A DNA stretch of 58,784 bases from Deltaproteobacteria bacterium (GTDB taxonomy: Bacteria > Desulfobacterota_D > UBA1144 > Nemesobacterales > UBA2774): contig JAJCZS010000007.1 of assembly GCA_029262275.1 (NCBI GenBank), positions 1-58,784 on the forward strand, read 5' to 3'. Under the pieces are notes generated by a model. It worked only from the letters and a program-made list of their open reading frames with translations. It had not been told where the DNA came from and did no database searches. Below are positions 1-58,784 of the stretch, in pieces (positions within the stretch are counted from its first letter, which is position 1; each line of letters opens with the position of its first letter). A program made the translations under genes and the position numbers.

Positions 1-215
1 ATGCTGGTAAGCTTGAGTACTGTGATATGATAGCAGCCGGAATCATCGACCCAGCCAAGGTAACAAGGAGTGCAATCCTAAACGCATCAAGTGTTGCTGG
101 ACTACTCCTAACCACTGAAGCTCTTATCGCTGAGAAACCAGAAGCTGGTGGCGGTGATGGTGGCGGTATACCTAACATGGGCGGTATGGGTGGAAGTATG
201 CCTGGAATGATGTAA
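1..215 (+). CDS. groEL: GroEL chaperonin, C-terminal fragment
   Basis: The frame is open from base 3 to the TAA at 213-215, and the 5' part lies outside the window. The visible 70 residues match the end of GroEL: a [17 protein letters not shown] segment, then [13 protein letters not shown], then a Gly/Met-rich tail ending [11 protein letters not shown]. GroEL is the ATP-driven cytosolic folding chamber, and the GGM tail lies inside the cavity. A hairpin terminator follows directly, so this is the last gene of its operon. An ATG at 27 is only an internal Met codon. Confidence 0.97.
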
Positions 216-247
216 ACAATTGAAATTAAATTAAAAAATATTAGAAG

Positions 248-281
248 GCGGGCTCTCCTACAAAGGTTAGCCCGCTTTTTT
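248..281 (+). terminator. Rho-independent terminator after groEL
   Basis: GCGGGCT at 248-254 pairs with AGCCCGC at 269-275, and six T follow. The minus-strand HAD gene ends at 285, so the same hairpin may also stop that transcript, although its T-run on that strand is poorer. Confidence 0.9.
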
Positions 282-284
282 ATA

Positions 285-962
285 TTATTCGAATATTCTA
301 ACTACTGAATCTAGATCAGATAAATCGTCAAATAAGTAATCAGGATTATGTTCTTCTAGATCTACTCTGGAATAACCACCCGTAGCAACACCAACTGTTA
401 TAGCTCCAGCTGCCCTACCATGGTTTATGTCATACGGGGTATCTCCAATAACAAATCTTTTCTTTATGTCTATACTGTTCCCTATATGGTCACTTGCTCT
501 CTCGTAAGCCTTTAGAATTAAGTGTTCTCTAATATGGGAATCGGAGCCAAACCCCCCAAAGCTAAAATGACTATCTAAGCCACCACTTCTAAGTTTAATC
601 CAGGCCCCTTGCTCTATATTTCCTGTGGCTACACCTAGAATCATGTCTTCTCTAAGTGATAGAGTCTCAAGTAATCGAGGGATACCAGGCATTACCGTAG
701 TTTGAGACATTCCTGTCTCTTCCTCAAGGAAAGGAACATAATATTTGTAGAGCTCCTGGGCCTCTTCATGAGCATAATCTCTATTAAACTCGTTTAGAAA
801 AATCTCTTTTAGGATAATAGGGTCTGTTTTTCCAGCGGCATCTATTTTAGTCATAGCTTCTTTAATACCGTATATCTTCTCAAACGCTCTATTTGCGGCT
901 CTAGTCCCAGCGCCGTTAGTTTGCAAAAGTGTGCCGTCTATATCAAAAAGTAAAAGTTTCAT
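285..962 (-). CDS. HAD-superfamily hydrolase, phosphoglycolate phosphatase-like
   Basis: A 225-residue HAD hydrolase. Motif I is DIDGT near the N-terminus, with nucleophile D7 and acid/base D9. Motif II is VATGN with T113, and motif IV is GDTPYD with D174 and D178. The segment between motifs I and II (about residues 15-100) fits a helical C1 cap as in PGP/beta-phosphoglucomutase-type enzymes. A cytosolic phosphatase on a small phosphorylated metabolite is expected, but the substrate cannot be read from sequence. The gene follows the BtrH-like gene by three bases, so the two are co-transcribed and probably translationally coupled. Confidence 0.9.
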   Translation of the reverse strand: MKLLLFDIDGTLLQTNGAGTRAANRAFEKIYGIKEAMTKIDAAGKTDPIILKEIFLNEFNRDYAHEEAQELYKYYVPFLEEETGMSQTTVMPGIPRLLETLSLREDMILGVATGNIEQGAWIKLRSGGLDSHFSFGGFGSDSHIREHLILKAYERASDHIGNSIDIKKRFVIGDTPYDINHGRAAGAITVGVATGGYSRVDLEEHNPDYLFDDLSDLDSVVRIFE

Positions 963-965
963 ATC

Positions 966-1973
966 TCAACTCGCCTCAATTTTTTCTATTACTGTAGAAT
1001 AGAACTCAGTCTCTAGCTCCCAGAGCTCATATGCTTTTTTAGATGCTAAACTTAATAAACCAGCCTCAGGACTCTCCTTTTCACTTATATCTTTAAGGAG
1101 TAGAGCAATATCACTCCATTTGCCCCCGATATTATTCATCTTATTAGATAAGTCTAAATCTTTTATTAAAGGCACAATTTCCTGAGCTTCATTTAAAAAA
1201 TCTCTGTATATCCATCTAAAACCTGCTCCTCCAACCCCTCTTTTCTTTATCACTTGATAACCAAACCGTGAGCACCATTTCCAGTCAGAAACATCTTTCC
1301 AATTTGGCAAATCCTCTGACCAAAGCTTTATCTTATGAACCCCTGACTCACCCCTTCCTCCACTAGAACCTTGGAGCATCTTTCTGGCATTCTCACGAAT
1401 GGCCCTAGGTATGAGGTCCTCTAAGTTCTCAATAGGTTTATCTAGCTTTACTTCCATGAAGTTATTATTGAGGGGGTTAGATAGATCCTTAGAAGCCATA
1501 CCGTCTCTAAAATCTGCATAAGGAACTTTTTTAAGACCTTCTAGGTGATTATCAGCAACAAACATAGTTTTGGATTCATCGTCATATCCCCAAACTGATA
1601 CAATGTGCCCAGGAAAATGGGTGTTGGAATTATAGTATTCTAAATAGTATATATCTGTTTGTATTATGACCGGTACATTTTCATTAATATAAGTTTTGAT
1701 TGTGTCAATAACATCAGAGCCCGCATGTTTCCAGGAGGTTTCCTTGTTTACTAGGCTTAGAAAAGTTGTCTCCATCAAAGGTCCTCTAACAAATATCATA
1801 TGAGAGGGGCTTATATCATCTCTTATGGAATAATAGAAACCAAGACCTCCACCAATGCCAAAACACATAGCTTCAGACCAGTTGTATCCATAGTGTGTCA
1901 TAACGTCTCTGAGTGTAACAGAGCCACAGTGAAGACCGGGGATATGTACCCAATTATCTATTATCCTTTTCAT
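966..1973 (-). CDS. BtrH N-terminal-like / DUF4872 protein
   Basis: A 335-residue protein without a signal peptide. The N-terminus carries LHCGSVTLRDVMTHYG and SEAMCFGIGGGLGF, the hallmark of the BtrH N-terminal fold, a cysteine-peptidase-like acyltransferase domain. C16 next to H15 is the likely nucleophile. GHIVSVWGYDD (H123) and FVADNH (D141) could complete a Cys-His-Asp triad. The C-terminal half, helical from about residue 180, corresponds to DUF4872. BtrH moves an acyl group from a carrier protein in butirosin synthesis, but stand-alone homologues are uncharacterised. No carrier protein or NRPS gene is nearby. It shares an operon with the HAD phosphatase. Confidence 0.8.
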   Translation of the reverse strand: MKRIIDNWVHIPGLHCGSVTLRDVMTHYGYNWSEAMCFGIGGGLGFYYSIRDDISPSHMIFVRGPLMETTFLSLVNKETSWKHAGSDVIDTIKTYINENVPVIIQTDIYYLEYYNSNTHFPGHIVSVWGYDDESKTMFVADNHLEGLKKVPYADFRDGMASKDLSNPLNNNFMEVKLDKPIENLEDLIPRAIRENARKMLQGSSGGRGESGVHKIKLWSEDLPNWKDVSDWKWCSRFGYQVIKKRGVGGAGFRWIYRDFLNEAQEIVPLIKDLDLSNKMNNIGGKWSDIALLLKDISEKESPEAGLLSLASKKAYELWELETEFYSTVIEKIEAS

Positions 1974-2105
1974 ACGGGTATTAAATTACCATAAGATCAT
2001 CTTTTTATTCAGTATAAGGTGAATAATTTAAGGTGAAAATTAGATTAGAAAAAGTGGATACTCCTAACATTATGTAATTTTAGGAAATTAGTTTATACTA
2101 TTAAC

Positions 2106-2256
2106 AGGGTGATAAGTAAGTTCTAATTATGGTCGGAAGCCAAAAGCAGAACTACTAGAGATCCAATATACAATTTCATAGTTTGTTTTAACTTGCCATC
2201 ATCCTCCAAAGGGCGAGCTGGTGAAAATTTTTTTCACTAGCTTGCCCTTGTTTTTA
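2106..2256 (+). ncRNA. Candidate small RNA ending in a strong terminator
   Basis: A rho-independent terminator at 2211-2256 stands about 1.9 kb downstream of the nearest plus-strand gene, so it should end a transcript of its own. A TATACT hexamer at 2094-2099 would start RNA near 2106, giving about 150 nt, although no good -35 box is visible. Inside, AGTTC (2118-2122) can pair with GAACT (2148-2152) around a GGTC-GGAA-GCC hairpin. The GGAA loop followed by AAGCAG recalls SRP RNA helix 8, but the conserved 5' strand of that helix is missing. It could instead be a long 5' leader with an attenuator for the gene at 2330. Confidence 0.35.
2211..2256 (+). terminator. Long hairpin terminator or attenuator
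   Basis: The arms GGGCGAGCTGGTGAAA and TTTCACTAGCTTGCCC form a 16-bp stem with two G-U pairs, followed by TTGTTTTTA. It lies about 75 bp before the ATG at 2330, so it either ends an upstream small RNA or attenuates that gene. Confidence 0.85.
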
Positions 2257-2329
2257 TACTTATTGCATCTTACCGCTTTAAATTTCATCCATTATACTAA
2301 ACATATGTTTTAATTGGAGGCGCTGCTTA

Positions 2330-3265
2330 ATGAATAGAATCATATTTGTATTAACACTCGTTTTCTTTCTGATTATAAGTCCTTTCTTGGTGGCTCAGGC
2401 TCAGGAATCAGCCGATACTCTAAATGTTGTGGACTCTCAAGATTTTAAGGACTACTGGTACAGTGGAAAAGCTGAGATTACTAGCTACAAACTAGAACAG
2501 GCACGCTATGGTGAGCTTCACGAAGGCTATGCGGTGCTAGTTTTTGTAACCGAGGATTTCTCAAAATCTAAACAGGTGAAATTGGATAACCCACAAAGTG
2601 CTAAGGGGGACGGGGTTAAAGTCCTTAAGCTAAACAGGATAAAGAAATTCGATACAGGTGTGTACCGCTACTCTATGATGGATTCGGTTTTTACGCCTGT
2701 CTATATGAATGAGTATCCTAATACCTTAAAACTCACATCTTCTTCTCAGGAATGGTGCGGTAATACTTTTACCCAGCTTAACCTGGATGATAACGGTTAT
2801 GATGTGAGGAGTTTTTCATATTTTGAATCCGAGGGCGATCAAAAATACAGTCTCCAAAAAGAGATTCTAGAAGATGAATTGTGGGCCAGGATTAGACTTG
2901 AGCCGAAGAGTCTTCCTCAAGGAAGGATTAAAATAATACCAGCAGCCATGGCATCTAGGCTTACTCATAATGAGCTTAAGGTGGAAATTGCTGAAGCAAC
3001 CCTTGTAGAGAACTCCGATGATTCCAATTTGATGGATTACACACTGGTTTATGATGATTCAGGTAGAACTATGAAGATTACGTTTGGCAAATTGTTTCCA
3101 TACGAAATTCTATCTTGGGAGGAAACGTATAAAAGCGGTTTTGGCCCTGGAGCAAAAACTCTTACAACTAGGGCAGTGAAGAATAAGGTTTTAATTAGCG
3201 ATTACTGGAATCAGAATAAGAATATTGATCGTGAATTGAGAGAAAAACTGGGGTTAGAAAACTAG
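2330..3265 (+). CDS. Exported protein of a family often labelled septum formation inhibitor Maf
   Basis: A 311-residue protein with a clear signal peptide (Lys/Arg-poor start, hydrophobic run, cut near AQAQE), so it is periplasmic. YWYSGKAEITSYKLEQARYG, VLVFVTEDFSKSKQVK and SSSQEWCGNTF match a family that is common in Bacteroidota. Databases often call it Maf there, but it has no Maf nucleotide pyrophosphatase motifs and a different length. The role is unknown. The residues WC in EWCG stand out as conserved. GGAGG lies 9 bp before the ATG. The neighbours are unrelated and it appears monocistronic. The family assignment rests on remembered motifs, without a search. Confidence 0.75.
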   Translation: MNRIIFVLTLVFFLIISPFLVAQAQESADTLNVVDSQDFKDYWYSGKAEITSYKLEQARYGELHEGYAVLVFVTEDFSKSKQVKLDNPQSAKGDGVKVLKLNRIKKFDTGVYRYSMMDSVFTPVYMNEYPNTLKLTSSSQEWCGNTFTQLNLDDNGYDVRSFSYFESEGDQKYSLQKEILEDELWARIRLEPKSLPQGRIKIIPAAMASRLTHNELKVEIAEATLVENSDDSNLMDYTLVYDDSGRTMKITFGKLFPYEILSWEETYKSGFGPGAKTLTTRAVKNKVLISDYWNQNKNIDRELREKLGLEN

Positions 3266-3267
3266 AT

Positions 3268-3305
3268 AAGCGACCCCAACTGGGGCCGCCTATCCAATAA
3301 TTTTT
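3268..3305 (+). terminator. Shared hairpin terminator between convergent genes
   Basis: GCGACCCC pairs with GGGGCCGC across an AACT loop, with one mismatch, and a T-rich stretch follows near 3300. It sits between the plus-strand stop at 3265 and the hsp20 stop at 3304 and could serve both. Confidence 0.6.
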
Positions 3306-3750
3306 AATTGATCTCTACTTTAATTTCTTTAGGTTTAGCTTCTTCTTTTTTGGGTAGAGTCAGCTCAAGCACGCCTTCTTTGTAATTGGCTGTAATTCCT
3401 TCAGTGTCTACGTCGTCTGAGAGAACGAAGCTTCTTGCAAAATTACCATAACTGCGCTCGACTCTTACATAACTGTCTTTTTGGACTTTCTCTTCAAATT
3501 TCTTCTCACCTTTGAGCGTTAGAGTATTATCGTTTACATCAATATTAATTTCCTCTTTGGTCAAGCCCGGAAGCTCAGCGTTGAGAACATAACTGTTCTC
3601 AGTTTCGTAAATGTCTACTTTGGGTGTCCATGTAGCATCATCTAACCCTTCTGCAGGCTGGAGCCCCCAGCCGAACTCATTAATAAATCTATCAACATTG
3701 TTGTGAAACGGTCTAAACCCTCTGTGTGGTTCCCAAACTTTTAATCTCAT
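3304..3750 (-). CDS. Hsp20 / alpha-crystallin family small heat-shock protein
   Basis: 148 residues. The alpha-crystallin domain spans about residues 42-140: WTPKVDIYETENSYVLNAELPG, then ERSYGNFARSFVLSDDVD, then the conserved YKEGVLELTLPK beta strands. It ends in EIKVEIN, which carries an I/V-x-I/V anchor motif for oligomer assembly. It is an ATP-independent cytosolic holdase that keeps unfolding proteins soluble for DnaK or GroEL. GGAGG stands 9 bp upstream of the ATG. A CTTGAAA heptamer further upstream resembles a heat-shock sigma -35 box, but no matching -10 was found. No CIRCE repeat was seen. Confidence 0.95.
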   Translation of the reverse strand: MRLKVWEPHRGFRPFHNNVDRFINEFGWGLQPAEGLDDATWTPKVDIYETENSYVLNAELPGLTKEEINIDVNDNTLTLKGEKKFEEKVQKDSYVRVERSYGNFARSFVLSDDVDTEGITANYKEGVLELTLPKKEEAKPKEIKVEIN

Positions 3751-3881
3751 TTTTTTGACCTCCGTATTGTCTAATTTTTTTCCTACACTTAGAAATTAGT
3801 CACGCTTTTTTATATTTCAAGACAGTTTTTTTCAAACTATAGAAATGAGGTTATGATAGTAAAAGTTTGTAGGAGTGTTCA

Positions 3882-4388
3882 ATGTTAACAGCTGAAGAAA
3901 TAATAAAGATGTTTGATATGAAACTGCTTCCGGGTGAGGGGGGTTATTACTCAGAGACTTATAGATCTAACCACAAAATCGCTGGTTCCTCATTACCTGA
4001 AGAATACAATTCTGAGAGATCACTTAGCACAGCGATATATTATTTGCTTACCCCTGATACAAAATCGTTGCTCCACCGGCTTCCAACGGACGAAATCTTC
4101 CATTTTTATATTGGCGATCCTGTATTGATGCTCAATCTCTATCCAGATGGTTCTTCTGGAACTGTAATCATTGGACAGGATTTAAAAGAGGGTCAGTCAG
4201 TACAAGTTAAAGTACCTAAGGGAATATGGCAGGGGTCTTACTTGATCGACGGTGGTAAATATGCGCTAATGGGAACTACTATGTCGCCTGGGTTCGATTT
4301 TACCGACAATGAAATTGGGGACAGAGAAGATTTAACTAATCTATACCCATCTCAAAAAGAATTAATTGGCAAACTGACTAAAGCTTAA
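3882..4388 (+). CDS. DUF985-type cupin (Cupin_5) protein
   Basis: 168 residues matching the Cupin_5/DUF985 family: LLPGEGGYYSETYRS, TAIYYLL, HRLPTDEIFHFYIGDP, VPKGIWQGSYL and MSPGFDFTDNEIGDREDL. The two beta-barrel cupin motifs are clear. H86 and the E/H pair in DEIFHF are possible metal ligands. It is cytosolic, and its biochemical role is unproven; plant and bacterial relatives have been linked to sugar or stress metabolism. AGGAG precedes the ATG. The last 16 bases of the gene overlap the end of the convergent SurA-like gene. Confidence 0.88.
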   Translation: MLTAEEIIKMFDMKLLPGEGGYYSETYRSNHKIAGSSLPEEYNSERSLSTAIYYLLTPDTKSLLHRLPTDEIFHFYIGDPVLMLNLYPDGSSGTVIIGQDLKEGQSVQVKVPKGIWQGSYLIDGGKYALMGTTMSPGFDFTDNEIGDREDLTNLYPSQKELIGKLTKA

Positions 4389-5373
4389 TTTCAACGTAGG
4401 CTTTCTCTCTCATTTCCTCAAGCCATGTTCTTAGCTGTTCTTGGGCTTTTTGTCTTTGGAGAATTTGGCTGATTTCTGCTTTCTCTGTATCACTAATAAA
4501 TATCTCATCCTCAGATTTTTCTTCTTTCTTCTTATCTTTTTTGTTGCCCGGATCAGTTCGGTTAAGGACTTTTAAAACATGATATCCTGCTGGTGATTGA
4601 ACTGGCCCTGTTACCTTTCCTTCAGGAGTTCTTTCAACGGCTATCTCTAGCTGTTCAATTAAATCGCCCTTTTTGAAAGTTCCTAAATTGCCGCCTTTGT
4701 CAGCGGTAAAGCTATCGTCAGAATACTCTCTTGCTAGAGTTGCAAAATCATCACCTGATTTAGCCATTTGTGCTACTTCAACTGCTTTATCTTCAGCGTT
4801 TGGAGTTTCAGGCGAAATTAGAATGTGAGCGATCTCTACCTCTTCTTCCTCCTGATATGTTTCTGTAATACCTGCTGAATAATCAATCACACCATAATTT
4901 TCCTCATAGTATTCTTTTATTTCTTGATCAGTTACAACAATCTTATTTCTCAATTGTGATTCCATAAGCTTATTGCCCAAGGTTTGTTGTCTCCATTGCT
5001 CTCTAAAGGACTCGGGTGTTAGGTTTTGTTTTTTTAAAACCTCTTCCATTTGCTCTTCATTAAGACCATAACGACTTCTAACTTCTGCTATGCTAGCGTC
5101 GAGCTCTTCTTCGGAGACAGTAAGACCTCTTTTCTTTGCTTCTTGTTCGAATAATTTAGACTCGACCATTTGATTCAGTATCGTTCTCTCATCTACTTGT
5201 TCTGTTGAAGTTGGGTTTAAACTAAGCGAGGCCTCTCTCAATTCTGAGAGGGTGATAAGATCATCGTTTACAACTGCTACTACTCTATCCACCACCTCTT
5301 GTGCATTCAACGATGTGGATAAAACACAGCTTAATAAGAATAAATAGCTGATTTTTAATAGTTTATTTTTCAT
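4378..5373 (-). CDS. SurA-like periplasmic peptidylprolyl isomerase
   Basis: 331 residues from the ATG at 5371-5373. A GTG three codons upstream is possible but less likely. A signal peptide (KNKLLKISYLFLLS, cut near LNAQ) leads to a SurA-type N-terminal chaperone region, from VVDRVVAVVNDDLIT to about residue 170. One parvulin domain follows, with AHILIS, LAREYSDDSFTADKGGNLG and GYHVLKVL. It would escort outer-membrane proteins through the periplasm and isomerise prolyl bonds. An acidic/Lys-rich insert lies near residues 275-295. Its start overlaps the stop of the upstream parvulin lipoprotein gene, so the two are coupled. Confidence 0.92.
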   Translation of the reverse strand: MKNKLLKISYLFLLSCVLSTSLNAQEVVDRVVAVVNDDLITLSELREASLSLNPTSTEQVDERTILNQMVESKLFEQEAKKRGLTVSEEELDASIAEVRSRYGLNEEQMEEVLKKQNLTPESFREQWRQQTLGNKLMESQLRNKIVVTDQEIKEYYEENYGVIDYSAGITETYQEEEEVEIAHILISPETPNAEDKAVEVAQMAKSGDDFATLAREYSDDSFTADKGGNLGTFKKGDLIEQLEIAVERTPEGKVTGPVQSPAGYHVLKVLNRTDPGNKKDKKKEEKSEDEIFISDTEKAEISQILQRQKAQEQLRTWLEEMREKAYVEIKL

Positions 5374-6232
5374 TGGATTCACTTTTATACATCTCCTCTA
5401 GTCTATCTTCATATACCTGCACTTCCCAATCTTCTTTAAGGTCATTTATGTAATTAAAGAGCCCTTCATTTATTAGTTCCGAACGTATCGTACGTTCAAC
5501 CTGTCCAAATGGTGGGAAATCAGGTTCTTTGTTAGCTTTAATTATAAGGTAACCTCCGTCAACTTCAAACGGTTTTGTAATATCTCCCTTGTTGAGTACA
5601 AATATTGCCTCATCAATAGACTCGGGAAATCTTCCCTTGTTGACATATCCTACCTTGCCGCCTCTTTTTTTAGAAATGGGGTCATCAGAAAATTCAATTG
5701 CCAACTCTTCAAAATTCTCACCTGATTTTGCTCTGTCTGAAATCTCTTCGGCCTTAGACAGGGCAGAAGCTTTAGAATTATCTTCACTCGTATTAAATTT
5801 TATAACTATCTTGCTTATATCAATCCGTTCATAGTTCTTTTTATTTTGCTCATAATAGTCCTTAACTTCATCACTGCTTAACTCCAGCTCTTCTAATATT
5901 TCTTTGCCGAAGGTTTTTGCTATAAGTTTTTTCTGATAGCTATCTATTTGTTCCTGAATATCCTCTCTATCTTGAATTCCTCTTTTGTAAGCTTCTTTGT
6001 AGAGAACCTTCTCGTTTATATGAGTTTGTAGGAACTCGTTTAATTTCTTTGGTGATGAGGTATAGATCGTCTTTTGTTTGTAAGAAAGTTTATCGAGTTC
6101 TTTGGCTAGATCGTCTCTTGTTATGTTCTCTGACCCTATCTTAACTAGGATTTCTGAGGATACATCTTCGTTCTTAGAATTGTTGCAGCTTAGAACAAGA
6201 CAAGTAAGCATAATTATAATTAAAACTCTCAT
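5363..6232 (-). CDS. Parvulin-type peptidylprolyl isomerase lipoprotein
   Basis: 289 residues. The signal ends in a lipobox LVLSC with C16 as the lipidated residue, so this is a membrane-anchored periplasmic protein. The N-terminal SurA-like helical region carries KIGSENITRDDLAKEL, and the parvulin domain carries LAIEFSDDPISKKRGGKVGYV and GGYLIIKANK. It is probably a PrsA/SurA-like foldase. It lies between mfd and a second SurA-like gene; mfd followed by parvulin genes is an arrangement I recall from Geobacter-type genomes. GGAG lies 10 bp upstream of the ATG. The gap to mfd is 24 bp. Confidence 0.9.
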   Translation of the reverse strand: MRVLIIIMLTCLVLSCNNSKNEDVSSEILVKIGSENITRDDLAKELDKLSYKQKTIYTSSPKKLNEFLQTHINEKVLYKEAYKRGIQDREDIQEQIDSYQKKLIAKTFGKEILEELELSSDEVKDYYEQNKKNYERIDISKIVIKFNTSEDNSKASALSKAEEISDRAKSGENFEELAIEFSDDPISKKRGGKVGYVNKGRFPESIDEAIFVLNKGDITKPFEVDGGYLIIKANKEPDFPPFGQVERTIRSELINEGLFNYINDLKEDWEVQVYEDRLEEMYKSESNEK

Positions 6233-6256
6233 ATACTTTATTCTCCGGGTTAATAA

Positions 6257-9200
6257 TTAATGAGTCCTCGATTTTGAATTCTCAAGTTTATGTAGATCTT
6301 GCAATATATGTCTAGTCTCCCCAATGGAATCATCGTTTTCATGAAATACTTCCATTTTCCCTTTCGGTGGAAAACTACTATAAAAGTTTGAATTTTCTGA
6401 AAATATTATAACGGTTCTTTTCTCTTTTATCTCTGCTTTATCAATGTATAGACCTTTCATTAGAAGTTTTAGATCCATCAGCTCAATCAAGTTTAAAGTG
6501 GGCTCCGGGATGTCTCCAAATCTATCAGTTAGCTCTACTTTTAAATCAAGAATTTCTTTCTCACTATCCAGGGCAGATAATCTCTTATATAGAAGAAGCC
6601 TCTCAGCATCGCTACTAACATAATCGTCTGGTATAAGGGCAGACATATTAAGAGATATCTCTGGCTCAACCTCTTCTTTTTGAACTTCTCCTTGAAGTCT
6701 TTTGACCGCCCCTTCAAGCATGTCTAGATACATCTCAAGCCCAACATCTGCAATATGACCTGATTGTTCGTTACCAAAGAGATGACCAGCTCCCCTTATC
6801 TCTAAATCAGATAGGGCGAGTTTAAACCCTGATCCGAGCTCTTTAAATTCTGATATTACTTTTAGCCTTCTTTTAGCCTCATCAGTAAGAGGTTTTGATG
6901 AAGGAATTAATAAATAAGCGTAGGCCTTTTTTTCTGAGCGGCCAACTCTTCCCCTTAGTTGATATAGATCGGCGAGCCCAAACGTGTGGGCTTGGTCAAT
7001 CACAATTGTGTTAGCCCTAGGTATATCCAGTCCGGATTCTACAATTGCAGTTGTAACTAGTATGTCTATATCGCCCTTAATAAATTTCCCAATACTTTCC
7101 TCAAGTGGTTTTTCTCTCATTCTTCCGTGTGTAACTTCAATCCTGGCATTAGGAACCAGAGTTTGTACCTGATCTGCAACTCTGTATATATCCTTGATCC
7201 TGTTGTGTATAAAGAATATGGCCCCCCCTCGTTTAATCTCATTTGATAGCGCTTCAGCAATAATATTGCCGCTTGTCTTATAAACATAGGTCTCAATCGA
7301 CTGTCTTCCTTCCGGAGGTGTAGTTATGAGGCTGATGTCTCTGATTTTAGCAAGTGAGAGTTGAAGAGTTCTTGGGATTGGAGTTGCGCTAAGAGAAAGT
7401 ACATCAACACCATGTTTAAGCTTTTTAAGCTTTTCTTTCTGGGCTACGCCAAATCTGTGCTCCTCATCAATAATTAGTAGCCCCAAATCCTTAAACTTGA
7501 TTTTGTCATTTAGAAGTTTATGGGTACCGATAATTATATCGATTTTGCCTTCTTCCAGTTTCTTGATTGTCTCTTTTTCATCTTTGCCGGTATTGAATCT
7601 CGACAAAGCAGCAATACTTAAAGGATATTCTTTTAACCTCTGTATAGCTGTTTTTTGGTGTTGATCGGCAAGAAGGGTAGTAGGAACCAGGAAAGCCACC
7701 TGTTTTCCATCCATAGCGGCTTTAAATGCCGCTCTGAGTGCAACCTCGGTTTTTCCAAATCCCACGTCGCCGCATATTAACCGGTCCATAGGTTTTGAAG
7801 ATTCCATGTCCTGCATCACATCCTCAATTGCAGCCTCCTGATCAGGAGTCTCTTCATACCCAAACTCCAATTCAAACTCTCTGTATGTTTCATCCCTTTT
7901 TGAATATTGAAATCCCTTTTCTGCTTTTCTACGTGCGTAGAGCTCTAACAGCTCACCTGCAACACTCTCAACTGCTTTTCTTACTTTTTTAACCCTAGTG
8001 GTCCAGCTCTGGTTTCCGAGTCTGTCTATTTTGTGGGGTTTCCCGTCTCCAATATATCTCTGAACAAGTTTAAGCTTGTCTACAGGTACATAAATCTTGT
8101 CCCCACCCGAATATTCGCATTGTATAAAATCCCCCTCAGTGTCGCCTATCTTGAGCTTCTTAAGATTTCTAAAGATTCCAATACCAAACTCAACATGAAC
8201 GATGTAATCGCCTGGTTTAAGCTCGCTAAACGATGTTATAAATGCCGACGGGACATCTTTGCCCTTTTTGTATGTAGCTCTATTCTTTTTCTCTCCAAAT
8301 ATCTCTTCCTCTGTAAGGATTTCAAGCTTTGCCTGCTGGAATTTAAATCCACGGGACAAGCTGCCTATGTATGAGTTTATATTTTTGTATCCCCTCTCTT
8401 CTATTAGGCTCAGAATTTTTTCCTGTTCGTTTTGTGTTTTGAAAGCCAGAAGAAGTGAATATCCTTCTTTCTTTGATTCATCAATTTTTTTTGAAAGGGT
8501 GTCTATAGGAGAATCTTCTTCACTAGACTGTCTGTTTATAATAGGCTCTGTATTAAAACTGAAAGACACGTCATTGTGGTCTGATATCTCAAGGTCAGTA
8601 AGCAGAATATTCTGGTATTTCCCAAGGTTCTTTTTTATGAAGTCATTTTTGAAATATAGCTCCTCAATTTCAGGGACAATCTTAAGCTGTTTTTTTAAAC
8701 CCATATGGGTTTCTGATAATCCTTCAATAAATGATTCTATGCTATCAGCATTTTCTTCAGGCTCGTCTTCTATTATTAATGTGTCGTTAGACAAATAATC
8801 AAAGATTGAGCCTAGCTTGGAATAAAATGCAGGGAGCATCCATTCCATATTTGGAATTCTGTCCCCTTTCTCTATCGGCTCAAATATCTCGTGCTTATTG
8901 CGTGCTGTGACTCCACCTTGCTCTCCCTTTGCTCTCAAATACTTAATTGCCCTACTGGTTGATGCTTGGTCAAGCACAATAGAGCTGACAGGTAAAATTG
9001 TGGTCATCTCTAATTTCTCTGTAGTTTTCTGATTCTCTACATTAAATTCCCTTATTGAACCAACTTCGTCTCCGATGAATTCAATCCTTATAGGACTAAT
9101 ATGCCCAGGCGAGAATATGTCCAGTATAGATCCTCTAGTGCTGATATCACCCCTGCCTTGGACAAAATCAGTTTCGACATATCCTGTTTGTCTGAGCTTT

Positions 9201-9682
9201 TCTATGAGGTCTTCTCTTATTAGTAGATCGCCTTTGCTTATTTTCACAACCAGGTCTTCAAAGTTCTTTCTTGGAATAACTCTCTCAAGGAGGGTATCTA
9301 CTTCAGCTATAACTGGCTCTCCCATTGATGCTGAGTGAAGCCAATTGTTTCTTTCTTTTAAGAACTGCGATTTGGATGAGAATAGGGCCTCACCGACGCC
9401 CGGCTCTTTCTTTTGCAGCACAGCAGGCATATGTTTTAGAAAGAATGAAATGTCGTTTGCTGCAGACTCAGCTTTCCTTTTTGTCGGACATAGCAAAAGA
9501 AAGGGTCTTTTAGTTGAGTGGTATATAGCCGCAATTAAAAAATATTTGGAGGAACCGCTTAGACCACATAGGGGTATTCTCTTCTCACCGGCTTTTATTT
9601 TATTTATAAGGTTCTTAAATTTTTGGTCGTCAAAAAGGTTCTTGTATATAGCTTCATATTTAATACTGGATTGTTTGCTCAC
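6257..9682 (-). CDS. mfd: Transcription-repair coupling factor
   Basis: 1141 residues, close to the 1148 of E. coli Mfd, starting with GTG (9680-9682). The order is: UvrB-like N-terminal domains, the RNA polymerase interaction (CarD-like) domain around GDYIVHVEFGIGIFRNL, then the RecG-like translocase with Walker A GDVGFGKTEVA (about residue 635) and DEEH box (about 737). RRIQLRGRVGRS-type motif VI follows as LRGRVGRSEKKAYAY, then the TRCF C-terminal domain. It displaces RNA polymerase stalled at lesions and recruits UvrA. It sits three bases after leuB within the long minus-strand run. Confidence 0.98.
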   Translation of the reverse strand: MSKQSSIKYEAIYKNLFDDQKFKNLINKIKAGEKRIPLCGLSGSSKYFLIAAIYHSTKRPFLLLCPTKRKAESAANDISFFLKHMPAVLQKKEPGVGEALFSSKSQFLKERNNWLHSASMGEPVIAEVDTLLERVIPRKNFEDLVVKISKGDLLIREDLIEKLRQTGYVETDFVQGRGDISTRGSILDIFSPGHISPIRIEFIGDEVGSIREFNVENQKTTEKLEMTTILPVSSIVLDQASTSRAIKYLRAKGEQGGVTARNKHEIFEPIEKGDRIPNMEWMLPAFYSKLGSIFDYLSNDTLIIEDEPEENADSIESFIEGLSETHMGLKKQLKIVPEIEELYFKNDFIKKNLGKYQNILLTDLEISDHNDVSFSFNTEPIINRQSSEEDSPIDTLSKKIDESKKEGYSLLLAFKTQNEQEKILSLIEERGYKNINSYIGSLSRGFKFQQAKLEILTEEEIFGEKKNRATYKKGKDVPSAFITSFSELKPGDYIVHVEFGIGIFRNLKKLKIGDTEGDFIQCEYSGGDKIYVPVDKLKLVQRYIGDGKPHKIDRLGNQSWTTRVKKVRKAVESVAGELLELYARRKAEKGFQYSKRDETYREFELEFGYEETPDQEAAIEDVMQDMESSKPMDRLICGDVGFGKTEVALRAAFKAAMDGKQVAFLVPTTLLADQHQKTAIQRLKEYPLSIAALSRFNTGKDEKETIKKLEEGKIDIIIGTHKLLNDKIKFKDLGLLIIDEEHRFGVAQKEKLKKLKHGVDVLSLSATPIPRTLQLSLAKIRDISLITTPPEGRQSIETYVYKTSGNIIAEALSNEIKRGGAIFFIHNRIKDIYRVADQVQTLVPNARIEVTHGRMREKPLEESIGKFIKGDIDILVTTAIVESGLDIPRANTIVIDQAHTFGLADLYQLRGRVGRSEKKAYAYLLIPSSKPLTDEAKRRLKVISEFKELGSGFKLALSDLEIRGAGHLFGNEQSGHIADVGLEMYLDMLEGAVKRLQGEVQKEEVEPEISLNMSALIPDDYVSSDAERLLLYKRLSALDSEKEILDLKVELTDRFGDIPEPTLNLIELMDLKLLMKGLYIDKAEIKEKRTVIIFSENSNFYSSFPPKGKMEVFHENDDSIGETRHILQDLHKLENSKSRTH

Positions 9683-9685
9683 GGC

Positions 9686-10780
9686 TTATAGTAGGGGAGC
9701 CTCTTTATGGTTTTTGATTTCCCTGGCCATTTCCTCTCCCATCTCTTTGCATCCAAGTTTTGTCATTCCCTCATGATATATATCAGCGGTTCTAAACCCT
9801 TTCTCAAGCACTCGCTCTACTGCCTCTTCTATTTCTCTTGCCGCTTGGTCGAGGTTAAGGGAGTATTTTAGCATCATTGCCGAGGTTAGTACCATAGCAA
9901 TGGGGTTTGCCATATTCTGCCCCGCAATGTCTGGTGCGCTTCCATGAACAGGCTCGTATATTGCTCCTTCTCCTATACTAGCCGAGGGGAGCATTCCAAG
10001 TGATCCGGTAAGCTGAGCCGCTTCGTCACTTATAATGTCACCAAACATGTTGCCCGCAAGAATTACATCAAAAGTCTTTGGTCTTCTTATAAGCTGCATG
10101 ACTGCATTGTCTACGTAGAGATGCTCTAGCTCTATGTCCGGGTATTCGGTTTCTTGGATTCTAGTTACTGTAGTTCTCCAAAACTGTTTAACTTCGAGCA
10201 CATTAGCTTTATCTATTGAGGTTAATCTTTTCTTTCTTTTCTTAGCTATATCAAATGCTACTCTTGCGATTCTCTCTATTTCCGAAGTTGTATAAGCGAG
10301 AGTGTTAAATCCCCTCTCCTGACCATCTTCTAGTTTTTCGATTCCTCTAGGCTGCCCAAAGTAAATGCCTCCAGTAAGTTCTCTTACAACCATTATGTCT
10401 ACACCCTCAACCACTTCTCTCTTAAGCGTTGAGGCGTCTGCTAGAGCAGGGTATACAACAGCAGGACGTAGATTAGCAAATGCATCAAGTTCTTTTCTAA
10501 GAGCTAAAAGTCCGCTCTCGGGTTTGTTCTCATGAGGAAGGTTTTCCCACTTGGGTCCTCCGACAGCTCCCATTAAAACGGCGTCAGAAGCTTTAGCTTT
10601 TGCAATTACCTCATCTGTGATTGGAACGCCGTGTTCATCAATTGAAGCCCCACCAAATAATTCAGTATCAAACTCAAAATCAATATTATGCCTCTCACCT
10701 ATAATATTAAGAATATCAATACTTACATTTGTTACTTCAACTCCTATTCCGTCTCCGGGAAGAACTAGTACTTTAGGCAC
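9686..10780 (-). CDS. leuB: 3-isopropylmalate dehydrogenase
   Basis: 364 residues, the usual LeuB length. It oxidises and decarboxylates 3-isopropylmalate to 2-oxoisocaproate with NAD in leucine synthesis. Visible marks are the N-terminal LPGDGIGVEV, the NLRPAVVYP loop, the RELTGGIYFGQPRG segment and the signature NMFGDIISDEAAQLTGSLGMLPSASIG with its metal-binding Asp. HGSAPDIAGQNMANP, the NAD site, closes the fold. GGAG precedes the ATG. No other leu gene is in the window; it sits between an FAH hydrolase and mfd. Confidence 0.96.
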   Translation of the reverse strand: MPKVLVLPGDGIGVEVTNVSIDILNIIGERHNIDFEFDTELFGGASIDEHGVPITDEVIAKAKASDAVLMGAVGGPKWENLPHENKPESGLLALRKELDAFANLRPAVVYPALADASTLKREVVEGVDIMVVRELTGGIYFGQPRGIEKLEDGQERGFNTLAYTTSEIERIARVAFDIAKKRKKRLTSIDKANVLEVKQFWRTTVTRIQETEYPDIELEHLYVDNAVMQLIRRPKTFDVILAGNMFGDIISDEAAQLTGSLGMLPSASIGEGAIYEPVHGSAPDIAGQNMANPIAMVLTSAMMLKYSLNLDQAAREIEEAVERVLEKGFRTADIYHEGMTKLGCKEMGEEMAREIKNHKEAPLL

Positions 10781-10862
10781 AATATTTCTCCTTTATATTA
10801 ATTTAGGTGTTCCGTATTTTACCCACAGTGATACTTCAGGGAAAGAGTAAATGTAAATTGAT

Positions 10863-11621
10863 CTAGCCCACGTGGTTTCTAAGTATTCCAATACCCTCTA
10901 TATGAACCTCTACAGTATCGCCTTTTTGCATTGGTCCTATGCCTGAAGGCGTACCAGTTGAGATTATATCACCTGGTAGCAATGTCATAACCTTTGATAC
11001 GAAGCTTATTAGTTTAGGAACCTTAAAAATCTGCATAGAGGTATTTGAGCTTTGTTTTATTTCATCATTCAAGTATGTAGAGATATGCAAATTAAGCGGG
11101 TTAAGCTCAGTTTCTATATATGGCCCAAATGGAGCAAATGTATCAAACCCTTTGCCTCTTGTGTATTGTCCGTCTTTTGCAGTGAGATCTCTAGCTGTGA
11201 CATCATTTAGGCATGTATAGCCGAAAACATAGTCCAGTGCTTCATCCTCACTAACCATTTTTGCTCTTTTTCCTATAACAACCGCGAGCTCCCCTTCATA
11301 ATCTACTCTCGTGGACATATGATCGGGGTACGAGATCGTATCTTCGTGTCCTATTATTGCCGTGTTGGGTTTAATAAAGATCTTTGGGTCCTCAGGTACT
11401 TCAGCGTTCATTTCCTTAGCGTGGTCACTATAGTTTAATCCAATACACACTATTTTAGTTGGAATGCAAGGTGGGAGTATGTTTACCTCATCTAGGTTAT
11501 CTGTTATTTCTGTCGGCATGTAGTCTCCAAACAGATCCCAGTCTATCTCTCTAATTAAGTTACCTTCAAGAATCCCGTATTTTTGGATTTTCTCTTGATC
11601 TTCATATCTGACATACTTCAT
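10863..11621 (-). CDS. Fumarylacetoacetate hydrolase (FAH) family protein
   Basis: 252 residues with the full FAH fold. Marks are CIGLNYSDHAKEM, KPNTAIIGHEDTI, the metal-site segment VDYEGELAVVIGK, NDVTARDLT and STGTPSGIG. Members cleave or tautomerise beta-diketo acids, for example fumarylpyruvate, acylpyruvates or oxaloacetate, using Mg or Mn. Substrate cannot be assigned from sequence. The protein is cytosolic. It lies 47 bp downstream of truA and 82 bp upstream of leuB in the same direction; no aromatic degradation genes are nearby, which favours a housekeeping role such as oxaloacetate tautomerase or acylpyruvase. Confidence 0.92.
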   Translation of the reverse strand: MKYVRYEDQEKIQKYGILEGNLIREIDWDLFGDYMPTEITDNLDEVNILPPCIPTKIVCIGLNYSDHAKEMNAEVPEDPKIFIKPNTAIIGHEDTISYPDHMSTRVDYEGELAVVIGKRAKMVSEDEALDYVFGYTCLNDVTARDLTAKDGQYTRGKGFDTFAPFGPYIETELNPLNLHISTYLNDEIKQSSNTSMQIFKVPKLISFVSKVMTLLPGDIISTGTPSGIGPMQKGDTVEVHIEGIGILRNHVG

Positions 11622-11668
11622 TTTTTCACCTCAGTCTATATATAATGAGTGAGACATTATACCCAATT

Positions 11669-12406
11669 TTAGTATTTGACTTCTTTTAAGTAGAGTCCCT
11701 GCGGTGGAGCTGCATACACAAACTTTGTTTTTTCTCCGGAGTGAAGAATTTCTGCAAAATCTGAAGGACTTATCTTTCCTTTTCCTACCTGAACAAGAGT
11801 ACCAATAAGGAGTCTTACCATTCTCTTTAGAAACCCCGTTGCCTCTATACTAAATTGAATCATATTGTTCTCTAATGGTTCTATAGAGACTTTTAATACT
11901 GTTCTCACCGTTGTTTTTACTTCCGCTCCCGATTGAGCAAACGCCTTAAAATCATGCTCACCAACTAGAATTTCGGAGGATTCCTTCATTTTGCTTATAT
12001 CAAGACTGTGGGGAATAAACCAAGCTCTGTGTCGTAGTAGTGCAGAAGGATGGGGGCTATTAAATATCTTATAAATGTATATCTTGCTCTTTGCAGAGAA
12101 CTGCGCATGAAAATCGGGCTCTGCCTCTGTGGAATCTACAATGGTTATGTCTTTAGGAAGGACAGAGTTAAGGCCCATCTGAAACTCACCTGCTTTAATG
12201 TTGCTCTTTGTTGTAAAATTTGCCACTTGCTTTTGTGCATGTACCCCCGAGTCTGTTCTGCCTGAGCCAAAGAGATTTATGCTCTCGCCTGTTATATTAC
12301 TTAGAGCATTCTCTATTTCTTGCTGTATCGTGGGTCCTTGTGGTTGCTTTTGCCAGCCACAGTAGTTTGTACCCTCATACTCAACTACAATCTTGATGTT
12401 TCTCAT
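11669..12406 (-). CDS. truA: tRNA pseudouridine(38-40) synthase
   Basis: 245 residues. Starts NIKIVVEYEGTNYCGWQKQP, has the catalytic loop GSGRTDSGVHA with D52 as nucleophile, and the C-terminal FLKRMVRLLIGTLVQVGKG segment typical of TruA. It converts uridines 38-40 of the tRNA anticodon stem to pseudouridine. It begins three bases after the stop of the permease gene, so the two are coupled. Confidence 0.97.
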   Translation of the reverse strand: MRNIKIVVEYEGTNYCGWQKQPQGPTIQQEIENALSNITGESINLFGSGRTDSGVHAQKQVANFTTKSNIKAGEFQMGLNSVLPKDITIVDSTEAEPDFHAQFSAKSKIYIYKIFNSPHPSALLRHRAWFIPHSLDISKMKESSEILVGEHDFKAFAQSGAEVKTTVRTVLKVSIEPLENNMIQFSIEATGFLKRMVRLLIGTLVQVGKGKISPSDFAEILHSGEKTKFVYAAPPQGLYLKEVKY

Positions 12407-12409
12407 TTA

Positions 12410-13342
12410 CTAAATGCCGTCCTTATCAAACTTTATTCTAGGATCAAGGTATACATACAATATATCTACAACCAGGTTGGCAAGCACTAATATGATTGTA
12501 TATACAATAGTGATTCCCATCACAAGTGGGTAATCCCTATTTGAGACTGCGAGCACAAAGAACCTTCCTATTCCCGGAATAGCAAAAATGTGCTCTACTA
12601 CGAATGATCCCGTAATCAAAAATGCAGTTATAGGTCCAATTACTGTTACAACTGGTATAAGGGCGTTTCTTAGAATATGTTTTGTAATCACAACAAAATT
12701 GCTAAGTCCTTTAGCGCGCGCTGTTCTAACAAAAAGAGCTTCAGAGGTCTCGAGCATGCTTGCTCGTATTAGACGAGCTAGATACGCAGCAGGACCTGCG
12801 GCTAGAGTGAGAGCCGGCAGAACTACATGGCTTGGACTTCCCCATAGGGCTGCCGGGAAAATCCTAAACTTAACAGAGAAGAAATAGATAAGAACCGCAC
12901 CTATAACAAAACTAGGCACTGATACAAGAGCTGTGGCCGTGGATACGGCAAAAAAGTCGAAGAGGCCCCTTGGTTTTATAGCAGATACAATTCCCACAAT
13001 GCTCCCTAGTGCTATGGATATAAAGAGCCCAATAAGACCAAGTTCAACAGATACAGGGAGAGTCTCCCTTATTATATCGTTTACTGATCTGTCTACATAT
13101 TTGTAAGAGGGGCCAAAGTCTCCCTTTGATAGACCTTTTAGGTATAGAACATATTGTTTCCAGGCGGGTTGGTCTAGATTGTATTTAGCTTCTATGTTCT
13201 GACGGATTTGATCAGGCAGCTCTTTTTCTTCATCAAAAGGACCACCCGGGAGCATTCTTAGAAGGAAGAAAGTTATAGTTACAACAACTAATACGACAAA
13301 TAACCCTGTAAAGGCGCGGCTGAGAATAAATTTGAGAATCAA
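12410..13342 (-). CDS. OppB/DppB-type ABC transporter permease
   Basis: 310 residues with six predicted membrane helices. It has the OppB-family N-terminal signature (TITFFLLRMLPGGPF) and the EAA loop VRTARAKGLSNFVVITKHILRNALIPV that docks to the ATPase. It would form one half of the channel for peptides, nickel or similar solutes. No OppC partner, ATPase or binding protein is found beside it, which is unusual because these subunits normally lie together. The gene sits 14 bp after the S41 peptidase and 3 bp before truA. The partner genes could lie elsewhere on the chromosome. Confidence 0.93.
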   Translation of the reverse strand: MILKFILSRAFTGLFVVLVVVTITFFLLRMLPGGPFDEEKELPDQIRQNIEAKYNLDQPAWKQYVLYLKGLSKGDFGPSYKYVDRSVNDIIRETLPVSVELGLIGLFISIALGSIVGIVSAIKPRGLFDFFAVSTATALVSVPSFVIGAVLIYFFSVKFRIFPAALWGSPSHVVLPALTLAAGPAAYLARLIRASMLETSEALFVRTARAKGLSNFVVITKHILRNALIPVVTVIGPITAFLITGSFVVEHIFAIPGIGRFFVLAVSNRDYPLVMGITIVYTIILVLANLVVDILYVYLDPRIKFDKDGI

Positions 13343-13355
13343 GCCCGCTTCCTTT

Positions 13356-16292
13356 TCAACCCTCTTTTCTCACTACAAAGCTTTGTTTTGAAAGAAGGCC
13401 TTTAGAGTCTTTGGCAATCACAGTTATCAGATTAATATCATCTTCAAGAGTGAGGTCTATTGAAACAGGCACATTTGTTTTTGTAGAAGGAAGCAGCGCA
13501 ACCTTATCATCACCCAGGAATACAGAGATAAGCTCTATTCCGTCTTTATCCTCTATATCTCCATAAAGATTAATAACATCTGATTTTGTTGAGACCGGCA
13601 AATCTATAAGCTTAATAATTGGTGGAGCCTCAAAAGCTTCTTGAAAAAGAGGCTTAATAGTTTCGGAATTCTCTGAATCCTTCACACTGGCAATTTTATC
13701 TTTGTTAATCCATCCAGACATGCCCTCATTTAAATTTACCTTGATCCACCCATCTGTTTGGCCAGTCGAATTGAACTTGGTTCCTTCTTGCGATAGGGCA
13801 ATAATCGGGGCACTAGCAAATCCCCCGCCTCTTATTGGAGTATTTCCCTGAGTTACAGTTATATCCTCTTCTATAGCTTTATAGGCTGAAACATCAGCAC
13901 TATTAGGTATTGATACTTTACTAGTTATACCATCTCTGAATATCTCATCTACAATCTGGATTTCAAATTCAATTGGAGCGTCTGATTTTTTAACATTAAA
14001 GGTAAAGTTGGTTTCTTCTATTTGTTGTGGTGAAAGATTCTCTATCTCTGCTCTTCCTTTTTCCAAAAATATAGTGTCTCCAGAAAGATTCTTTAGGCTT
14101 AAAATTGTTTTCTCCGAAGCTCCTCCACCAATATTCTTTACTCTTAGTACAAGTGCAATTGTTTCGCCCGCCTCAGGTATTCCGTTTCCATTTCCGGATG
14201 ATCCAAACCGTCCATCATCAACTATTTCATAGTTAAATGCGTAGAGTGGTCTGGCAAGAGCGTCTATATTAAGGTTAAAGTCATAATCCGCAATTGTAGA
14301 TTTATGAGCATCTTGGAATTTAAGTGAAATTTTATCTTCTCTTTTTAGTGCCCATTTTGGTATTTCAATTTTTGTGCTCCAGACTTTTTTCTCGCCAGGA
14401 TTTAACTTTCCATATATAAGCTCTTTTCTATCTAGAACTAAATTCTCAGACTCGGTTGTTGCACTTAATCTGTATAGGGGGTCAGGTCCGGTGTTCTCTA
14501 CCTCTACTGTTATCTCAACTTCTTCCCCTGCTTTTGCTTGTGGGATTTGAGGAAGAATATTTACATTCAAAGACGGAGTAGATGAAGGGGCTTTCCCGAA
14601 AGACCAGTCTACTCCCAGTGTCTGCCACTGATTTACAATTTTCTTGTCTTGATCTTTTGTTATCTCGCTTATGTCTTTTTGAATTTGATCCAGAGCCTGT
14701 TGTCTAGAAGGGGCCTTTGAGGATAGGATGATATCCTTAGCTAGCGATACATAGAAGTCTTTTTCAATTTTCTCTCTTTTTTCTTTCTTTGTTAAAGCTT
14801 CTTCAGGAGTAGGTTCCTCTTCGTTATCATTTACCTCTATATCCTGAAGATAGGTTATAGAATATATAGGGTTTTCCCTATTATCTTGAGCTGCTTTGTC
14901 TGATTTCCCATTTAGCTTGTTTAACCTAGGTTCTAAATTTGAGTTAAAAATTATTGAATCCTCGGTAATTGTTGTGGGATGTAAAATAATGTCCGGAGTA
15001 ACGCCAACGTCCTGAATTGATATATCCCCAGGGGTTAAATACTGGGCAATAGTTAGTTTTAGGGCTGATCCATCGTTTAAATCAAATATTTGTTGCACAG
15101 ATCCCTTACCAAAAGTCCTTTCCCCTATTATTACTGCCCGCTCATTGTTCTTAAGAGCTCCTGCAACAATTTCTGATGCGCTTGCACTACCCGCATCCAC
15201 TAGTACAACTACATTTCCAGAGTATTGTTGGTCTTTGTCGTTTGCATGGTAACGCTTTTGGGAGTTACCTACTTTAGTTGTTACTATTACTCCATCAGTT
15301 AGGAACAGATCTGAAATCCTTTCTGCCTGGTCCAATAATCCTCCAGGATTTCCTCTAAGATCAAGAATTAGTCCTTTTGGATCATCTCCCCCGTTTTTCA
15401 GATTCTCAACAATACTATCTAAAGTGTTTTTCTGAAAATCCCTTATTCTTACATATCTTATCCCGTTATCCAGATCGAACGTTTCAACACTTTCAATCTT
15501 TATAGTATCGCGAGTAATTTTATATTCCTTAGGTTGAGCAAAGTTATCTCGGTCAATATGGATAGCAACTTGAGATCCCTTGGGGCCTCTTAATTTACTA
15601 ACAGCCTCTATTAGAGACATGTTTATGGTCGATTCATCTTCTATTTGTACGATCTTGTCGTTGGGTTTGATTCCCACACTGTGTGCAGGTGTTCCTTCGA
15701 TTGGAGATATTACTGTTAGCTCCCCGTCTCTGATTCCTATAACAATTCCTAGTCCCCCAAAACTTCCTTCCGTCTCAATCATGAATTCTTTATAAACCTG
15801 AGGCACGATGATTCCTGAATGTGCATCTAAAGTTTTTAGCATCTCATCGAGCACTGCATACTCTATTTCATCTATCTCATAATCTTTGGAATCTAATTTG
15901 GGTGTTACAAAAGTGAAAATTTCATTTAACTTATTTGATACATCATTTAGATCCTGTATGCCGCCCATGTCAAAAGTTTGTTTTTCATTAACTACCTGAA
16001 CCTCAACAACCGATCCTTCTTCACCTTTGGGAAAATCTACAAGGACTTCATCAACTATTCTTTCAAGTCGGCCCAATGCCTGTATAAACATGTTTTTTGG
16101 CTCTATAGCAGTTTTGTTCACATAGTATCGGTTTACATATTGCATTACGATATTTGTTATATTTAGATTCTGAGCTCGGGTTGTTGTTTCAAAGTTCCCT
16201 AGGCTAGGTGCGAAAAATAAAACGTAGGAAAGTGCAATAAGTACAGTTCCTGAAATTATTATTCTTTTAACTGTTGTCGAAAACCTTATCAA
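13356..16292 (-). CDS. S41 C-terminal processing peptidase with long C-terminal extension
   Basis: 978 residues, about twice the usual CtpA length. After an N-terminal signal or anchor helix (residues 8-28) comes a PDZ domain (about 170-250, GLGIVIG and GIKPNDKIVQI). The S41 core follows, with LRGNPGG, the catalytic Ser in GSASASE (S371) and the lysine in FGKGSV (K396), 25 residues apart as expected. The C-terminal half has two CARDB-like beta-sandwich modules (about 575-780), an SH3-like module ending GMSGWINKDKI and a last Ig-like module. The architecture resembles the MXAN_5808 family of myxobacteria. It probably trims periplasmic or envelope proteins. GGAG precedes the ATG. It heads the long minus-strand run. 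Confidence 0.93.
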   Translation of the reverse strand: MIRFSTTVKRIIISGTVLIALSYVLFFAPSLGNFETTTRAQNLNITNIVMQYVNRYYVNKTAIEPKNMFIQALGRLERIVDEVLVDFPKGEEGSVVEVQVVNEKQTFDMGGIQDLNDVSNKLNEIFTFVTPKLDSKDYEIDEIEYAVLDEMLKTLDAHSGIIVPQVYKEFMIETEGSFGGLGIVIGIRDGELTVISPIEGTPAHSVGIKPNDKIVQIEDESTINMSLIEAVSKLRGPKGSQVAIHIDRDNFAQPKEYKITRDTIKIESVETFDLDNGIRYVRIRDFQKNTLDSIVENLKNGGDDPKGLILDLRGNPGGLLDQAERISDLFLTDGVIVTTKVGNSQKRYHANDKDQQYSGNVVVLVDAGSASASEIVAGALKNNERAVIIGERTFGKGSVQQIFDLNDGSALKLTIAQYLTPGDISIQDVGVTPDIILHPTTITEDSIIFNSNLEPRLNKLNGKSDKAAQDNRENPIYSITYLQDIEVNDNEEEPTPEEALTKKEKREKIEKDFYVSLAKDIILSSKAPSRQQALDQIQKDISEITKDQDKKIVNQWQTLGVDWSFGKAPSSTPSLNVNILPQIPQAKAGEEVEITVEVENTGPDPLYRLSATTESENLVLDRKELIYGKLNPGEKKVWSTKIEIPKWALKREDKISLKFQDAHKSTIADYDFNLNIDALARPLYAFNYEIVDDGRFGSSGNGNGIPEAGETIALVLRVKNIGGGASEKTILSLKNLSGDTIFLEKGRAEIENLSPQQIEETNFTFNVKKSDAPIEFEIQIVDEIFRDGITSKVSIPNSADVSAYKAIEEDITVTQGNTPIRGGGFASAPIIALSQEGTKFNSTGQTDGWIKVNLNEGMSGWINKDKIASVKDSENSETIKPLFQEAFEAPPIIKLIDLPVSTKSDVINLYGDIEDKDGIELISVFLGDDKVALLPSTKTNVPVSIDLTLEDDINLITVIAKDSKGLLSKQSFVVRKEG

Positions 16293-17061
16293 AATTGTTC
16301 TCCTTCTTAATTTAGAATAATTATCACACCATATACTGTGGCAATCAAATAGTAAGGTTACAATGTACGCATAATTGTTTTCAGAATTTTAAATTATACT
16401 CTAGAAATTGAATTGTTTAACGGAATTCCACAAATTCCTAAAATAATTGTAAAAGATGTTCCAAGCTAAAGGTTGTTGTAAACTCAAAGTTCCTAAACAT
16501 TTTTATGCCTATTGTTTAGTATATGCAATATATGTTTTCTATTCATCAGTTTTCTTATAGAGTGTATTTGCTTGTAGATCAACCTAATGTGTAGAAGCAA
16601 ACAATAGTATGTTTAATTGGTCGTTTCTGACTTTTAAAGGACTTCTTGTGAAATGGGTGATCAGTTATTACAAATAGGTAAACCGGATTTCACAACTTAC
16701 AAGGTTGCAAATGAAGTTAGGCGGCCCTGCCTATTAATTAGAAAAGAGGATTTGAGTGTAAAATTCTATTGACTATTATATTCTTATTATAGATTCTATC
16801 GATTCTAATCAAACATGTTAGAATATGTTAGGTTATAATTATATTTAGCATGATAGTTTGTATTGATTCTTGTTAATTAGAGTCTATTTGGTCAATGACA
16901 TAATATAAAGCATTTTAAATATAAGTGTTTTGTGATATTATGGTGCTCAATAACAAACTCGATAGGAGATATACTGTAGAAGCTGAGTCGAAGGTTTATT
17001 CTTTAACCCGCAAACTCAGAAAGGGGAGGAATTAGATTTTTAGATCCTAATTTAAAAACAC

Positions 17062-17090
17062 TTGACAATGTTTTCTATTTATGATGTAAT
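17062..17090 (+). promoter_or_regulatory. Promoter P1 for exported-protein operon
   Basis: TTGACA at 17062-17067, a 17-bp spacer, then TGTAAT at 17085-17090. The -35 is perfect and the spacing ideal, giving a start near 17097. Confidence 0.65.
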
Positions 17091-17119
17091 TGCTTTAATT
17101 TTGAAGGAGGAAGGATGTG

Positions 17120-17233
17120 ATGTCATATGTCCAGTTGGTTCTCGGATTTACAAGAGAAAAGGGCTTGACAACTCCCCTAAACTATGTTGTAATTCTGAGC
17201 AGTTTAGGATTTAACGGGAGATTTGTTTTTTGA
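17120..17233 (+). CDS. Possible 37-residue leader or small protein
   Basis: An ATG at 17120 stands 9 bp after a perfect GGAGG (17106-17110), just downstream of promoter P1, and the frame runs 37 codons to a TGA at 17231-17233. The peptide (MSYVQLVLGFTREKGL... FVF) has a hydrophobic middle and no recognisable family. Promoter P2 lies inside the frame, so only P1 transcripts would carry it. It may be a leader peptide, a small protein or a chance frame after a strong ribosome site. Confidence 0.3.
   Translation: MSYVQLVLGFTREKGLTTPLNYVVILSSLGFNGRFVF
17165..17193 (+). promoter_or_regulatory. Promoter P2 for exported-protein operon
   Basis: TTGACA at 17165-17170, a 17-bp spacer, then TGTAAT at 17188-17193. 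Both boxes and the spacing equal those of the promoter 103 bp upstream, while the spacers differ. An inverted repeat flanks the -10 box. Confidence 0.65.
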
Positions 17234-17274
17234 GGGAGATGGAGATTGCTTGACGTTTTTAAATCCCAAACTTT

Positions 17275-17298
17275 TTTAGTTGTTAATTTAGTTGTTAA
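17275..17298 (+). repeat. Tandem 12-bp direct repeat before the ribosome site
   Basis: TTTAGTTGTTAA occurs twice without a gap, at 17275-17286 and 17287-17298, immediately before the AAAGGAGG ribosome site at 17303-17310. It could be an operator or an RNA-binding element in the leader. Confidence 0.6.
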
Positions 17299-17367
17299 AA
17301 TGAAAGGAGGATGTATATGATCAAAGGAAACTTAATGAACAATACCAAAACAAGGAGGAAAGGTTCA

Positions 17368-18390
17368 ATGCTACAGGATAGTTTATCCAAAATAAAGTAC
17401 TTATTAGTGCTTGCTTTTCTTTTAGTTTTACCAATGCAGGCAATGGCTGGTATGGGCGTAGTCCCCGTTATTGACCAGACCGACACAGGAGTAGAAAGAC
17501 TTGTTTCGTTTTTTGATACGAGAGGAAGGGATACCTTTGTACAGGTTACCAACACCTCATCAGAAAAGGTCAACATCCATGTCCAAGTATACGACGTTGC
17601 TTCAATCTTCACAGAGTGTGAAGAATGTAACTTCGACGATATGCTAACTGGTCATGATACACATGTTTATGATGTAGAAAACATGATGACTAACGCTGTT
17701 CCAGGTATGGCATCTGAAGCAGTATGTACCGAGTTAGGACCAGATACATACGGTTTTGTTGTTATATCTCTATTACCACAGCTTAGCGAGCAGTCTGCTG
17801 GTTTAATCGGAATGTTCAGAATTATTGACGAGTCCGGTTACGAGTACAGAGCTAATTCAGCTGGTAGCGAAGAGAATTTTATTGCTGATACAAGTGTAGA
17901 TCAGATTGTTAACTTTAGTGATGCTAATGGTCACAACTTGTCTGACTTAGTAGGTATTACCTATGTTGATCTAGGCCCTGGTGATGTTCACGCACACCCT
18001 GGTATAGCAACAACATTTGGTAGCCCGCAGGATCAGATTCTTATCTTAGACCAAGACGAGGATCCAATCTCTTGCAGCCCAACCACATTTGCATGTGCTG
18101 TTGGCGCTCTTGACAAGGGTATAGATAATGCGCTTCCTAACAGTAAAGGTCAGCTCAACAGAGTATGTGCTAGCAGCATTCTTAACTCAAACATTGCTGG
18201 CTTTTTAGATCTGCCGTTTAACGGTTTTACATGTTCAGCAGCATCTGGTGTTGGTAATCCAGATGGAAGTTGTTCATCAGAACCATACTTTGTCGGTTTC
18301 ATTGGATTAAACAATGGAGACGGCACAGGATCTATGGATTCCTGGTGGGAAAGAGGAAGACATAACGTCGACAGAAATCTAGAAAACTAA
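17368..18390 (+). CDS. Exported protein, paralogue of the next gene; function unknown
   Basis: 340 residues from the ATG at 17368, which lies 9 bp after AGGAGG (17353-17358) and opens directly into a normal signal peptide cut near QAMAG. The frame also extends to in-frame ATGs at 17317 and 17311 after a second strong site, AAAGGAGG. The mature protein has a module RDTFVQVTNTSSEKVNIHVQV, TGHDTHVYDV and a C-terminal module DQDEDPISC, FACAVGALDKGIDNAL. Both modules recur in the next gene. Paired cysteines suggest disulfides. There is no membrane anchor at the C-terminus, so it is probably secreted or attached through its partner. Two promoters and strong ribosome sites suggest high expression. 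I do not recognise the family. Confidence 0.8.
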   Translation: MLQDSLSKIKYLLVLAFLLVLPMQAMAGMGVVPVIDQTDTGVERLVSFFDTRGRDTFVQVTNTSSEKVNIHVQVYDVASIFTECEECNFDDMLTGHDTHVYDVENMMTNAVPGMASEAVCTELGPDTYGFVVISLLPQLSEQSAGLIGMFRIIDESGYEYRANSAGSEENFIADTSVDQIVNFSDANGHNLSDLVGITYVDLGPGDVHAHPGIATTFGSPQDQILILDQDEDPISCSPTTFACAVGALDKGIDNALPNSKGQLNRVCASSILNSNIAGFLDLPFNGFTCSAASGVGNPDGSCSSEPYFVGFIGLNNGDGTGSMDSWWERGRHNVDRNLEN

Positions 18391-18452
18391 TTAACGGTGA
18401 AAACAAATATGACTTATGAACGCATAATAAAATTTGAAAGGAGGATAAATAA

Positions 18453-20417
18453 ATGATAAGCAAGTTAAGATTTTCATTAATAGCTATTGTAATGCTTGTC
18501 CTTTTAGGATTTGGTTTTCAGAACCAAGCTAAAGGGCAGGTAGGGCTAGACGGCTTGTTCTGCCCTGCTGTCCCAAATACTACGGGTTGGCTTGAGACCG
18601 AGATAGTTGGATCAGGTCTTGTAATTCCTGATTTCAGAGGCGGCCTTCTCGGTACCGTAGAAAATTCAGGTGCTGACGCCGTTGGTGGTCTAGACTGGCA
18701 GCACGTAGACAACACTTTTTCAAACAATCTCCCACCTGGGGCTATAGGAAGTATTACCCCTACTAACGCGACTGGATCACAGCTCGTTACATGGTGGACA
18801 CAAAAAGACGGAAGAAACACATACCTTCAGGTTACAAATGCTGACTCTGAGCCAATTACGGTTCATGTTCGCATACACAATGAAGCATGTGCTGAGATCA
18901 GAGACTTCTGTGATACATACACAGGGTATGATACACATGAGTACAACCTTGGTGACCTAGTTTCCAACGGTGGAGCAGTTATTCCTGACAACAACCTACA
19001 GGGCGTTGAAGGTTGGCTTGTTGTTACAGCTGTTGCTCCTGGTACTTGTGCAAGTCCTGATGAGCAGGCTTATGATCATAACTATCTAGCTGGTAATCTA
19101 ATCATTCATGATTCAGATGACTATCTATATGGTGTTAACACATATGCAAGACAGGCTATCTGCGAAAATGTAGACTCAATGATTACAGTGAACAGAGTAG
19201 CTAACGGAAGTTTCTTGGATAATTTAACATCCTGGAATACTCCACAGCAAACTGTAGCTCTTACTGATGGTTTTGCAGTTAACCCTCAGGTGTTTGCCCC
19301 ACCTAATAATCAAGGTAGCGGCAATATGGCTTTCGTGATTGCTAATGCTGCTAACGCTCAAACTTATGGTGGAGGAAGTACACCTGCTCTTAATACTATC
19401 ACGGACTTTGTTGATCTTGGAGGAGCTGATGGTAGTGTAGCGCTTCTTGAGAGTTCTATAATCACAGTGGGTCCTAATGATAGTCAAGTGCTTACCTACA
19501 ACCTTCAGCATTATGCTCAGAACACTGTTTGTTCAAACTGGACAGCAGTTGTGTTAGTTAATCAGGCGGGTGGCGGTAGTATCGTAGATGCAAACTGCTA
19601 TCAGTCAGATGATACTAATACTATCGGTAATACCTCAAATCTAGTTGGCAACACAAACTGTCAGCAGCTTGCTGTTGATGATTCCATGCCATCATTTGGT
19701 CCTAATGGTTGGTTTGGCCGTTCAAACTTCTTGACCGGACAAACTTTAAACACAGGCGGCCAGGGTACTTTTCGCGTTCAGGTTGTAGCTGGACAGAACG
19801 TTGCTGGTGGAGTTGGCGCTTGTATTACTTCTGATGAGCCAGTTGGAGCTTTAGTTAACGGCTTTAACCTTAATGGACAAGATACAATTACAGCATCATG
19901 TGATGGAAGATTGAATGGTGACTTCAATGCTTTACTTGATCGCGTTGACCCAACCGTTCTTTCAGGACAGTTCAACATCCTTCCTGGCAATGTACAGGCA
20001 GGAGCAGATGCTGTTCTTATCAACTTTGCTGATAACTATGGACCTCCATACAGACCAGTTGCTGCTAACTCTGTATACTTCATAAGCATTTTTGATGAAG
20101 ATGAGCAGGATGTTAGTTGCGGAGACTTAACTGCATGTTTCGCAAGGTTAGGTATAGATGATGCTTTAATTCCGAGTGAGCAGTTCTCACCGGCAACACC
20201 TACACCAACACCTACAGTAACTCCAACTATTACACCTACACCTACAGTGCCTCCTACACTAGCTCCTACACCTACACCTAATAATGGTGGAAGTGGTAGT
20301 TGTGCTATAGCTGGAAGCCCAGTTCAACTCGGTACAGCATTGGCTAACGTACTTATACCTCTAGTACCTGTAGCCTTCGCATTCGGAGTTAGAGCTGTAA
20401 GAAGAAGAAAGAAATAA
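18453..20417 (+). CDS. Surface protein with Thr/Pro linker and Cys-type C-terminal sorting tail
   Basis: 654 residues. Signal peptide: MISKLRFSLIAIVMLVLLGF, cut near KGQ. Residues about 110-240 repeat the module of the upstream protein (GRNTYLQVTN, TVHVRI, TGYDTHEYN). A beta-rich insert resembling a choice-of-anchor sandwich follows from about 250 to 490. FDEDEQDVSC and TACFARLGIDDAL then match the partner's C-terminal module. Next come about 30 residues of TPTP repeats, a GGSGSC motif with C617, a hydrophobic helix and RAVRRRKK at the end. This tripartite tail is typical of sorted, processed surface proteins such as MYXO-CTERM, and the linker suits O-glycosylation. GAAAGGAGG precedes the ATG. 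The function is unknown. Confidence 0.85.
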   Translation: MISKLRFSLIAIVMLVLLGFGFQNQAKGQVGLDGLFCPAVPNTTGWLETEIVGSGLVIPDFRGGLLGTVENSGADAVGGLDWQHVDNTFSNNLPPGAIGSITPTNATGSQLVTWWTQKDGRNTYLQVTNADSEPITVHVRIHNEACAEIRDFCDTYTGYDTHEYNLGDLVSNGGAVIPDNNLQGVEGWLVVTAVAPGTCASPDEQAYDHNYLAGNLIIHDSDDYLYGVNTYARQAICENVDSMITVNRVANGSFLDNLTSWNTPQQTVALTDGFAVNPQVFAPPNNQGSGNMAFVIANAANAQTYGGGSTPALNTITDFVDLGGADGSVALLESSIITVGPNDSQVLTYNLQHYAQNTVCSNWTAVVLVNQAGGGSIVDANCYQSDDTNTIGNTSNLVGNTNCQQLAVDDSMPSFGPNGWFGRSNFLTGQTLNTGGQGTFRVQVVAGQNVAGGVGACITSDEPVGALVNGFNLNGQDTITASCDGRLNGDFNALLDRVDPTVLSGQFNILPGNVQAGADAVLINFADNYGPPYRPVAANSVYFISIFDEDEQDVSCGDLTACFARLGIDDALIPSEQFSPATPTPTPTVTPTITPTPTVPPTLAPTPTPNNGGSGSCAIAGSPVQLGTALANVLIPLVPVAFAFGVRAVRRRKK

Positions 20418-20440
20418 GATAAACATTGATAACAATTATT

Positions 20441-20475
20441 GGTGGCAAGCTTAGGCTTGCCACCTCTTATTCTTT
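20441..20475 (+). terminator. First of two tandem terminators
   Basis: GGTGGCAAGC (20441-20450) pairs perfectly with GCTTGCCACC (20455-20464) around a TTAG loop, and a T-rich run follows. It lies 24 bp after the surface-protein stop. Confidence 0.85.
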
Positions 20476-20512
20476 CTTTAGATTAAGAGAATAAAAGTTA
20501 GTTAAAAAATAG

Positions 20513-20552
20513 ACCGAGAGAGTTAGTAAAATGACTCTCTCGGTTTTTTTTA
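20513..20552 (+). terminator. Second tandem terminator
   Basis: ACCGAGAGAGT (20513-20523) pairs with ACTCTCTCGGT (20534-20544), followed by eight T. A back-up terminator fits a strongly transcribed operon and shields thiI from read-through. Confidence 0.92.
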
Positions 20553-20671
20553 TCCACAATTTCCTAATAAAACTAAGTTTATGTACTATTAAGTATCTAA
20601 TTTAACTACGTGTACTAGCGGTTAATGTAACGTTATGAATAAAACTTCCTTAAAGATGAGCATAGTATAAG

Positions 20672-21802
20672 ATGAGAGATCAAATTGTAACATTAATACA
20701 TTATGGAGAATTGTCCTTAAAAGGGAGAAATAGAAGCCTATTTGAAAATAAGCTGCTAGAGAATATAGAAAGAGAAACAGGAGGTAGGGTAACAAAATAT
20801 AGAGGACGTTTTGTTATGGAAGGGGGAAATCCCGAAAATTTGCAGTATGTATTTGGTATTTCTTGGTATACAAAAGCGATTAGATTAGAAAAAGACGTTG
20901 AATCTATAACACATACCGTATTGACTGAAATAAGCCCTTATATCAAAGAAAAAAATAGTTTTGGAGTATTTGTAAAGCGAGCTGATAAAAGCTTCCCCTG
21001 TAGGTCTATGGAGCTTGAGAGAGTAATTGGGAAGAAGATTTGTGAGGAATATGACGCTAGGGTAGACCTTAGTAACCCCGACCTCAGCGTTTTTGTAGAA
21101 ATTGCAGATGATGCCTATATATATTTTAATAAAACCCAGGGTCTTAAGGGTCTTCCTATTGATGTAAGTGGTAATGTTCTATCTTTGCTCTCAGGTGGCA
21201 TAGACTCACCAGTTGCATCGTATTTAATGATGAAAAGGGGCTGTAGGGTTAACTTCTTACATTTTCATGTATTTAGTGACAACAAACTTGTATTAAATAC
21301 AAAAATGAACAGTGTTCTTAATGCTTTAAACAGATATCAGAGTAATAGTAAGATATTTTTGGTTCCTTATTATCAGTTTGAGATGGAAATATTAAAGGTA
21401 TTAAATACTAGAGGACATGAGCTCGTTCTGTTCCGAAGATTTATGGTTAAATTAGCCGAGAGAATAGCTCTAGAGAATGATTTTAAAGCTCTTGTTACTG
21501 GAGATAGCCTGGGGCAGGTTGCATCACAGACAATAGATAACATAGCTCAAATAACAAAGACTACCTCTATACCGATTTTTCAGCCTCTTATAACCTACGA
21601 TAAGCAAGAGATCATAGATTTAGCTAAGCAAATTTCCACATACGAACTATCTATAGAAAAGTATAAGGATTGCTGTTCTATTGTTTCTTCTAATCCTCGT
21701 ACAAAAGCAAATACTAAGCAAGTGCAAGTATTTGAGAAAAGTATGGATATAGATAGGGTGATTGAGAAAACTCTTGATCTAGTTTCTGTGATTCAACTAT
21801 AA
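20672..21802 (+). CDS. thiI: tRNA 4-thiouridine synthase ThiI, short form
   Basis: 376 residues. It has an N-terminal ferredoxin-like/THUMP region (IHYGELSLKGRNR to about 165) and the adenylating PP-loop SGGIDS (174-179). The conserved cysteine lies in DCCSIVSSNPRTKA. The rhodanese domain of the 482-residue E. coli enzyme is absent, as in Bacillus and archaeal forms. It adenylates and thiolates U8 of tRNA. Sulfur must be delivered by a separate desulfurase or hydrolase route. No thiazole genes lie nearby, so a tRNA role is favoured. A canonical ribosome site is not evident before the ATG. Confidence 0.94.
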   Translation: MRDQIVTLIHYGELSLKGRNRSLFENKLLENIERETGGRVTKYRGRFVMEGGNPENLQYVFGISWYTKAIRLEKDVESITHTVLTEISPYIKEKNSFGVFVKRADKSFPCRSMELERVIGKKICEEYDARVDLSNPDLSVFVEIADDAYIYFNKTQGLKGLPIDVSGNVLSLLSGGIDSPVASYLMMKRGCRVNFLHFHVFSDNKLVLNTKMNSVLNALNRYQSNSKIFLVPYYQFEMEILKVLNTRGHELVLFRRFMVKLAERIALENDFKALVTGDSLGQVASQTIDNIAQITKTTSIPIFQPLITYDKQEIIDLAKQISTYELSIEKYKDCCSIVSSNPRTKANTKQVQVFEKSMDIDRVIEKTLDLVSVIQL

Positions 21803-21815
21803 TTATCTAATTGTT

Positions 21816-22337
21816 TTACTTCTTAGGCGGTTCTGAATAATCCATAAAACCTTTTGTCTGAGGTGGTCCACTATAGGAAAGTTTTTTCCAGATAGCAGAA
21901 TCAGCGTAGTACAATCTAAAAACTAGATACCTGAATTGGTTATAGAATATACGGTTTTTTCTTTGTATGTGGCTGATTAAAGCATTAATTGTTTCTTTGT
22001 CTTTGAGTTGGTAAAAGGGTAATTCAAATTTTGATACGGAAAGTGAATTTATATTCCACAATCCTGCGTCAAAGATAGTAGCTGCAGCCCTGTCACTATT
22101 CACATAGTCCATCACCTTACCCTTCATATTTATCTCATTTGATCCAGGTAAAAGTGCTTCCGCTAATGCAGCCATAACCTTTTGAGTCTTGTCATTAAAA
22201 ACTATATAGCCTTTTTGAATTTCTATACCTTTTTCATAGTTCTTGGCAAGTACAGTTGTTGGTATAGAGGATAATACATTTCCTCCGATGAATCCTACTG
22301 TTAAGGTTTTAATAAATTTTCGTCTGGAGTTTATCAT
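21816..22337 (-). CDS. Gluconate 2-dehydrogenase subunit 3-like Tat-exported protein
   Basis: 173 residues. The N-terminus SRRKFIKTLTVGFIGG is a twin-arginine signal, so the protein is exported folded. The body (MAALAEALLPGSNE, helical, ending FRLYYADSAIWKKLSYSGPP) fits the Gluconate_2-dh3 family, small subunits that travel with GMC-type dehydrogenases. The likely partner is the GMC oxidoreductase at 23272, encoded divergently just beyond the parvulin gene. It would stabilise or help export the flavoprotein. The gap to the upstream parvulin gene is 25 bp, so the two form an operon. Confidence 0.82.
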   Translation of the reverse strand: MINSRRKFIKTLTVGFIGGNVLSSIPTTVLAKNYEKGIEIQKGYIVFNDKTQKVMAALAEALLPGSNEINMKGKVMDYVNSDRAAATIFDAGLWNINSLSVSKFELPFYQLKDKETINALISHIQRKNRIFYNQFRYLVFRLYYADSAIWKKLSYSGPPQTKGFMDYSEPPKK

Positions 22338-22362
22338 ATTTAATTACACCCAAGCCACTAAT

Positions 22363-23169
22363 TTAATCTATTATTTCTATTTCCATACCATTTTCTTTAG
22401 CAACTGTGTTTGCATAGTTCTCAAACATCTGCCCTTTCTCTACTGATTCTAGAACGTGTCTGATAGATTTCTTAGAAGAATTTAAGGGTATGTCTTTTAC
22501 ATCCACAATTTTGAGGACACTAAATGTACCATTTGGCTTTTGAATTACTTCTGAAACAGAACCGACTTCTCTATTATCAAACTTTTTTGCCATCATTTTA
22601 TTAAATCCTATGTCCGTAACTGTAACTGCTATATCGGTATAGCCATTAGCAATCTCTTGTAGATCCTCTCCCTTTTCAACTTTTTCTTTTATCTCTTTTC
22701 CTAAATTGACATCAGGAAAAGAAACTTCATGTATGCGTACATAAGTGTATCTATCTTTATTGAGGTCATAATATTTTTGGATATCTTCATCTGATATTTT
22801 CTTTGTTGGCTCAGCATTTTCCAAAATCTTTGCTTTTGTGCCTTCAATAACCAAATTTCTCTCAAAATTTCTTACTCTACTTCTATATTCTTTATCAATC
22901 CCTTGTTTGATCCCTGCTTGATAAATTATTTCCTCAGTTATTACAAATTCGAGGTTTCTCCCGTTTAGGTCATCCTCGTAAATCGGTGTCCCATTTACAC
23001 GTGCTAATACCTTGCCCGTTCTTTCTGGTTCGGGTTCAGCGGTGGAATTGTCGTTATTCTGAGTCTGTGACTGAGTACTTTCTTGCTCAGTCGTGGTGTT
23101 TGAATCGGATTGATTACATCCTATTAGTGCCACAAAAATGAATAATAAATACAATTTACGCAAAGTCAT
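22363..23169 (-). CDS. Parvulin-like lipoprotein foldase
   Basis: 268 residues. The signal ends in lipobox LIGC with C18, followed by a Ser/Thr/Gln/Asn-rich linker (about 19-50). A SurA-like segment follows (VLARVNGTPIYEDDL), then a divergent parvulin domain (EVSFPDVN, EVGSVSEVIQKPNGTFSVLKIV). Key parvulin catalytic residues are hard to place, so chaperone function may dominate. Its position between the Tat-exported subunit gene and the GMC gene suggests a folding helper for that periplasmic oxidoreductase. Confidence 0.82.
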   Translation of the reverse strand: MTLRKLYLLFIFVALIGCNQSDSNTTTEQESTQSQTQNNDNSTAEPEPERTGKVLARVNGTPIYEDDLNGRNLEFVITEEIIYQAGIKQGIDKEYRSRVRNFERNLVIEGTKAKILENAEPTKKISDEDIQKYYDLNKDRYTYVRIHEVSFPDVNLGKEIKEKVEKGEDLQEIANGYTDIAVTVTDIGFNKMMAKKFDNREVGSVSEVIQKPNGTFSVLKIVDVKDIPLNSSKKSIRHVLESVEKGQMFENYANTVAKENGMEIEIID

Positions 23170-23226
23170 AGTATTGCTCCCTAAATATTAATATTATCGC
23201 ACGAAACCAAATTTATAACTTATAAA

Positions 23227-23255
23227 TTGACATAAAGCAATAGGTTATTTATATT
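23227..23255 (+). promoter_or_regulatory. Strong sigma-70-type promoter for the GMC gene
   Basis: TTGACA (23227-23232), a 17-bp spacer and TATATT (23250-23255). The start would be near 23262, only about ten bases before the ATG at 23272, and no Shine-Dalgarno sequence lies between. Confidence 0.75.
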
Positions 23256-23271
23256 ATGCACCACTAATAAT

Positions 23272-24921
23272 ATGCCTCCTAAGAAAGAAAAATATGATTG
23301 TGTTGTAATAGGTTCAGGCCCCGGCGGTGCGCCTTTTGCCTGGAAGCTTGCTTCAGAAGGAATGAATGTACTAATACTTGAAGCAGGGCCTCGTTACGAC
23401 CCTCTTAAATCTTATGCCCTAGACCAGCAAGACTGGGAAACAAAGGGTTTTCCTTATAAAAAGAAAATTAAATATAGTTTTGGTAAACAACAAAGGCTAG
23501 ATCCAAGCTATGCTCAGCTTAGGTCATGGAATAAGGCAAATGGTAAGTTAAACCGTACCAGAAAGAGACATTATCACCAATATCAACAGGTCTCAGGAGT
23601 AGGCGGTACAACGCTTCATTATCAGGGGGAGGCGCACAGATTAAACGAAAATGCGTTTCGTATGAAAACCCTCTATGGAGAGGCAGTGGATTGGCCTATT
23701 GATTATAAGACCTTAGAGCCATACTATAGCGAGGTTGAAAAGATTGTTGGAGTTGCCGGTCCTGACAAGGTTCCTTCCCATCCCCGTAGTGGGCCATTCC
23801 CGCTTAAGCCACATAAGTTAAGTTATGCAAGCCAATTAATTGAGAAGGCATGTAAAAAACAGGGCATAGAGCTTGATGCTAATCCGGTTGCTATATTGTC
23901 CCATCTCTACAGAGATGCTCCTCCCTGTAATTATTGTAACGGGTGTGTTTGGGGCTGTCCTAGAAAGGATAAAGGTAGTGTTGATGTAACTTTTATTCCG
24001 ATTGCAGAAGATACGGGTAATTGTGAAATACTAACTTATGCCTTTGCCTCTAGGATTGAAGTGGAAAACAAACTGGGGAAAAAGAAAGTAACAGGTGTTT
24101 CATATTTCGATAGAGGAGGCAAGGAGCATTTTGTTAAGAGTGATTATGTTGCTGTCGCCTGCGGAGCTGTAGAAACTCCCAGAATATTGTTAAATTCAGA
24201 TATTAATCAAAATGACCTGGTTGGCAAGAATTTTATGGAGACCACATTCTATGAAGTTATGGCTTTTCATCCTGATAGAGTGGATTCTTATAGAGGAATA
24301 CCCTTTGATAGTATTATCTGGGACTGGAATACCCCTAATCCAGACAGAGGTTTTCCAGGTGGCCTAAGACTTTCACCAACAGTAGGGAGTGCTATAGGCC
24401 CTCTTAATTATGCACTTAGATACTTTAAGGGATGGGGCGATGACGTAGTCAAAGGAATGGAAGAGTGGTTTGGACATGCTATGGGAATGGCAGGTATTGC
24501 GGAATTTTTCCCAAACGAGAATACTTTTGTTGCTCTAGATCCTAAGTTTAAAGATGATTACGGCTTACCTGTTGCCCAAATACAATCATTTCTAGGTGAA
24601 GCTGAACTTCAAAGCTTAGAATTTATGGAAAAAACTTCAAAGGCTATCTTAAAGGCAAGCGGTGCAGACGATATTGTAGAAACAGCTTCTTCGTATGATT
24701 ACTTTTCAGCGACACATGTATACGGAACTTGCCGTATGGGTAATGATCCTGAATTATCAGTAGTTGACTCTTCACTTAGGTTTCATGGCATTTCTAATCT
24801 CTTAGTAACTGATGCCAGTGTCTTTCCTACTTCAGGCGGAGGGGAGTCACCATCTCTTACTATTGAAGCTCTTAGTTTAAGAGCTGCTGATTTACTTTTA
24901 AAAGATCTCAAGAAAGGTTAA
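23272..24921 (+). CDS. GMC-family flavin oxidoreductase
   Basis: 549 residues. FAD Rossmann motif GSGPGGAPFAWKLA (about 13-26) with the acidic ELEAG-like residue in LILEAGPR. VSGVGGTTLHYQGEAHR is the GMC signature. CNYCNGCVWGCP (C219, C222, C225, C229) is a C-x2-C-x2-C-x3-C set known from alcohol-oxidase-type GMC proteins. The C-terminal catalytic region is THVYGTCRMG and TDASVFPTSGGGESP. It oxidises an alcohol or sugar, but the substrate is unknown. No export signal of its own is seen, so it may be carried out with the Tat-bearing small subunit encoded divergently. Followed after 9 bp by the FG-GAP protein gene. Confidence 0.93.
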   Translation: MPPKKEKYDCVVIGSGPGGAPFAWKLASEGMNVLILEAGPRYDPLKSYALDQQDWETKGFPYKKKIKYSFGKQQRLDPSYAQLRSWNKANGKLNRTRKRHYHQYQQVSGVGGTTLHYQGEAHRLNENAFRMKTLYGEAVDWPIDYKTLEPYYSEVEKIVGVAGPDKVPSHPRSGPFPLKPHKLSYASQLIEKACKKQGIELDANPVAILSHLYRDAPPCNYCNGCVWGCPRKDKGSVDVTFIPIAEDTGNCEILTYAFASRIEVENKLGKKKVTGVSYFDRGGKEHFVKSDYVAVACGAVETPRILLNSDINQNDLVGKNFMETTFYEVMAFHPDRVDSYRGIPFDSIIWDWNTPNPDRGFPGGLRLSPTVGSAIGPLNYALRYFKGWGDDVVKGMEEWFGHAMGMAGIAEFFPNENTFVALDPKFKDDYGLPVAQIQSFLGEAELQSLEFMEKTSKAILKASGADDIVETASSYDYFSATHVYGTCRMGNDPELSVVDSSLRFHGISNLLVTDASVFPTSGGGESPSLTIEALSLRAADLLLKDLKKG

Positions 24922-24930
24922 GTTTCTTAG

Positions 24931-26481
24931 ATGCGGCTAGCATTATATCTCCTAATATTGGTTTCTATATTTTTTGTCCCATATTCATTAAACAATTCCT
25001 ATGCTCAGGACCAAGATCTTCCTAACTTCTCAAACGTACAAAATCAAACAGGTATACCCTTCATAGGTAAAATTGGTCAGGCAGCCACATGGGGAGACTA
25101 TAATGTAGATGGCTGGCTTGATATATTCCTATCTAATAGTGACCGAAACCCCAGACGAAGTAGAAGAAGGCAAGCAAACAGAGACTCTACAAGTGTTCAA
25201 AAAGAGATTCAAAGATCATTTCTTTTCACTAATGAAAAGGGTCAATTTAAAGACTCTTCGGATTTTTTAGGTATTCCCAATTCTCGCTACGGCACTGCTA
25301 CCTGGGCAGATTATAACAATGATGGTTTCCCGGATTTACTCTTAGGTACAAAAAGAGCGGGAAAACCTCTACAGCTTTATAAGAATGTAGATGGAATTTA
25401 TTTTGTGAATATGAATGAGCAAGCGGGAATAACAAAAGAACGCTCAACAGTCGCTCACGGTATTTGGGCAGATTACGATAATGATGGAAATGTAGATTTT
25501 TTCCAAGCCGGCAAGGGGCTCTCATATCTCTACAGAAATAACGGAGATGGAACTTTTGAAGAGGTATCGGAAAGGGTAGGCATTGATGGGAGATTTGTAT
25601 CCAATTCAGCCCTGTGGTTCGATTCAAATAATGATGGCTACCAGGATCTCTTTCTTTTAAATAAGGAAATGAATGTAATGTATCTTAATCTCGGTGACGG
25701 AACTTTCATGGATGTTACCCAAAGCTCCGGTCTTGGAGGACGTCAGGGGTGGGGGACAACATCTGCGTGTTCAGGTGATTATAATGGAGACGGGTATTTT
25801 GATTTATATATAACCAATATTGGTAGAGCTAGTGGCAATGCGTTATATAAAAATAACGGAGATGGCACATTTACAAATATAACTCTCGAGACTAATACTG
25901 ATGATGTTGGAGACGGGAGAACTTGTGCCTGGATTGATTTTGATGCCGATGGTAGAGTCGATCTCTTTTCTACAAACCATTTGCATCCTAATAGGTTATA
26001 TAGAAACTTGGGTAACGACGTTTTTGTAGATGTTGCATCCTCAGTTGGAATAGATAAACCAATAGATGTATTTGCCGCAACCTGGGGAGATTATAATTTA
26101 GATGGATTTATTGACGTTTTCTTAAACGGTCACATAGGTACGGGGTTAATGAAGAACAGCGGCAACTCGAATAACTCTATTACACTAAATTTAGTTGGCA
26201 ATGGACTTACGAGCAATAGCTCTGCGATTGGCGCCAGAGTTGAAGTCGTTACAGGCAAAGATAGGCAAGTAAGGGAAGTCTCTGGTGGAAGGGGATGCTG
26301 CGAGCAAGACATGCTTCCAGTTTATTTTGGTGTAGGCAAAAATGATGTTGTAGACCTTAATGTAAAATGGCCAAGTGGAAATCTTTGTTCGTTTAATGAC
26401 CTCTCTGTTGATGAGATAAACCATTTTACTATTCATGAAGTAAAGTGTGATATAATTCCCTCTAATCAAGCTGCAGAATAA
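24931..26481 (+). CDS. FG-GAP repeat protein with ASPIC/UnbV C-terminus (CRTAC1-like)
   Basis: 516 residues with a signal peptide (LALYLLILVSIFF, cut near YAQD). At least seven blades carry Ca-binding loops of the form D-x-N-x-D-G, for example DYNVDGWLDIF, DYNNDGFPDLL, DYDNDGNVDFF and DYNGDGYFDLY, making a beta-propeller. The C-terminal region SAIGARVEVVTG to VDLNVKWPSG is the ASPIC/UnbV domain. It is periplasmic or extracellular, and its role is not established. It is probably in an operon with the GMC gene. Confidence 0.92.
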   Translation: MRLALYLLILVSIFFVPYSLNNSYAQDQDLPNFSNVQNQTGIPFIGKIGQAATWGDYNVDGWLDIFLSNSDRNPRRSRRRQANRDSTSVQKEIQRSFLFTNEKGQFKDSSDFLGIPNSRYGTATWADYNNDGFPDLLLGTKRAGKPLQLYKNVDGIYFVNMNEQAGITKERSTVAHGIWADYDNDGNVDFFQAGKGLSYLYRNNGDGTFEEVSERVGIDGRFVSNSALWFDSNNDGYQDLFLLNKEMNVMYLNLGDGTFMDVTQSSGLGGRQGWGTTSACSGDYNGDGYFDLYITNIGRASGNALYKNNGDGTFTNITLETNTDDVGDGRTCAWIDFDADGRVDLFSTNHLHPNRLYRNLGNDVFVDVASSVGIDKPIDVFAATWGDYNLDGFIDVFLNGHIGTGLMKNSGNSNNSITLNLVGNGLTSNSSAIGARVEVVTGKDRQVREVSGGRGCCEQDMLPVYFGVGKNDVVDLNVKWPSGNLCSFNDLSVDEINHFTIHEVKCDIIPSNQAAE

Positions 26482-26502
26482 TAGTTTTTATTTGGAAGAA
26501 AA

Positions 26503-27204
26503 ATGAAAGATATATCTCTATCAGCGGTACTGCCAGCTCATAATGAAGCTGAGAATATTAAGAATACAGTAGAGAGCTGTGTCACATATCTAGAGAAGCA
26601 TGTTTCATCTTATGAAGTAGTTGTTGTCAATGACGGCTCTTTTGATAATACCAAAGAGATTGTACAGGGGCTTTCATCTGTTAACTCAAATGTTGTTCTT
26701 GTAAATCACGAGGTCAATAAGGGGTATGGGTCGGCTCTTAGGAGCGGTTTTGATCAAGCCAAATGCGATTTTATATTTTTTATGGACAGTGATGGTCAGT
26801 TCAATATTGAGGACTTAGATAGGTTGCTTCCATTTGTGAGTCTACAAAATGTTGTGATAGGGTATAGAGAGGATAGGGCGGATTCTATTATCAGATCACT
26901 AAATGCTTGGCTTTATGCTCAGTATATACATTTGATGTTTGGATTAAATGTTGTGGATATGGATTGCGCTTTCAAAGTGTTTCCCACTAAAGCTTATCAC
27001 GATATAGCTCCTATAAAATCTGGAGGAGCGCTTTTCACTGCAGAATTCTTGATAAAATTAAAAAGAAACGGTTTTATTTTTGAAGAAGTACCTGTTAGAC
27101 ACTTCCCAAGGCAGTTTGGAACTCAATCTGGAGCAAATATAAAAGTTATACTAAGAATGTTCAAAGAGTCATGGAAGCTAAGAGATGAACTTCGAGGCAG
27201 CTAA
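26503..27204 (+). CDS. GT2 glycosyltransferase, polyprenyl-phosphate sugar synthase-like
   Basis: 233 residues, GT-A fold without C-terminal membrane helices. SAVLPAHNEAENI opens the nucleotide-sugar site; VVNDGSFDNT, then the DxD-type DSDGQF, follow. The profile is of dolichol-phosphate-mannose or undecaprenyl-phosphate-sugar synthases, which make the lipid-linked donors used by GT-C enzymes. It overlaps the following GT87-like gene by 20 bp, so the products likely work in one pathway at the inner membrane. Confidence 0.9.
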   Translation: MKDISLSAVLPAHNEAENIKNTVESCVTYLEKHVSSYEVVVVNDGSFDNTKEIVQGLSSVNSNVVLVNHEVNKGYGSALRSGFDQAKCDFIFFMDSDGQFNIEDLDRLLPFVSLQNVVIGYREDRADSIIRSLNAWLYAQYIHLMFGLNVVDMDCAFKVFPTKAYHDIAPIKSGGALFTAEFLIKLKRNGFIFEEVPVRHFPRQFGTQSGANIKVILRMFKESWKLRDELRGS

Positions 27205-28501
27205 AAAATCAGATTTAACTAAAAGTGTATACCTCCTATCTGTAATACTATTTCTTGGATTTCTCCTCAGAATATATATATCAACAATAATCACATACGA
27301 AGGAGATTTTGGCACCTGGCGATGGTGGGCAGAGGGGTTATCGAAGGTAGGGTTCTCTCAGTTCTATGATAACTACTGGTGTGATTATATGCCAGGATAT
27401 CTCTACATTCTCAGGCTACTTAATGAAATAAGCACCTGGGCTCCTTGGCTATCTCCATATGTTCTTTTTAAACTCCCCGCAAATTTGGCCGATCTTGGTA
27501 TTTCTATTTTAATATTTATAGCTCTGAGACCTTTGGCTAATATACGAATTGCAATGATAGGCTCTGTTATTTACTTTTTTAACCCAGCAGTGCTTTCAAA
27601 CTCAACTCTTTGGGGTCAGGTTGACTCATTTCATGCATTTCCAATATTGCTCTCTATAATTCTTGTGCTTAGAAAGCAATTTGTTCTCTGTGGACTGTTT
27701 GCTGCACTGGCATTCATGATAAAGCCTCAAACCATTGTGCTGTTTCCGATTATAGGCTACATAGCAATTAATCCTTTCTTCAATTCAGTTGGTAGATGGA
27801 ATATAAAGAATTTCATTCCAGGGATAAAAATAATCATTACTGTTATCCTGACATGCACTTTTGTTACACTTCCTTTCATTTGGGATAAGTTTGATTCATT
27901 GTTCTATATATTCACTGGTCCTCTTGAGTTGATTGTGCAGAGATTTGAATCTGCATATGAACAATATCAAATTGCGTCGCTTAATACTTTTAACTTCTGG
28001 GGTGTTTTTGCTATGTGGCAGAATGACCAGAATCAGTTTCTAGGATTAACATATAAAACTTGGGGAACCGGCATCTTTGCTGCTTTTTACTTTATTATCT
28101 TTATTTGTCTGTTCAGATTTAATCTGAAAAACAATGAAAACAAAAAACTATATACATATTTAATATTCCAAGCTGTTACTCTAATTCTTTTCTCACTCTT
28201 TCTTTTTGTAACAAGAGCGCATGAGAGACACTTACTGCCCGCTGTTGCATTTTTTACACTTATAATGTTTAGGTCTTGGATATTTCCTTATTTATATGCT
28301 ATTGTGTCGGGAGTTTACGTATGTAATATGTTTTATTCGTATATACAACTTACAACAGAGTATCAAGGGGTTCCTGACGCAGTTGAGAAAGCACTCATAC
28401 CCTTTATGTTCATATCGTATTTTGTGGCATTTGTTATTGTGTTGATAAATTTTATTAATCATGCATTTAGGCGACGATCTTCAACAGAGCAGTCAAATTA
28501 A
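27185..28501 (+). CDS. GT-C membrane glycosyltransferase (GT87/mannosyltransferase-like)
   Basis: 438 residues with about ten or eleven membrane helices. The first outer loop carries the acidic EGDFGTWRWWAEGL followed by DYMPGYLYIL, typical of GT-C enzymes that use lipid-phosphate sugars. SNSTLWGQVDSFHAFP and FVTRAHERHLLPA are further family marks. Donor and acceptor are unknown. It is encoded between a lipid-phosphate sugar synthase and a PMT-like enzyme. Confidence 0.85.
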   Translation: MNFEAAKKSDLTKSVYLLSVILFLGFLLRIYISTIITYEGDFGTWRWWAEGLSKVGFSQFYDNYWCDYMPGYLYILRLLNEISTWAPWLSPYVLFKLPANLADLGISILIFIALRPLANIRIAMIGSVIYFFNPAVLSNSTLWGQVDSFHAFPILLSIILVLRKQFVLCGLFAALAFMIKPQTIVLFPIIGYIAINPFFNSVGRWNIKNFIPGIKIIITVILTCTFVTLPFIWDKFDSLFYIFTGPLELIVQRFESAYEQYQIASLNTFNFWGVFAMWQNDQNQFLGLTYKTWGTGIFAAFYFIIFICLFRFNLKNNENKKLYTYLIFQAVTLILFSLFLFVTRAHERHLLPAVAFFTLIMFRSWIFPYLYAIVSGVYVCNMFYSYIQLTTEYQGVPDAVEKALIPFMFISYFVAFVIVLINFINHAFRRRSSTEQSN

Positions 28502-28517
28502 ATTCTAGGGTTATAGA

Positions 28518-29831
28518 ATGTCTCTAAGAAACCTACTACTATCATACAAAGTTGAGTTATTACTGTTTCTAATAATTCTATTTAGTCTCGGGGTCAAATT
28601 TCACGATCTTGAGAACCCTCAGAGCTATTATTTTGATGAGGTTTACTTTGCTTTTACTGCTCAGGAAATGGCAAAGGGCAATAAACTTGCCTGGCAAGTT
28701 CCTGGGGCAGATGTAGAGGTTCCAAAGGATATGGCATACGAGTGGACACACCCGCCATTAGGAAAAGAAATCAGTGCCCTTGGAATACTGATTTTTGGTG
28801 ATAATACATTTGGATGGCGTTTCTTCCAGGCTTTCTTTGGAGTATTAGGAACAGTATTTATCTTTCTCCTTGCAAGGAACTTGTTTAACAAAAGTGTTGG
28901 ATTGTTAGCTGCACTGCTTTACTCTCTTGAATCATTCATTTTTGTGTTAAGCCGCATCACTATGGTTGATATCTTTATGGTTAACTTTATCTTGTTAGCC
29001 TCGCTTTTTGTTGTAAAATACGCAAAATCCCGAAAAACGATATATCTACTTCTGACAGGAGCTTTCTGCGGTGCCGCTATTTCGATTAAATGGAGCGGAG
29101 TGTATATTGCGGAGTTCCTAGCAGGAGTGTCATTCTTTCTGATCTATTACAATGAAGTCTATAGCTCGGACTCAGAAGGGAGCTCTTATATTAATGACGT
29201 TTTGAAAATTTTTCCAAGGATGATATTAGCTTTTGTTTTAATTCCTCTATTAGTATATATCGCAACTTACATACCGTTTTTCTACTTTGGTAATTCAGTA
29301 GGTGAATTCATTAATCTGCAGCAATCCATGTTTGGATATCATGGGGGCGTTACTGATACTCATCCCTATTTCTCTGAGTGGTGGAAATGGCCCCTGTTAT
29401 TAAAACCTGTATATATGCAATTTGAAGATTTGGGCGGACAGCATTCTCACATATACGCATTGGGCAATCCATTTATATGGTGGACGGGATGTTTGTTCGT
29501 GATAATGGGAGTCGTGCAGGTAATACGCAAAGAATCACCGGCGCTTATTTTTGTTGTGGTAAGTTTTTTTGCATATTGGCTTCCTTGGGCACTCTCGCCT
29601 AGAAAAATAACCTTTTTATATCACTTCCTGCCATCTCTTTTGTTTATGCTTATTATTAGCGCATATTTTCTAAACAGCTTTTGGAATAGATCAAGATATG
29701 GCAAGTCGATTGTGGTAATCTATATTCTTATTGCTGCAGGAGTTTTTTACTATTTCTATCCAATTCTCTCAGGAGCCCCTCTTGCACCAGGTACTATAGA
29801 TAGCTATTACTGGATGGAATCTTGGAGATAA
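28518..29831 (+). CDS. PMT/GT39-family protein O-mannosyltransferase-like protein
   Basis: 437 residues, multi-pass. The first periplasmic loop has YYFDEVYF with the D40-E41 pair, the catalytic acidic site of PMT enzymes. EWTHPPLGKEI follows, then GWRFFQAFFGVLG, all typical of the family. SRITMVDIFMV and GAAISIKWSG also match. PMT enzymes transfer mannose from a polyprenyl phosphate to Ser/Thr of exported proteins. The Thr/Pro linker of the surface protein encoded at 18453 is a plausible local substrate. No MIR domain is present, as in bacterial forms. Confidence 0.87.
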   Translation: MSLRNLLLSYKVELLLFLIILFSLGVKFHDLENPQSYYFDEVYFAFTAQEMAKGNKLAWQVPGADVEVPKDMAYEWTHPPLGKEISALGILIFGDNTFGWRFFQAFFGVLGTVFIFLLARNLFNKSVGLLAALLYSLESFIFVLSRITMVDIFMVNFILLASLFVVKYAKSRKTIYLLLTGAFCGAAISIKWSGVYIAEFLAGVSFFLIYYNEVYSSDSEGSSYINDVLKIFPRMILAFVLIPLLVYIATYIPFFYFGNSVGEFINLQQSMFGYHGGVTDTHPYFSEWWKWPLLLKPVYMQFEDLGGQHSHIYALGNPFIWWTGCLFVIMGVVQVIRKESPALIFVVVSFFAYWLPWALSPRKITFLYHFLPSLLFMLIISAYFLNSFWNRSRYGKSIVVIYILIAAGVFYYFYPILSGAPLAPGTIDSYYWMESWR

Positions 29832-29909
29832 TTGTTAATTCTATAATACTTAACTTGATTTCGACTGGTAAACCTCGAATCAATAAAAATCACCTAAATT
29901 ATAAATAAC

Positions 29910-30527
29910 ATGAAAAAAATTGATGTAATAAGCCCAATCGTACTAGGTCTCATAATTTCTGTTTTTATTGTTTCCCTGCTAAGAGTCACAGAAACTAATA
30001 TAGCTATTGCTGGGGTTACTCCAACACTACTATGGATTTTAATAATAGTCCTTATTCCATCTTTTTTGGTATTATGGGTGTACATAACTTTTCGTTTAGG
30101 AAAAAAGCGACATAGTTTCTTTCAATTCGGCAAGTTTATTCCGATAGGTGTTTCGAATACTGCTATTGATTTTGGTGTACTAAACTTGTTGATATTAACC
30201 TCAGGAATTGAGAAAGGTCTTCTCTTTTCTGCTTTTAAAGGGGTTTCTTTTCTCTGTGCCGTAACAAACAGCTATCTGTGGAATAAGTTCTGGACCTTTG
30301 ATGGTGGGGGAACAGACGACGTAAGAAAACAATTCCTCAAATTTTTGGTTGTTGCAGGCATCGGATTTATAATCAATGTCTCAGTAGCTTCTTTTATTGT
30401 AAATATCATAGATCCTATAGGTGGAATCTCTCCTATACTATGGGCAAATATAGCTGCATTTGCATCAATAGTAATAGTTATAATCTGGAATTTCTTAGGG
30501 TATAAATTTTTGGTGTTTAAAAAATAG
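29910..30527 (+). CDS. GtrA-family membrane protein
   Basis: 205 residues. Two N-terminal helices precede a GtrA domain with four helices: FGKFIPIGVSNTAIDFGVLN, TNSYLWNKFWTF and IWNFLGYKFLVF. GtrA-type proteins are thought to flip or assist polyprenyl-phosphate sugars across the inner membrane. The context of lipid-sugar synthases and GT-C enzymes fits. No Shine-Dalgarno is evident. The gene ends one base from the convergent gene at 30529. Confidence 0.88.
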   Translation: MKKIDVISPIVLGLIISVFIVSLLRVTETNIAIAGVTPTLLWILIIVLIPSFLVLWVYITFRLGKKRHSFFQFGKFIPIGVSNTAIDFGVLNLLILTSGIEKGLLFSAFKGVSFLCAVTNSYLWNKFWTFDGGGTDDVRKQFLKFLVVAGIGFIINVSVASFIVNIIDPIGGISPILWANIAAFASIVIVIIWNFLGYKFLVFKK

Positions 30528-30528
30528 G

Positions 30529-31761
30529 TTATATCCCAAACTCATGTAATTTCATCCACCCGAATTCTTGTATCATTAACACTCCCCAGAGGTTAACCAC
30601 TATACCAATCAAGATTAAAATTTTATGGTGCCATTTTATCTCATCCCCTATCCCTTTAATCGTCAATAAGAATAGGAAAGGGTAGAAATCTACTGCAAAT
30701 CTATATCCAAACTGTGCAAATCCCCATGTGCCGTGAGAAAAATTTACCAAAGCAATTAAGATTATTGAAATCCAACAGCCCAGAGCTAGTTTGTTTTTTA
30801 TTCCTGCTCTAAATGCATATATAAATGCCGGTGTTGTAATCCATATGGCCAATCCGTTCCAGTTTGGAATTATGTATGGGGGCATTTCTAATATGGCTGG
30901 GAATTTCAAGAAAATTATATTTAGATGTCTAGGTATGTATGTTATGTCGAATATGCCTTTTTGATACTCAGGCTCATCAAAAATATCTGGAATTAGGTAA
31001 TAAGATATGTCAAAAGGTGTACCAAAGCGTGCAAAATTATAGATAGCATTAAGGGCTATAAATAATCCAATCCCCAATACTAAGAAAAATAGAAACTTAA
31101 TATCAATCTTACGAAATAGGGCTTTCGCGTTACTAGGTTTATACCATCTCTCATGTGTATAGATCAGAAAAAATGGTAAAGATAATATTGTTGTAAGGCG
31201 TGACCAGTAAGAAGCACCTAGAGATAATCCAACTAAAAAAGAGTGGTTTTTATATAGAGTTAATAATATGGCAACCAGTAGAAAAGTAACCGAAATGGTT
31301 TGTGAGAAAGTCCAGACACTACCTGATACTGCCACCCACCAGTGTATTGTTCCAAATCCAAACATTGCTGTAGTCCAGATTTGTATTTTTCTATTTTGAG
31401 TAATTGTTCTTGCTATCAGATAAGCCAAGGACACATTAAGGCTTCCGAAGAAGATGGAGATGAGTGTTTGATTGGTTAAAGGTCCCCAGATTGCTACTGC
31501 AGGGAGGCTTAAAATAGCCGGCATTGGAGGCGGAACTACATAGTGTTTATTTTCTAAATGAACAAGCTCCAACCACGGCGCGTCTTCGGTAAGGTAGAGT
31601 CTCCCATTTAGAAAGGCATCTGCCAGTCGAATAAAGTTGTTATAGGGAGTGGGATCGGTTTCTTTTGTGAGAAAGTAAATTACAAAGGAAATTGCAAAAA
31701 ATATCAGGCAAATAAGCGCAGTTTGTTTATTTGGTTTTCCTTCATACTCGTTTGTTGTCAT
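30529..31761 (-). CDS. Multi-pass GT39-like membrane protein, copy 2
   Basis: 410 residues with about eleven membrane helices. It is paralogous to the next upstream gene. Shared features are an outer loop ending FLNGRLYL / FLDGRIHL, a YVVPPPMPAIL / YVIYPPIPAVL segment, FGFGTI, and a C-terminal FAQFGYRFAVDFYPFL / WVQFGYRFALDFYPFL block. This organisation is that of GT-C glycosyltransferases, although the usual acidic pair in the first loop is not obvious. It starts three bases after its paralogue. Confidence 0.8.
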   Translation of the reverse strand: MTTNEYEGKPNKQTALICLIFFAISFVIYFLTKETDPTPYNNFIRLADAFLNGRLYLTEDAPWLELVHLENKHYVVPPPMPAILSLPAVAIWGPLTNQTLISIFFGSLNVSLAYLIARTITQNRKIQIWTTAMFGFGTIHWWVAVSGSVWTFSQTISVTFLLVAILLTLYKNHSFLVGLSLGASYWSRLTTILSLPFFLIYTHERWYKPSNAKALFRKIDIKFLFFLVLGIGLFIALNAIYNFARFGTPFDISYYLIPDIFDEPEYQKGIFDITYIPRHLNIIFLKFPAILEMPPYIIPNWNGLAIWITTPAFIYAFRAGIKNKLALGCWISIILIALVNFSHGTWGFAQFGYRFAVDFYPFLFLLTIKGIGDEIKWHHKILILIGIVVNLWGVLMIQEFGWMKLHEFGI

Positions 31762-31764
31762 ACG

Positions 31765-32997
31765 CTAACCCCAAATTTCAAACCAGCCATATTTGTTTAT
31801 CCACAAAACTCCACAGAGGTTGATCAATATACTTATTATTATGAGAGTTTTGTGATGCCATCTTAAATCAGAGTTTTCTTTTAACCCAGTGTTTATTCCG
31901 AGTGCAATAAGGACTAGTAGGAAGGGGTAGAAATCAAGTGCAAAACGGTAGCCAAACTGAACCCATCCATAGCCGCCATGTGCAAAAGATACCATTGCTA
32001 CGGGTATGATAGCTGACCAGCATGCAAGAGCAGTTTTGTTTCTGATCCCAGCAAAAATAACATATATCACTGCGGGTGTAGTGATTAGAATTGACATGCC
32101 CTCCATGGAAGGGATCACAAAAGGCGCATCCCAAGAAAAAAGCGGAGGTTTCAAAAAAAAGATCCATAAATGCTTAGTTATATATGAGATATGAAAGAGC
32201 CCATTTGGATAGAACCACGGTTCTTCCTTTGCTTGTATCGTATAAGCAATATTCGAGATTGTATCGAACCTAATATAGTTATATAAAAAGTTAAGAAGGA
32301 CAAATATGCCGACGCCCAATCCAAGGAGGATCAGAGGTCTTAGATTTATCTTCCTAAGGATATTGGTTTCATCTTTATTGAACCACCTATCAGATAGCAT
32401 TATAAGAAAGAATGGCAGAGATAGAATCACAGGAAGCCTGCACCAAAAAGATAGCCCTAAAAGCAGTCCTATTAAAAAGGGGCGTCTTTTCCCAAATGTT
32501 TCAACTAGCGCCAGAGCTAGAAAGAAAAAGGATGCTACGTGAGCAAAGAACCAGGCTTTTCCTATACTTGCTAAATACCAAAATATAGTCCCAAATCCGA
32601 ATAATAGAGTCATCCAAATCTGAAGTCTTACACTTTGAGTCAAACGCCTCATTAGAAAGTAAACAACTGATACACTAACGGCACCCCAGAATACAGAGGC
32701 CAGTGTCTGATTAGGTTCAGGTCCAAGTAACAGAATCTGAGGAATCAGGAGTACTGCGGGAATGGGTGGGTATATAACATAGTATTTCCCATTTGAGAGT
32801 AGAAGCTCATTTAGCCATGAGGGTTTGTGCAGTAGGTGTATTCTTCCATCTAAAAAAGCTTCTGCTAGGGGTGCGAAGTAATGGTATGCGGTGGCTCCAC
32901 CTTCTCCTGTGAAATAGTAGACTACAAAAGTTAAAAGAAAAAAGATAAATGCTAAGATCAAATAATACCGATTTTTAAGTTTAGATAATATGTCCAT
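31765..32997 (-). CDS. Multi-pass GT39-like membrane protein, copy 1
   Basis: 410 residues from the ATG at 32995-32997 (MDILSKLKNRYYL), which lies just after the stop of the upstream GT2 gene. An in-frame ATG at 33039 would overlap that gene by 38 bp and is less likely. Around eleven helices. The residues match the paralogue downstream at several blocks, pointing to a tandem duplication. Probably a GT-C type enzyme using a polyprenyl-phosphate sugar made by the adjacent DPM1-like synthase. The acceptor is unknown. Confidence 0.8.
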   Translation of the reverse strand: MDILSKLKNRYYLILAFIFFLLTFVVYYFTGEGGATAYHYFAPLAEAFLDGRIHLLHKPSWLNELLLSNGKYYVIYPPIPAVLLIPQILLLGPEPNQTLASVFWGAVSVSVVYFLMRRLTQSVRLQIWMTLLFGFGTIFWYLASIGKAWFFAHVASFFFLALALVETFGKRRPFLIGLLLGLSFWCRLPVILSLPFFLIMLSDRWFNKDETNILRKINLRPLILLGLGVGIFVLLNFLYNYIRFDTISNIAYTIQAKEEPWFYPNGLFHISYITKHLWIFFLKPPLFSWDAPFVIPSMEGMSILITTPAVIYVIFAGIRNKTALACWSAIIPVAMVSFAHGGYGWVQFGYRFALDFYPFLLVLIALGINTGLKENSDLRWHHKTLIIISILINLCGVLWINKYGWFEIWG

Positions 32998-33001
32998 GTT
33001 A

Positions 33002-33697
33002 TTATGAGAATATTCTATACATATATAGTTTAGAGACATGGATTAAGTAATCTATAATTACATTACTACTTAGCTTGCTCTCTCCATACTCCCTGTCACG
33101 AAAAACTATAGGCACCTCTTTTACTTTCCTACACTTTGTTCTTACCAAGATCTCAAGCCCAATCTTAAATCCCTTGGGGCTCAAATCAATATTATTTATT
33201 ATGTCCTTTCTTAAGAAGAAGAACCCCGACATTGGATCTTTTACTTTTGTCAGACCTGATACTACCAATGTAGCCACCTTAGAAGATATTTTTCTCTTAA
33301 GAGGCCAGTTCTCTATTCCACCCTGATCAATATATCTACTGCCCAAAGTAAAATCAGCTTCGCCCGCAATGATAGGGTCAATTAATTCAGGAATCTTCTC
33401 TGGAGGATGACTTAAATCTGCATCTATCACTCCAACGATGTCAGTGCTAGCCATGGCAAATCCGTCTAAGACTGCTGAAGAAAGCCCCCTTTTATCTTGT
33501 CTCCGGAGCACACGCAAATTTGGATATTTATCTTTTAGTTCTTCAGCTACTTTCCATGTCTGATCCGGTGAATCATCATCCACAACAATAACGTAGCCAT
33601 CTATATCGTTATCGTTGAATATATTAAATACCTTCCCAACCAGGGTAGGTATGTTGCCTGCTTCATTATATGTCGGGATTACAAGTGTTATATCCAT
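33002..33697 (-). CDS. Dolichol-phosphate-mannose synthase-like GT2
   Basis: 231 residues, soluble GT-A enzyme close to DPM1. Marks are LVIPTYNEAGNI, VVDDDSPDQT, DADLSHPPEKIPELI, GSRYIDQGGIENWPLKRK and DPMSGFFFLRK. It makes a polyprenyl-phosphate monosaccharide, probably mannose, on the inner face of the inner membrane. It leads the minus-strand operon with the two GT39-like membrane proteins. Confidence 0.93.
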   Translation of the reverse strand: MDITLVIPTYNEAGNIPTLVGKVFNIFNDNDIDGYVIVVDDDSPDQTWKVAEELKDKYPNLRVLRRQDKRGLSSAVLDGFAMASTDIVGVIDADLSHPPEKIPELIDPIIAGEADFTLGSRYIDQGGIENWPLKRKISSKVATLVVSGLTKVKDPMSGFFFLRKDIINNIDLSPKGFKIGLEILVRTKCRKVKEVPIVFRDREYGESKLSSNVIIDYLIHVSKLYMYRIFS

Positions 33698-33793
33698 AGC
33701 TTTTAGGCAAATATATTAACACCTAATCTTTTAAAGAGGAACGTGGGACATAATTTCTATCATCTCCAAGGCAAGCTGTAGAGCATATAATAT

Positions 33794-34903
33794 CTAGAAA
33801 GCCCATTCATTTCTTACAAACTGCAGTAATAGAAGTGAGTAAAAAATTAGTGATAGAAAAATAATAACGTAATTTATCTCCTTTCTTTTTCCTATTAAGG
33901 CCAGTGCTATAAAGATTGGAAAAAGAGTGAGCATAAACCTCGGCGTGCTTATCCATATACTTGTTGAGGTTAGTATAAACCAGTTAGCTAAGGCATATAT
34001 GCTATAAGTGATTCTTAGTCGAGCAAATGAGTAAACTATTAGTATTAATCCTAGTAAAACAAAGAACATTTGCAGGAGGCTGTGGCTAATTACATATTTC
34101 GCTATGGGGTAATTACTCATTGTAAGAGAGTATAGAAAGCCCCTGGAAGGCAGTGCAGGTTGCATCCACCAAAATTCTTTTTGAGTTCCTAAGAAGTTAA
34201 AGGCATTGCCATAATTTATATAATTTATCGCAAGATATACGCCAAAGCCCATTGCTATAAGAAATGTCCATAAGACATCTTTTTTAATATTCTCTTTCTT
34301 GTAGTCTTTTTGAACTAGATATTCCATTAATAGAATTGGGAATAGAATAATTCCATTAATTCTCGTCAATGCTACTAGCATTCCTAATACCCCGGAAATC
34401 GCCCATGACCCTCTTCTCGCATAATAAAAACTAGATATAGTTAGGGCTAGAAATAGACTTTCTGTGTATGCAGCATGAAGAAAATAAGCAGTAGGAAATA
34501 CAGAGAAGTATATTATGGCTCTTAGTGCAGTATCTTTTTCAAAATCTAATAGGACCAGCTTGTATAGGTAGAAGGCCGCAATTACATATGAAATGTTCGA
34601 TATAACCAGTCCAGATATGAGGTAGTCCTGGAATACAAAAGAAAATAACTTCATTAGATACGGATAAAATGGCAGAAATGCTATTAAGAAATGCCCTGTA
34701 TCATCAGTGGAATTTGAATAACCGTATGATGCAATATCGATATAATGATTAGTGTCCCAAACCTGCCAGATGGAAATAACTGATTCCGGGAATTCATTCT
34801 CAATCAGTATGTATCCAAAGTAAGCTAGAATGAAAGTACCTACTATAGTTGTAACCGTAATTACTAAAATTTGAATAATATAATTCTCTAGTTTTAGATT
34901 CAT
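33794..34903 (-). CDS. PIG-V-like mannosyltransferase
   Basis: 369 residues, multi-pass. The first outer loop SIWQVWDTNHYIDIASYGY, then IAFLPFYPYLMKL, then AAYTESLFLALTISSFYYARR, match the bacterial PIG-V/GT76-like family. STPRFMLTLFPIFIALA near the C-terminus is also characteristic. It uses a lipid-phosphate mannose donor; the acceptor is unknown. It is separated by 96 bp from the following GT2 gene. No good ribosome site precedes the ATG. Confidence 0.87.
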   Translation of the reverse strand: MNLKLENYIIQILVITVTTIVGTFILAYFGYILIENEFPESVISIWQVWDTNHYIDIASYGYSNSTDDTGHFLIAFLPFYPYLMKLFSFVFQDYLISGLVISNISYVIAAFYLYKLVLLDFEKDTALRAIIYFSVFPTAYFLHAAYTESLFLALTISSFYYARRGSWAISGVLGMLVALTRINGIILFPILLMEYLVQKDYKKENIKKDVLWTFLIAMGFGVYLAINYINYGNAFNFLGTQKEFWWMQPALPSRGFLYSLTMSNYPIAKYVISHSLLQMFFVLLGLILIVYSFARLRITYSIYALANWFILTSTSIWISTPRFMLTLFPIFIALALIGKRKEINYVIIFLSLIFYSLLLLQFVRNEWAF

Positions 34904-35026
34904 ATAAAGAATTCCGCCATTGTAATTCCTAACAATTTACCACAGGTAATTTATAATAACTTTATTGACCTGAAATAGTAATTATGTATTGTTACAAAAT
35001 CTAAATATGCTTTAAATATCCTATCC

Positions 35027-35635
35027 ATGAAAGAAAAATCCTGGCTAATTAAGAATGCAGTTCCACTAGCAGTTTATGTATTTATAATACTGGTAATTTT
35101 TTTGTCTCAGCGCTTTCTTCCACCTAATTACGTAATATCCATCGCAGCTATGCTGATGTTTTTCCCCATTTTGCTAAAAGCTGACGGCAAGTTCTTCAGA
35201 TCGGATCTAAGAGGAGTCCTTATAGGATTGGGAGTCTCTGCTGTTCTATTATCAATATATACCCTTGTTATCTTTTTATATGGTTTATATGTCGATAAAT
35301 CATTAGTATGGAATGCACTACCCGTATCTTTCATCCTGACCCAACTCCTAATGGTTGCTTTGCCAGAGGAAGTGTTCTTCAGGGGCTATTTGCAAACTAA
35401 AATAGGAAACAACATAAAGGGAATAATTATTGTGAGTTTGTTATTCGCTGTCGGTCATTTTATTACCTTGTGTTTAGGAGGCGGGCATAATGTATCTATA
35501 TGCTCCCAAGCCATACTTACCTTCTTCCCGTCATTAGTAATGGGCTATCTTTATTTTACTACTAAGAGTCTCTGGGCCAGTATTATCTTTCACTTCTTCG
35601 CCAACATAGTTCATATCGCAATAGGTTTATCTTGA
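35027..35635 (+). CDS. CPBP-family intramembrane glutamic protease
   Basis: 202 residues, about six to eight membrane helices. Motif 1 is PEEVFFRG with E114, E115 and R119; motif 2 is the His in FAVGHFIT (H144); motif 3 is FHFFANI with H189 and N193. This is the CPBP/Rce1 glutamic-protease set. Myxosortases and related enzymes of this superfamily cleave Cys-containing C-terminal sorting tails. A protein with such a tail is encoded at 18453, so this is a candidate processing enzyme. CPBP proteins also serve in bacteriocin immunity and other roles, so the link is inference. A weak promoter (TTGTTA, 17 bp, TTAAAT) ends ten bases before the ATG. Confidence 0.87.
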   Translation: MKEKSWLIKNAVPLAVYVFIILVIFLSQRFLPPNYVISIAAMLMFFPILLKADGKFFRSDLRGVLIGLGVSAVLLSIYTLVIFLYGLYVDKSLVWNALPVSFILTQLLMVALPEEVFFRGYLQTKIGNNIKGIIIVSLLFAVGHFITLCLGGGHNVSICSQAILTFFPSLVMGYLYFTTKSLWASIIFHFFANIVHIAIGLS

Positions 35636-35721
35636 TAATTAGATAGAGAAAATCTTTTGATATATTGTAGTTATGCACTTTGTTCAAGTATTATAATAGG
35701 CTAATTACAAGGAAAAAAACT

Positions 35722-37452
35722 ATGCCACGTATAGGTTTAGCTCAAATTAACGCGAGTGTCGGAGATATCGAAGGGAATCTAAACAAGATCCTCAAATATA
35801 TTAACTCCGCTAAAGATTCTGGAGTGGATATTCTGTGCTTTCCAGAGCTTTCTATAACTGGATATCCACCTGAAGACCTGCTTCTAAAGCCTAATTTTAT
35901 AAGCGACAGTATCAACGCTGTAGAGAAAGTTAGGAAGGCCTCTGCAAATATTACAGTAATTATTGGCTTCCCAGACAAAAAAGGGGACATCTACAATGCT
36001 GCTGCAATTATCCACAACAAAAAATTGATCGATGTCTATCACAAAAGATATTTGCCCAATTACGGCGTTTTCGATGAAAACAGATATTTTCAATCAGGTG
36101 TCCGTGCACCTGTTTACAGGCTTGGAGATACAATATTTGGAGTCAACGTTTGTGAAGATATATGGTATCCGGGTGACCCTACCAGAAGACAGGCTCTTTT
36201 GGGAGATGCTCAAATTATTATTAATATTTCCTCTTCCCCTTATTATGCGTCAAAAGTAGCTTCAAGAGAGCGCATGCTAAGGACTAGGGCCAAAGATAAT
36301 TCTGTGAATGTTGTTTTTTGTAATATGGTCGGTGGTCAGGATGAACTTGTATTTGACGGTCACAGCGTTGTTATTGGAGAGTCCGGAAACATTATTGCAC
36401 GTGCCAAATCTTTTGAAGAAGACCTTCTCATAGCAGATATTAATGTTAAAAAAGTATTTCGTTCCCGCATTCATAACCCTAGAAGGCGTAAAGAGCGCCA
36501 CGCGCTCGAGCTTCATTCGGAAGAAGCTGAAATATTGGATATATCAAACAATGTCAAACAAAAAGTTAAGCCCAGAAGAAAGAATAGAATAGAGGATTTT
36601 GATAAAAAAGAAGAGGAAATACTGAGAGCCCTTGTTTTAGGTACTAGGGATTATGTGACCAAAAATGGGTTTAAAAAAGTAGCCATTGGTTTAAGCGGCG
36701 GTATAGATTCTGCCCTTGTTGCGGCTGTTGCTGTTGAGGCTATGGGAAACGAGAACGTATACGGGGTTTCTATGCCCTCTAGGTTCAGTTCAGAGGGAAG
36801 CGTTACAGATTCTGACGAGTTGTCTGCAAATCTAGGTATAGAGCTAATTAATATTCCTATAGAAAAGGCTTTTGATTCTTACTTAGAGACATTCTCAGGA
36901 GTTTTTGCAGGCAAAAAGCAAGATATCACGGAAGAAAATCTGCAGGCGCGTATAAGAGGCAATATCTTAATGGCTCTATCCAATAAATTCGGATGGCTTA
37001 TTCTTACTACAGGCAATAAGAGTGAGATGAGTGTTGGCTACTGTACTTTGTACGGTGATATGGCAGGAGGGTTTGCAGTAATAAAGGATGTTCCTAAGAC
37101 TATGGTTTATAAGCTATGCAAGTTTTATAATAAATCCAAAGGGAGCCAGATGATACCAAGATCAATTATAACGAAGCCCCCTTCAGCAGAGCTAAGGCCT
37201 GAGCAGTTGGATACTGACTCTCTACCTGACTATGATGTCCTAGATCCAATTCTTAAATCATACGTAGAAGATGATCTAAGTGTAGATGAGATTGTTGCAC
37301 AAGGGTTTAAGAAGCCTTTGGTCAAAAGAATAATAAAGATGGTTGACCAAAATGAATATAAAAGACGGCAAGCCCCTCCTGGTATTAAGATTACTGCCAG
37401 AGCCTTTGGCAAAGATAGACGTTTTCCGATTACAAACCTCTACAAGGCCTGA
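35722..37452 (+). CDS. nadE: Glutamine-dependent NAD synthetase
   Basis: 576 residues from the ATG at 35722 (MPRIGLAQINASVGD). An in-frame ATG 14 codons upstream gives a non-conserved extension. The N-terminal nitrilase domain (about 1-270) has the glutaminase triad: E in FPELSITGYPPED, K in YHKRYLPN and C in GVNVCEDIW. The synthetase half has the PP-loop GLSGGIDSALVA and the conserved TTGNKSEMSVGY. It makes NAD from nicotinate adenine dinucleotide with ammonia channelled from glutamine. AAGGA precedes the start. Confidence 0.96.
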   Translation: MPRIGLAQINASVGDIEGNLNKILKYINSAKDSGVDILCFPELSITGYPPEDLLLKPNFISDSINAVEKVRKASANITVIIGFPDKKGDIYNAAAIIHNKKLIDVYHKRYLPNYGVFDENRYFQSGVRAPVYRLGDTIFGVNVCEDIWYPGDPTRRQALLGDAQIIINISSSPYYASKVASRERMLRTRAKDNSVNVVFCNMVGGQDELVFDGHSVVIGESGNIIARAKSFEEDLLIADINVKKVFRSRIHNPRRRKERHALELHSEEAEILDISNNVKQKVKPRRKNRIEDFDKKEEEILRALVLGTRDYVTKNGFKKVAIGLSGGIDSALVAAVAVEAMGNENVYGVSMPSRFSSEGSVTDSDELSANLGIELINIPIEKAFDSYLETFSGVFAGKKQDITEENLQARIRGNILMALSNKFGWLILTTGNKSEMSVGYCTLYGDMAGGFAVIKDVPKTMVYKLCKFYNKSKGSQMIPRSIITKPPSAELRPEQLDTDSLPDYDVLDPILKSYVEDDLSVDEIVAQGFKKPLVKRIIKMVDQNEYKRRQAPPGIKITARAFGKDRRFPITNLYKA

Positions 37453-37526
37453 ACAAGGACCCTGACGTGCATATGTGGTGTTTTTATGTTAAAATACTGC
37501 CCTGGGTTGACAGAAAGCTACTTGAG

Positions 37527-37555
37527 TTGACTTGTACCCTGTTACAACTTAAATT
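37527..37555 (+). promoter_or_regulatory. Possible promoter for gltB
   Basis: TTGACT (37527-37532), 17 bp, TAAATT (37550-37555). The 197-bp space between nadE and gltB has no coding sequence. A second TTGACA lies at 37507 without a good -10 box. Confidence 0.4.
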
Positions 37556-37649
37556 TATGATGGGTTAGTTGGCCGCAGTTTACGGGTTAATCCTTAAAGT
37601 AATCAATAATATTACTTCATTTGTTAATAATTCTTAGGAAGGTGTTTTT

Positions 37650-40600
37650 ATGAAGCCTGTTGGATATCCGCCTAAGCAGGGCCTTTATGACCCCGCATTA
37701 GAACATGATTCTTGTGGTATGGGGTTTGTGGTCAACATAAAGGGCGAAAAATCAAATAAAATAGTCCGCAATGCCGTTCAGGTGCTATTAAACTTGGAGC
37801 ATCGTGGTGCTTGTGGATGTGAAGCCAATACCGGTGACGGCGCTGGCATCTTAATACAAAAACCGCATAAATTCTTTAAGAAGGTATGTGAAGATATTGG
37901 TATAGCCCTACCATCTGAAGAAGAATATGGAGTTGGTGCAATATTCTTTACTCAAGATGCGGAAGAGCGAAGGGTATGCGAACAGACCTTTGAAAATATT
38001 TTAGAAGATGAAGGACTAGAGGTTCTTGGTTGGAGAGATGTTCCTACCGACAACGAATCGTTGGGCAATACTGCAATCTCTTGCGAGCCTTATATAAAGC
38101 AAGTTTTTATTAAACGTAGTTCCGATATTAAAGACTCTATGGATTTTGAGCGTAAGCTTTATGTAGTTAAGAAAAGAGCACTCAATGAAATCAAGCTTTC
38201 AGGTATGAAAGGGGGTCAATACTTCTATATTGGAAGTCTGTCAAGCAAGACCCTTGTATACAAAGGAATGCTCACAACTTGGCAGCTCGATAAATACTAT
38301 ACTGATTTAAATGATTCTGATATGGAGTCAGCAATAGCTCTTGTTCACTCTCGTTTTAGTACCAATACATTTCCGAGCTGGGATCGTTCACACCCTTACC
38401 GCTATATTGTTCACAACGGTGAAATAAATACTATGAGGGGCAATATTAACTGGATGCATGCACGTCAGGCTGTGTTTTCATCTGAGGCTTTCGGAGAAGA
38501 TCTTGAAAAGACTTTCCCTATAATCTCACCTGATGGTAGTGACTCTGGTAACTTCGACAACTGTGTAGAATTCCTTTACTTAGCTGGACGTCCTATAGAA
38601 CACGCCGTTATGATGATGATCCCCGAGCCATGGTCGAATCATGAAACCATGAGCGATGAAAAAAAGGCATTCTATGAATATCATAGCTGTATGATGGAGC
38701 CGTGGGATGGGCCTGCATCAATTGGTTTTACAGACGGAACAAAGGTGGGTGCAGTACTCGATAGAAATGGACTGCGTCCTTCTCGTTATTATGTAACTAA
38801 AGACGACATGGTTATTATGGGCTCAGAAGTGGGTGTGCTGGATGTACCGGCAGATATGATACTCCATAAGGGACGTTTGCAACCGGGTAGGATGTTCTTA
38901 ATAGATACAGAGCAAGGCCGTATAGTAGAAGACGAAGAACTTAAAGAAAATCTTGCTAAAGAAAAGCCTTATAGAGAGTGGCTTGATAATAATATGCTGC
39001 CGCTAAATGATATAGAAGCTGTAGAGGACAAAACAGCTGAAGAAGCTTCTGATCATGAAAAAGTATTAATACGCCAAAGAGCATTTGGTTATACCTATGA
39101 AGATTTGAGAATTTTAATAGGCCCCATGGCAAACAATGCTGTTGAGCCTGTGGGTTCTATGGGTAAAGACACTCCTATTGCTATTTTATCTAGCAAACCA
39201 AGGCTCCTCTATGAATATTTTAAGCAGCTATTTGCCCAGGTAACCAATCCTGCAATAGATTCTATAAGAGAAGAACTTATTACTGCAACGGAAATGACTC
39301 TTGGTCCAGAGCCTAATATCTTAAATCCGGGCCCGGAGAACTGCAGGAAAATTTGGCTTGAAACACCTGCGTTAACTAATGAAGATCTTCAGAAAATAAA
39401 AAATCTTGATAATGAAACTTTCAAATCAGAGACGCTCCCTATTCTATTTAAGGTAGCAGAGGGTAGCAAAGGTCTTGAGAAAGCCTTAGAGCAACTTTTT
39501 GATAGGGCTGATAAAGCTATTTCTCAAGGTGCTAATATCTTAGTGCTTTCTGATAGAGGTTTTAACAAAGAAAATGCTCCAATTCCAGCGCTCATGGCAT
39601 CAGCCGGTTTGCACCATCATTTAATTAGAAACGGAAACCGTATGAAGGTTGGTTTAGTGCTTGAGTCTGGAGAACCAAGAGAAGTTCATCACTTTGCTCT
39701 TCTTGTTGGATATGGCATAAGCGCTATTAATCCATACCTTGCTTATGAAACAATAGAAGACATGATTAATGAGGGAATGCTGCCTGGAATAGATAAAGAT
39801 AAAGCTATAAGCAATTATAATAAAAGTTTTGTTAAAGGTATTGTGAAAACTATGTCTAAAATTGGTATCTCAGCTATTCAGAGCTACCACGGAGCCCAGA
39901 TATTTGAAGCAATCGGGCTAAACCACGATTTTGTGGACAAATATTTCACCTGGACCCCTACAAGGATTAAGGGGGCTGGAATAGATGTTATCTACAAAGA
40001 AATTAAAATGAGATATGATACCGCCTATCCCGACCGTGATGTTGTTCCTGAAACTCTTGATGAGGGAGGACTTTATCAATGGCGACCAGGTGGCGAGCAT
40101 CACGCTTTTAACCCAAAATCAGTTCATATGCTCCAACGTGCATGTCGAAATAATGATTACGAAGAATTCAAAAAGTTCTCAGACCTTGTCACTGACGAGT
40201 CTAAACAACTCTCTACTCTAAGAGGTCTTTTAGAGCTGAAGAAAGATAATGACTCTATTCCTATTGATGAAGTGGAATCTGTAGAGTCTATTTGCAAGAG
40301 GTTTAAGACAGGTGCTATGTCATATGGAGCTATAAGCTCAGAGGCTCACGAAAGCCTTGCAATTGCTATGAACAGGATTGGCGGGAAGAGTAATACCGGT
40401 GAGGGCGGGGAAGACACTGCACGAAATATTCCAGATGATAACGGAGATTTAAGAAGAAGTTCAATAAAGCAGGTTGCCTCAGGACGTTTCGGAGTGACCG
40501 GTGAATACCTAGTTAATGCAGAGGAAATACAGATAAAGATAGCTCAGGGTGCTAAGCCCGGAGAAGGCGGTCAGCTGCCAGGTAGGAAGGTATATCCGTG

Positions 40601-42254
40601 GATAGCCAAGGTTAGGCTTTCAACCCCAGGAGTGGGCTTAATATCGCCTCCTCCTCATCATGATATTTATTCTATTGAAGACCTAGCAGAGCTGATACAC
40701 GATCTAAAAAATGCTAATCAAAACGCGCGTATAAATGTAAAACTCGTATCTGAAGTGGGTGTGGGAACAATTGCTGCAGGAGTTGCAAAAGGACATGCCG
40801 ATGTAATCCTAATCAGTGGTTATGACGGTGGAACTGGTGCATCACCCCAGAGCAGCATCCAGCACGCAGGGCTTCCATGGGAGCTTGGGCTTGCAGAAAC
40901 CCACCAAACACTACTAATGAATAACTTGCGAAGCCGTGTAGTGCTCGAGACAGACGGTCAGATGAAAACTGGTCGTGATGTAGTTGTAGCAGCACTTCTA
41001 GGGGCTGAGGAGTACGGATTTTCAACAGCTCCACTAATAATCCTAGGTTGCATAATGATGCGTGTCTGTCACCTAGATACTTGTCCTGTTGGTGTTGCAA
41101 CACAGAACCCAGAATTGCGAAAGAAATTCATGGGAGATCCAACGCACGTAGTTAATTTCATGCATTTTATTGCTCAGGAAATAAGAGAGATAATGGCTGA
41201 GCTTGGTTTTAGAACTATCAATGAGATGATAGGAAGAACAGATAAACTTGAAATGAGAGAGGTAGTTGATCACTGGAAAGCAGAGGGCGTAGACCTCTCA
41301 GACGTCATATATCAGCCCGATGTCCCAAGTGATTACGGAAGATATTCTCAAATAGAGCAGGATCATGGACTTGAAGATGTACTCGACAATAAAGTTTTAC
41401 TCGATATATGTAAACCGACATTTGAGAATGGAGAGCCCGTAGAGGCAATAGTTCCTATCAAGAACATTGATCGTACAGTGGGCACTATTTTAGGTAGCGA
41501 GCTGACCAAGAAATACGGCTCGGAAGGTTTGCCTGCAGAAACTGTTCGGCTTCACTTCAATGGCTCAGCAGGCCAGAGTTTTGGAGCGTTTATACCAAGA
41601 TATATGACATTAATATTAGAAGGCGATTCCAATGATTACATTGGCAAAGGGCTTTCCGGTGGGAAGATTATAGTTTATCCACCGAAAGCATCCACATTCG
41701 TTGCTGAAGAAAATATAATAGTAGGCAACGTTGCTTTTTATGGTGCTACAGGTGGCGAGGCCTACATAAGAGGGCTTGCCGGAGAGAGATTCTGCGTAAG
41801 AAATAGTGGAGTCAAAACTGTAGTTGAAGGCGTTGGAGATCATGCCTGTGAATATATGACAGGTGGCCGCGTAGTTGTGCTGGGAAGCACTGGGAGAAAC
41901 TTTGCTGCCGGAATGTCCGGAGGAATAGCATATGTCCTAGATGAAGAAGGCGATTTCTCTATACGCTGTAATCAAGATATGGTTGATCTTGAGCCTTTAA
42001 GCACAGAGGACGCCGAAGAAATTAAGGAAATGATAAAGCGTCATGTGGAGTATACAGATAGCGAAAGAGGAAAAGAGGTACTTTCCAATTGGAGCAACAT
42101 TGAAGAAAAGTTTGTAAGGGTAATGCCAAAAGACTTTAAACGGATGTTAGGAGCCATTGAAAGAGTTGAGAAGAAAGGGTTGAGTGGAGATGAGGCTCTT
42201 ATGGCTGCTTTTGAAGAAAACAAGAGCGATCTTGCCCGTGTAAGTGGTAATTAG
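37650..42254 (+). CDS. gltB: Glutamate synthase large subunit
   Basis: 1534 residues, full length. The N-terminal glutaminase nucleophile is C22 in HDSCGMGF, so a 21-residue propeptide must be removed. The central and FMN-binding synthase domains follow, with [10 protein letters not shown] and the 3Fe-4S cysteines in C-x5-C-x4-C ([12 protein letters not shown]). The C-terminal beta-helix has GGEAYIRG and [11 protein letters not shown]. It transfers the glutamine amide to 2-oxoglutarate, giving two glutamates, with electrons from GltD. AGGAAGG lies before the ATG. gltD follows after 72 bp. Confidence 0.98.
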
Positions 42255-42326
42255 TTCCCTATCTTCAATTAAGATATAACAATATGAATATTATTGATAA
42301 CGTGATACAGATTTGGAGGAAGTTTA

Positions 42327-43811
42327 ATGGGTGACCCAACTGGATTTATGCAGCACAACAGAGAACTAGAACCCGACCGTTCTCCCTCAGAGCGTATTAA
42401 AGACTGGAAAGAGTTTCATAAACACCTTCCAGATGATAAGTTGAGAACCCAGGGTTCAAGGTGTATGGATTGTGGCATCCCATTTTGCCAAACCGGGGAC
42501 ATGCTAGAAGGTTTAACTTCCGGATGTCCAATAAACAACCTCATACCCGAGTGGAATGATCTGGTTTTTAAAGGTTTGTGGAGAGAGGCGCTTGACCGTC
42601 TTCACAAAACTAATAATTTCCCTGAGTTTACTGGCCGTGTATGTCCTGCTCCTTGCGAGGGCTCATGTGTGCTTGCAATAAACGAACCTGCTGTAACTAT
42701 TAAAAGCATCGAATGCACAATTATTGATAAGGGATTCGAAGAAGGGTGGGTAGTACCTGAACCGCCAAAGGTAAGAACAGGAAAAGAAGTTGCGGTTGTG
42801 GGCTCAGGTCCTGCAGGACTTGCATGCGCTGCGCAGCTTAATAAAGCTGGACATTTGGTAACAGTTTATGAGAGAGACGATAGGATTGGAGGTCTCTTGA
42901 TGTACGGTATCCCTAACCCTCACCTTGATAAATCAATTGTTGACCGTAGGGTCGACTTACTAAGAGAAGAAGGAATAATTTTTGTAACAAGCACTGAGAT
43001 TGGAAAAGACTATCCATCACAGAAACTAATTGATGATTTTGATGCAGTAGTGATATGCACGGGCGCCACAAAACCTCGTGATTTACCGATCGAAGGAAGA
43101 GAGCTTAAGGGAATTCATTTTGCAATGGATTTTCTCAGAGCAAATACCAAGAGTTTGTTGGACAGCAATCTTGAAGATGGAAATTATATATCTGCAAAAG
43201 ATAAAGATGTGATTGTACTTGGCGGCGGCGACACTGGGACTGACTGTGTTGCAACCTCGGTGCGTCACGGTTGTAAGAGTATGCTCCAGTTTGAAATATT
43301 GCCAACACCACCTCAGGAGCGTGCTTCTGATAACCCATGGCCACAGTGGCCTAAGGTTTACAGCCTTAGCTATGGACAGGAAGAGGCTATGTCTGTTTTT
43401 GGAGAGGATCCAAGGAAATATCAGGTTCTCACAACTAAATTTGTGGGTGACGACGATGGCAACGTTAAAGAACTCCATACTGTAAAAATTGAATGGCACC
43501 AGGGAGATAATGGCCGTCCTTCTTTTAAAGAGGTTCCTGGTTCTGAACAAGTATGGCCTGCGGACCGTGTGTTTTTAGCTCTTGGTTTCTTAGGGCCTGA
43601 AGACGCAGTTATTGAGCAGCTTAATATTGAACGAGATGACCGCTCAAATGCTAAAGCTGAGTACGGCAAATATGTAACAAGCATTGAGGGTGTATTTGCT
43701 GCAGGTGATGCCAGACGTGGCCAGAGCCTTATAGTCTGGGCTATTAACGAAGGACGTGAGGCAGCCCGCGAGTGCGACCGCTACTTAATGGGATCAACTA
43801 ATCTCCCCTAA
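42327..43811 (+). CDS. gltD: Glutamate synthase small subunit (NADPH)
   Basis: 494 residues. The N-terminal 4Fe-4S segment has [10 protein letters not shown] and the paired CPAPCEGSC. The FAD site is [15 protein letters not shown] and the NADPH site is [28 protein letters not shown] closes the fold. It passes electrons from NADPH through FAD and Fe-S clusters to GltB. GGAGG precedes the ATG. The stop overlaps the convergent aldehyde dehydrogenase gene by three or four bases. Confidence 0.98.
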
Positions 43812-45283
43812 CCCTTATAGAAGGGCGGGATTTTATCCCCTATAAATATATTTACGGTTTTTGACTCAAGATACATATTGAGTCCATCCTTTCCTAGTTC
43901 TTTTCCTATTCCGCTCTGTTTAAAGCCGCCGTATGGAGTTTCAGGAATAATCCCACCATATGTGTTTACCCACAAGTAGCCAGCTTTGATTTGTTTTGCC
44001 ACTCTGAGGGCTCTTGTTATATCCTGAGTCCAGATACCACCGGCCAGTCCATACACAGTGTCGTTGGCAATTTTTACGGCTTGAGCCTCTGTTTTAAAAG
44101 GAATTACTGCTACAATGGGGCCAAAAATCTCCTCACAAGCAATGGTAGCTTTGGGATCTACACCTGCTAGAACTGTGGGCTCAAAGAAATAACCCTTATT
44201 AAACTTTCTTGGACGTTTTCCACCGGAGAGTACCTTACCACCTTCGTTTTTACCTTTTTGGAAATACGATTTAACACTCTCAAAATGCTCACGTGAAATA
44301 ACCGCTCCTATCTCTGTATCATTGTTCAAAGGGTCACCCATACGAATCTTTTTAACCCTTTTAATAAATTTGGACAGGAATTTGTCATATATCTTTTCAT
44401 GTAGTAATAACCGCGTTACTGCAGTGCAGTTCTCCCCCTGATTGAAAAAACCGCCTCTAAGAGTTGCCTCTATACAGTTATCAATGTCAACATCATCAAA
44501 AACTATGCAAGGCGCTTTACCACCAAGCTCAAGTGAGACCCGCTTAATGTTATCAGCAGCAGTTTTCATAACTATCTTTCCAACTTCTGTAGACCCTGTG
44601 AACGCTACTTTAGCCACCCCTGGATGCTCAACTAAAGCCTGCCCGGCCACTGCACCATCTCCGGGGATTATATTCAGCACCCCATCAGGAAGCCCAGCTT
44701 TTGTGCACAGTTTTGCAACTTCCAATATTCCACAAGGTGTATGTTCTGCAGGTTTAAGCACAATAGTGCATCCTGCTACCAATGCGGGTGCAATTTTCCA
44801 AAATGATAAGAGAAGAGGGAAATTCCAAGGGATGATATGTCCTACAACCCCAATTGGCTCCTTTAATGTTACAGATATCTGAGATTCAGAAACATTTATA
44901 CTCTCACCGTTTAACTGATTACTAATTCCAGCGTAGTACTCTAAAGTTTTTATACTTCCGCCCAGTTCCACAAGCCTACTTTCTCTAATCGGTTTCCCTG
45001 TTTCAAGTGTATTAGTTAGGGCGATCTTCTCCCTATTTTTCTCAAGAGCCTGAGCTATCTTGTGTATGTACTTAACTCGCTCAGATACAGGCAATTTTGA
45101 CCATGTTTCAAAGGCTTTACTTGCTGCTTTAACAGCTTTGTCTACATCTTCTCTCTGTGCCTCAGCTATTTCTGCAAGTGGTTCTTCTGTCGCAGGGTTT
45201 TCCCTAATGTATGTTTTGTTACCCTTAGCGCCTACTTCCTTTCCATTTATAAACAAGCCATATTTTCTTAGTTTAGTTGCCAA
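43808..45283 (-). CDS. NAD(P)-dependent aldehyde dehydrogenase
   Basis: 491 residues, ALDH superfamily, nearest in style to betaine-aldehyde or aminobutyraldehyde dehydrogenases. The NAD site is [20 protein letters not shown] and FTGSTEVGK, the general base lies in [11 protein letters not shown], and the nucleophile is the Cys in QGENCTA. It oxidises an aldehyde to an acid in the cytosol; the substrate cannot be fixed. It is transcribed away from bioB, with a 173-bp space between, and shows no operon partner. Confidence 0.94.
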
Positions 45284-45393
45284 TTTATTACCCCCTTACA
45301 TATCTTCTAGGAGAAGATTATACAATTTATACAGAAATGGCTATACGCTCTTGCTTTAGAGTCTAAGCCCTATTCATAAACTCATTAATTCGG

Positions 45394-45421
45394 TTGACAA
45401 TAATAGTGGTTAAAGTAATCT
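45394..45421 (+). promoter_or_regulatory. Promoter of the biotin genes
   Basis: TTGACA (45394-45399), 16 bp, TAATCT (45416-45421), giving a start near 45428. No palindrome of the BirA type is evident around it. Confidence 0.6.
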
Positions 45422-45456
45422 AAAAAGGCTTTTATGACGCAGTACGGAGGATTACT

Positions 45457-46443
45457 ATTTCTTTACTAGAGAGCATTTCCGATAAACTTTTAAATAAAGA
45501 AGAACCAATTACTTTTGAGGAAGCCCTTGGGTTAACAGAGCTTTCCAAATCAGAAGTTCCCGATCTGATATCTCTTGCTAGAAAGGTTACTTTAAAATAT
45601 AAAGGGGACGGCGTTTTTCTGCGCTCTATAATTAGTGCTCAGACGGGTAATTGTCCTGAGGATTGCTCATTTTGCTCACAATCTGCACATTTTGATACCG
45701 AAGTGACTGCGCATCCACTTATGGCAAAGAAGAAAATACTCCTTGCTGCCAAACAGTCAGAGAAGATGGGCGCTATGGATTTTTGTATTGTTATAAGTGC
45801 CAAAGGCCCTACACCTAGAATCTTTAAACAGGTGCTGGAGGCTGTAGACCTCTTACGTGAAGAGACAGGCCTTAAAATAGGCTGCTCGCTTGGGGATCTA
45901 AAAGAAGAGCAGGCCTATGAGCTAAAAGAGCATGGCGTATGGCGCTACAATCATAATCTTGAGGCTTGCAAGAGCTTCTTCCCAAAGGTTTGCACTACTC
46001 ACAGCTACGAAGATAGATACAGAACTGCCGAGTTGGTAAAAAAGGTTGGTATGAACCTTTGCTCTGGAGGAATCTTGGGCATGGGTGAGTCAGTTAGACA
46101 AAGACTTGAGCTTGCATTTGAGCTAAGAGAGCTTGGCCCTAGCTGGGTTCCGATAAACTTTATCAACCCAAGACCCGGAACTCCATTTGAGAACATGGAG
46201 ACTGTATCACCTTTTGAAGCAGTAAAAACTATATCAATATTTAGATTAATCCTTCCTGATAAAATTCTGATGACAGCAGGCGGAAGAGAGGTCACACTCC
46301 GTGATTTACAAGCTATGGGGCTTATTGCGGGAGCAAACGCAATGATTCTTGGAAACTATCTCACTACTCCAGGGAGAACACCTGAAGAGGATTTGCGTAT
46401 GTTAGATGATCTCGAGATGCCTGTTAGAACTGATGTGAATTGA
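45457..46443 (+). CDS. bioB: Biotin synthase, apparently with an AUU start codon
   Basis: 328 residues if translation starts at ATT 45457, six bases after GGAGG (45446-45450). The homologous frame has no ATG, GTG or TTG between the in-frame TAA at 45421 and a GTG and then ATG 45703 that both lie after the catalytic cysteines. It holds the radical-SAM motif CPEDCSFC (C66, C70, C73) and FLRSIISAQTG upstream of that ATG. Further marks are RYNHNLEAC, CSGGILGMGES and AGGREVTLRD. It inserts sulfur into dethiobiotin using 4Fe-4S and 2Fe-2S clusters. The length fits the family only with the early start. bioA follows after 58 bp. Confidence 0.92.
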   Translation: MSLLESISDKLLNKEEPITFEEALGLTELSKSEVPDLISLARKVTLKYKGDGVFLRSIISAQTGNCPEDCSFCSQSAHFDTEVTAHPLMAKKKILLAAKQSEKMGAMDFCIVISAKGPTPRIFKQVLEAVDLLREETGLKIGCSLGDLKEEQAYELKEHGVWRYNHNLEACKSFFPKVCTTHSYEDRYRTAELVKKVGMNLCSGGILGMGESVRQRLELAFELRELGPSWVPINFINPRPGTPFENMETVSPFEAVKTISIFRLILPDKILMTAGGREVTLRDLQAMGLIAGANAMILGNYLTTPGRTPEEDLRMLDDLEMPVRTDVN

Positions 46444-46501
46444 TTGTAGTTGTCACAGAAAAGATTACACTATTTCCATCTAGCCTATTTAAGAATAAAC
46501 C

Positions 46502-47860
46502 ATGTCTGATCGAACAAAAAAATTAGGCTCATATGATAAAGAATTCGTCTGGCACCCCTTTACTCAAATGAAAGAGTATGAGGAAAAGGACCCGATAGTG
46601 ATAGAGGGTGGGGAAGGCTCATATTTAATTGACTCAGAGGGCAATAAGTACATAGACGGAGTGTCTTCTCTATGGGTGAATATTCATGGACACAAAGTTC
46701 CCGAGATAGATAATGCAATTAAAGATCAAGTTGATAAGCTAAGTCACAGCACACTTCTTGGCGTTACAAACCCACCTGCCGCGGAATTAGCTAAAGAACT
46801 AATAGAAATCTGCCCTGAGGGTTTAAAAAAGGTCTTTTACTCAGGTGACGGCGCAAGTGCTGTAGAGGTTGCGCTCAAGATGGCTTTTCAGTATTGGAAG
46901 CATAAAGACAAGCCTGAGAAAGTAAAATTTGTGTATCTACAAAATGGCTATCATGGAGACACGCTGGGAGCTGTATCTGTAGGTGGGATAGAGTTATTTC
47001 ATTCCACATTCAAACCGCTTTTGTTTGAGTCCTACAAAGCCCCATCATATTACTGCTACAGATGTCCTCTAAATAAAACCTATCCATCTTGTGATCTGGC
47101 TTGTGCCTCTGAGCTTGATAAAATACTGGCAGAACATAACGAAGAAATTGCGGCTGTCATAATGGAGCCTTATGTTCAGGCTGCAGGAGGAATGATCGTC
47201 TCTCCAGAGGGTTATTTAGCCCGTGTAAGGGAGTCCTGCGATAAGTACAATGTGCTTCTTATCCTAGATGAAGTAGCGACCGGCTTTGGTAGGACAGGAA
47301 AAATGTTCGCCTGTGAGCACGAGGATGTAACTCCAGATATGCTTGTTCTTGGCAAAGGTCTCACAGGAGGTTATTTACCTCTCTCTGCAACCATTACAAC
47401 TCAGGAAATGTATGATGCATTTCTAGGTGACTATGAAGAATATAAAACTTTTTTTCACGGACACAGCTATGCGGGAAACCCCGTTTCATGTGCAGCTTCA
47501 TTGGGAAACTTAGAGGCCTTTGAGAACTACAATACGCTTTCAGAATTGCAGGAAAAAATTGAATTTCTAGAAGATGAGTTAAAAGAATTTAGTGGTCTCA
47601 AGCACGTTGGAAACATAAGAAACAAAGGGTTAATGGTTGGAATCGAGCTTGTGGAGGATAAAGAAACCAAAGAACCTTATGCACCAGAGGCAAAAATAGG
47701 CTGGAAGGTGGCAGATAAAGCTATGGAAGATGGCGTTCTTCTTCGACCCCTTGGAAATGTAGTTGTGCTCATGCCTCCTGTTGGTATACCTATGGAGGAT
47801 TTAAAGAAGCTTGTCCACACTACATATAATTCAATAAAAGAAGCAACTGATCATACTTAA
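46502..47860 (+). CDS. bioA: Adenosylmethionine-8-amino-7-oxononanoate transaminase
   Basis: 452 residues, PLP-dependent class III aminotransferase. WHPFTQM near the N-terminus is the BioA mark. YSGDGASAVEVALKMA, LDEVATGFGRTG and the PLP lysine K285 in VLGKGLTGGYLPLSAT follow. It makes 7,8-diaminopelargonate with SAM (or lysine in some bacteria) as amino donor. No Shine-Dalgarno is evident before the ATG. It belongs to the bioB-bioA-bioF cluster; bioD is not in the window. Confidence 0.96.
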   Translation: MSDRTKKLGSYDKEFVWHPFTQMKEYEEKDPIVIEGGEGSYLIDSEGNKYIDGVSSLWVNIHGHKVPEIDNAIKDQVDKLSHSTLLGVTNPPAAELAKELIEICPEGLKKVFYSGDGASAVEVALKMAFQYWKHKDKPEKVKFVYLQNGYHGDTLGAVSVGGIELFHSTFKPLLFESYKAPSYYCYRCPLNKTYPSCDLACASELDKILAEHNEEIAAVIMEPYVQAAGGMIVSPEGYLARVRESCDKYNVLLILDEVATGFGRTGKMFACEHEDVTPDMLVLGKGLTGGYLPLSATITTQEMYDAFLGDYEEYKTFFHGHSYAGNPVSCAASLGNLEAFENYNTLSELQEKIEFLEDELKEFSGLKHVGNIRNKGLMVGIELVEDKETKEPYAPEAKIGWKVADKAMEDGVLLRPLGNVVVLMPPVGIPMEDLKKLVHTTYNSIKEATDHT

Positions 47861-47872
47861 TATAGAAAAACC

Positions 47873-47878
47873 TATAAT
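47873..47878 (+). promoter_or_regulatory. -10 box at a leaderless spacing before bioF
   Basis: TATAAT at 47873-47878 is followed by five bases and then the ATG of bioF at 47884. This TANNNT-N5-ATG layout is the signature of leaderless mRNAs. No clear -35 box is seen. Confidence 0.55.
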
Positions 47879-47883
47879 AAATT

Positions 47884-49062
47884 ATGAACGACCCACTTGA
47901 ATGGATAAAAGAAGAATTAACACAAATACACGATAAACAGCTATTCCGTTTATTGACTGAGCTAGAAACTGGTCAGTCTCCTGAAGTTACAATCGAAGGG
48001 AAAACATATATTCTGCTTGGGTCAAACAGCTATTTGGGATTGAGCGTTGATCCACAAGTTGTAGAATCAGCTAGGCTTGCGCTTGAGAAATATGGCACAG
48101 GATCAGGCGGCTCTAGGCTTGTGAGCGGAAGCTTCGATCTCCACAGAAGGCTAGAGGAGAGGATCGCTAAGTTTAAAAATACAGAGGCCGCAATACTTTT
48201 TAGCTCAGGCTACTTGGCTAATATAGGGACAATTTCTGCCCTAGTAGGTAGTGATGACATAATCTACAGCGATGAGCTTAATCATGCGTCCATTATTGAC
48301 GGTGCCCGTCTAGCCCGTGCTACTGTCAGAATATATAAACATCTCGATCTGAATCATCTTAATGAACTTTTGGAAGCTGATAAAAATAAAAAATGTAAGA
48401 AACTGATAGTAACTGACACTGTATTCAGTATGGATGGTGACCTAGTTCCACTGCGGGAGTTAGTTGAAATTTCTGAGAGATATGAATGTATCCTTATGGT
48501 AGATGAGGCGCACGCAACTGGTGTGCTTGGCAAGAGAGGAAGTGGCGCAACTGAGCACTTTGGTGTTGAAGATCGTGTGCCAGTCGTGATGGGCACTCTT
48601 TCAAAGGCTATCGGTTCACTTGGGGGATACATAGCTGGCAGCCAGGAATTAATTGATTTTATAAGAAATCGTGTCAGAAGCTATATCTTTGATACATCAT
48701 TGCCTCCTGCATCTGTGGCGGCCTCAATAACAGCGATTGATATTATAGAAAACGAACCCGAAAGAAGAGAGCATCTCTGGAATATGGTTGAGCAATTTAA
48801 AACAGGTATTGAGGACACAGGGCTTCATATACTGCCGTCTCATTCCGCCATCATCCCTGTTCTAATTGGAGATGCTGAGCCTGCGCTTAATTTTGCCCGC
48901 AAGCTAAGAGAAAACGGAGTATTCACGCCTGCTGTTAGGCCCCCATCCGTCCCTCATGGCATGTGCAGAATCAGGGTAACAATAATGGCTAAACACACTG
49001 AAGACCATGTTGATGTAACTCTTAAGGCATTTAGATCAGCCTTTGAGTCCTTAAAAAATTAG
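47884..49062 (+). CDS. bioF: 8-amino-7-oxononanoate synthase
   Basis: 392 residues, alpha-oxoamine synthase. Marks are LGSNSYLGLS, GTGSGGSRLVSG, the DEAHATGVLG segment and the PLP lysine K241 in GTLSKAIGSLGG. It joins pimeloyl-thioester and alanine in the first dedicated ring-forming stage of biotin synthesis. The related 2-amino-3-ketobutyrate ligase Kbl is similar, but the place beside bioB and bioA favours BioF. Starts 23 bp after bioA with no ribosome site. Confidence 0.94.
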   Translation: MNDPLEWIKEELTQIHDKQLFRLLTELETGQSPEVTIEGKTYILLGSNSYLGLSVDPQVVESARLALEKYGTGSGGSRLVSGSFDLHRRLEERIAKFKNTEAAILFSSGYLANIGTISALVGSDDIIYSDELNHASIIDGARLARATVRIYKHLDLNHLNELLEADKNKKCKKLIVTDTVFSMDGDLVPLRELVEISERYECILMVDEAHATGVLGKRGSGATEHFGVEDRVPVVMGTLSKAIGSLGGYIAGSQELIDFIRNRVRSYIFDTSLPPASVAASITAIDIIENEPERREHLWNMVEQFKTGIEDTGLHILPSHSAIIPVLIGDAEPALNFARKLRENGVFTPAVRPPSVPHGMCRIRVTIMAKHTEDHVDVTLKAFRSAFESLKN

Positions 49063-49145
49063 AGCTTGCTCTCTGATTGACTTTTAGCATCGATTACTAT
49101 AGATTTTGACTGAAATAATCCTAAAAATAGAGAGGTGTTATAACT

Positions 49146-49961
49146 ATGGATTGGGGCATGAAAAATAGAATGTCTAGAATTATTAACCCTAAAACGGGTA
49201 GATCCGTGATGCTCGCTTTTGACCACGGATATTTCCTTGGGCCAACGCACAGGCTTGAAGAACCACGTAAAACAATAGAGCCCTTAATGCCTTACGCAGA
49301 CACAATAATGCTCACTAGGGGTGTGCTACGAACTTCAGTAGACCCTGACTCCAGCGCAAATGTTGTGCTAAGAGTTTCGGGCGGTTCAAGCATCATTGGA
49401 GCTGATCTATCAGACGAAGGTATCACAACTTCATTTAAAGATGCCATTAAGTTAAATGTAGCAGGTGTTGGTATCTCAGTTTTCGTGGGGAGTGATCATG
49501 AAAGTCAGACTCTACTTAACCTTGCAGAGCTTGTAAACCAGGGTGAAGAGTATGGAATCCCCGTGCTCGGCATTACAGCAGTGGGAAAAGAACTTGAAAA
49601 AAGAGATGCTCGTTTCCTTTCACTCTGCTGCCGTATATGCGCTGAGCTAGGAACTCACATTGTTAAGACATATTACTGTGAAGATTTTGAAAAAGTTACA
49701 ACAAGCTGCCCTGCTCCGATTGTTATAGCAGGAGGGCCTAAGCTTGAGACCGAGATGGATGTTTTCGAGATGACTTATAATGCCCTACAGCAGGGTGCAA
49801 TAGGTGTGGATATGGGACGAAACATCTGGCAGAATGATCACCCAGTTGCAGTTCTCAGGGCCATAAGGTCAATTGTTCATGAAGATAATAACCCAAAGCA
49901 GGCTCATGATATATTTCTGACTCTAAAAGAAGAGGAATCAAAAAAGGCTGCTAGTGCCTAG
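49146..49961 (+). CDS. LsrF-like class I aldolase/thiolase
   Basis: 271 residues, DeoC/LacD-type TIM barrel. Very like E. coli LsrF, the thiolase that splits phosphorylated autoinducer-2 breakdown product: LDWGMQSRLSRIFNPKTG of LsrF corresponds to MDWGMKNRMSRIINPKTG, then VMLAFDHGYF, HIVKTYYCEDFEK (Schiff-base Lys), APIVIAGGPK and GVDMGRNIWQ. No other lsr gene is here. Members of this fold also act as aldolases in sugar or aromatic precursor paths. GAGAGG precedes the ATG. A zinc dehydrogenase gene follows after 30 bp and may act on its product or substrate. Confidence 0.85.
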   Translation: MDWGMKNRMSRIINPKTGRSVMLAFDHGYFLGPTHRLEEPRKTIEPLMPYADTIMLTRGVLRTSVDPDSSANVVLRVSGGSSIIGADLSDEGITTSFKDAIKLNVAGVGISVFVGSDHESQTLLNLAELVNQGEEYGIPVLGITAVGKELEKRDARFLSLCCRICAELGTHIVKTYYCEDFEKVTTSCPAPIVIAGGPKLETEMDVFEMTYNALQQGAIGVDMGRNIWQNDHPVAVLRAIRSIVHEDNNPKQAHDIFLTLKEEESKKAASA

Positions 49962-49991
49962 GTTCTCTTTTATTACCTACAAAATATAACT

Positions 49992-51017
49992 ATGAAAGTA
50001 GCAATGTACTACAAGAATGCGGACGTACGGCTTGAGGAAATGCCAACTCCTAAGGTAGGTTCGGCAGAAATACTAATTCGCGTCTATGCAAGCGGTATTT
50101 GCGGTAGTGACTTGATGGAATGGTACAGACTTCCTAAAGCGCCTCTGGTTTTAGGCCATGAGATAGCGGGTGAAGTCGTAGAAGTAGGTGCGGATGTGAC
50201 TAAGTTTATAGTTGGTGACCGCGTCATAGCCACTCATCACGTGCCGTGTAATACCTGTCATCACTGCATGCGTGGCAACCACTCATCATGTGCCACTCTT
50301 AGATCAACCAGTTTTGATCCGGGTGGGTTTTCGGAGTATATACGTATCCCTGAGATAAATGTAGACAGAGGGGTGCTCAAGCTTCCTGATCAGGTCACAT
50401 ACGAGGAGGCATCTTTTGTAGAACCTCTTGGATGTGTTGTGAGGGGACAGAGGTTGGCCGGGCTTCAGATGACCGATAACGTAGTAGTTATGGGAAGCGG
50501 TATGACAGGGCTTCTTCATATTCAACTCGCAAAAGCTCAAGGGGCGGGCAAGATAATCGCAACCGACGTCAGCGACTACAAACTTAACATAGCCAAGCAA
50601 TTTGGTGCAGATTATGCGATCCACGCTGATCAAGATATAGCATCTCATATTAAAGAAGTAAATGAAGGCAGACTTGCAGATTTTGTAGTTGTTTGTGTGG
50701 GTGCAAAACCAGTAATAGAGCAGGCTTTTGATCTTGTGGAGCCTGGTGGAACTATTCTCTTTTTTGCCCCTTCAGGTCCTGCTACTAAAATAGACATTCC
50801 GTTTAATGATTTCTGGTGGTCTGGGGTAAAAACCTTAAGCTCCTATGCTGCGTCTCCTTCTGATTTAGATATAGCACTTGAGTTAATCAGCTCAAAACGG
50901 GTGAATGTCGCAGACATGGTAACTCACCGCCTGCCGTTATCCGAGACCGGAGAAGGGTTCCGCATGGTTCAAGAAGGCGGAGACTCAATTAAAATCATCG
51001 TAGAGCCGCATAAATAG
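49992..51017 (+). CDS. Zinc-dependent alcohol/polyol dehydrogenase (MDR family)
   Basis: 341 residues. Catalytic zinc site: C in SGICGSD and H-E in LGHEIAGE. Structural zinc cysteines: PCNTCHHCMRGNHSSC. The NAD site is VVMGSGMTGLLHIQLA. It resembles sorbitol- and threonine-dehydrogenase-like enzymes. It oxidises a secondary alcohol or polyol; substrate unassigned. It lies 30 bp after the LsrF-like gene and the two probably form one pathway. It ends two bases before the stop of the convergent small membrane protein gene. Confidence 0.92.
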   Translation: MKVAMYYKNADVRLEEMPTPKVGSAEILIRVYASGICGSDLMEWYRLPKAPLVLGHEIAGEVVEVGADVTKFIVGDRVIATHHVPCNTCHHCMRGNHSSCATLRSTSFDPGGFSEYIRIPEINVDRGVLKLPDQVTYEEASFVEPLGCVVRGQRLAGLQMTDNVVVMGSGMTGLLHIQLAKAQGAGKIIATDVSDYKLNIAKQFGADYAIHADQDIASHIKEVNEGRLADFVVVCVGAKPVIEQAFDLVEPGGTILFFAPSGPATKIDIPFNDFWWSGVKTLSSYAASPSDLDIALELISSKRVNVADMVTHRLPLSETGEGFRMVQEGGDSIKIIVEPHK

Positions 51018-51019
51018 AA

Positions 51020-51439
51020 TTATTCCCTAGCTCCTATTAATCCTCTAATCAGCATATTTACTATTGCTAGAACTATTGCCCCAAAAAATGCTGCCCAAAA
51101 ACTGCTCACTGTAAACCCTGAGAGCAGGGAAGATGCGAACATTAGCATTAGGGCATTTATAACCAAAAGAAATATGCCAAATGTGAGTATAGATAGAGGG
51201 ATTGTGATGATTTTTAGAAATAGGCCTATGGTTGCATTTATAAGCCCTATTACCACAGCAGCAATTAATGCAGAGCCGAAGCTTTGAACATCAAACCCTG
51301 GAATTATGTGTCCTACGATTAATATACTTACTGCACTAATGATCCAGCTTAGTATAATTGCTAGCATATATAATATTTTATATAGATTTTTGGGAGAATG
51401 GAAGACCATCGAGTCGAGATTGTTTTGACACCTCCTCAT
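51020..51439 (-). CDS. Phage holin 4_2 / YvlD-like small membrane protein
   Basis: Up to 139 residues with four membrane helices. IVGHIIPGFDVQSFGSALIAAVVIGLINATIGLFLK and FLLVINALMLMFASSLL are typical of the PF04020 family found widely in bacteria; the name holin is historical. Function is unknown. The start is uncertain: the conserved part begins near the ATG at 51367, while ATGs at 51439 and 51409 add a Cys/Asn-rich head. The divergent polA promoter lies across the 5' part of the longest form, which favours a later start. Confidence 0.8.
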   Translation of the reverse strand: MRRCQNNLDSMVFHSPKNLYKILYMLAIILSWIISAVSILIVGHIIPGFDVQSFGSALIAAVVIGLINATIGLFLKIITIPLSILTFGIFLLVINALMLMFASSLLSGFTVSSFWAAFFGAIVLAIVNMLIRGLIGARE

Positions 51440-51453
51440 TAAAAACCTAAACT
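51425..51453 (+). promoter_or_regulatory. polA promoter placed almost at the start codon
   Basis: TTGACA (51425-51430), 17-bp spacer, TAAACT (51448-51453). RNA would start near 51460, within about two bases of the polA ATG at 51462. Confidence 0.7.
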
Positions 51454-51461
51454 GTACTCCT

Positions 51462-54164
51462 ATGGAAAAACCAGTTTTATATCTAATCGACGGAAGCTCC
51501 TATATTTTTAGGGCCTACTATGCAATCAGGCATCTTAGTAACTCCAAAGGGGTTCCAACCAATGCTGTTTATGGCTTTACATCTATGCTCTTTAAGTTTT
51601 TAAAGGACTACGAGCCCACTCATTTGGGAATTGTTTTTGACTCTAAAGGGAAAACCTTTCGTGATGATATTTACCCACTCTATAAAGCCAACAGGAGTGC
51701 ACCTCCCGAAGACCTTGTCCCACAATTTGAGAAGATATTTGAAATGGTAGATGCCTTTAATATCCCCCAGGTTCAACTAGAAGGCTTTGAAGCGGATGAC
51801 CTGATGGGCACGATCTCAAAAAACGTTGAGGAGCAAAATGCAAAAGTGGTTCTAGTCACTGGGGACAAAGACTTTTGCCAGCTTGTATCAGAGGAGGTCA
51901 CTCTTCTTGATACCATGAAGAATAAGATCACAGGTATTTCCGAAGTTAAAGAAAGATACGGAGTCTCTCCCGATAGAGTAATAGACGTGTTTGCGCTTGC
52001 AGGAGACGCGGTGGATAACATCCCGGGTGTTAAAGGTATTGGGGAGAAGACTGCAGTGAGTCTCATCTCGAAGTACGGCTCTTTAGATGAGCTTTTTAAT
52101 AACCTAGATGATATTACAAAAAGACAAAAAACTTTAATAGAAGAGAAGAAAGAAGATGCAATACTTAGTAAGAAGCTTGTTACTATAAAAACTGATATTG
52201 ATATAGAAACAGGTATCAAAAACTTTGAATATAATGGGTTTGATAGTAGCAAGTTAAGAGAAATTTTTAATAATCTAGAATTTAAAAATTTGCTTCGTGA
52301 ACTTGGCGATGAAAATAGTGAAGCGAGTCCAATGGTCTCTCAAGAAGATGTGGTTTCATACGATAATTACAATCTAGTTATGACAGAGGCTGATCTAGAT
52401 AAAGTAATTACTAAAATTAATGATACCGGCGAGCTTTCTATTGATTTGGAGACTACATCCCCAAATCCTATGCTTGCTGACATTGTGGGGGTGGTTCTAT
52501 GCCCAACTTCTCACGAATCCTATTATGTTCCTGTTGCCCACAGAGCGCTTACTGATTCTTCTTCCAACCAACTCAATCTCAATTTGGTTCTAGATAGATT
52601 AAAACCAATTTTTGAGGATGAGAAAATTGCCAAGATTGGACAAAATCTTAAATATGAACTTGTTGTGCTCGCAAAATATGGGCTCGACTTAAAAGGTATT
52701 ACCTTCGATACAATGATTGCAGCCCACATGATTGATTCATCCAGAAATAGTTACAGCCTAGATGAGCTTTCTAAGTTCTATCTATCTCACCAGATGATTT
52801 CTTACAAGGATGTGACAGGTACTGGAAAGTCGAAGATTGGATTTGATGAGGTAGAACTTGCTGTAGCCAGAGACTACGCTTGTGAAGATGCTGATGTAGC
52901 TATGCTTCTTAGCAAAATTCTCGCCCCAGAATTAGAAGAAGTTGAATTGACGGATGTATTTAGAGATATAGAGCTCAAATTTATTAGAGTTTTGGCAAAA
53001 ATCGAGACAAATGGTGTCAAAGTTGATGCTGAGAAGCTCAAAGATTTATCAAAAGAATTTGAAGGGTGGCTTAAGGAAATAGAAAAGGAGATTTTTGCAG
53101 AAGTTGGGTATGAGTTTAATTTAAACTCTCCTCTTCAATTAAGAGAGGTTCTGTTTGAGACCTTAGAGCTTCCTCAGAAGAAGCTTACTAAGAAGGGTGA
53201 GCCATCAACCGATGTCGAGGTGTTGACTGATCTAAGCAAGTTTCATTTGGTTCCTGAAAAAGTTCTTGAACACAGAACACTCTCCAAGCTTAAATCCACT
53301 TATTTAGATGCTCTACCAAAACTTATTAACCCCAAAACAGGGAGAATACACACTTCATTTAATCCTGTGGGTTCATCAACGGGTAGGTTAAGCTCTAGTG
53401 ATCCCAACCTGCAGAATATTCCCATAAAAACCGCTCAGGGAAGGCGTATAAGGGAGGCTTTTGTTCCAGATGAGGGACATACTCTTCTTTCTGCCGATTA
53501 CTCCCAGATTGAGCTTAGATTGCTCGCTCATTTCTCAGGCGATGACAATTTAACTGAAGCATTCTTAAACGATAGCGATATCCATAACAGGACAGCGGCA
53601 GAGATTTTTGGTGTTACGGAGGATCTTGTAACACCGGATATGAGAAGGCTCTCTAAAAACATTAACTTCGGGATTATATACGGCATAAGTGCATTTGGGC
53701 TCGCAAAGCAGTTAGGTACGTCAGTTTCTATCTCAAAGAGCTATATTGATGAGTATTTCAAACGCTACGGTAAGGTTAAGGAGTATATTGAGAAATCTAT
53801 TGCAGATGCCCAAACAAATGGTTATGCCCAGACAATCCTAGGCCGTAGACGGCCTATTCCTGAGCTTCAGTCCAATAACAGAGCACTTAGAGGATTTGGG
53901 GAGCGCACTGCCATGAATACTCCTATTCAAGGCTCAGCTGCCGATATAATTAATATCGCCATGATCAGGATTAATGACAAATTGGCCGATTATAAATCCC
54001 GCATGATCTTGCAGGTTCATGACGAGCTTCTATTTGAAGTTAAGAATGAAGAATTAGACAAGCTCTCCCTTATGGTTAAAGAAGAAATGGAAGGTGCCTG
54101 GAAGCTAATAGTTCCAATCAAAGTAGATATGGGCACAGGGGCTAATTGGTCTGATGCACACTAA
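51462..54164 (+). CDS. polA: DNA polymerase I
   Basis: 900 residues. The 5'-nuclease domain (1-290) has LIDGSSYIFRAYYA, DADDLMG-like GFEADDLMG and DNIPGVKGIGEKTA. The 3'-5' exonuclease-like domain has Exo I SIDLETT and Exo III YACEDADVAML, but Exo II reads NLKYE (E399) where E. coli has NLKYD. The polymerase has SADYSQIELRLLAH, motif B KNINFGIIYGIS and QVHDELLFEV. It fills gaps and removes RNA primers. The promoter lies so close that the mRNA should be leaderless. Confidence 0.97.
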   Translation: MEKPVLYLIDGSSYIFRAYYAIRHLSNSKGVPTNAVYGFTSMLFKFLKDYEPTHLGIVFDSKGKTFRDDIYPLYKANRSAPPEDLVPQFEKIFEMVDAFNIPQVQLEGFEADDLMGTISKNVEEQNAKVVLVTGDKDFCQLVSEEVTLLDTMKNKITGISEVKERYGVSPDRVIDVFALAGDAVDNIPGVKGIGEKTAVSLISKYGSLDELFNNLDDITKRQKTLIEEKKEDAILSKKLVTIKTDIDIETGIKNFEYNGFDSSKLREIFNNLEFKNLLRELGDENSEASPMVSQEDVVSYDNYNLVMTEADLDKVITKINDTGELSIDLETTSPNPMLADIVGVVLCPTSHESYYVPVAHRALTDSSSNQLNLNLVLDRLKPIFEDEKIAKIGQNLKYELVVLAKYGLDLKGITFDTMIAAHMIDSSRNSYSLDELSKFYLSHQMISYKDVTGTGKSKIGFDEVELAVARDYACEDADVAMLLSKILAPELEEVELTDVFRDIELKFIRVLAKIETNGVKVDAEKLKDLSKEFEGWLKEIEKEIFAEVGYEFNLNSPLQLREVLFETLELPQKKLTKKGEPSTDVEVLTDLSKFHLVPEKVLEHRTLSKLKSTYLDALPKLINPKTGRIHTSFNPVGSSTGRLSSSDPNLQNIPIKTAQGRRIREAFVPDEGHTLLSADYSQIELRLLAHFSGDDNLTEAFLNDSDIHNRTAAEIFGVTEDLVTPDMRRLSKNINFGIIYGISAFGLAKQLGTSVSISKSYIDEYFKRYGKVKEYIEKSIADAQTNGYAQTILGRRRPIPELQSNNRALRGFGERTAMNTPIQGSAADIINIAMIRINDKLADYKSRMILQVHDELLFEVKNEELDKLSLMVKEEMEGAWKLIVPIKVDMGTGANWSDAH

Positions 54165-54194
54165 AACTTCTACTTCAATATAAATACTATTACT

Positions 54195-55070
54195 CTAGTT
54201 ACCGCCGCTAACTAAAGTGCAGGTCTTGGTATCAACAGTTGAATTTCCTGAGATCCTAACTGCGTCTTTATCCCCTGTAATAGTGCAATTAAACTGAGGA
54301 TCAACAAGCACAGCTGAATTCCCCGCGCTCCTTATACCGTTTTGATTCTCAGAAGTTATAAATATATTATTTGCTAATGAATTTAAGGCCATTGAAATGG
54401 TAACAGACGAATTATCCTGCGAGCTTATCCCGTCTTTTTTGGAATCTATATTGATATCTTCATCAGCTTGAAGGCTTACAAAGCCAAAGCTGGATGTGGT
54501 AATTCCTTCTGAACAGTTGATTAGTGATATGCTCAAGGCAGTGATATCAACCCTACTGTCTCCTTTTGCTCTGATACAGTTTTTTCCTTTTGCATTTATT
54601 TGGAAAACAGCCTCGGTTGAATTAAATATCACTTCGTCAAAACTAGAGAGCGTAAGTCTTCTTTGGTCAACCGTCCATTCTGTGAAGATAATCTCTGGAG
54701 TAATTGTGTTTATTATTTCATTTAGTTGTACATCGCTGCTTCTTGTAACGCTAATGTTTCTCGAAAGTATGTAGTCATCCCCTTCAAATTCGATCCTAGC
54801 GATATCATCATCTGGTGTATATGTAATCCTGAAGTCTCCGGAATTGTTTGTACGGTCAGAGCTACGGCGTTTGTTGCCTTCAAATATACTCACTCTAATG
54901 TCAGACACTTGTCCACCACTTCCTATAACTTGTTCCACAGTGCCTCGTATAGTTGTTTTGTTATTACCACCCCCACCACTACTGTCACATCCTGTTATGC
55001 CGGTAGCCATGTATGAGGTAGCTATTAAAAGTATTATAAGAAATGTATTTGGGTTTAAGATTCTTGCCAT
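54195..55070 (-). CDS. Lipoprotein with beta-helix-like repeats, function unknown
   Basis: 291 residues from the ATG at 55068-55070, which has GGAGG 9 bp upstream; an in-frame ATG at 55106 is less likely. The signal ends in lipobox ITGC, followed by a Gly/Asn-rich spacer. Residues about 40-120 look like a carboxypeptidase-regulatory-type beta-sandwich (GTVEQVIGSGGQVSDIRVSI). The rest shows four imperfect repeats (NCIRAKGDSRVD, DGISSQDNSSVT, NGIRSAGNSAVL, DAVRISGNSTVD), as in right-handed beta-helices. No catalytic motif is seen. Probably an outer-membrane or surface-exposed lipoprotein. Confidence 0.75.
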   Translation of the reverse strand: MARILNPNTFLIILLIATSYMATGITGCDSSGGGGNNKTTIRGTVEQVIGSGGQVSDIRVSIFEGNKRRSSDRTNNSGDFRITYTPDDDIARIEFEGDDYILSRNISVTRSSDVQLNEIINTITPEIIFTEWTVDQRRLTLSSFDEVIFNSTEAVFQINAKGKNCIRAKGDSRVDITALSISLINCSEGITTSSFGFVSLQADEDINIDSKKDGISSQDNSSVTISMALNSLANNIFITSENQNGIRSAGNSAVLVDPQFNCTITGDKDAVRISGNSTVDTKTCTLVSGGN

Positions 55071-55153
55071 CAAAGTATCCTCCGGATAGTTAGTGGTATC
55101 GACCAATTTTTCAACTTTATAGTGTTAATAATAACTGATAATGTCCGAATTTA

Positions 55154-55197
55154 TATATAAAATGTGTGCCCTATTAGATGAGCACACATTTTATATA
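55154..55197 (-). terminator. Perfect 16-bp bidirectional terminator hairpin
   Basis: TATATAAAATGTGTGC (55154-55169) pairs without mismatch to GCACACATTTTATATA (55182-55197), so the outer AT-rich part gives U-runs on both strands. It ends the minus-strand gene at 55211. Confidence 0.85.
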
Positions 55198-55210
55198 GGT
55201 TGTTTTAGAT

Positions 55211-56296
55211 CTAATAAGCTTTAAAAGCATACTGCCAGCCAGCTGTAAGAATAAAATCTGTCTCAAGCTGAGGCCCGTCTAAGTCCTGATAGATAGGGAA
55301 CCCCATCTCTATAGCCAGTCTTTGGCCTTTTATAAACCTTGGACCTTTAGAGGCAAGAAAGTTCATTCCAAATAGAAGATCTAGTCTGTTTCCTCCCCTT
55401 AAATTAGGGTCAGCCGTTGGTACCACAGCAGGATTAAGAGCAGGGTCGGCGCCGTCTATATTGCCCCAGAATGACCAATCTAGTCTCGCCGATGTACTGA
55501 CCCAGTTGTACCAATCCCAGGCTCCCCAGGCAGTAACATCAAGCACGTCTCCCAGAGTGTAGTCCCTGTCATTCTCACCAAGTCTTATAACACCGCTTAC
55601 CTGTGATCCCCAGGATAGGTTGTTGTGTTCTCCCAAGTAGGTAATCCCGGGAAGAAGATCAAAGGTCCCTGAGCCAAGCTGCATAGGGTATGGGAGCTGC
55701 TGGTTTGGACCCATAGGGGTTCTATCCTTTTCGTCTATTGATCCTGTGGGGAAACTAATACCCGCATTTAAGTGAACTCTCTGATTATAATTATCAAATA
55801 CTTTTATTAGCCCAGAGAGTTTAATATCTCCAATTCCATCTGTTTCTGTTCTGAACCTGGTTCCCATTCGAGTTAGATGGTTCATTGATTTCTTAACATA
55901 TGGAATCATCCCCATGACAGTAATATAGTCTGTCGGTGCATACATAAGACTAAACATGTGCATTTGCATTGTCATATCAGTTGGGGTTACCATAAAATCC
56001 TCGAGCACCTTCTGGTTGCTCACTTTGTTTGTCCCTATTCTGTTTCCATTCATATCCATGAACTTATATCTATATGAAAACATGAACTCTCCTGCGTTGT
56101 GGTTATGGTCTCCCATTACTCCGATCGGTGCATGTCCGTCAGGTCTTGCAGCATCCCATTTTCCGTGGTGGGAAGGAATAGTACAACAGCTGTCGGCTAA
56201 AAGATTAGTTGTATCGCCGATAAAGATTGCACTGAAAACACTTAGCGCAAATAGCGATATGAGTATTTTATTGAGAACTCTATCAAGCAAATTCAT
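55211..56296 (-). CDS. Outer-membrane beta-barrel protein, Met/His-rich
   Basis: 361 residues with a signal peptide. The mature start has SCCTIPSHHGKWD. HAPIGVMGDHNHNAGEFMFSYRYKFM, DFMVTPTDMTMQMHMFSLMYAPTDYITVMGMIPYV and RMGTRFRTETDGIGDIKLSGL match a transporter/porin-like family (phenol-degradation MetA-like barrels). I recall members beside copper-handling genes. Many Met and His residues near the N-terminus support metal contact, but the function is not shown. It ends in a C-terminal aromatic beta-strand (WQYAFKAY). GGAG precedes the ATG. It probably shares regulation with the small Cys/His-rich protein upstream. Confidence 0.8.
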   Translation of the reverse strand: MNLLDRVLNKILISLFALSVFSAIFIGDTTNLLADSCCTIPSHHGKWDAARPDGHAPIGVMGDHNHNAGEFMFSYRYKFMDMNGNRIGTNKVSNQKVLEDFMVTPTDMTMQMHMFSLMYAPTDYITVMGMIPYVKKSMNHLTRMGTRFRTETDGIGDIKLSGLIKVFDNYNQRVHLNAGISFPTGSIDEKDRTPMGPNQQLPYPMQLGSGTFDLLPGITYLGEHNNLSWGSQVSGVIRLGENDRDYTLGDVLDVTAWGAWDWYNWVSTSARLDWSFWGNIDGADPALNPAVVPTADPNLRGGNRLDLLFGMNFLASKGPRFIKGQRLAIEMGFPIYQDLDGPQLETDFILTAGWQYAFKAY

Positions 56297-56368
56297 TATT
56301 CTTCTCCTTCAATATCTCGAATCAATTTCATAGACCATATACGCCAGAGGTATAGTCTATATATACTG

Positions 56369-56382
56369 CATATAGCTATATG
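56369..56382. promoter_or_regulatory. 14-bp perfect palindrome, possible operator
   Basis: CATATAGCTATATG is fully self-complementary and lies 73 bp before the start of the barrel protein gene, beside TATAGTCTATATATACT. It could be a regulator site for that gene. Confidence 0.4.
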
Positions 56383-56420
56383 AATCCGGCTTGTCGTATG
56401 TAGAGATTTTAATCTAGTGT

Positions 56421-56813
56421 TTAGATTAAAATTGAATTTGGAGGAGATCTGATAGGTAGGTTTTTGTAAGAATCCTCTGAGTAAGAGAATTCTGTATATT
56501 GGAATGAGTGGTATGTATATCTTGCTAAAGTTAATGTAGATGTCTTAGTTGTAATGAAAGGTGATATTCTTTGAGTGCAGCAATCATAGCACAAACAATC
56601 TTTTTCTGCACCATTTTCACTCTCTGATCCTGTTATTAGCTGAATAATGTTTGATGCGTGGTGACCATTTTCGTGTGAGGGGCAATTTACTATTGAATAT
56701 GATACTGAGTCGGCCTTCGGAGGTGAATAACTTTGGGATGAATATAGTACAAAGTTGATAGATAGAGCTAGTACAAGAGCTATAGATAATACTTTTTTGA
56801 GTTTTTTAGACAT
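56421..56813 (-). CDS. Small exported Cys/His-rich protein
   Basis: 130 residues from the ATG at 56813 (MSKKLKKVL...). An in-frame ATG at 56855 would overlap the divergent argC region. Signal peptide or anchor to about residue 24. The mature part holds CPSHENGHHA and a DCLCYDCC cluster, and ends SPPNSIL. The layout recalls DUF2946-type small proteins found beside copper-resistance barrels, but the match is loose. A role in binding a soft metal in the periplasm is inference from the Cys/His pattern and the neighbouring Met/His-rich barrel. Confidence 0.65.
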   Translation of the reverse strand: MSKKLKKVLSIALVLALSINFVLYSSQSYSPPKADSVSYSIVNCPSHENGHHASNIIQLITGSESENGAEKDCLCYDCCTQRISPFITTKTSTLTLARYTYHSFQYTEFSYSEDSYKNLPIRSPPNSILI

Positions 56814-56887
56814 TGCCCTGTTTAAAATTCTAACTTTTTTAGGATATGATATCAAGAATTAAGGCTCATTATAATTTTGGAACAACT

Positions 56888-57868
56888 ATGGGAATAAAAG
56901 TCGGAATTCTTGGAGCAACAGGTTATACAGGATCAGAACTTCTAAGGCTGCTTATTAGTCATAATGGAGTTGATATATCCTGGCTCACCTCTGAAAAATT
57001 TGCTAGCAAAAAGATATCCGAAGTGTTTCCACATCTAAGCGGCTTTATAGACATTAAATGTGTGAGTGTTCGTAAGTTGAGCGAGTTTGAGAGGGTTGAT
57101 CTGGTCTTTTCATGCCTTCCGCATGTGACTTCTAAGCATTTTGTTAAGAAAATGCTAGATACTGGAGCGCGAGTTGTAGATTTTAGCTCCGATTACAGAT
57201 TGTCGAAAGAAGCCGCGTATGGACTCCCTGAGATTAATAAAGATGAAATTATAGATGCTGATCTTATTGCCAATCCTGGATGCTATGCAACGAGTGTTAT
57301 TCTTGGATTAGCCCCTCTTGCATCTAAGGGTTTACTAGTAGCCGACTCTGTTGTAGCAGATATAAAGTCGGGTCTTTCAGGCGGGGGACGTGCTCCTAGC
57401 CTTGAACACCATTTCTCTGAATCCAATGAGGCAATAAATATAGGCTCAGTCTCGGAGCACAACCAAAAACCAGAGATTGAGCAGAAGCTCTCAAAACTCT
57501 TGGGTTCTAATATCAAAGCAACCTTTATTCCTCATACTGTTCCCTTAGATCGTGGGATACTTGCAACTATATACGCTCGATTAAAAAAGAAGACATCCCT
57601 CAATAAAGTTCATGAGATATATAAGAAGTTCTATAATCAACAGAACTTCATTCGACTTTTGGATATAGGGAAATATCCTTCTACTAAAAATGTAAAATAT
57701 TCCAATATGTGTGACATAGGCTTAGGTTTTCAAGACAATGTTTTTGTAGCTGTTGTTGCACTTGATAATTTGGGCAAAGGAGCCTCGGGGCAAGCTGTGC
57801 AGAATATGAATCTGATGCTCGATTTTCCAGAGAGTGAAGGTCTTTTATCTACGGCTATTTATCCTTAG
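56888..57868 (+). CDS. argC: N-acetyl-gamma-glutamyl-phosphate reductase
   Basis: 326 residues from the ATG at 56888 (MGIKVGILGATGYTG); the in-frame ATG at 56846 adds a non-conserved 14-residue head. NADP site GATGYTGSELLRLL, catalytic Cys in NPGCYATS, SGLSGGGRAP loop and catalytic His in PHTVPLDRGI are all visible. It reduces N-acetylglutamyl phosphate to the semialdehyde in arginine synthesis. TATAAT at 56870-56875 is 13 bp before the start and suggests a very short leader. Confidence 0.95.
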   Translation: MGIKVGILGATGYTGSELLRLLISHNGVDISWLTSEKFASKKISEVFPHLSGFIDIKCVSVRKLSEFERVDLVFSCLPHVTSKHFVKKMLDTGARVVDFSSDYRLSKEAAYGLPEINKDEIIDADLIANPGCYATSVILGLAPLASKGLLVADSVVADIKSGLSGGGRAPSLEHHFSESNEAINIGSVSEHNQKPEIEQKLSKLLGSNIKATFIPHTVPLDRGILATIYARLKKKTSLNKVHEIYKKFYNQQNFIRLLDIGKYPSTKNVKYSNMCDIGLGFQDNVFVAVVALDNLGKGASGQAVQNMNLMLDFPESEGLLSTAIYP

Positions 57869-57883
57869 AGAGGTTATCTATAT

Positions 57884-58784
57884 ATGATTACAGTAAGGGA
57901 GCTTTTTTTATCCTCTATAAGTGAATTCCCTGATAGTGTTGCTGTTGTAGAAGAAGGTCAGAAAGTTTCATTTAAAGAGCTTGGCTCGAAAGTAGATGCT
58001 CTCTCCTCATACTTCTATTCAAATGGAATCAAGAAAGGTGATACTGTAGTTATTCTCCTTCCAAACTCGGTTGAGTTTGTTGTTGCCTTTTTCGCTCTGG
58101 CAAACATAGGAGCGATCTCTGTACCAGTTAATACTGCATATAAAAAAGAAGAGATTAAATACTACGTAAACCATTCCTTGGCTAAATTGGTATTGACTGA
58201 AGAGAAGCTAGAGTCCGTAGCTCAAGAAGTCGTTTCAGGCACGGATACTTTGGTTGCTGTTATAAAAGGAGGGAGTTCTGAGTGGGATACAGAGGGTCTG
58301 GATACTAAGTGTTTGCAGGAGGTATTAATTGATCCAGGTGATGAGGTTATCTATTTATACTCCACCGGCTCAACAGGGAAACCTAAGAGGGTTTCCAGGA
58401 CTCACCATAACCTTGTAGCACTTGCAGACAATCATACACAAACAGTGGGTTGGACAGAAAAGGATAAAGTTCTGTTCACTGTTCCCTTATCGCACACTTA
58501 TGCATTTGGTAATTTTATTAGCTCAGTAAAAATAGGGGCCTCAATCTTCGTTATGGGAGATTTTAACCGTAACCTGGTTCTAAATATTTTAGAGGCGGAA
58601 TCCATAACAGTATTTCCAGCCGTTCCTGTAATGCTAGATGTTCTTGCAAAAACGTATCTGTCTGAGCCCAAGGATTTATCGTCTCTAAAGCTAGTCATCT
58701 CGGCAGGAGCCCCTCTCTCTGAGAAAACATTCCATAGTTTCTATGATAAGTACGGCATATACCCACGGCAACTATATGGATCAA
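57884..58784 (+). CDS. Acyl-CoA synthetase / AMP-forming ligase (ANL family), 5' part
   Basis: The frame is open for 300 codons to the window edge. It starts MITVRELFLSSISEFPDSVAVV, a standard ANL N-terminus. VVILLPNSVEFVVAFFALANIGAISVPVN follows, then the phosphate-binding loop YSTGSTGKPK (A3 core) and VPLSHTYAFG. It activates a carboxylate as acyl-adenylate and passes it to CoA or a carrier. The substrate cannot be told from the visible half. GAGAGG precedes the ATG, and the gene begins 16 bp after argC. Confidence 0.92.
   Translation, partial: MITVRELFLSSISEFPDSVAVVEEGQKVSFKELGSKVDALSSYFYSNGIKKGDTVVILLPNSVEFVVAFFALANIGAISVPVNTAYKKEEIKYYVNHSLAKLVLTEEKLESVAQEVVSGTDTLVAVIKGGSSEWDTEGLDTKCLQEVLIDPGDEVIYLYSTGSTGKPKRVSRTHHNLVALADNHTQTVGWTEKDKVLFTVPLSHTYAFGNFISSVKIGASIFVMGDFNRNLVLNILEAESITVFPAVPVMLDVLAKTYLSEPKDLSSLKLVISAGAPLSEKTFHSFYDKYGIYPRQLYGS

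Follow-up and report, generated by a model that had tools for sequence, protein, structure and literature searches.

A permuted, anchored partner and a candidate sorting route in a two-gene exported-protein cassette of Candidatus Dadabacteria

A two-gene cassette of Candidatus Dadabacteria encodes two exported proteins, A and B, that are best read as a lineage-specific surface pair in which labour is split between a free partner (A) and an anchored one (B). We tentatively favour, at somewhat less than an even chance, the more specific reading that A and B form a glycan-binding or matrix pair at the cell surface, with B lipid-anchored through a route like that of MYXO-CTERM proteins and A held or released. 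A tag, its carrier proteins and a possible processing protease, found in one syntenic block, would make up a first candidate surface-sorting pathway for an uncultured phylum and, if true, would bring the myxosortase principle to a phylum outside those in which it is known. The cassette is also a clear natural example of two operon partners related by circular permutation, which plausibly serves to attach one of them to the membrane. Because the family is in none of the searched libraries, A and B proteins carry no functional annotation there.

Two exported proteins built from shared modules

The cassette lies in a window of 58,784 nucleotides (the whole stretch of DNA that was analysed) from a Dadabacteria MAG of 2.48 Mb in 47 contigs. 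Its coding features are:

17311..18390, + strand: gene A, exported protein without an anchor (359 aa, shortened to 340 aa if translation begins at 17368)
17485..17862, + strand: A N-module, predicted eight-stranded beta sandwich with an ASRT/TM1070-like fold and a conserved Asn closing strand 2
17887..18372, + strand: A C-module, second predicted beta sandwich, with final strands FVGFIGLNNGDGTGSMDSWW
18453..20417, + strand: gene B, exported, with stalk and sorting-like tail (654 aa)
18552..18698, + strand: N-terminal part of B, permuted homologue of A's C-terminal strands
18771..19160, + strand: B N-module, homologue of the A N-module
19161..19910, + strand: B beta-rich insert, fast evolving, not in the B of family f4
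19911..20168, + strand: B C-module, without the terminal strands found in A
20181..20285, + strand: B stalk, Pro/Thr-rich (PTPTPTVTPTITPTPTVPPTLAPTPTP)
20286..20414, + strand: B C-terminal sorting-like signal (GGSGSC-AIAG, hydrophobic helix, RRRKK)

The spacing from A to the start of B is 62 bases. Translation of A could begin at 17311 or, in the same frame, at 17368, and a strong Shine–Dalgarno sequence precedes either start; a preliminary description of this DNA, made from the letters alone, had the open reading frames right and began A at 17368, and the upstream start is new here. The motifs by which it had proposed two shared modules are in place: RDTFVQVTN, HVQV and TGHDTHVY in the N-module of A correspond to RNTYLQVTN, HVRI and TGYDTHEY in B, and DQDEDPISC, AC and GIDNAL in the C-module of A correspond to DEDEQDVSC, AC and GIDDAL in B. 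Profile–profile alignment of A with B gave E = 4.5e-47 for the N-modules and E = 4e-20 for the C-modules. By these alignments A and B are exported paralogues, the homology of their modules being beyond doubt and not a matter of chance. Both N-termini are a basic-hydrophobic stretch that is helical in the predicted structures, in keeping with the signal peptides proposed earlier, through which A and B would leave the cytoplasm.

The extra beta-rich insert attributed to B is seen in its predicted model, but it is confined to the family f1 B proteins at this locus, the f4 B lacking it. Its identity is 25–55% between species of one genus, against 53–82% for the flanking modules, as expected of an exposed variable part; in the favoured reading the insert would be the exposed, diversifying part of B. 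Sequence searches of Pfam, NCBIfam and the PDB with A, B and their alignments found no family for the modules, in agreement with the earlier statement that neither was recognised. The products look like envelope or surface proteins, as had been supposed, and the hydrophobic helix with RRRKK at the end of B corresponds to the anchor-like tail that had been assigned to the second gene. The preliminary description was therefore sound in its picture of an unrecognised family with surface-like products and an anchored second gene; it missed the sharing of the tail, the permutation and the myxosortase-like protease.

Circular permutation of B

The C-module of B ends after GIDDAL, and the last strands of A (C...GFLDLPF...FVGFIGLNNGDGTGSMDSWW) are absent there. 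B instead has an N-terminal segment, FCPAVPNTTGWLETEIVGSG..FRGGLLGTVENSGADAVGGLDW, whose profile was aligned by hhalign to columns 91–136 of the 161 columns of the A C-module with a probability of 86–87% and E = 4–5e-6. Ten reversed or column-shuffled profiles, used as controls, reached at best 6% and E = 6e-3, and the segment profile did not match the A N-module. Single-sequence scores are weak; their best-scoring location was N-terminal in 11 of 14 B proteins and was the C-terminal segment in 13 of 13 A-type proteins above 3 bits. As judged from these profiles, B is a circular permutant of A in which the C-terminal strands of A have been relocated to the N-terminus. Since the members in genomes G016 and G029 keep the A-like order, the permutation is assigned to the lineage that leads to the B proteins of f1 and f4.

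The permutation would free the C-terminus of B for a stalk and an anchor. A more far-reaching version, which we consider unlikely in its entirety, describes a phylum-specific surface duo in which permutation of one partner freed its C-terminus for the stalk and a new class of Cys tag with its own CPBP protease, and in which each partner completes the other (strand exchange being one way), so that A can be displayed at the cell surface or released there. In the favoured reading of a glycan-binding or matrix pair, A, having no anchor, would be retained through binding to B or be released.

Distribution, pairing and phylogeny

A phylum-wide search found the family in 18 of 58 Dadabacteria genomes. 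There were no carriers in family f8, with its roughly 1-Mb genomes, and G029 was the only one in family f6. A scan of named genomes with a single peptide pattern returned MAGs labelled 'Candidatus Dadabacteria' or 'Deltaproteobacteria' together with Bacterium HR37, and no copies were present in 17 genomes of one other phylum, a set uninformative alone. Within the genomes searched, the A/B family is found solely in Candidatus Dadabacteria. The scan of named genomes also returned L174, a 3.3-kb contig with an A-type gene; it is assigned to a Hyphomicrobiales MAG that belongs to the same OFTM series, and it is probably mis-binned Dadabacteria DNA. Phage origin of A and B was rejected, as a phage search gave no match to the family and a viral fold library gave no convincing one.

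Every f1 or f4 genome in which the locus is assembled has A and B together, and the genes run CTP protease–A–B–thiI within the genus of the source, within its family and in one f4 genome. The protease adjoining A–B in the syntenic loci (13356–16292 in the window) is a divergent S41 enzyme of the C-terminal-processing type with PDZ, CARDB and SH3-like parts. An untailed first gene followed by an anchored second gene occurs at 13 f1/f4 loci, syntenic and paralogous, and in six tandem pairs of G016. The 13-locus count accepts as anchor either the tail or a lipobox with RTX repeats (the paralogous pairs of G000, G004 and G006), and one second gene among the 13 has no visible anchor. In the paralogous pair of the source genome (G000:C3), the second protein has a lipobox and RTX-like repeats and no tail. 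Paralogous B genes at L040:13472-14962 and L044:3659-5161 encode an N-terminal lipobox, a glycine run and C-terminal RTX-type calcium-binding repeats; by these motifs, the product of the second gene would be retained in another way.

A phylogeny of 74 members separates the A clade from the B clade (99% SH-aLRT each), and the internal branching of the two is congruent. Genome G021 has about 34 A-type genes (clade 99%) with no B and no tail, a lineage-specific expansion, perhaps of antigen- or receptor-like proteins; the copies (L054–L056 and L065–L082) are diverged, many are in tandem, and the genome is a 2.1-Mb MAG (JAJCZQ, OFTM105). G029 has a single, unpaired B-type gene. In G016, on the B side of the tree, tailed and untailed genes are intermixed and one tailed/untailed pair are sisters (100%), so the pair layout was either made again there or the pairs were homogenised by gene conversion. 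Members in this genome have Cys-rich repeats in place of the Pro/Thr stalk; at L057, L083, L085 and L087, tandem untailed/tailed pairs have Myxo_Cys_RPT or acidic double-disulfide repeats before the tail.

The preliminary description had treated the two genes as a unit, and homologues do recur as pairs in constant order, untailed then anchored, at the 13 loci and in the six G016 pairs; pairing is common but not universal, given the lack of B in G021 and the lone B of G029. These two genomes, the first of which implies that A can work without B, are what would be expected if A and B were uncoupled, that is, an old tandem duplication kept by synteny in which A would be secreted as a free binder while B would act on its own as an anchored protein. 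Such independence seems improbable to us in view of the f1/f4 co-occurrence, the constant order and the apparent independent re-creation of an untailed/tailed pair in G016, for which gene conversion is the alternative. A seemingly natural A–B fusion in G015 (L048) was rejected, as the joined ORF crosses stretches of N.

A sorting-like tail and a candidate processing protease

The tail of B (GGSGSC-AIAG, helix and RRRKK) also ends an S8 protease of the source genome (66% identity) and is present on further exported proteins of that genome (L130, L132, L133 and L062). Phylum-wide, about 40 distinct proteins end in this tail, six of them in the source genome; many carriers have a signal peptide, and they include S8 proteases and choice-of-anchor proteins. 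In relatives, the tail profile gave 14 hits in G016 and 13 in G029, and 15 ORFs with a Cys-containing C-terminus were read out from 20 stretches fetched for tail matches. When the S8 protease is aligned with B-type proteins from three families, nine columns of the tail are invariant, among them the Cys after the Gly/Ser run and those of ANxLxxLxP. No NCBIfam CTERM model scored a Dadabacteria tail above its cutoff: the B tail had no hit, and other tails reached 10.8–12.6 bits with JDVT-CTERM (cutoff 27) and 8.5 bits with Synerg-CTERM (cutoff 22.5).

From its architecture, the tail of B appears to be a C-terminal sorting-like signal with an invariant Cys. It could instead be a mere transmembrane anchor with a cytoplasmic basic stop and no processed signal, for which a hydrophobic helix with RRRKK would suffice and with which the lack of a CTERM match agrees. 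The nine invariant columns, the presence of the same tail on unrelated exported proteins and the last 14 codons of B (20373–20414), which unusually show no nucleotide change, and hence no synonymous change, against two other species, make a plain anchor an unlikely explanation.

Two genes of the syntenic block bear on how B may be processed and modified:

28518..29831, + strand: PMT-type protein O-mannosyltransferase, which may modify the Pro/Thr stalk
35027..35635, + strand: CPBP (Rce1-like) intramembrane protease, nearest profiles myxosortases, candidate tail processor

The CPBP protein has EEVFFRG, H and HxxxN motifs, and its best NCBIfam matches are MrtP, MrtC and Mrt_core (68.5 bits, cutoff 100), below every myxosortase cutoff. 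Together with five relatives, for which Mrt profiles are likewise the best NCBIfam matches, it scored 56–72 bits with Mrt_core (cutoff 100); another CPBP protein of G016 gave no hit with this model. The gene lies 16–20 kb from A–B (about 17 kb in the window) in G000, G002, G007, G009, G010, G034 and G018, a placement thus conserved in six other genomes of two families. Presence of a CPBP orthologue showed no clear association with that of the tail (about 16 of 20 tail-bearing genomes vs 16 of 25 others, by hand count). Glycosyltransferases, including the PMT enzyme, sit between A–B and the CPBP gene, and a different contig carries a type II secretion operon (GspD, 502 bits, cutoff 351, with adjoining GspE/F/G-like ORFs).

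In the MYXO-CTERM system, lipidation of the Cys has been proposed, the protease that processes the tag has been demonstrated to be MrtX, and the proteins are exported through the type II secretion system (PMC11980579). The Dadabacteria arrangement shares with it the tripartite tail (invariant Cys motif, helix and basic end), signal peptides on the carriers, a CPBP glutamic protease homologous to Mrt proteins, type II secretion and, in G016 members, Myxo_Cys_RPT stalk repeats. It differs in its tail, C-[AS]-I-A...ANxLIPLxP, which is unscored by the NCBIfam CTERM models, in a protease under all Mrt cutoffs and in its host, Dadabacteria not being Myxococcota; it is known here from sequence. JDVT-CTERM and Synerg-CTERM are also short, Cys-containing, CPBP-processed C-terminal tags, whereas Dadabacteria tails score 8.5–12.6 bits against their cutoffs of 22.5–27. 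By analogy, a MYXO-CTERM-like sorting route for B is probable. B would first be held in the inner membrane by its C-terminal helix and then be cut at the invariant Cys of GGSGSC-AIAG by a CPBP glutamic intramembrane protease, probably the one encoded at 35027–35635. It would be lipid-modified on the tail Cys and passed outside by type II secretion, as in the MYXO-CTERM pathway, and the Pro/Thr stalk, which the PMT enzyme of the block may O-mannosylate, would raise the globular part of B off the membrane.

Predicted fold and the question of a ligand

The predicted model of A is good (pLDDT 84, pTM 0.82) and that of B poorer (pLDDT 66). Residues 44–163 of A form eight strands in the model, which matched TM1070/ASRT (PDB 1nc7) among solved structures with probability 1.00, a TM score of 0.72 of the target and an rmsd of 4.2; this was the sole compact single-domain match near the top of the search, and the B model finds the same domain (probability 1.00, TM 0.69). 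N62 of A (in QVTN) ends strand 54–62, matching the near-absolute Asn that closes strand 2 of the eight-stranded ASRT sandwich, and in the first strand, which starts with Trp in ASRT, B has WW and A has FF. ASRT-type domains (ASRT/ASRAH, PF07100) are predicted sugar binders, and secreted domain-pair versions, a further likeness to A/B, are known in actinobacteria (PMC2739507).

A and B differ from these domains in their two-gene layout and permutation and in the lack of significant sequence similarity. Comparison of ASRT with the A/B profiles (hhalign) gave E = 0.12–0.2, the same as shuffled controls, for which ASRT membership by sequence was rejected; family-wide ASRT scores were slightly above those of reversed sequences only (p = 0.007, rows not independent). 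The ASRT ligand motif SHExxC is absent from A and B, and the ligand residues are unconserved. The N-module is thus predicted to fold like the TM1070/ASRT sandwich, with non-significant sequence support. As the fold match comes without profile kinship or SHExxC, glycan binding is a reasoned guess; the modules would most likely bind glycan, of a self matrix or a foreign source.

Transcription and translation signals

Promoter- and terminator-like elements flank the pair:

17062..17090, + strand: promoter-like site 1, TTGACA-N14-TGA-TGTAAT, identical in G004, absent in G005
17165..17193, + strand: promoter-like site 2, TTGACA-N14-TGT-TGTAAT, conserved in G004, -10 part also in G005
20441..20464, + strand: terminator-like hairpin 1, symmetrical, 3' of B
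20511..20546, + strand: terminator-like hairpin 2, with T run, 3' of B

The preliminary description had proposed two strong promoters, strong ribosome sites and tandem terminators. The last two agree with the hairpins after B and with the Shine–Dalgarno sequences at both starts of A. As to promoters, the window has exactly two TTGACA-N17-TGTAAT sites, both with an extended -10 TGN and both kept in the same-genus species G004, but a generic sigma-70 scan of the region counted 15 sites where 15.6 were expected, and so no excess. The rest of the 2.48-Mb genome has no match to TTGACA-N14-TGN-TGTAAT, a descriptive result because the pattern was taken from the two sites.

In the first 40 codons of A, synonymous changes affect 1 of 36 (G004) and 1 of 32 (G005) identical residues, compared with about 40% further on, which shows nucleotide-level constraint on the initiation region; this region could possibly act as a leader or in translational control. 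The stretch 17311–17430 of the window contains two in-frame Shine–Dalgarno/start pairs (17311–17320 and 17368), the codons of RRKGSM being the second Shine–Dalgarno sequence. A structured RNA in the 5' leader was rejected, as no Rfam family matched at its gathering score and folding was no better than that of shuffles. For codon adaptation to ribosomal genes, B ranks 4th and A 13th among the 42 ORFs of the window, a codon bias that lends only modest support to high expression and leaves the abundance supposed in the preliminary description a conjecture.

Strong expression, to which the two conserved promoters and the nearly invariant initiation region point, would also suit a structural matrix or surface coat, in which A and B, together or each with itself, assemble a coat or biofilm scaffold with B as membrane-linked base and A as subunit and no specific ligand. 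The many tandem copies in G021 and G016 are consistent with this, as are the secreted tandem beta sandwiches shared with RbmA, the Vibrio cholerae biofilm scaffold (4kkp), which had the best Foldseek E-value for A (6e-5). However, RbmA superposes poorly (TM 0.17/0.22, rmsd 19.7), for which its two-FnIII arrangement was rejected; its sequence is unrelated, and it has no anchored partner. With codon usage giving only modest support for high expression, we regard a coat without a ligand as a rather unlikely competitor of the glycan-binding or matrix pair.

Beyond the hairpins, at 21816–26481 of the window, a GMC oxidoreductase gene opposite a gluconate-2-dehydrogenase-subunit-3-like gene is followed by a gene for an FG-GAP/UnbV-ASPIC protein, and these genes are conserved with the block.
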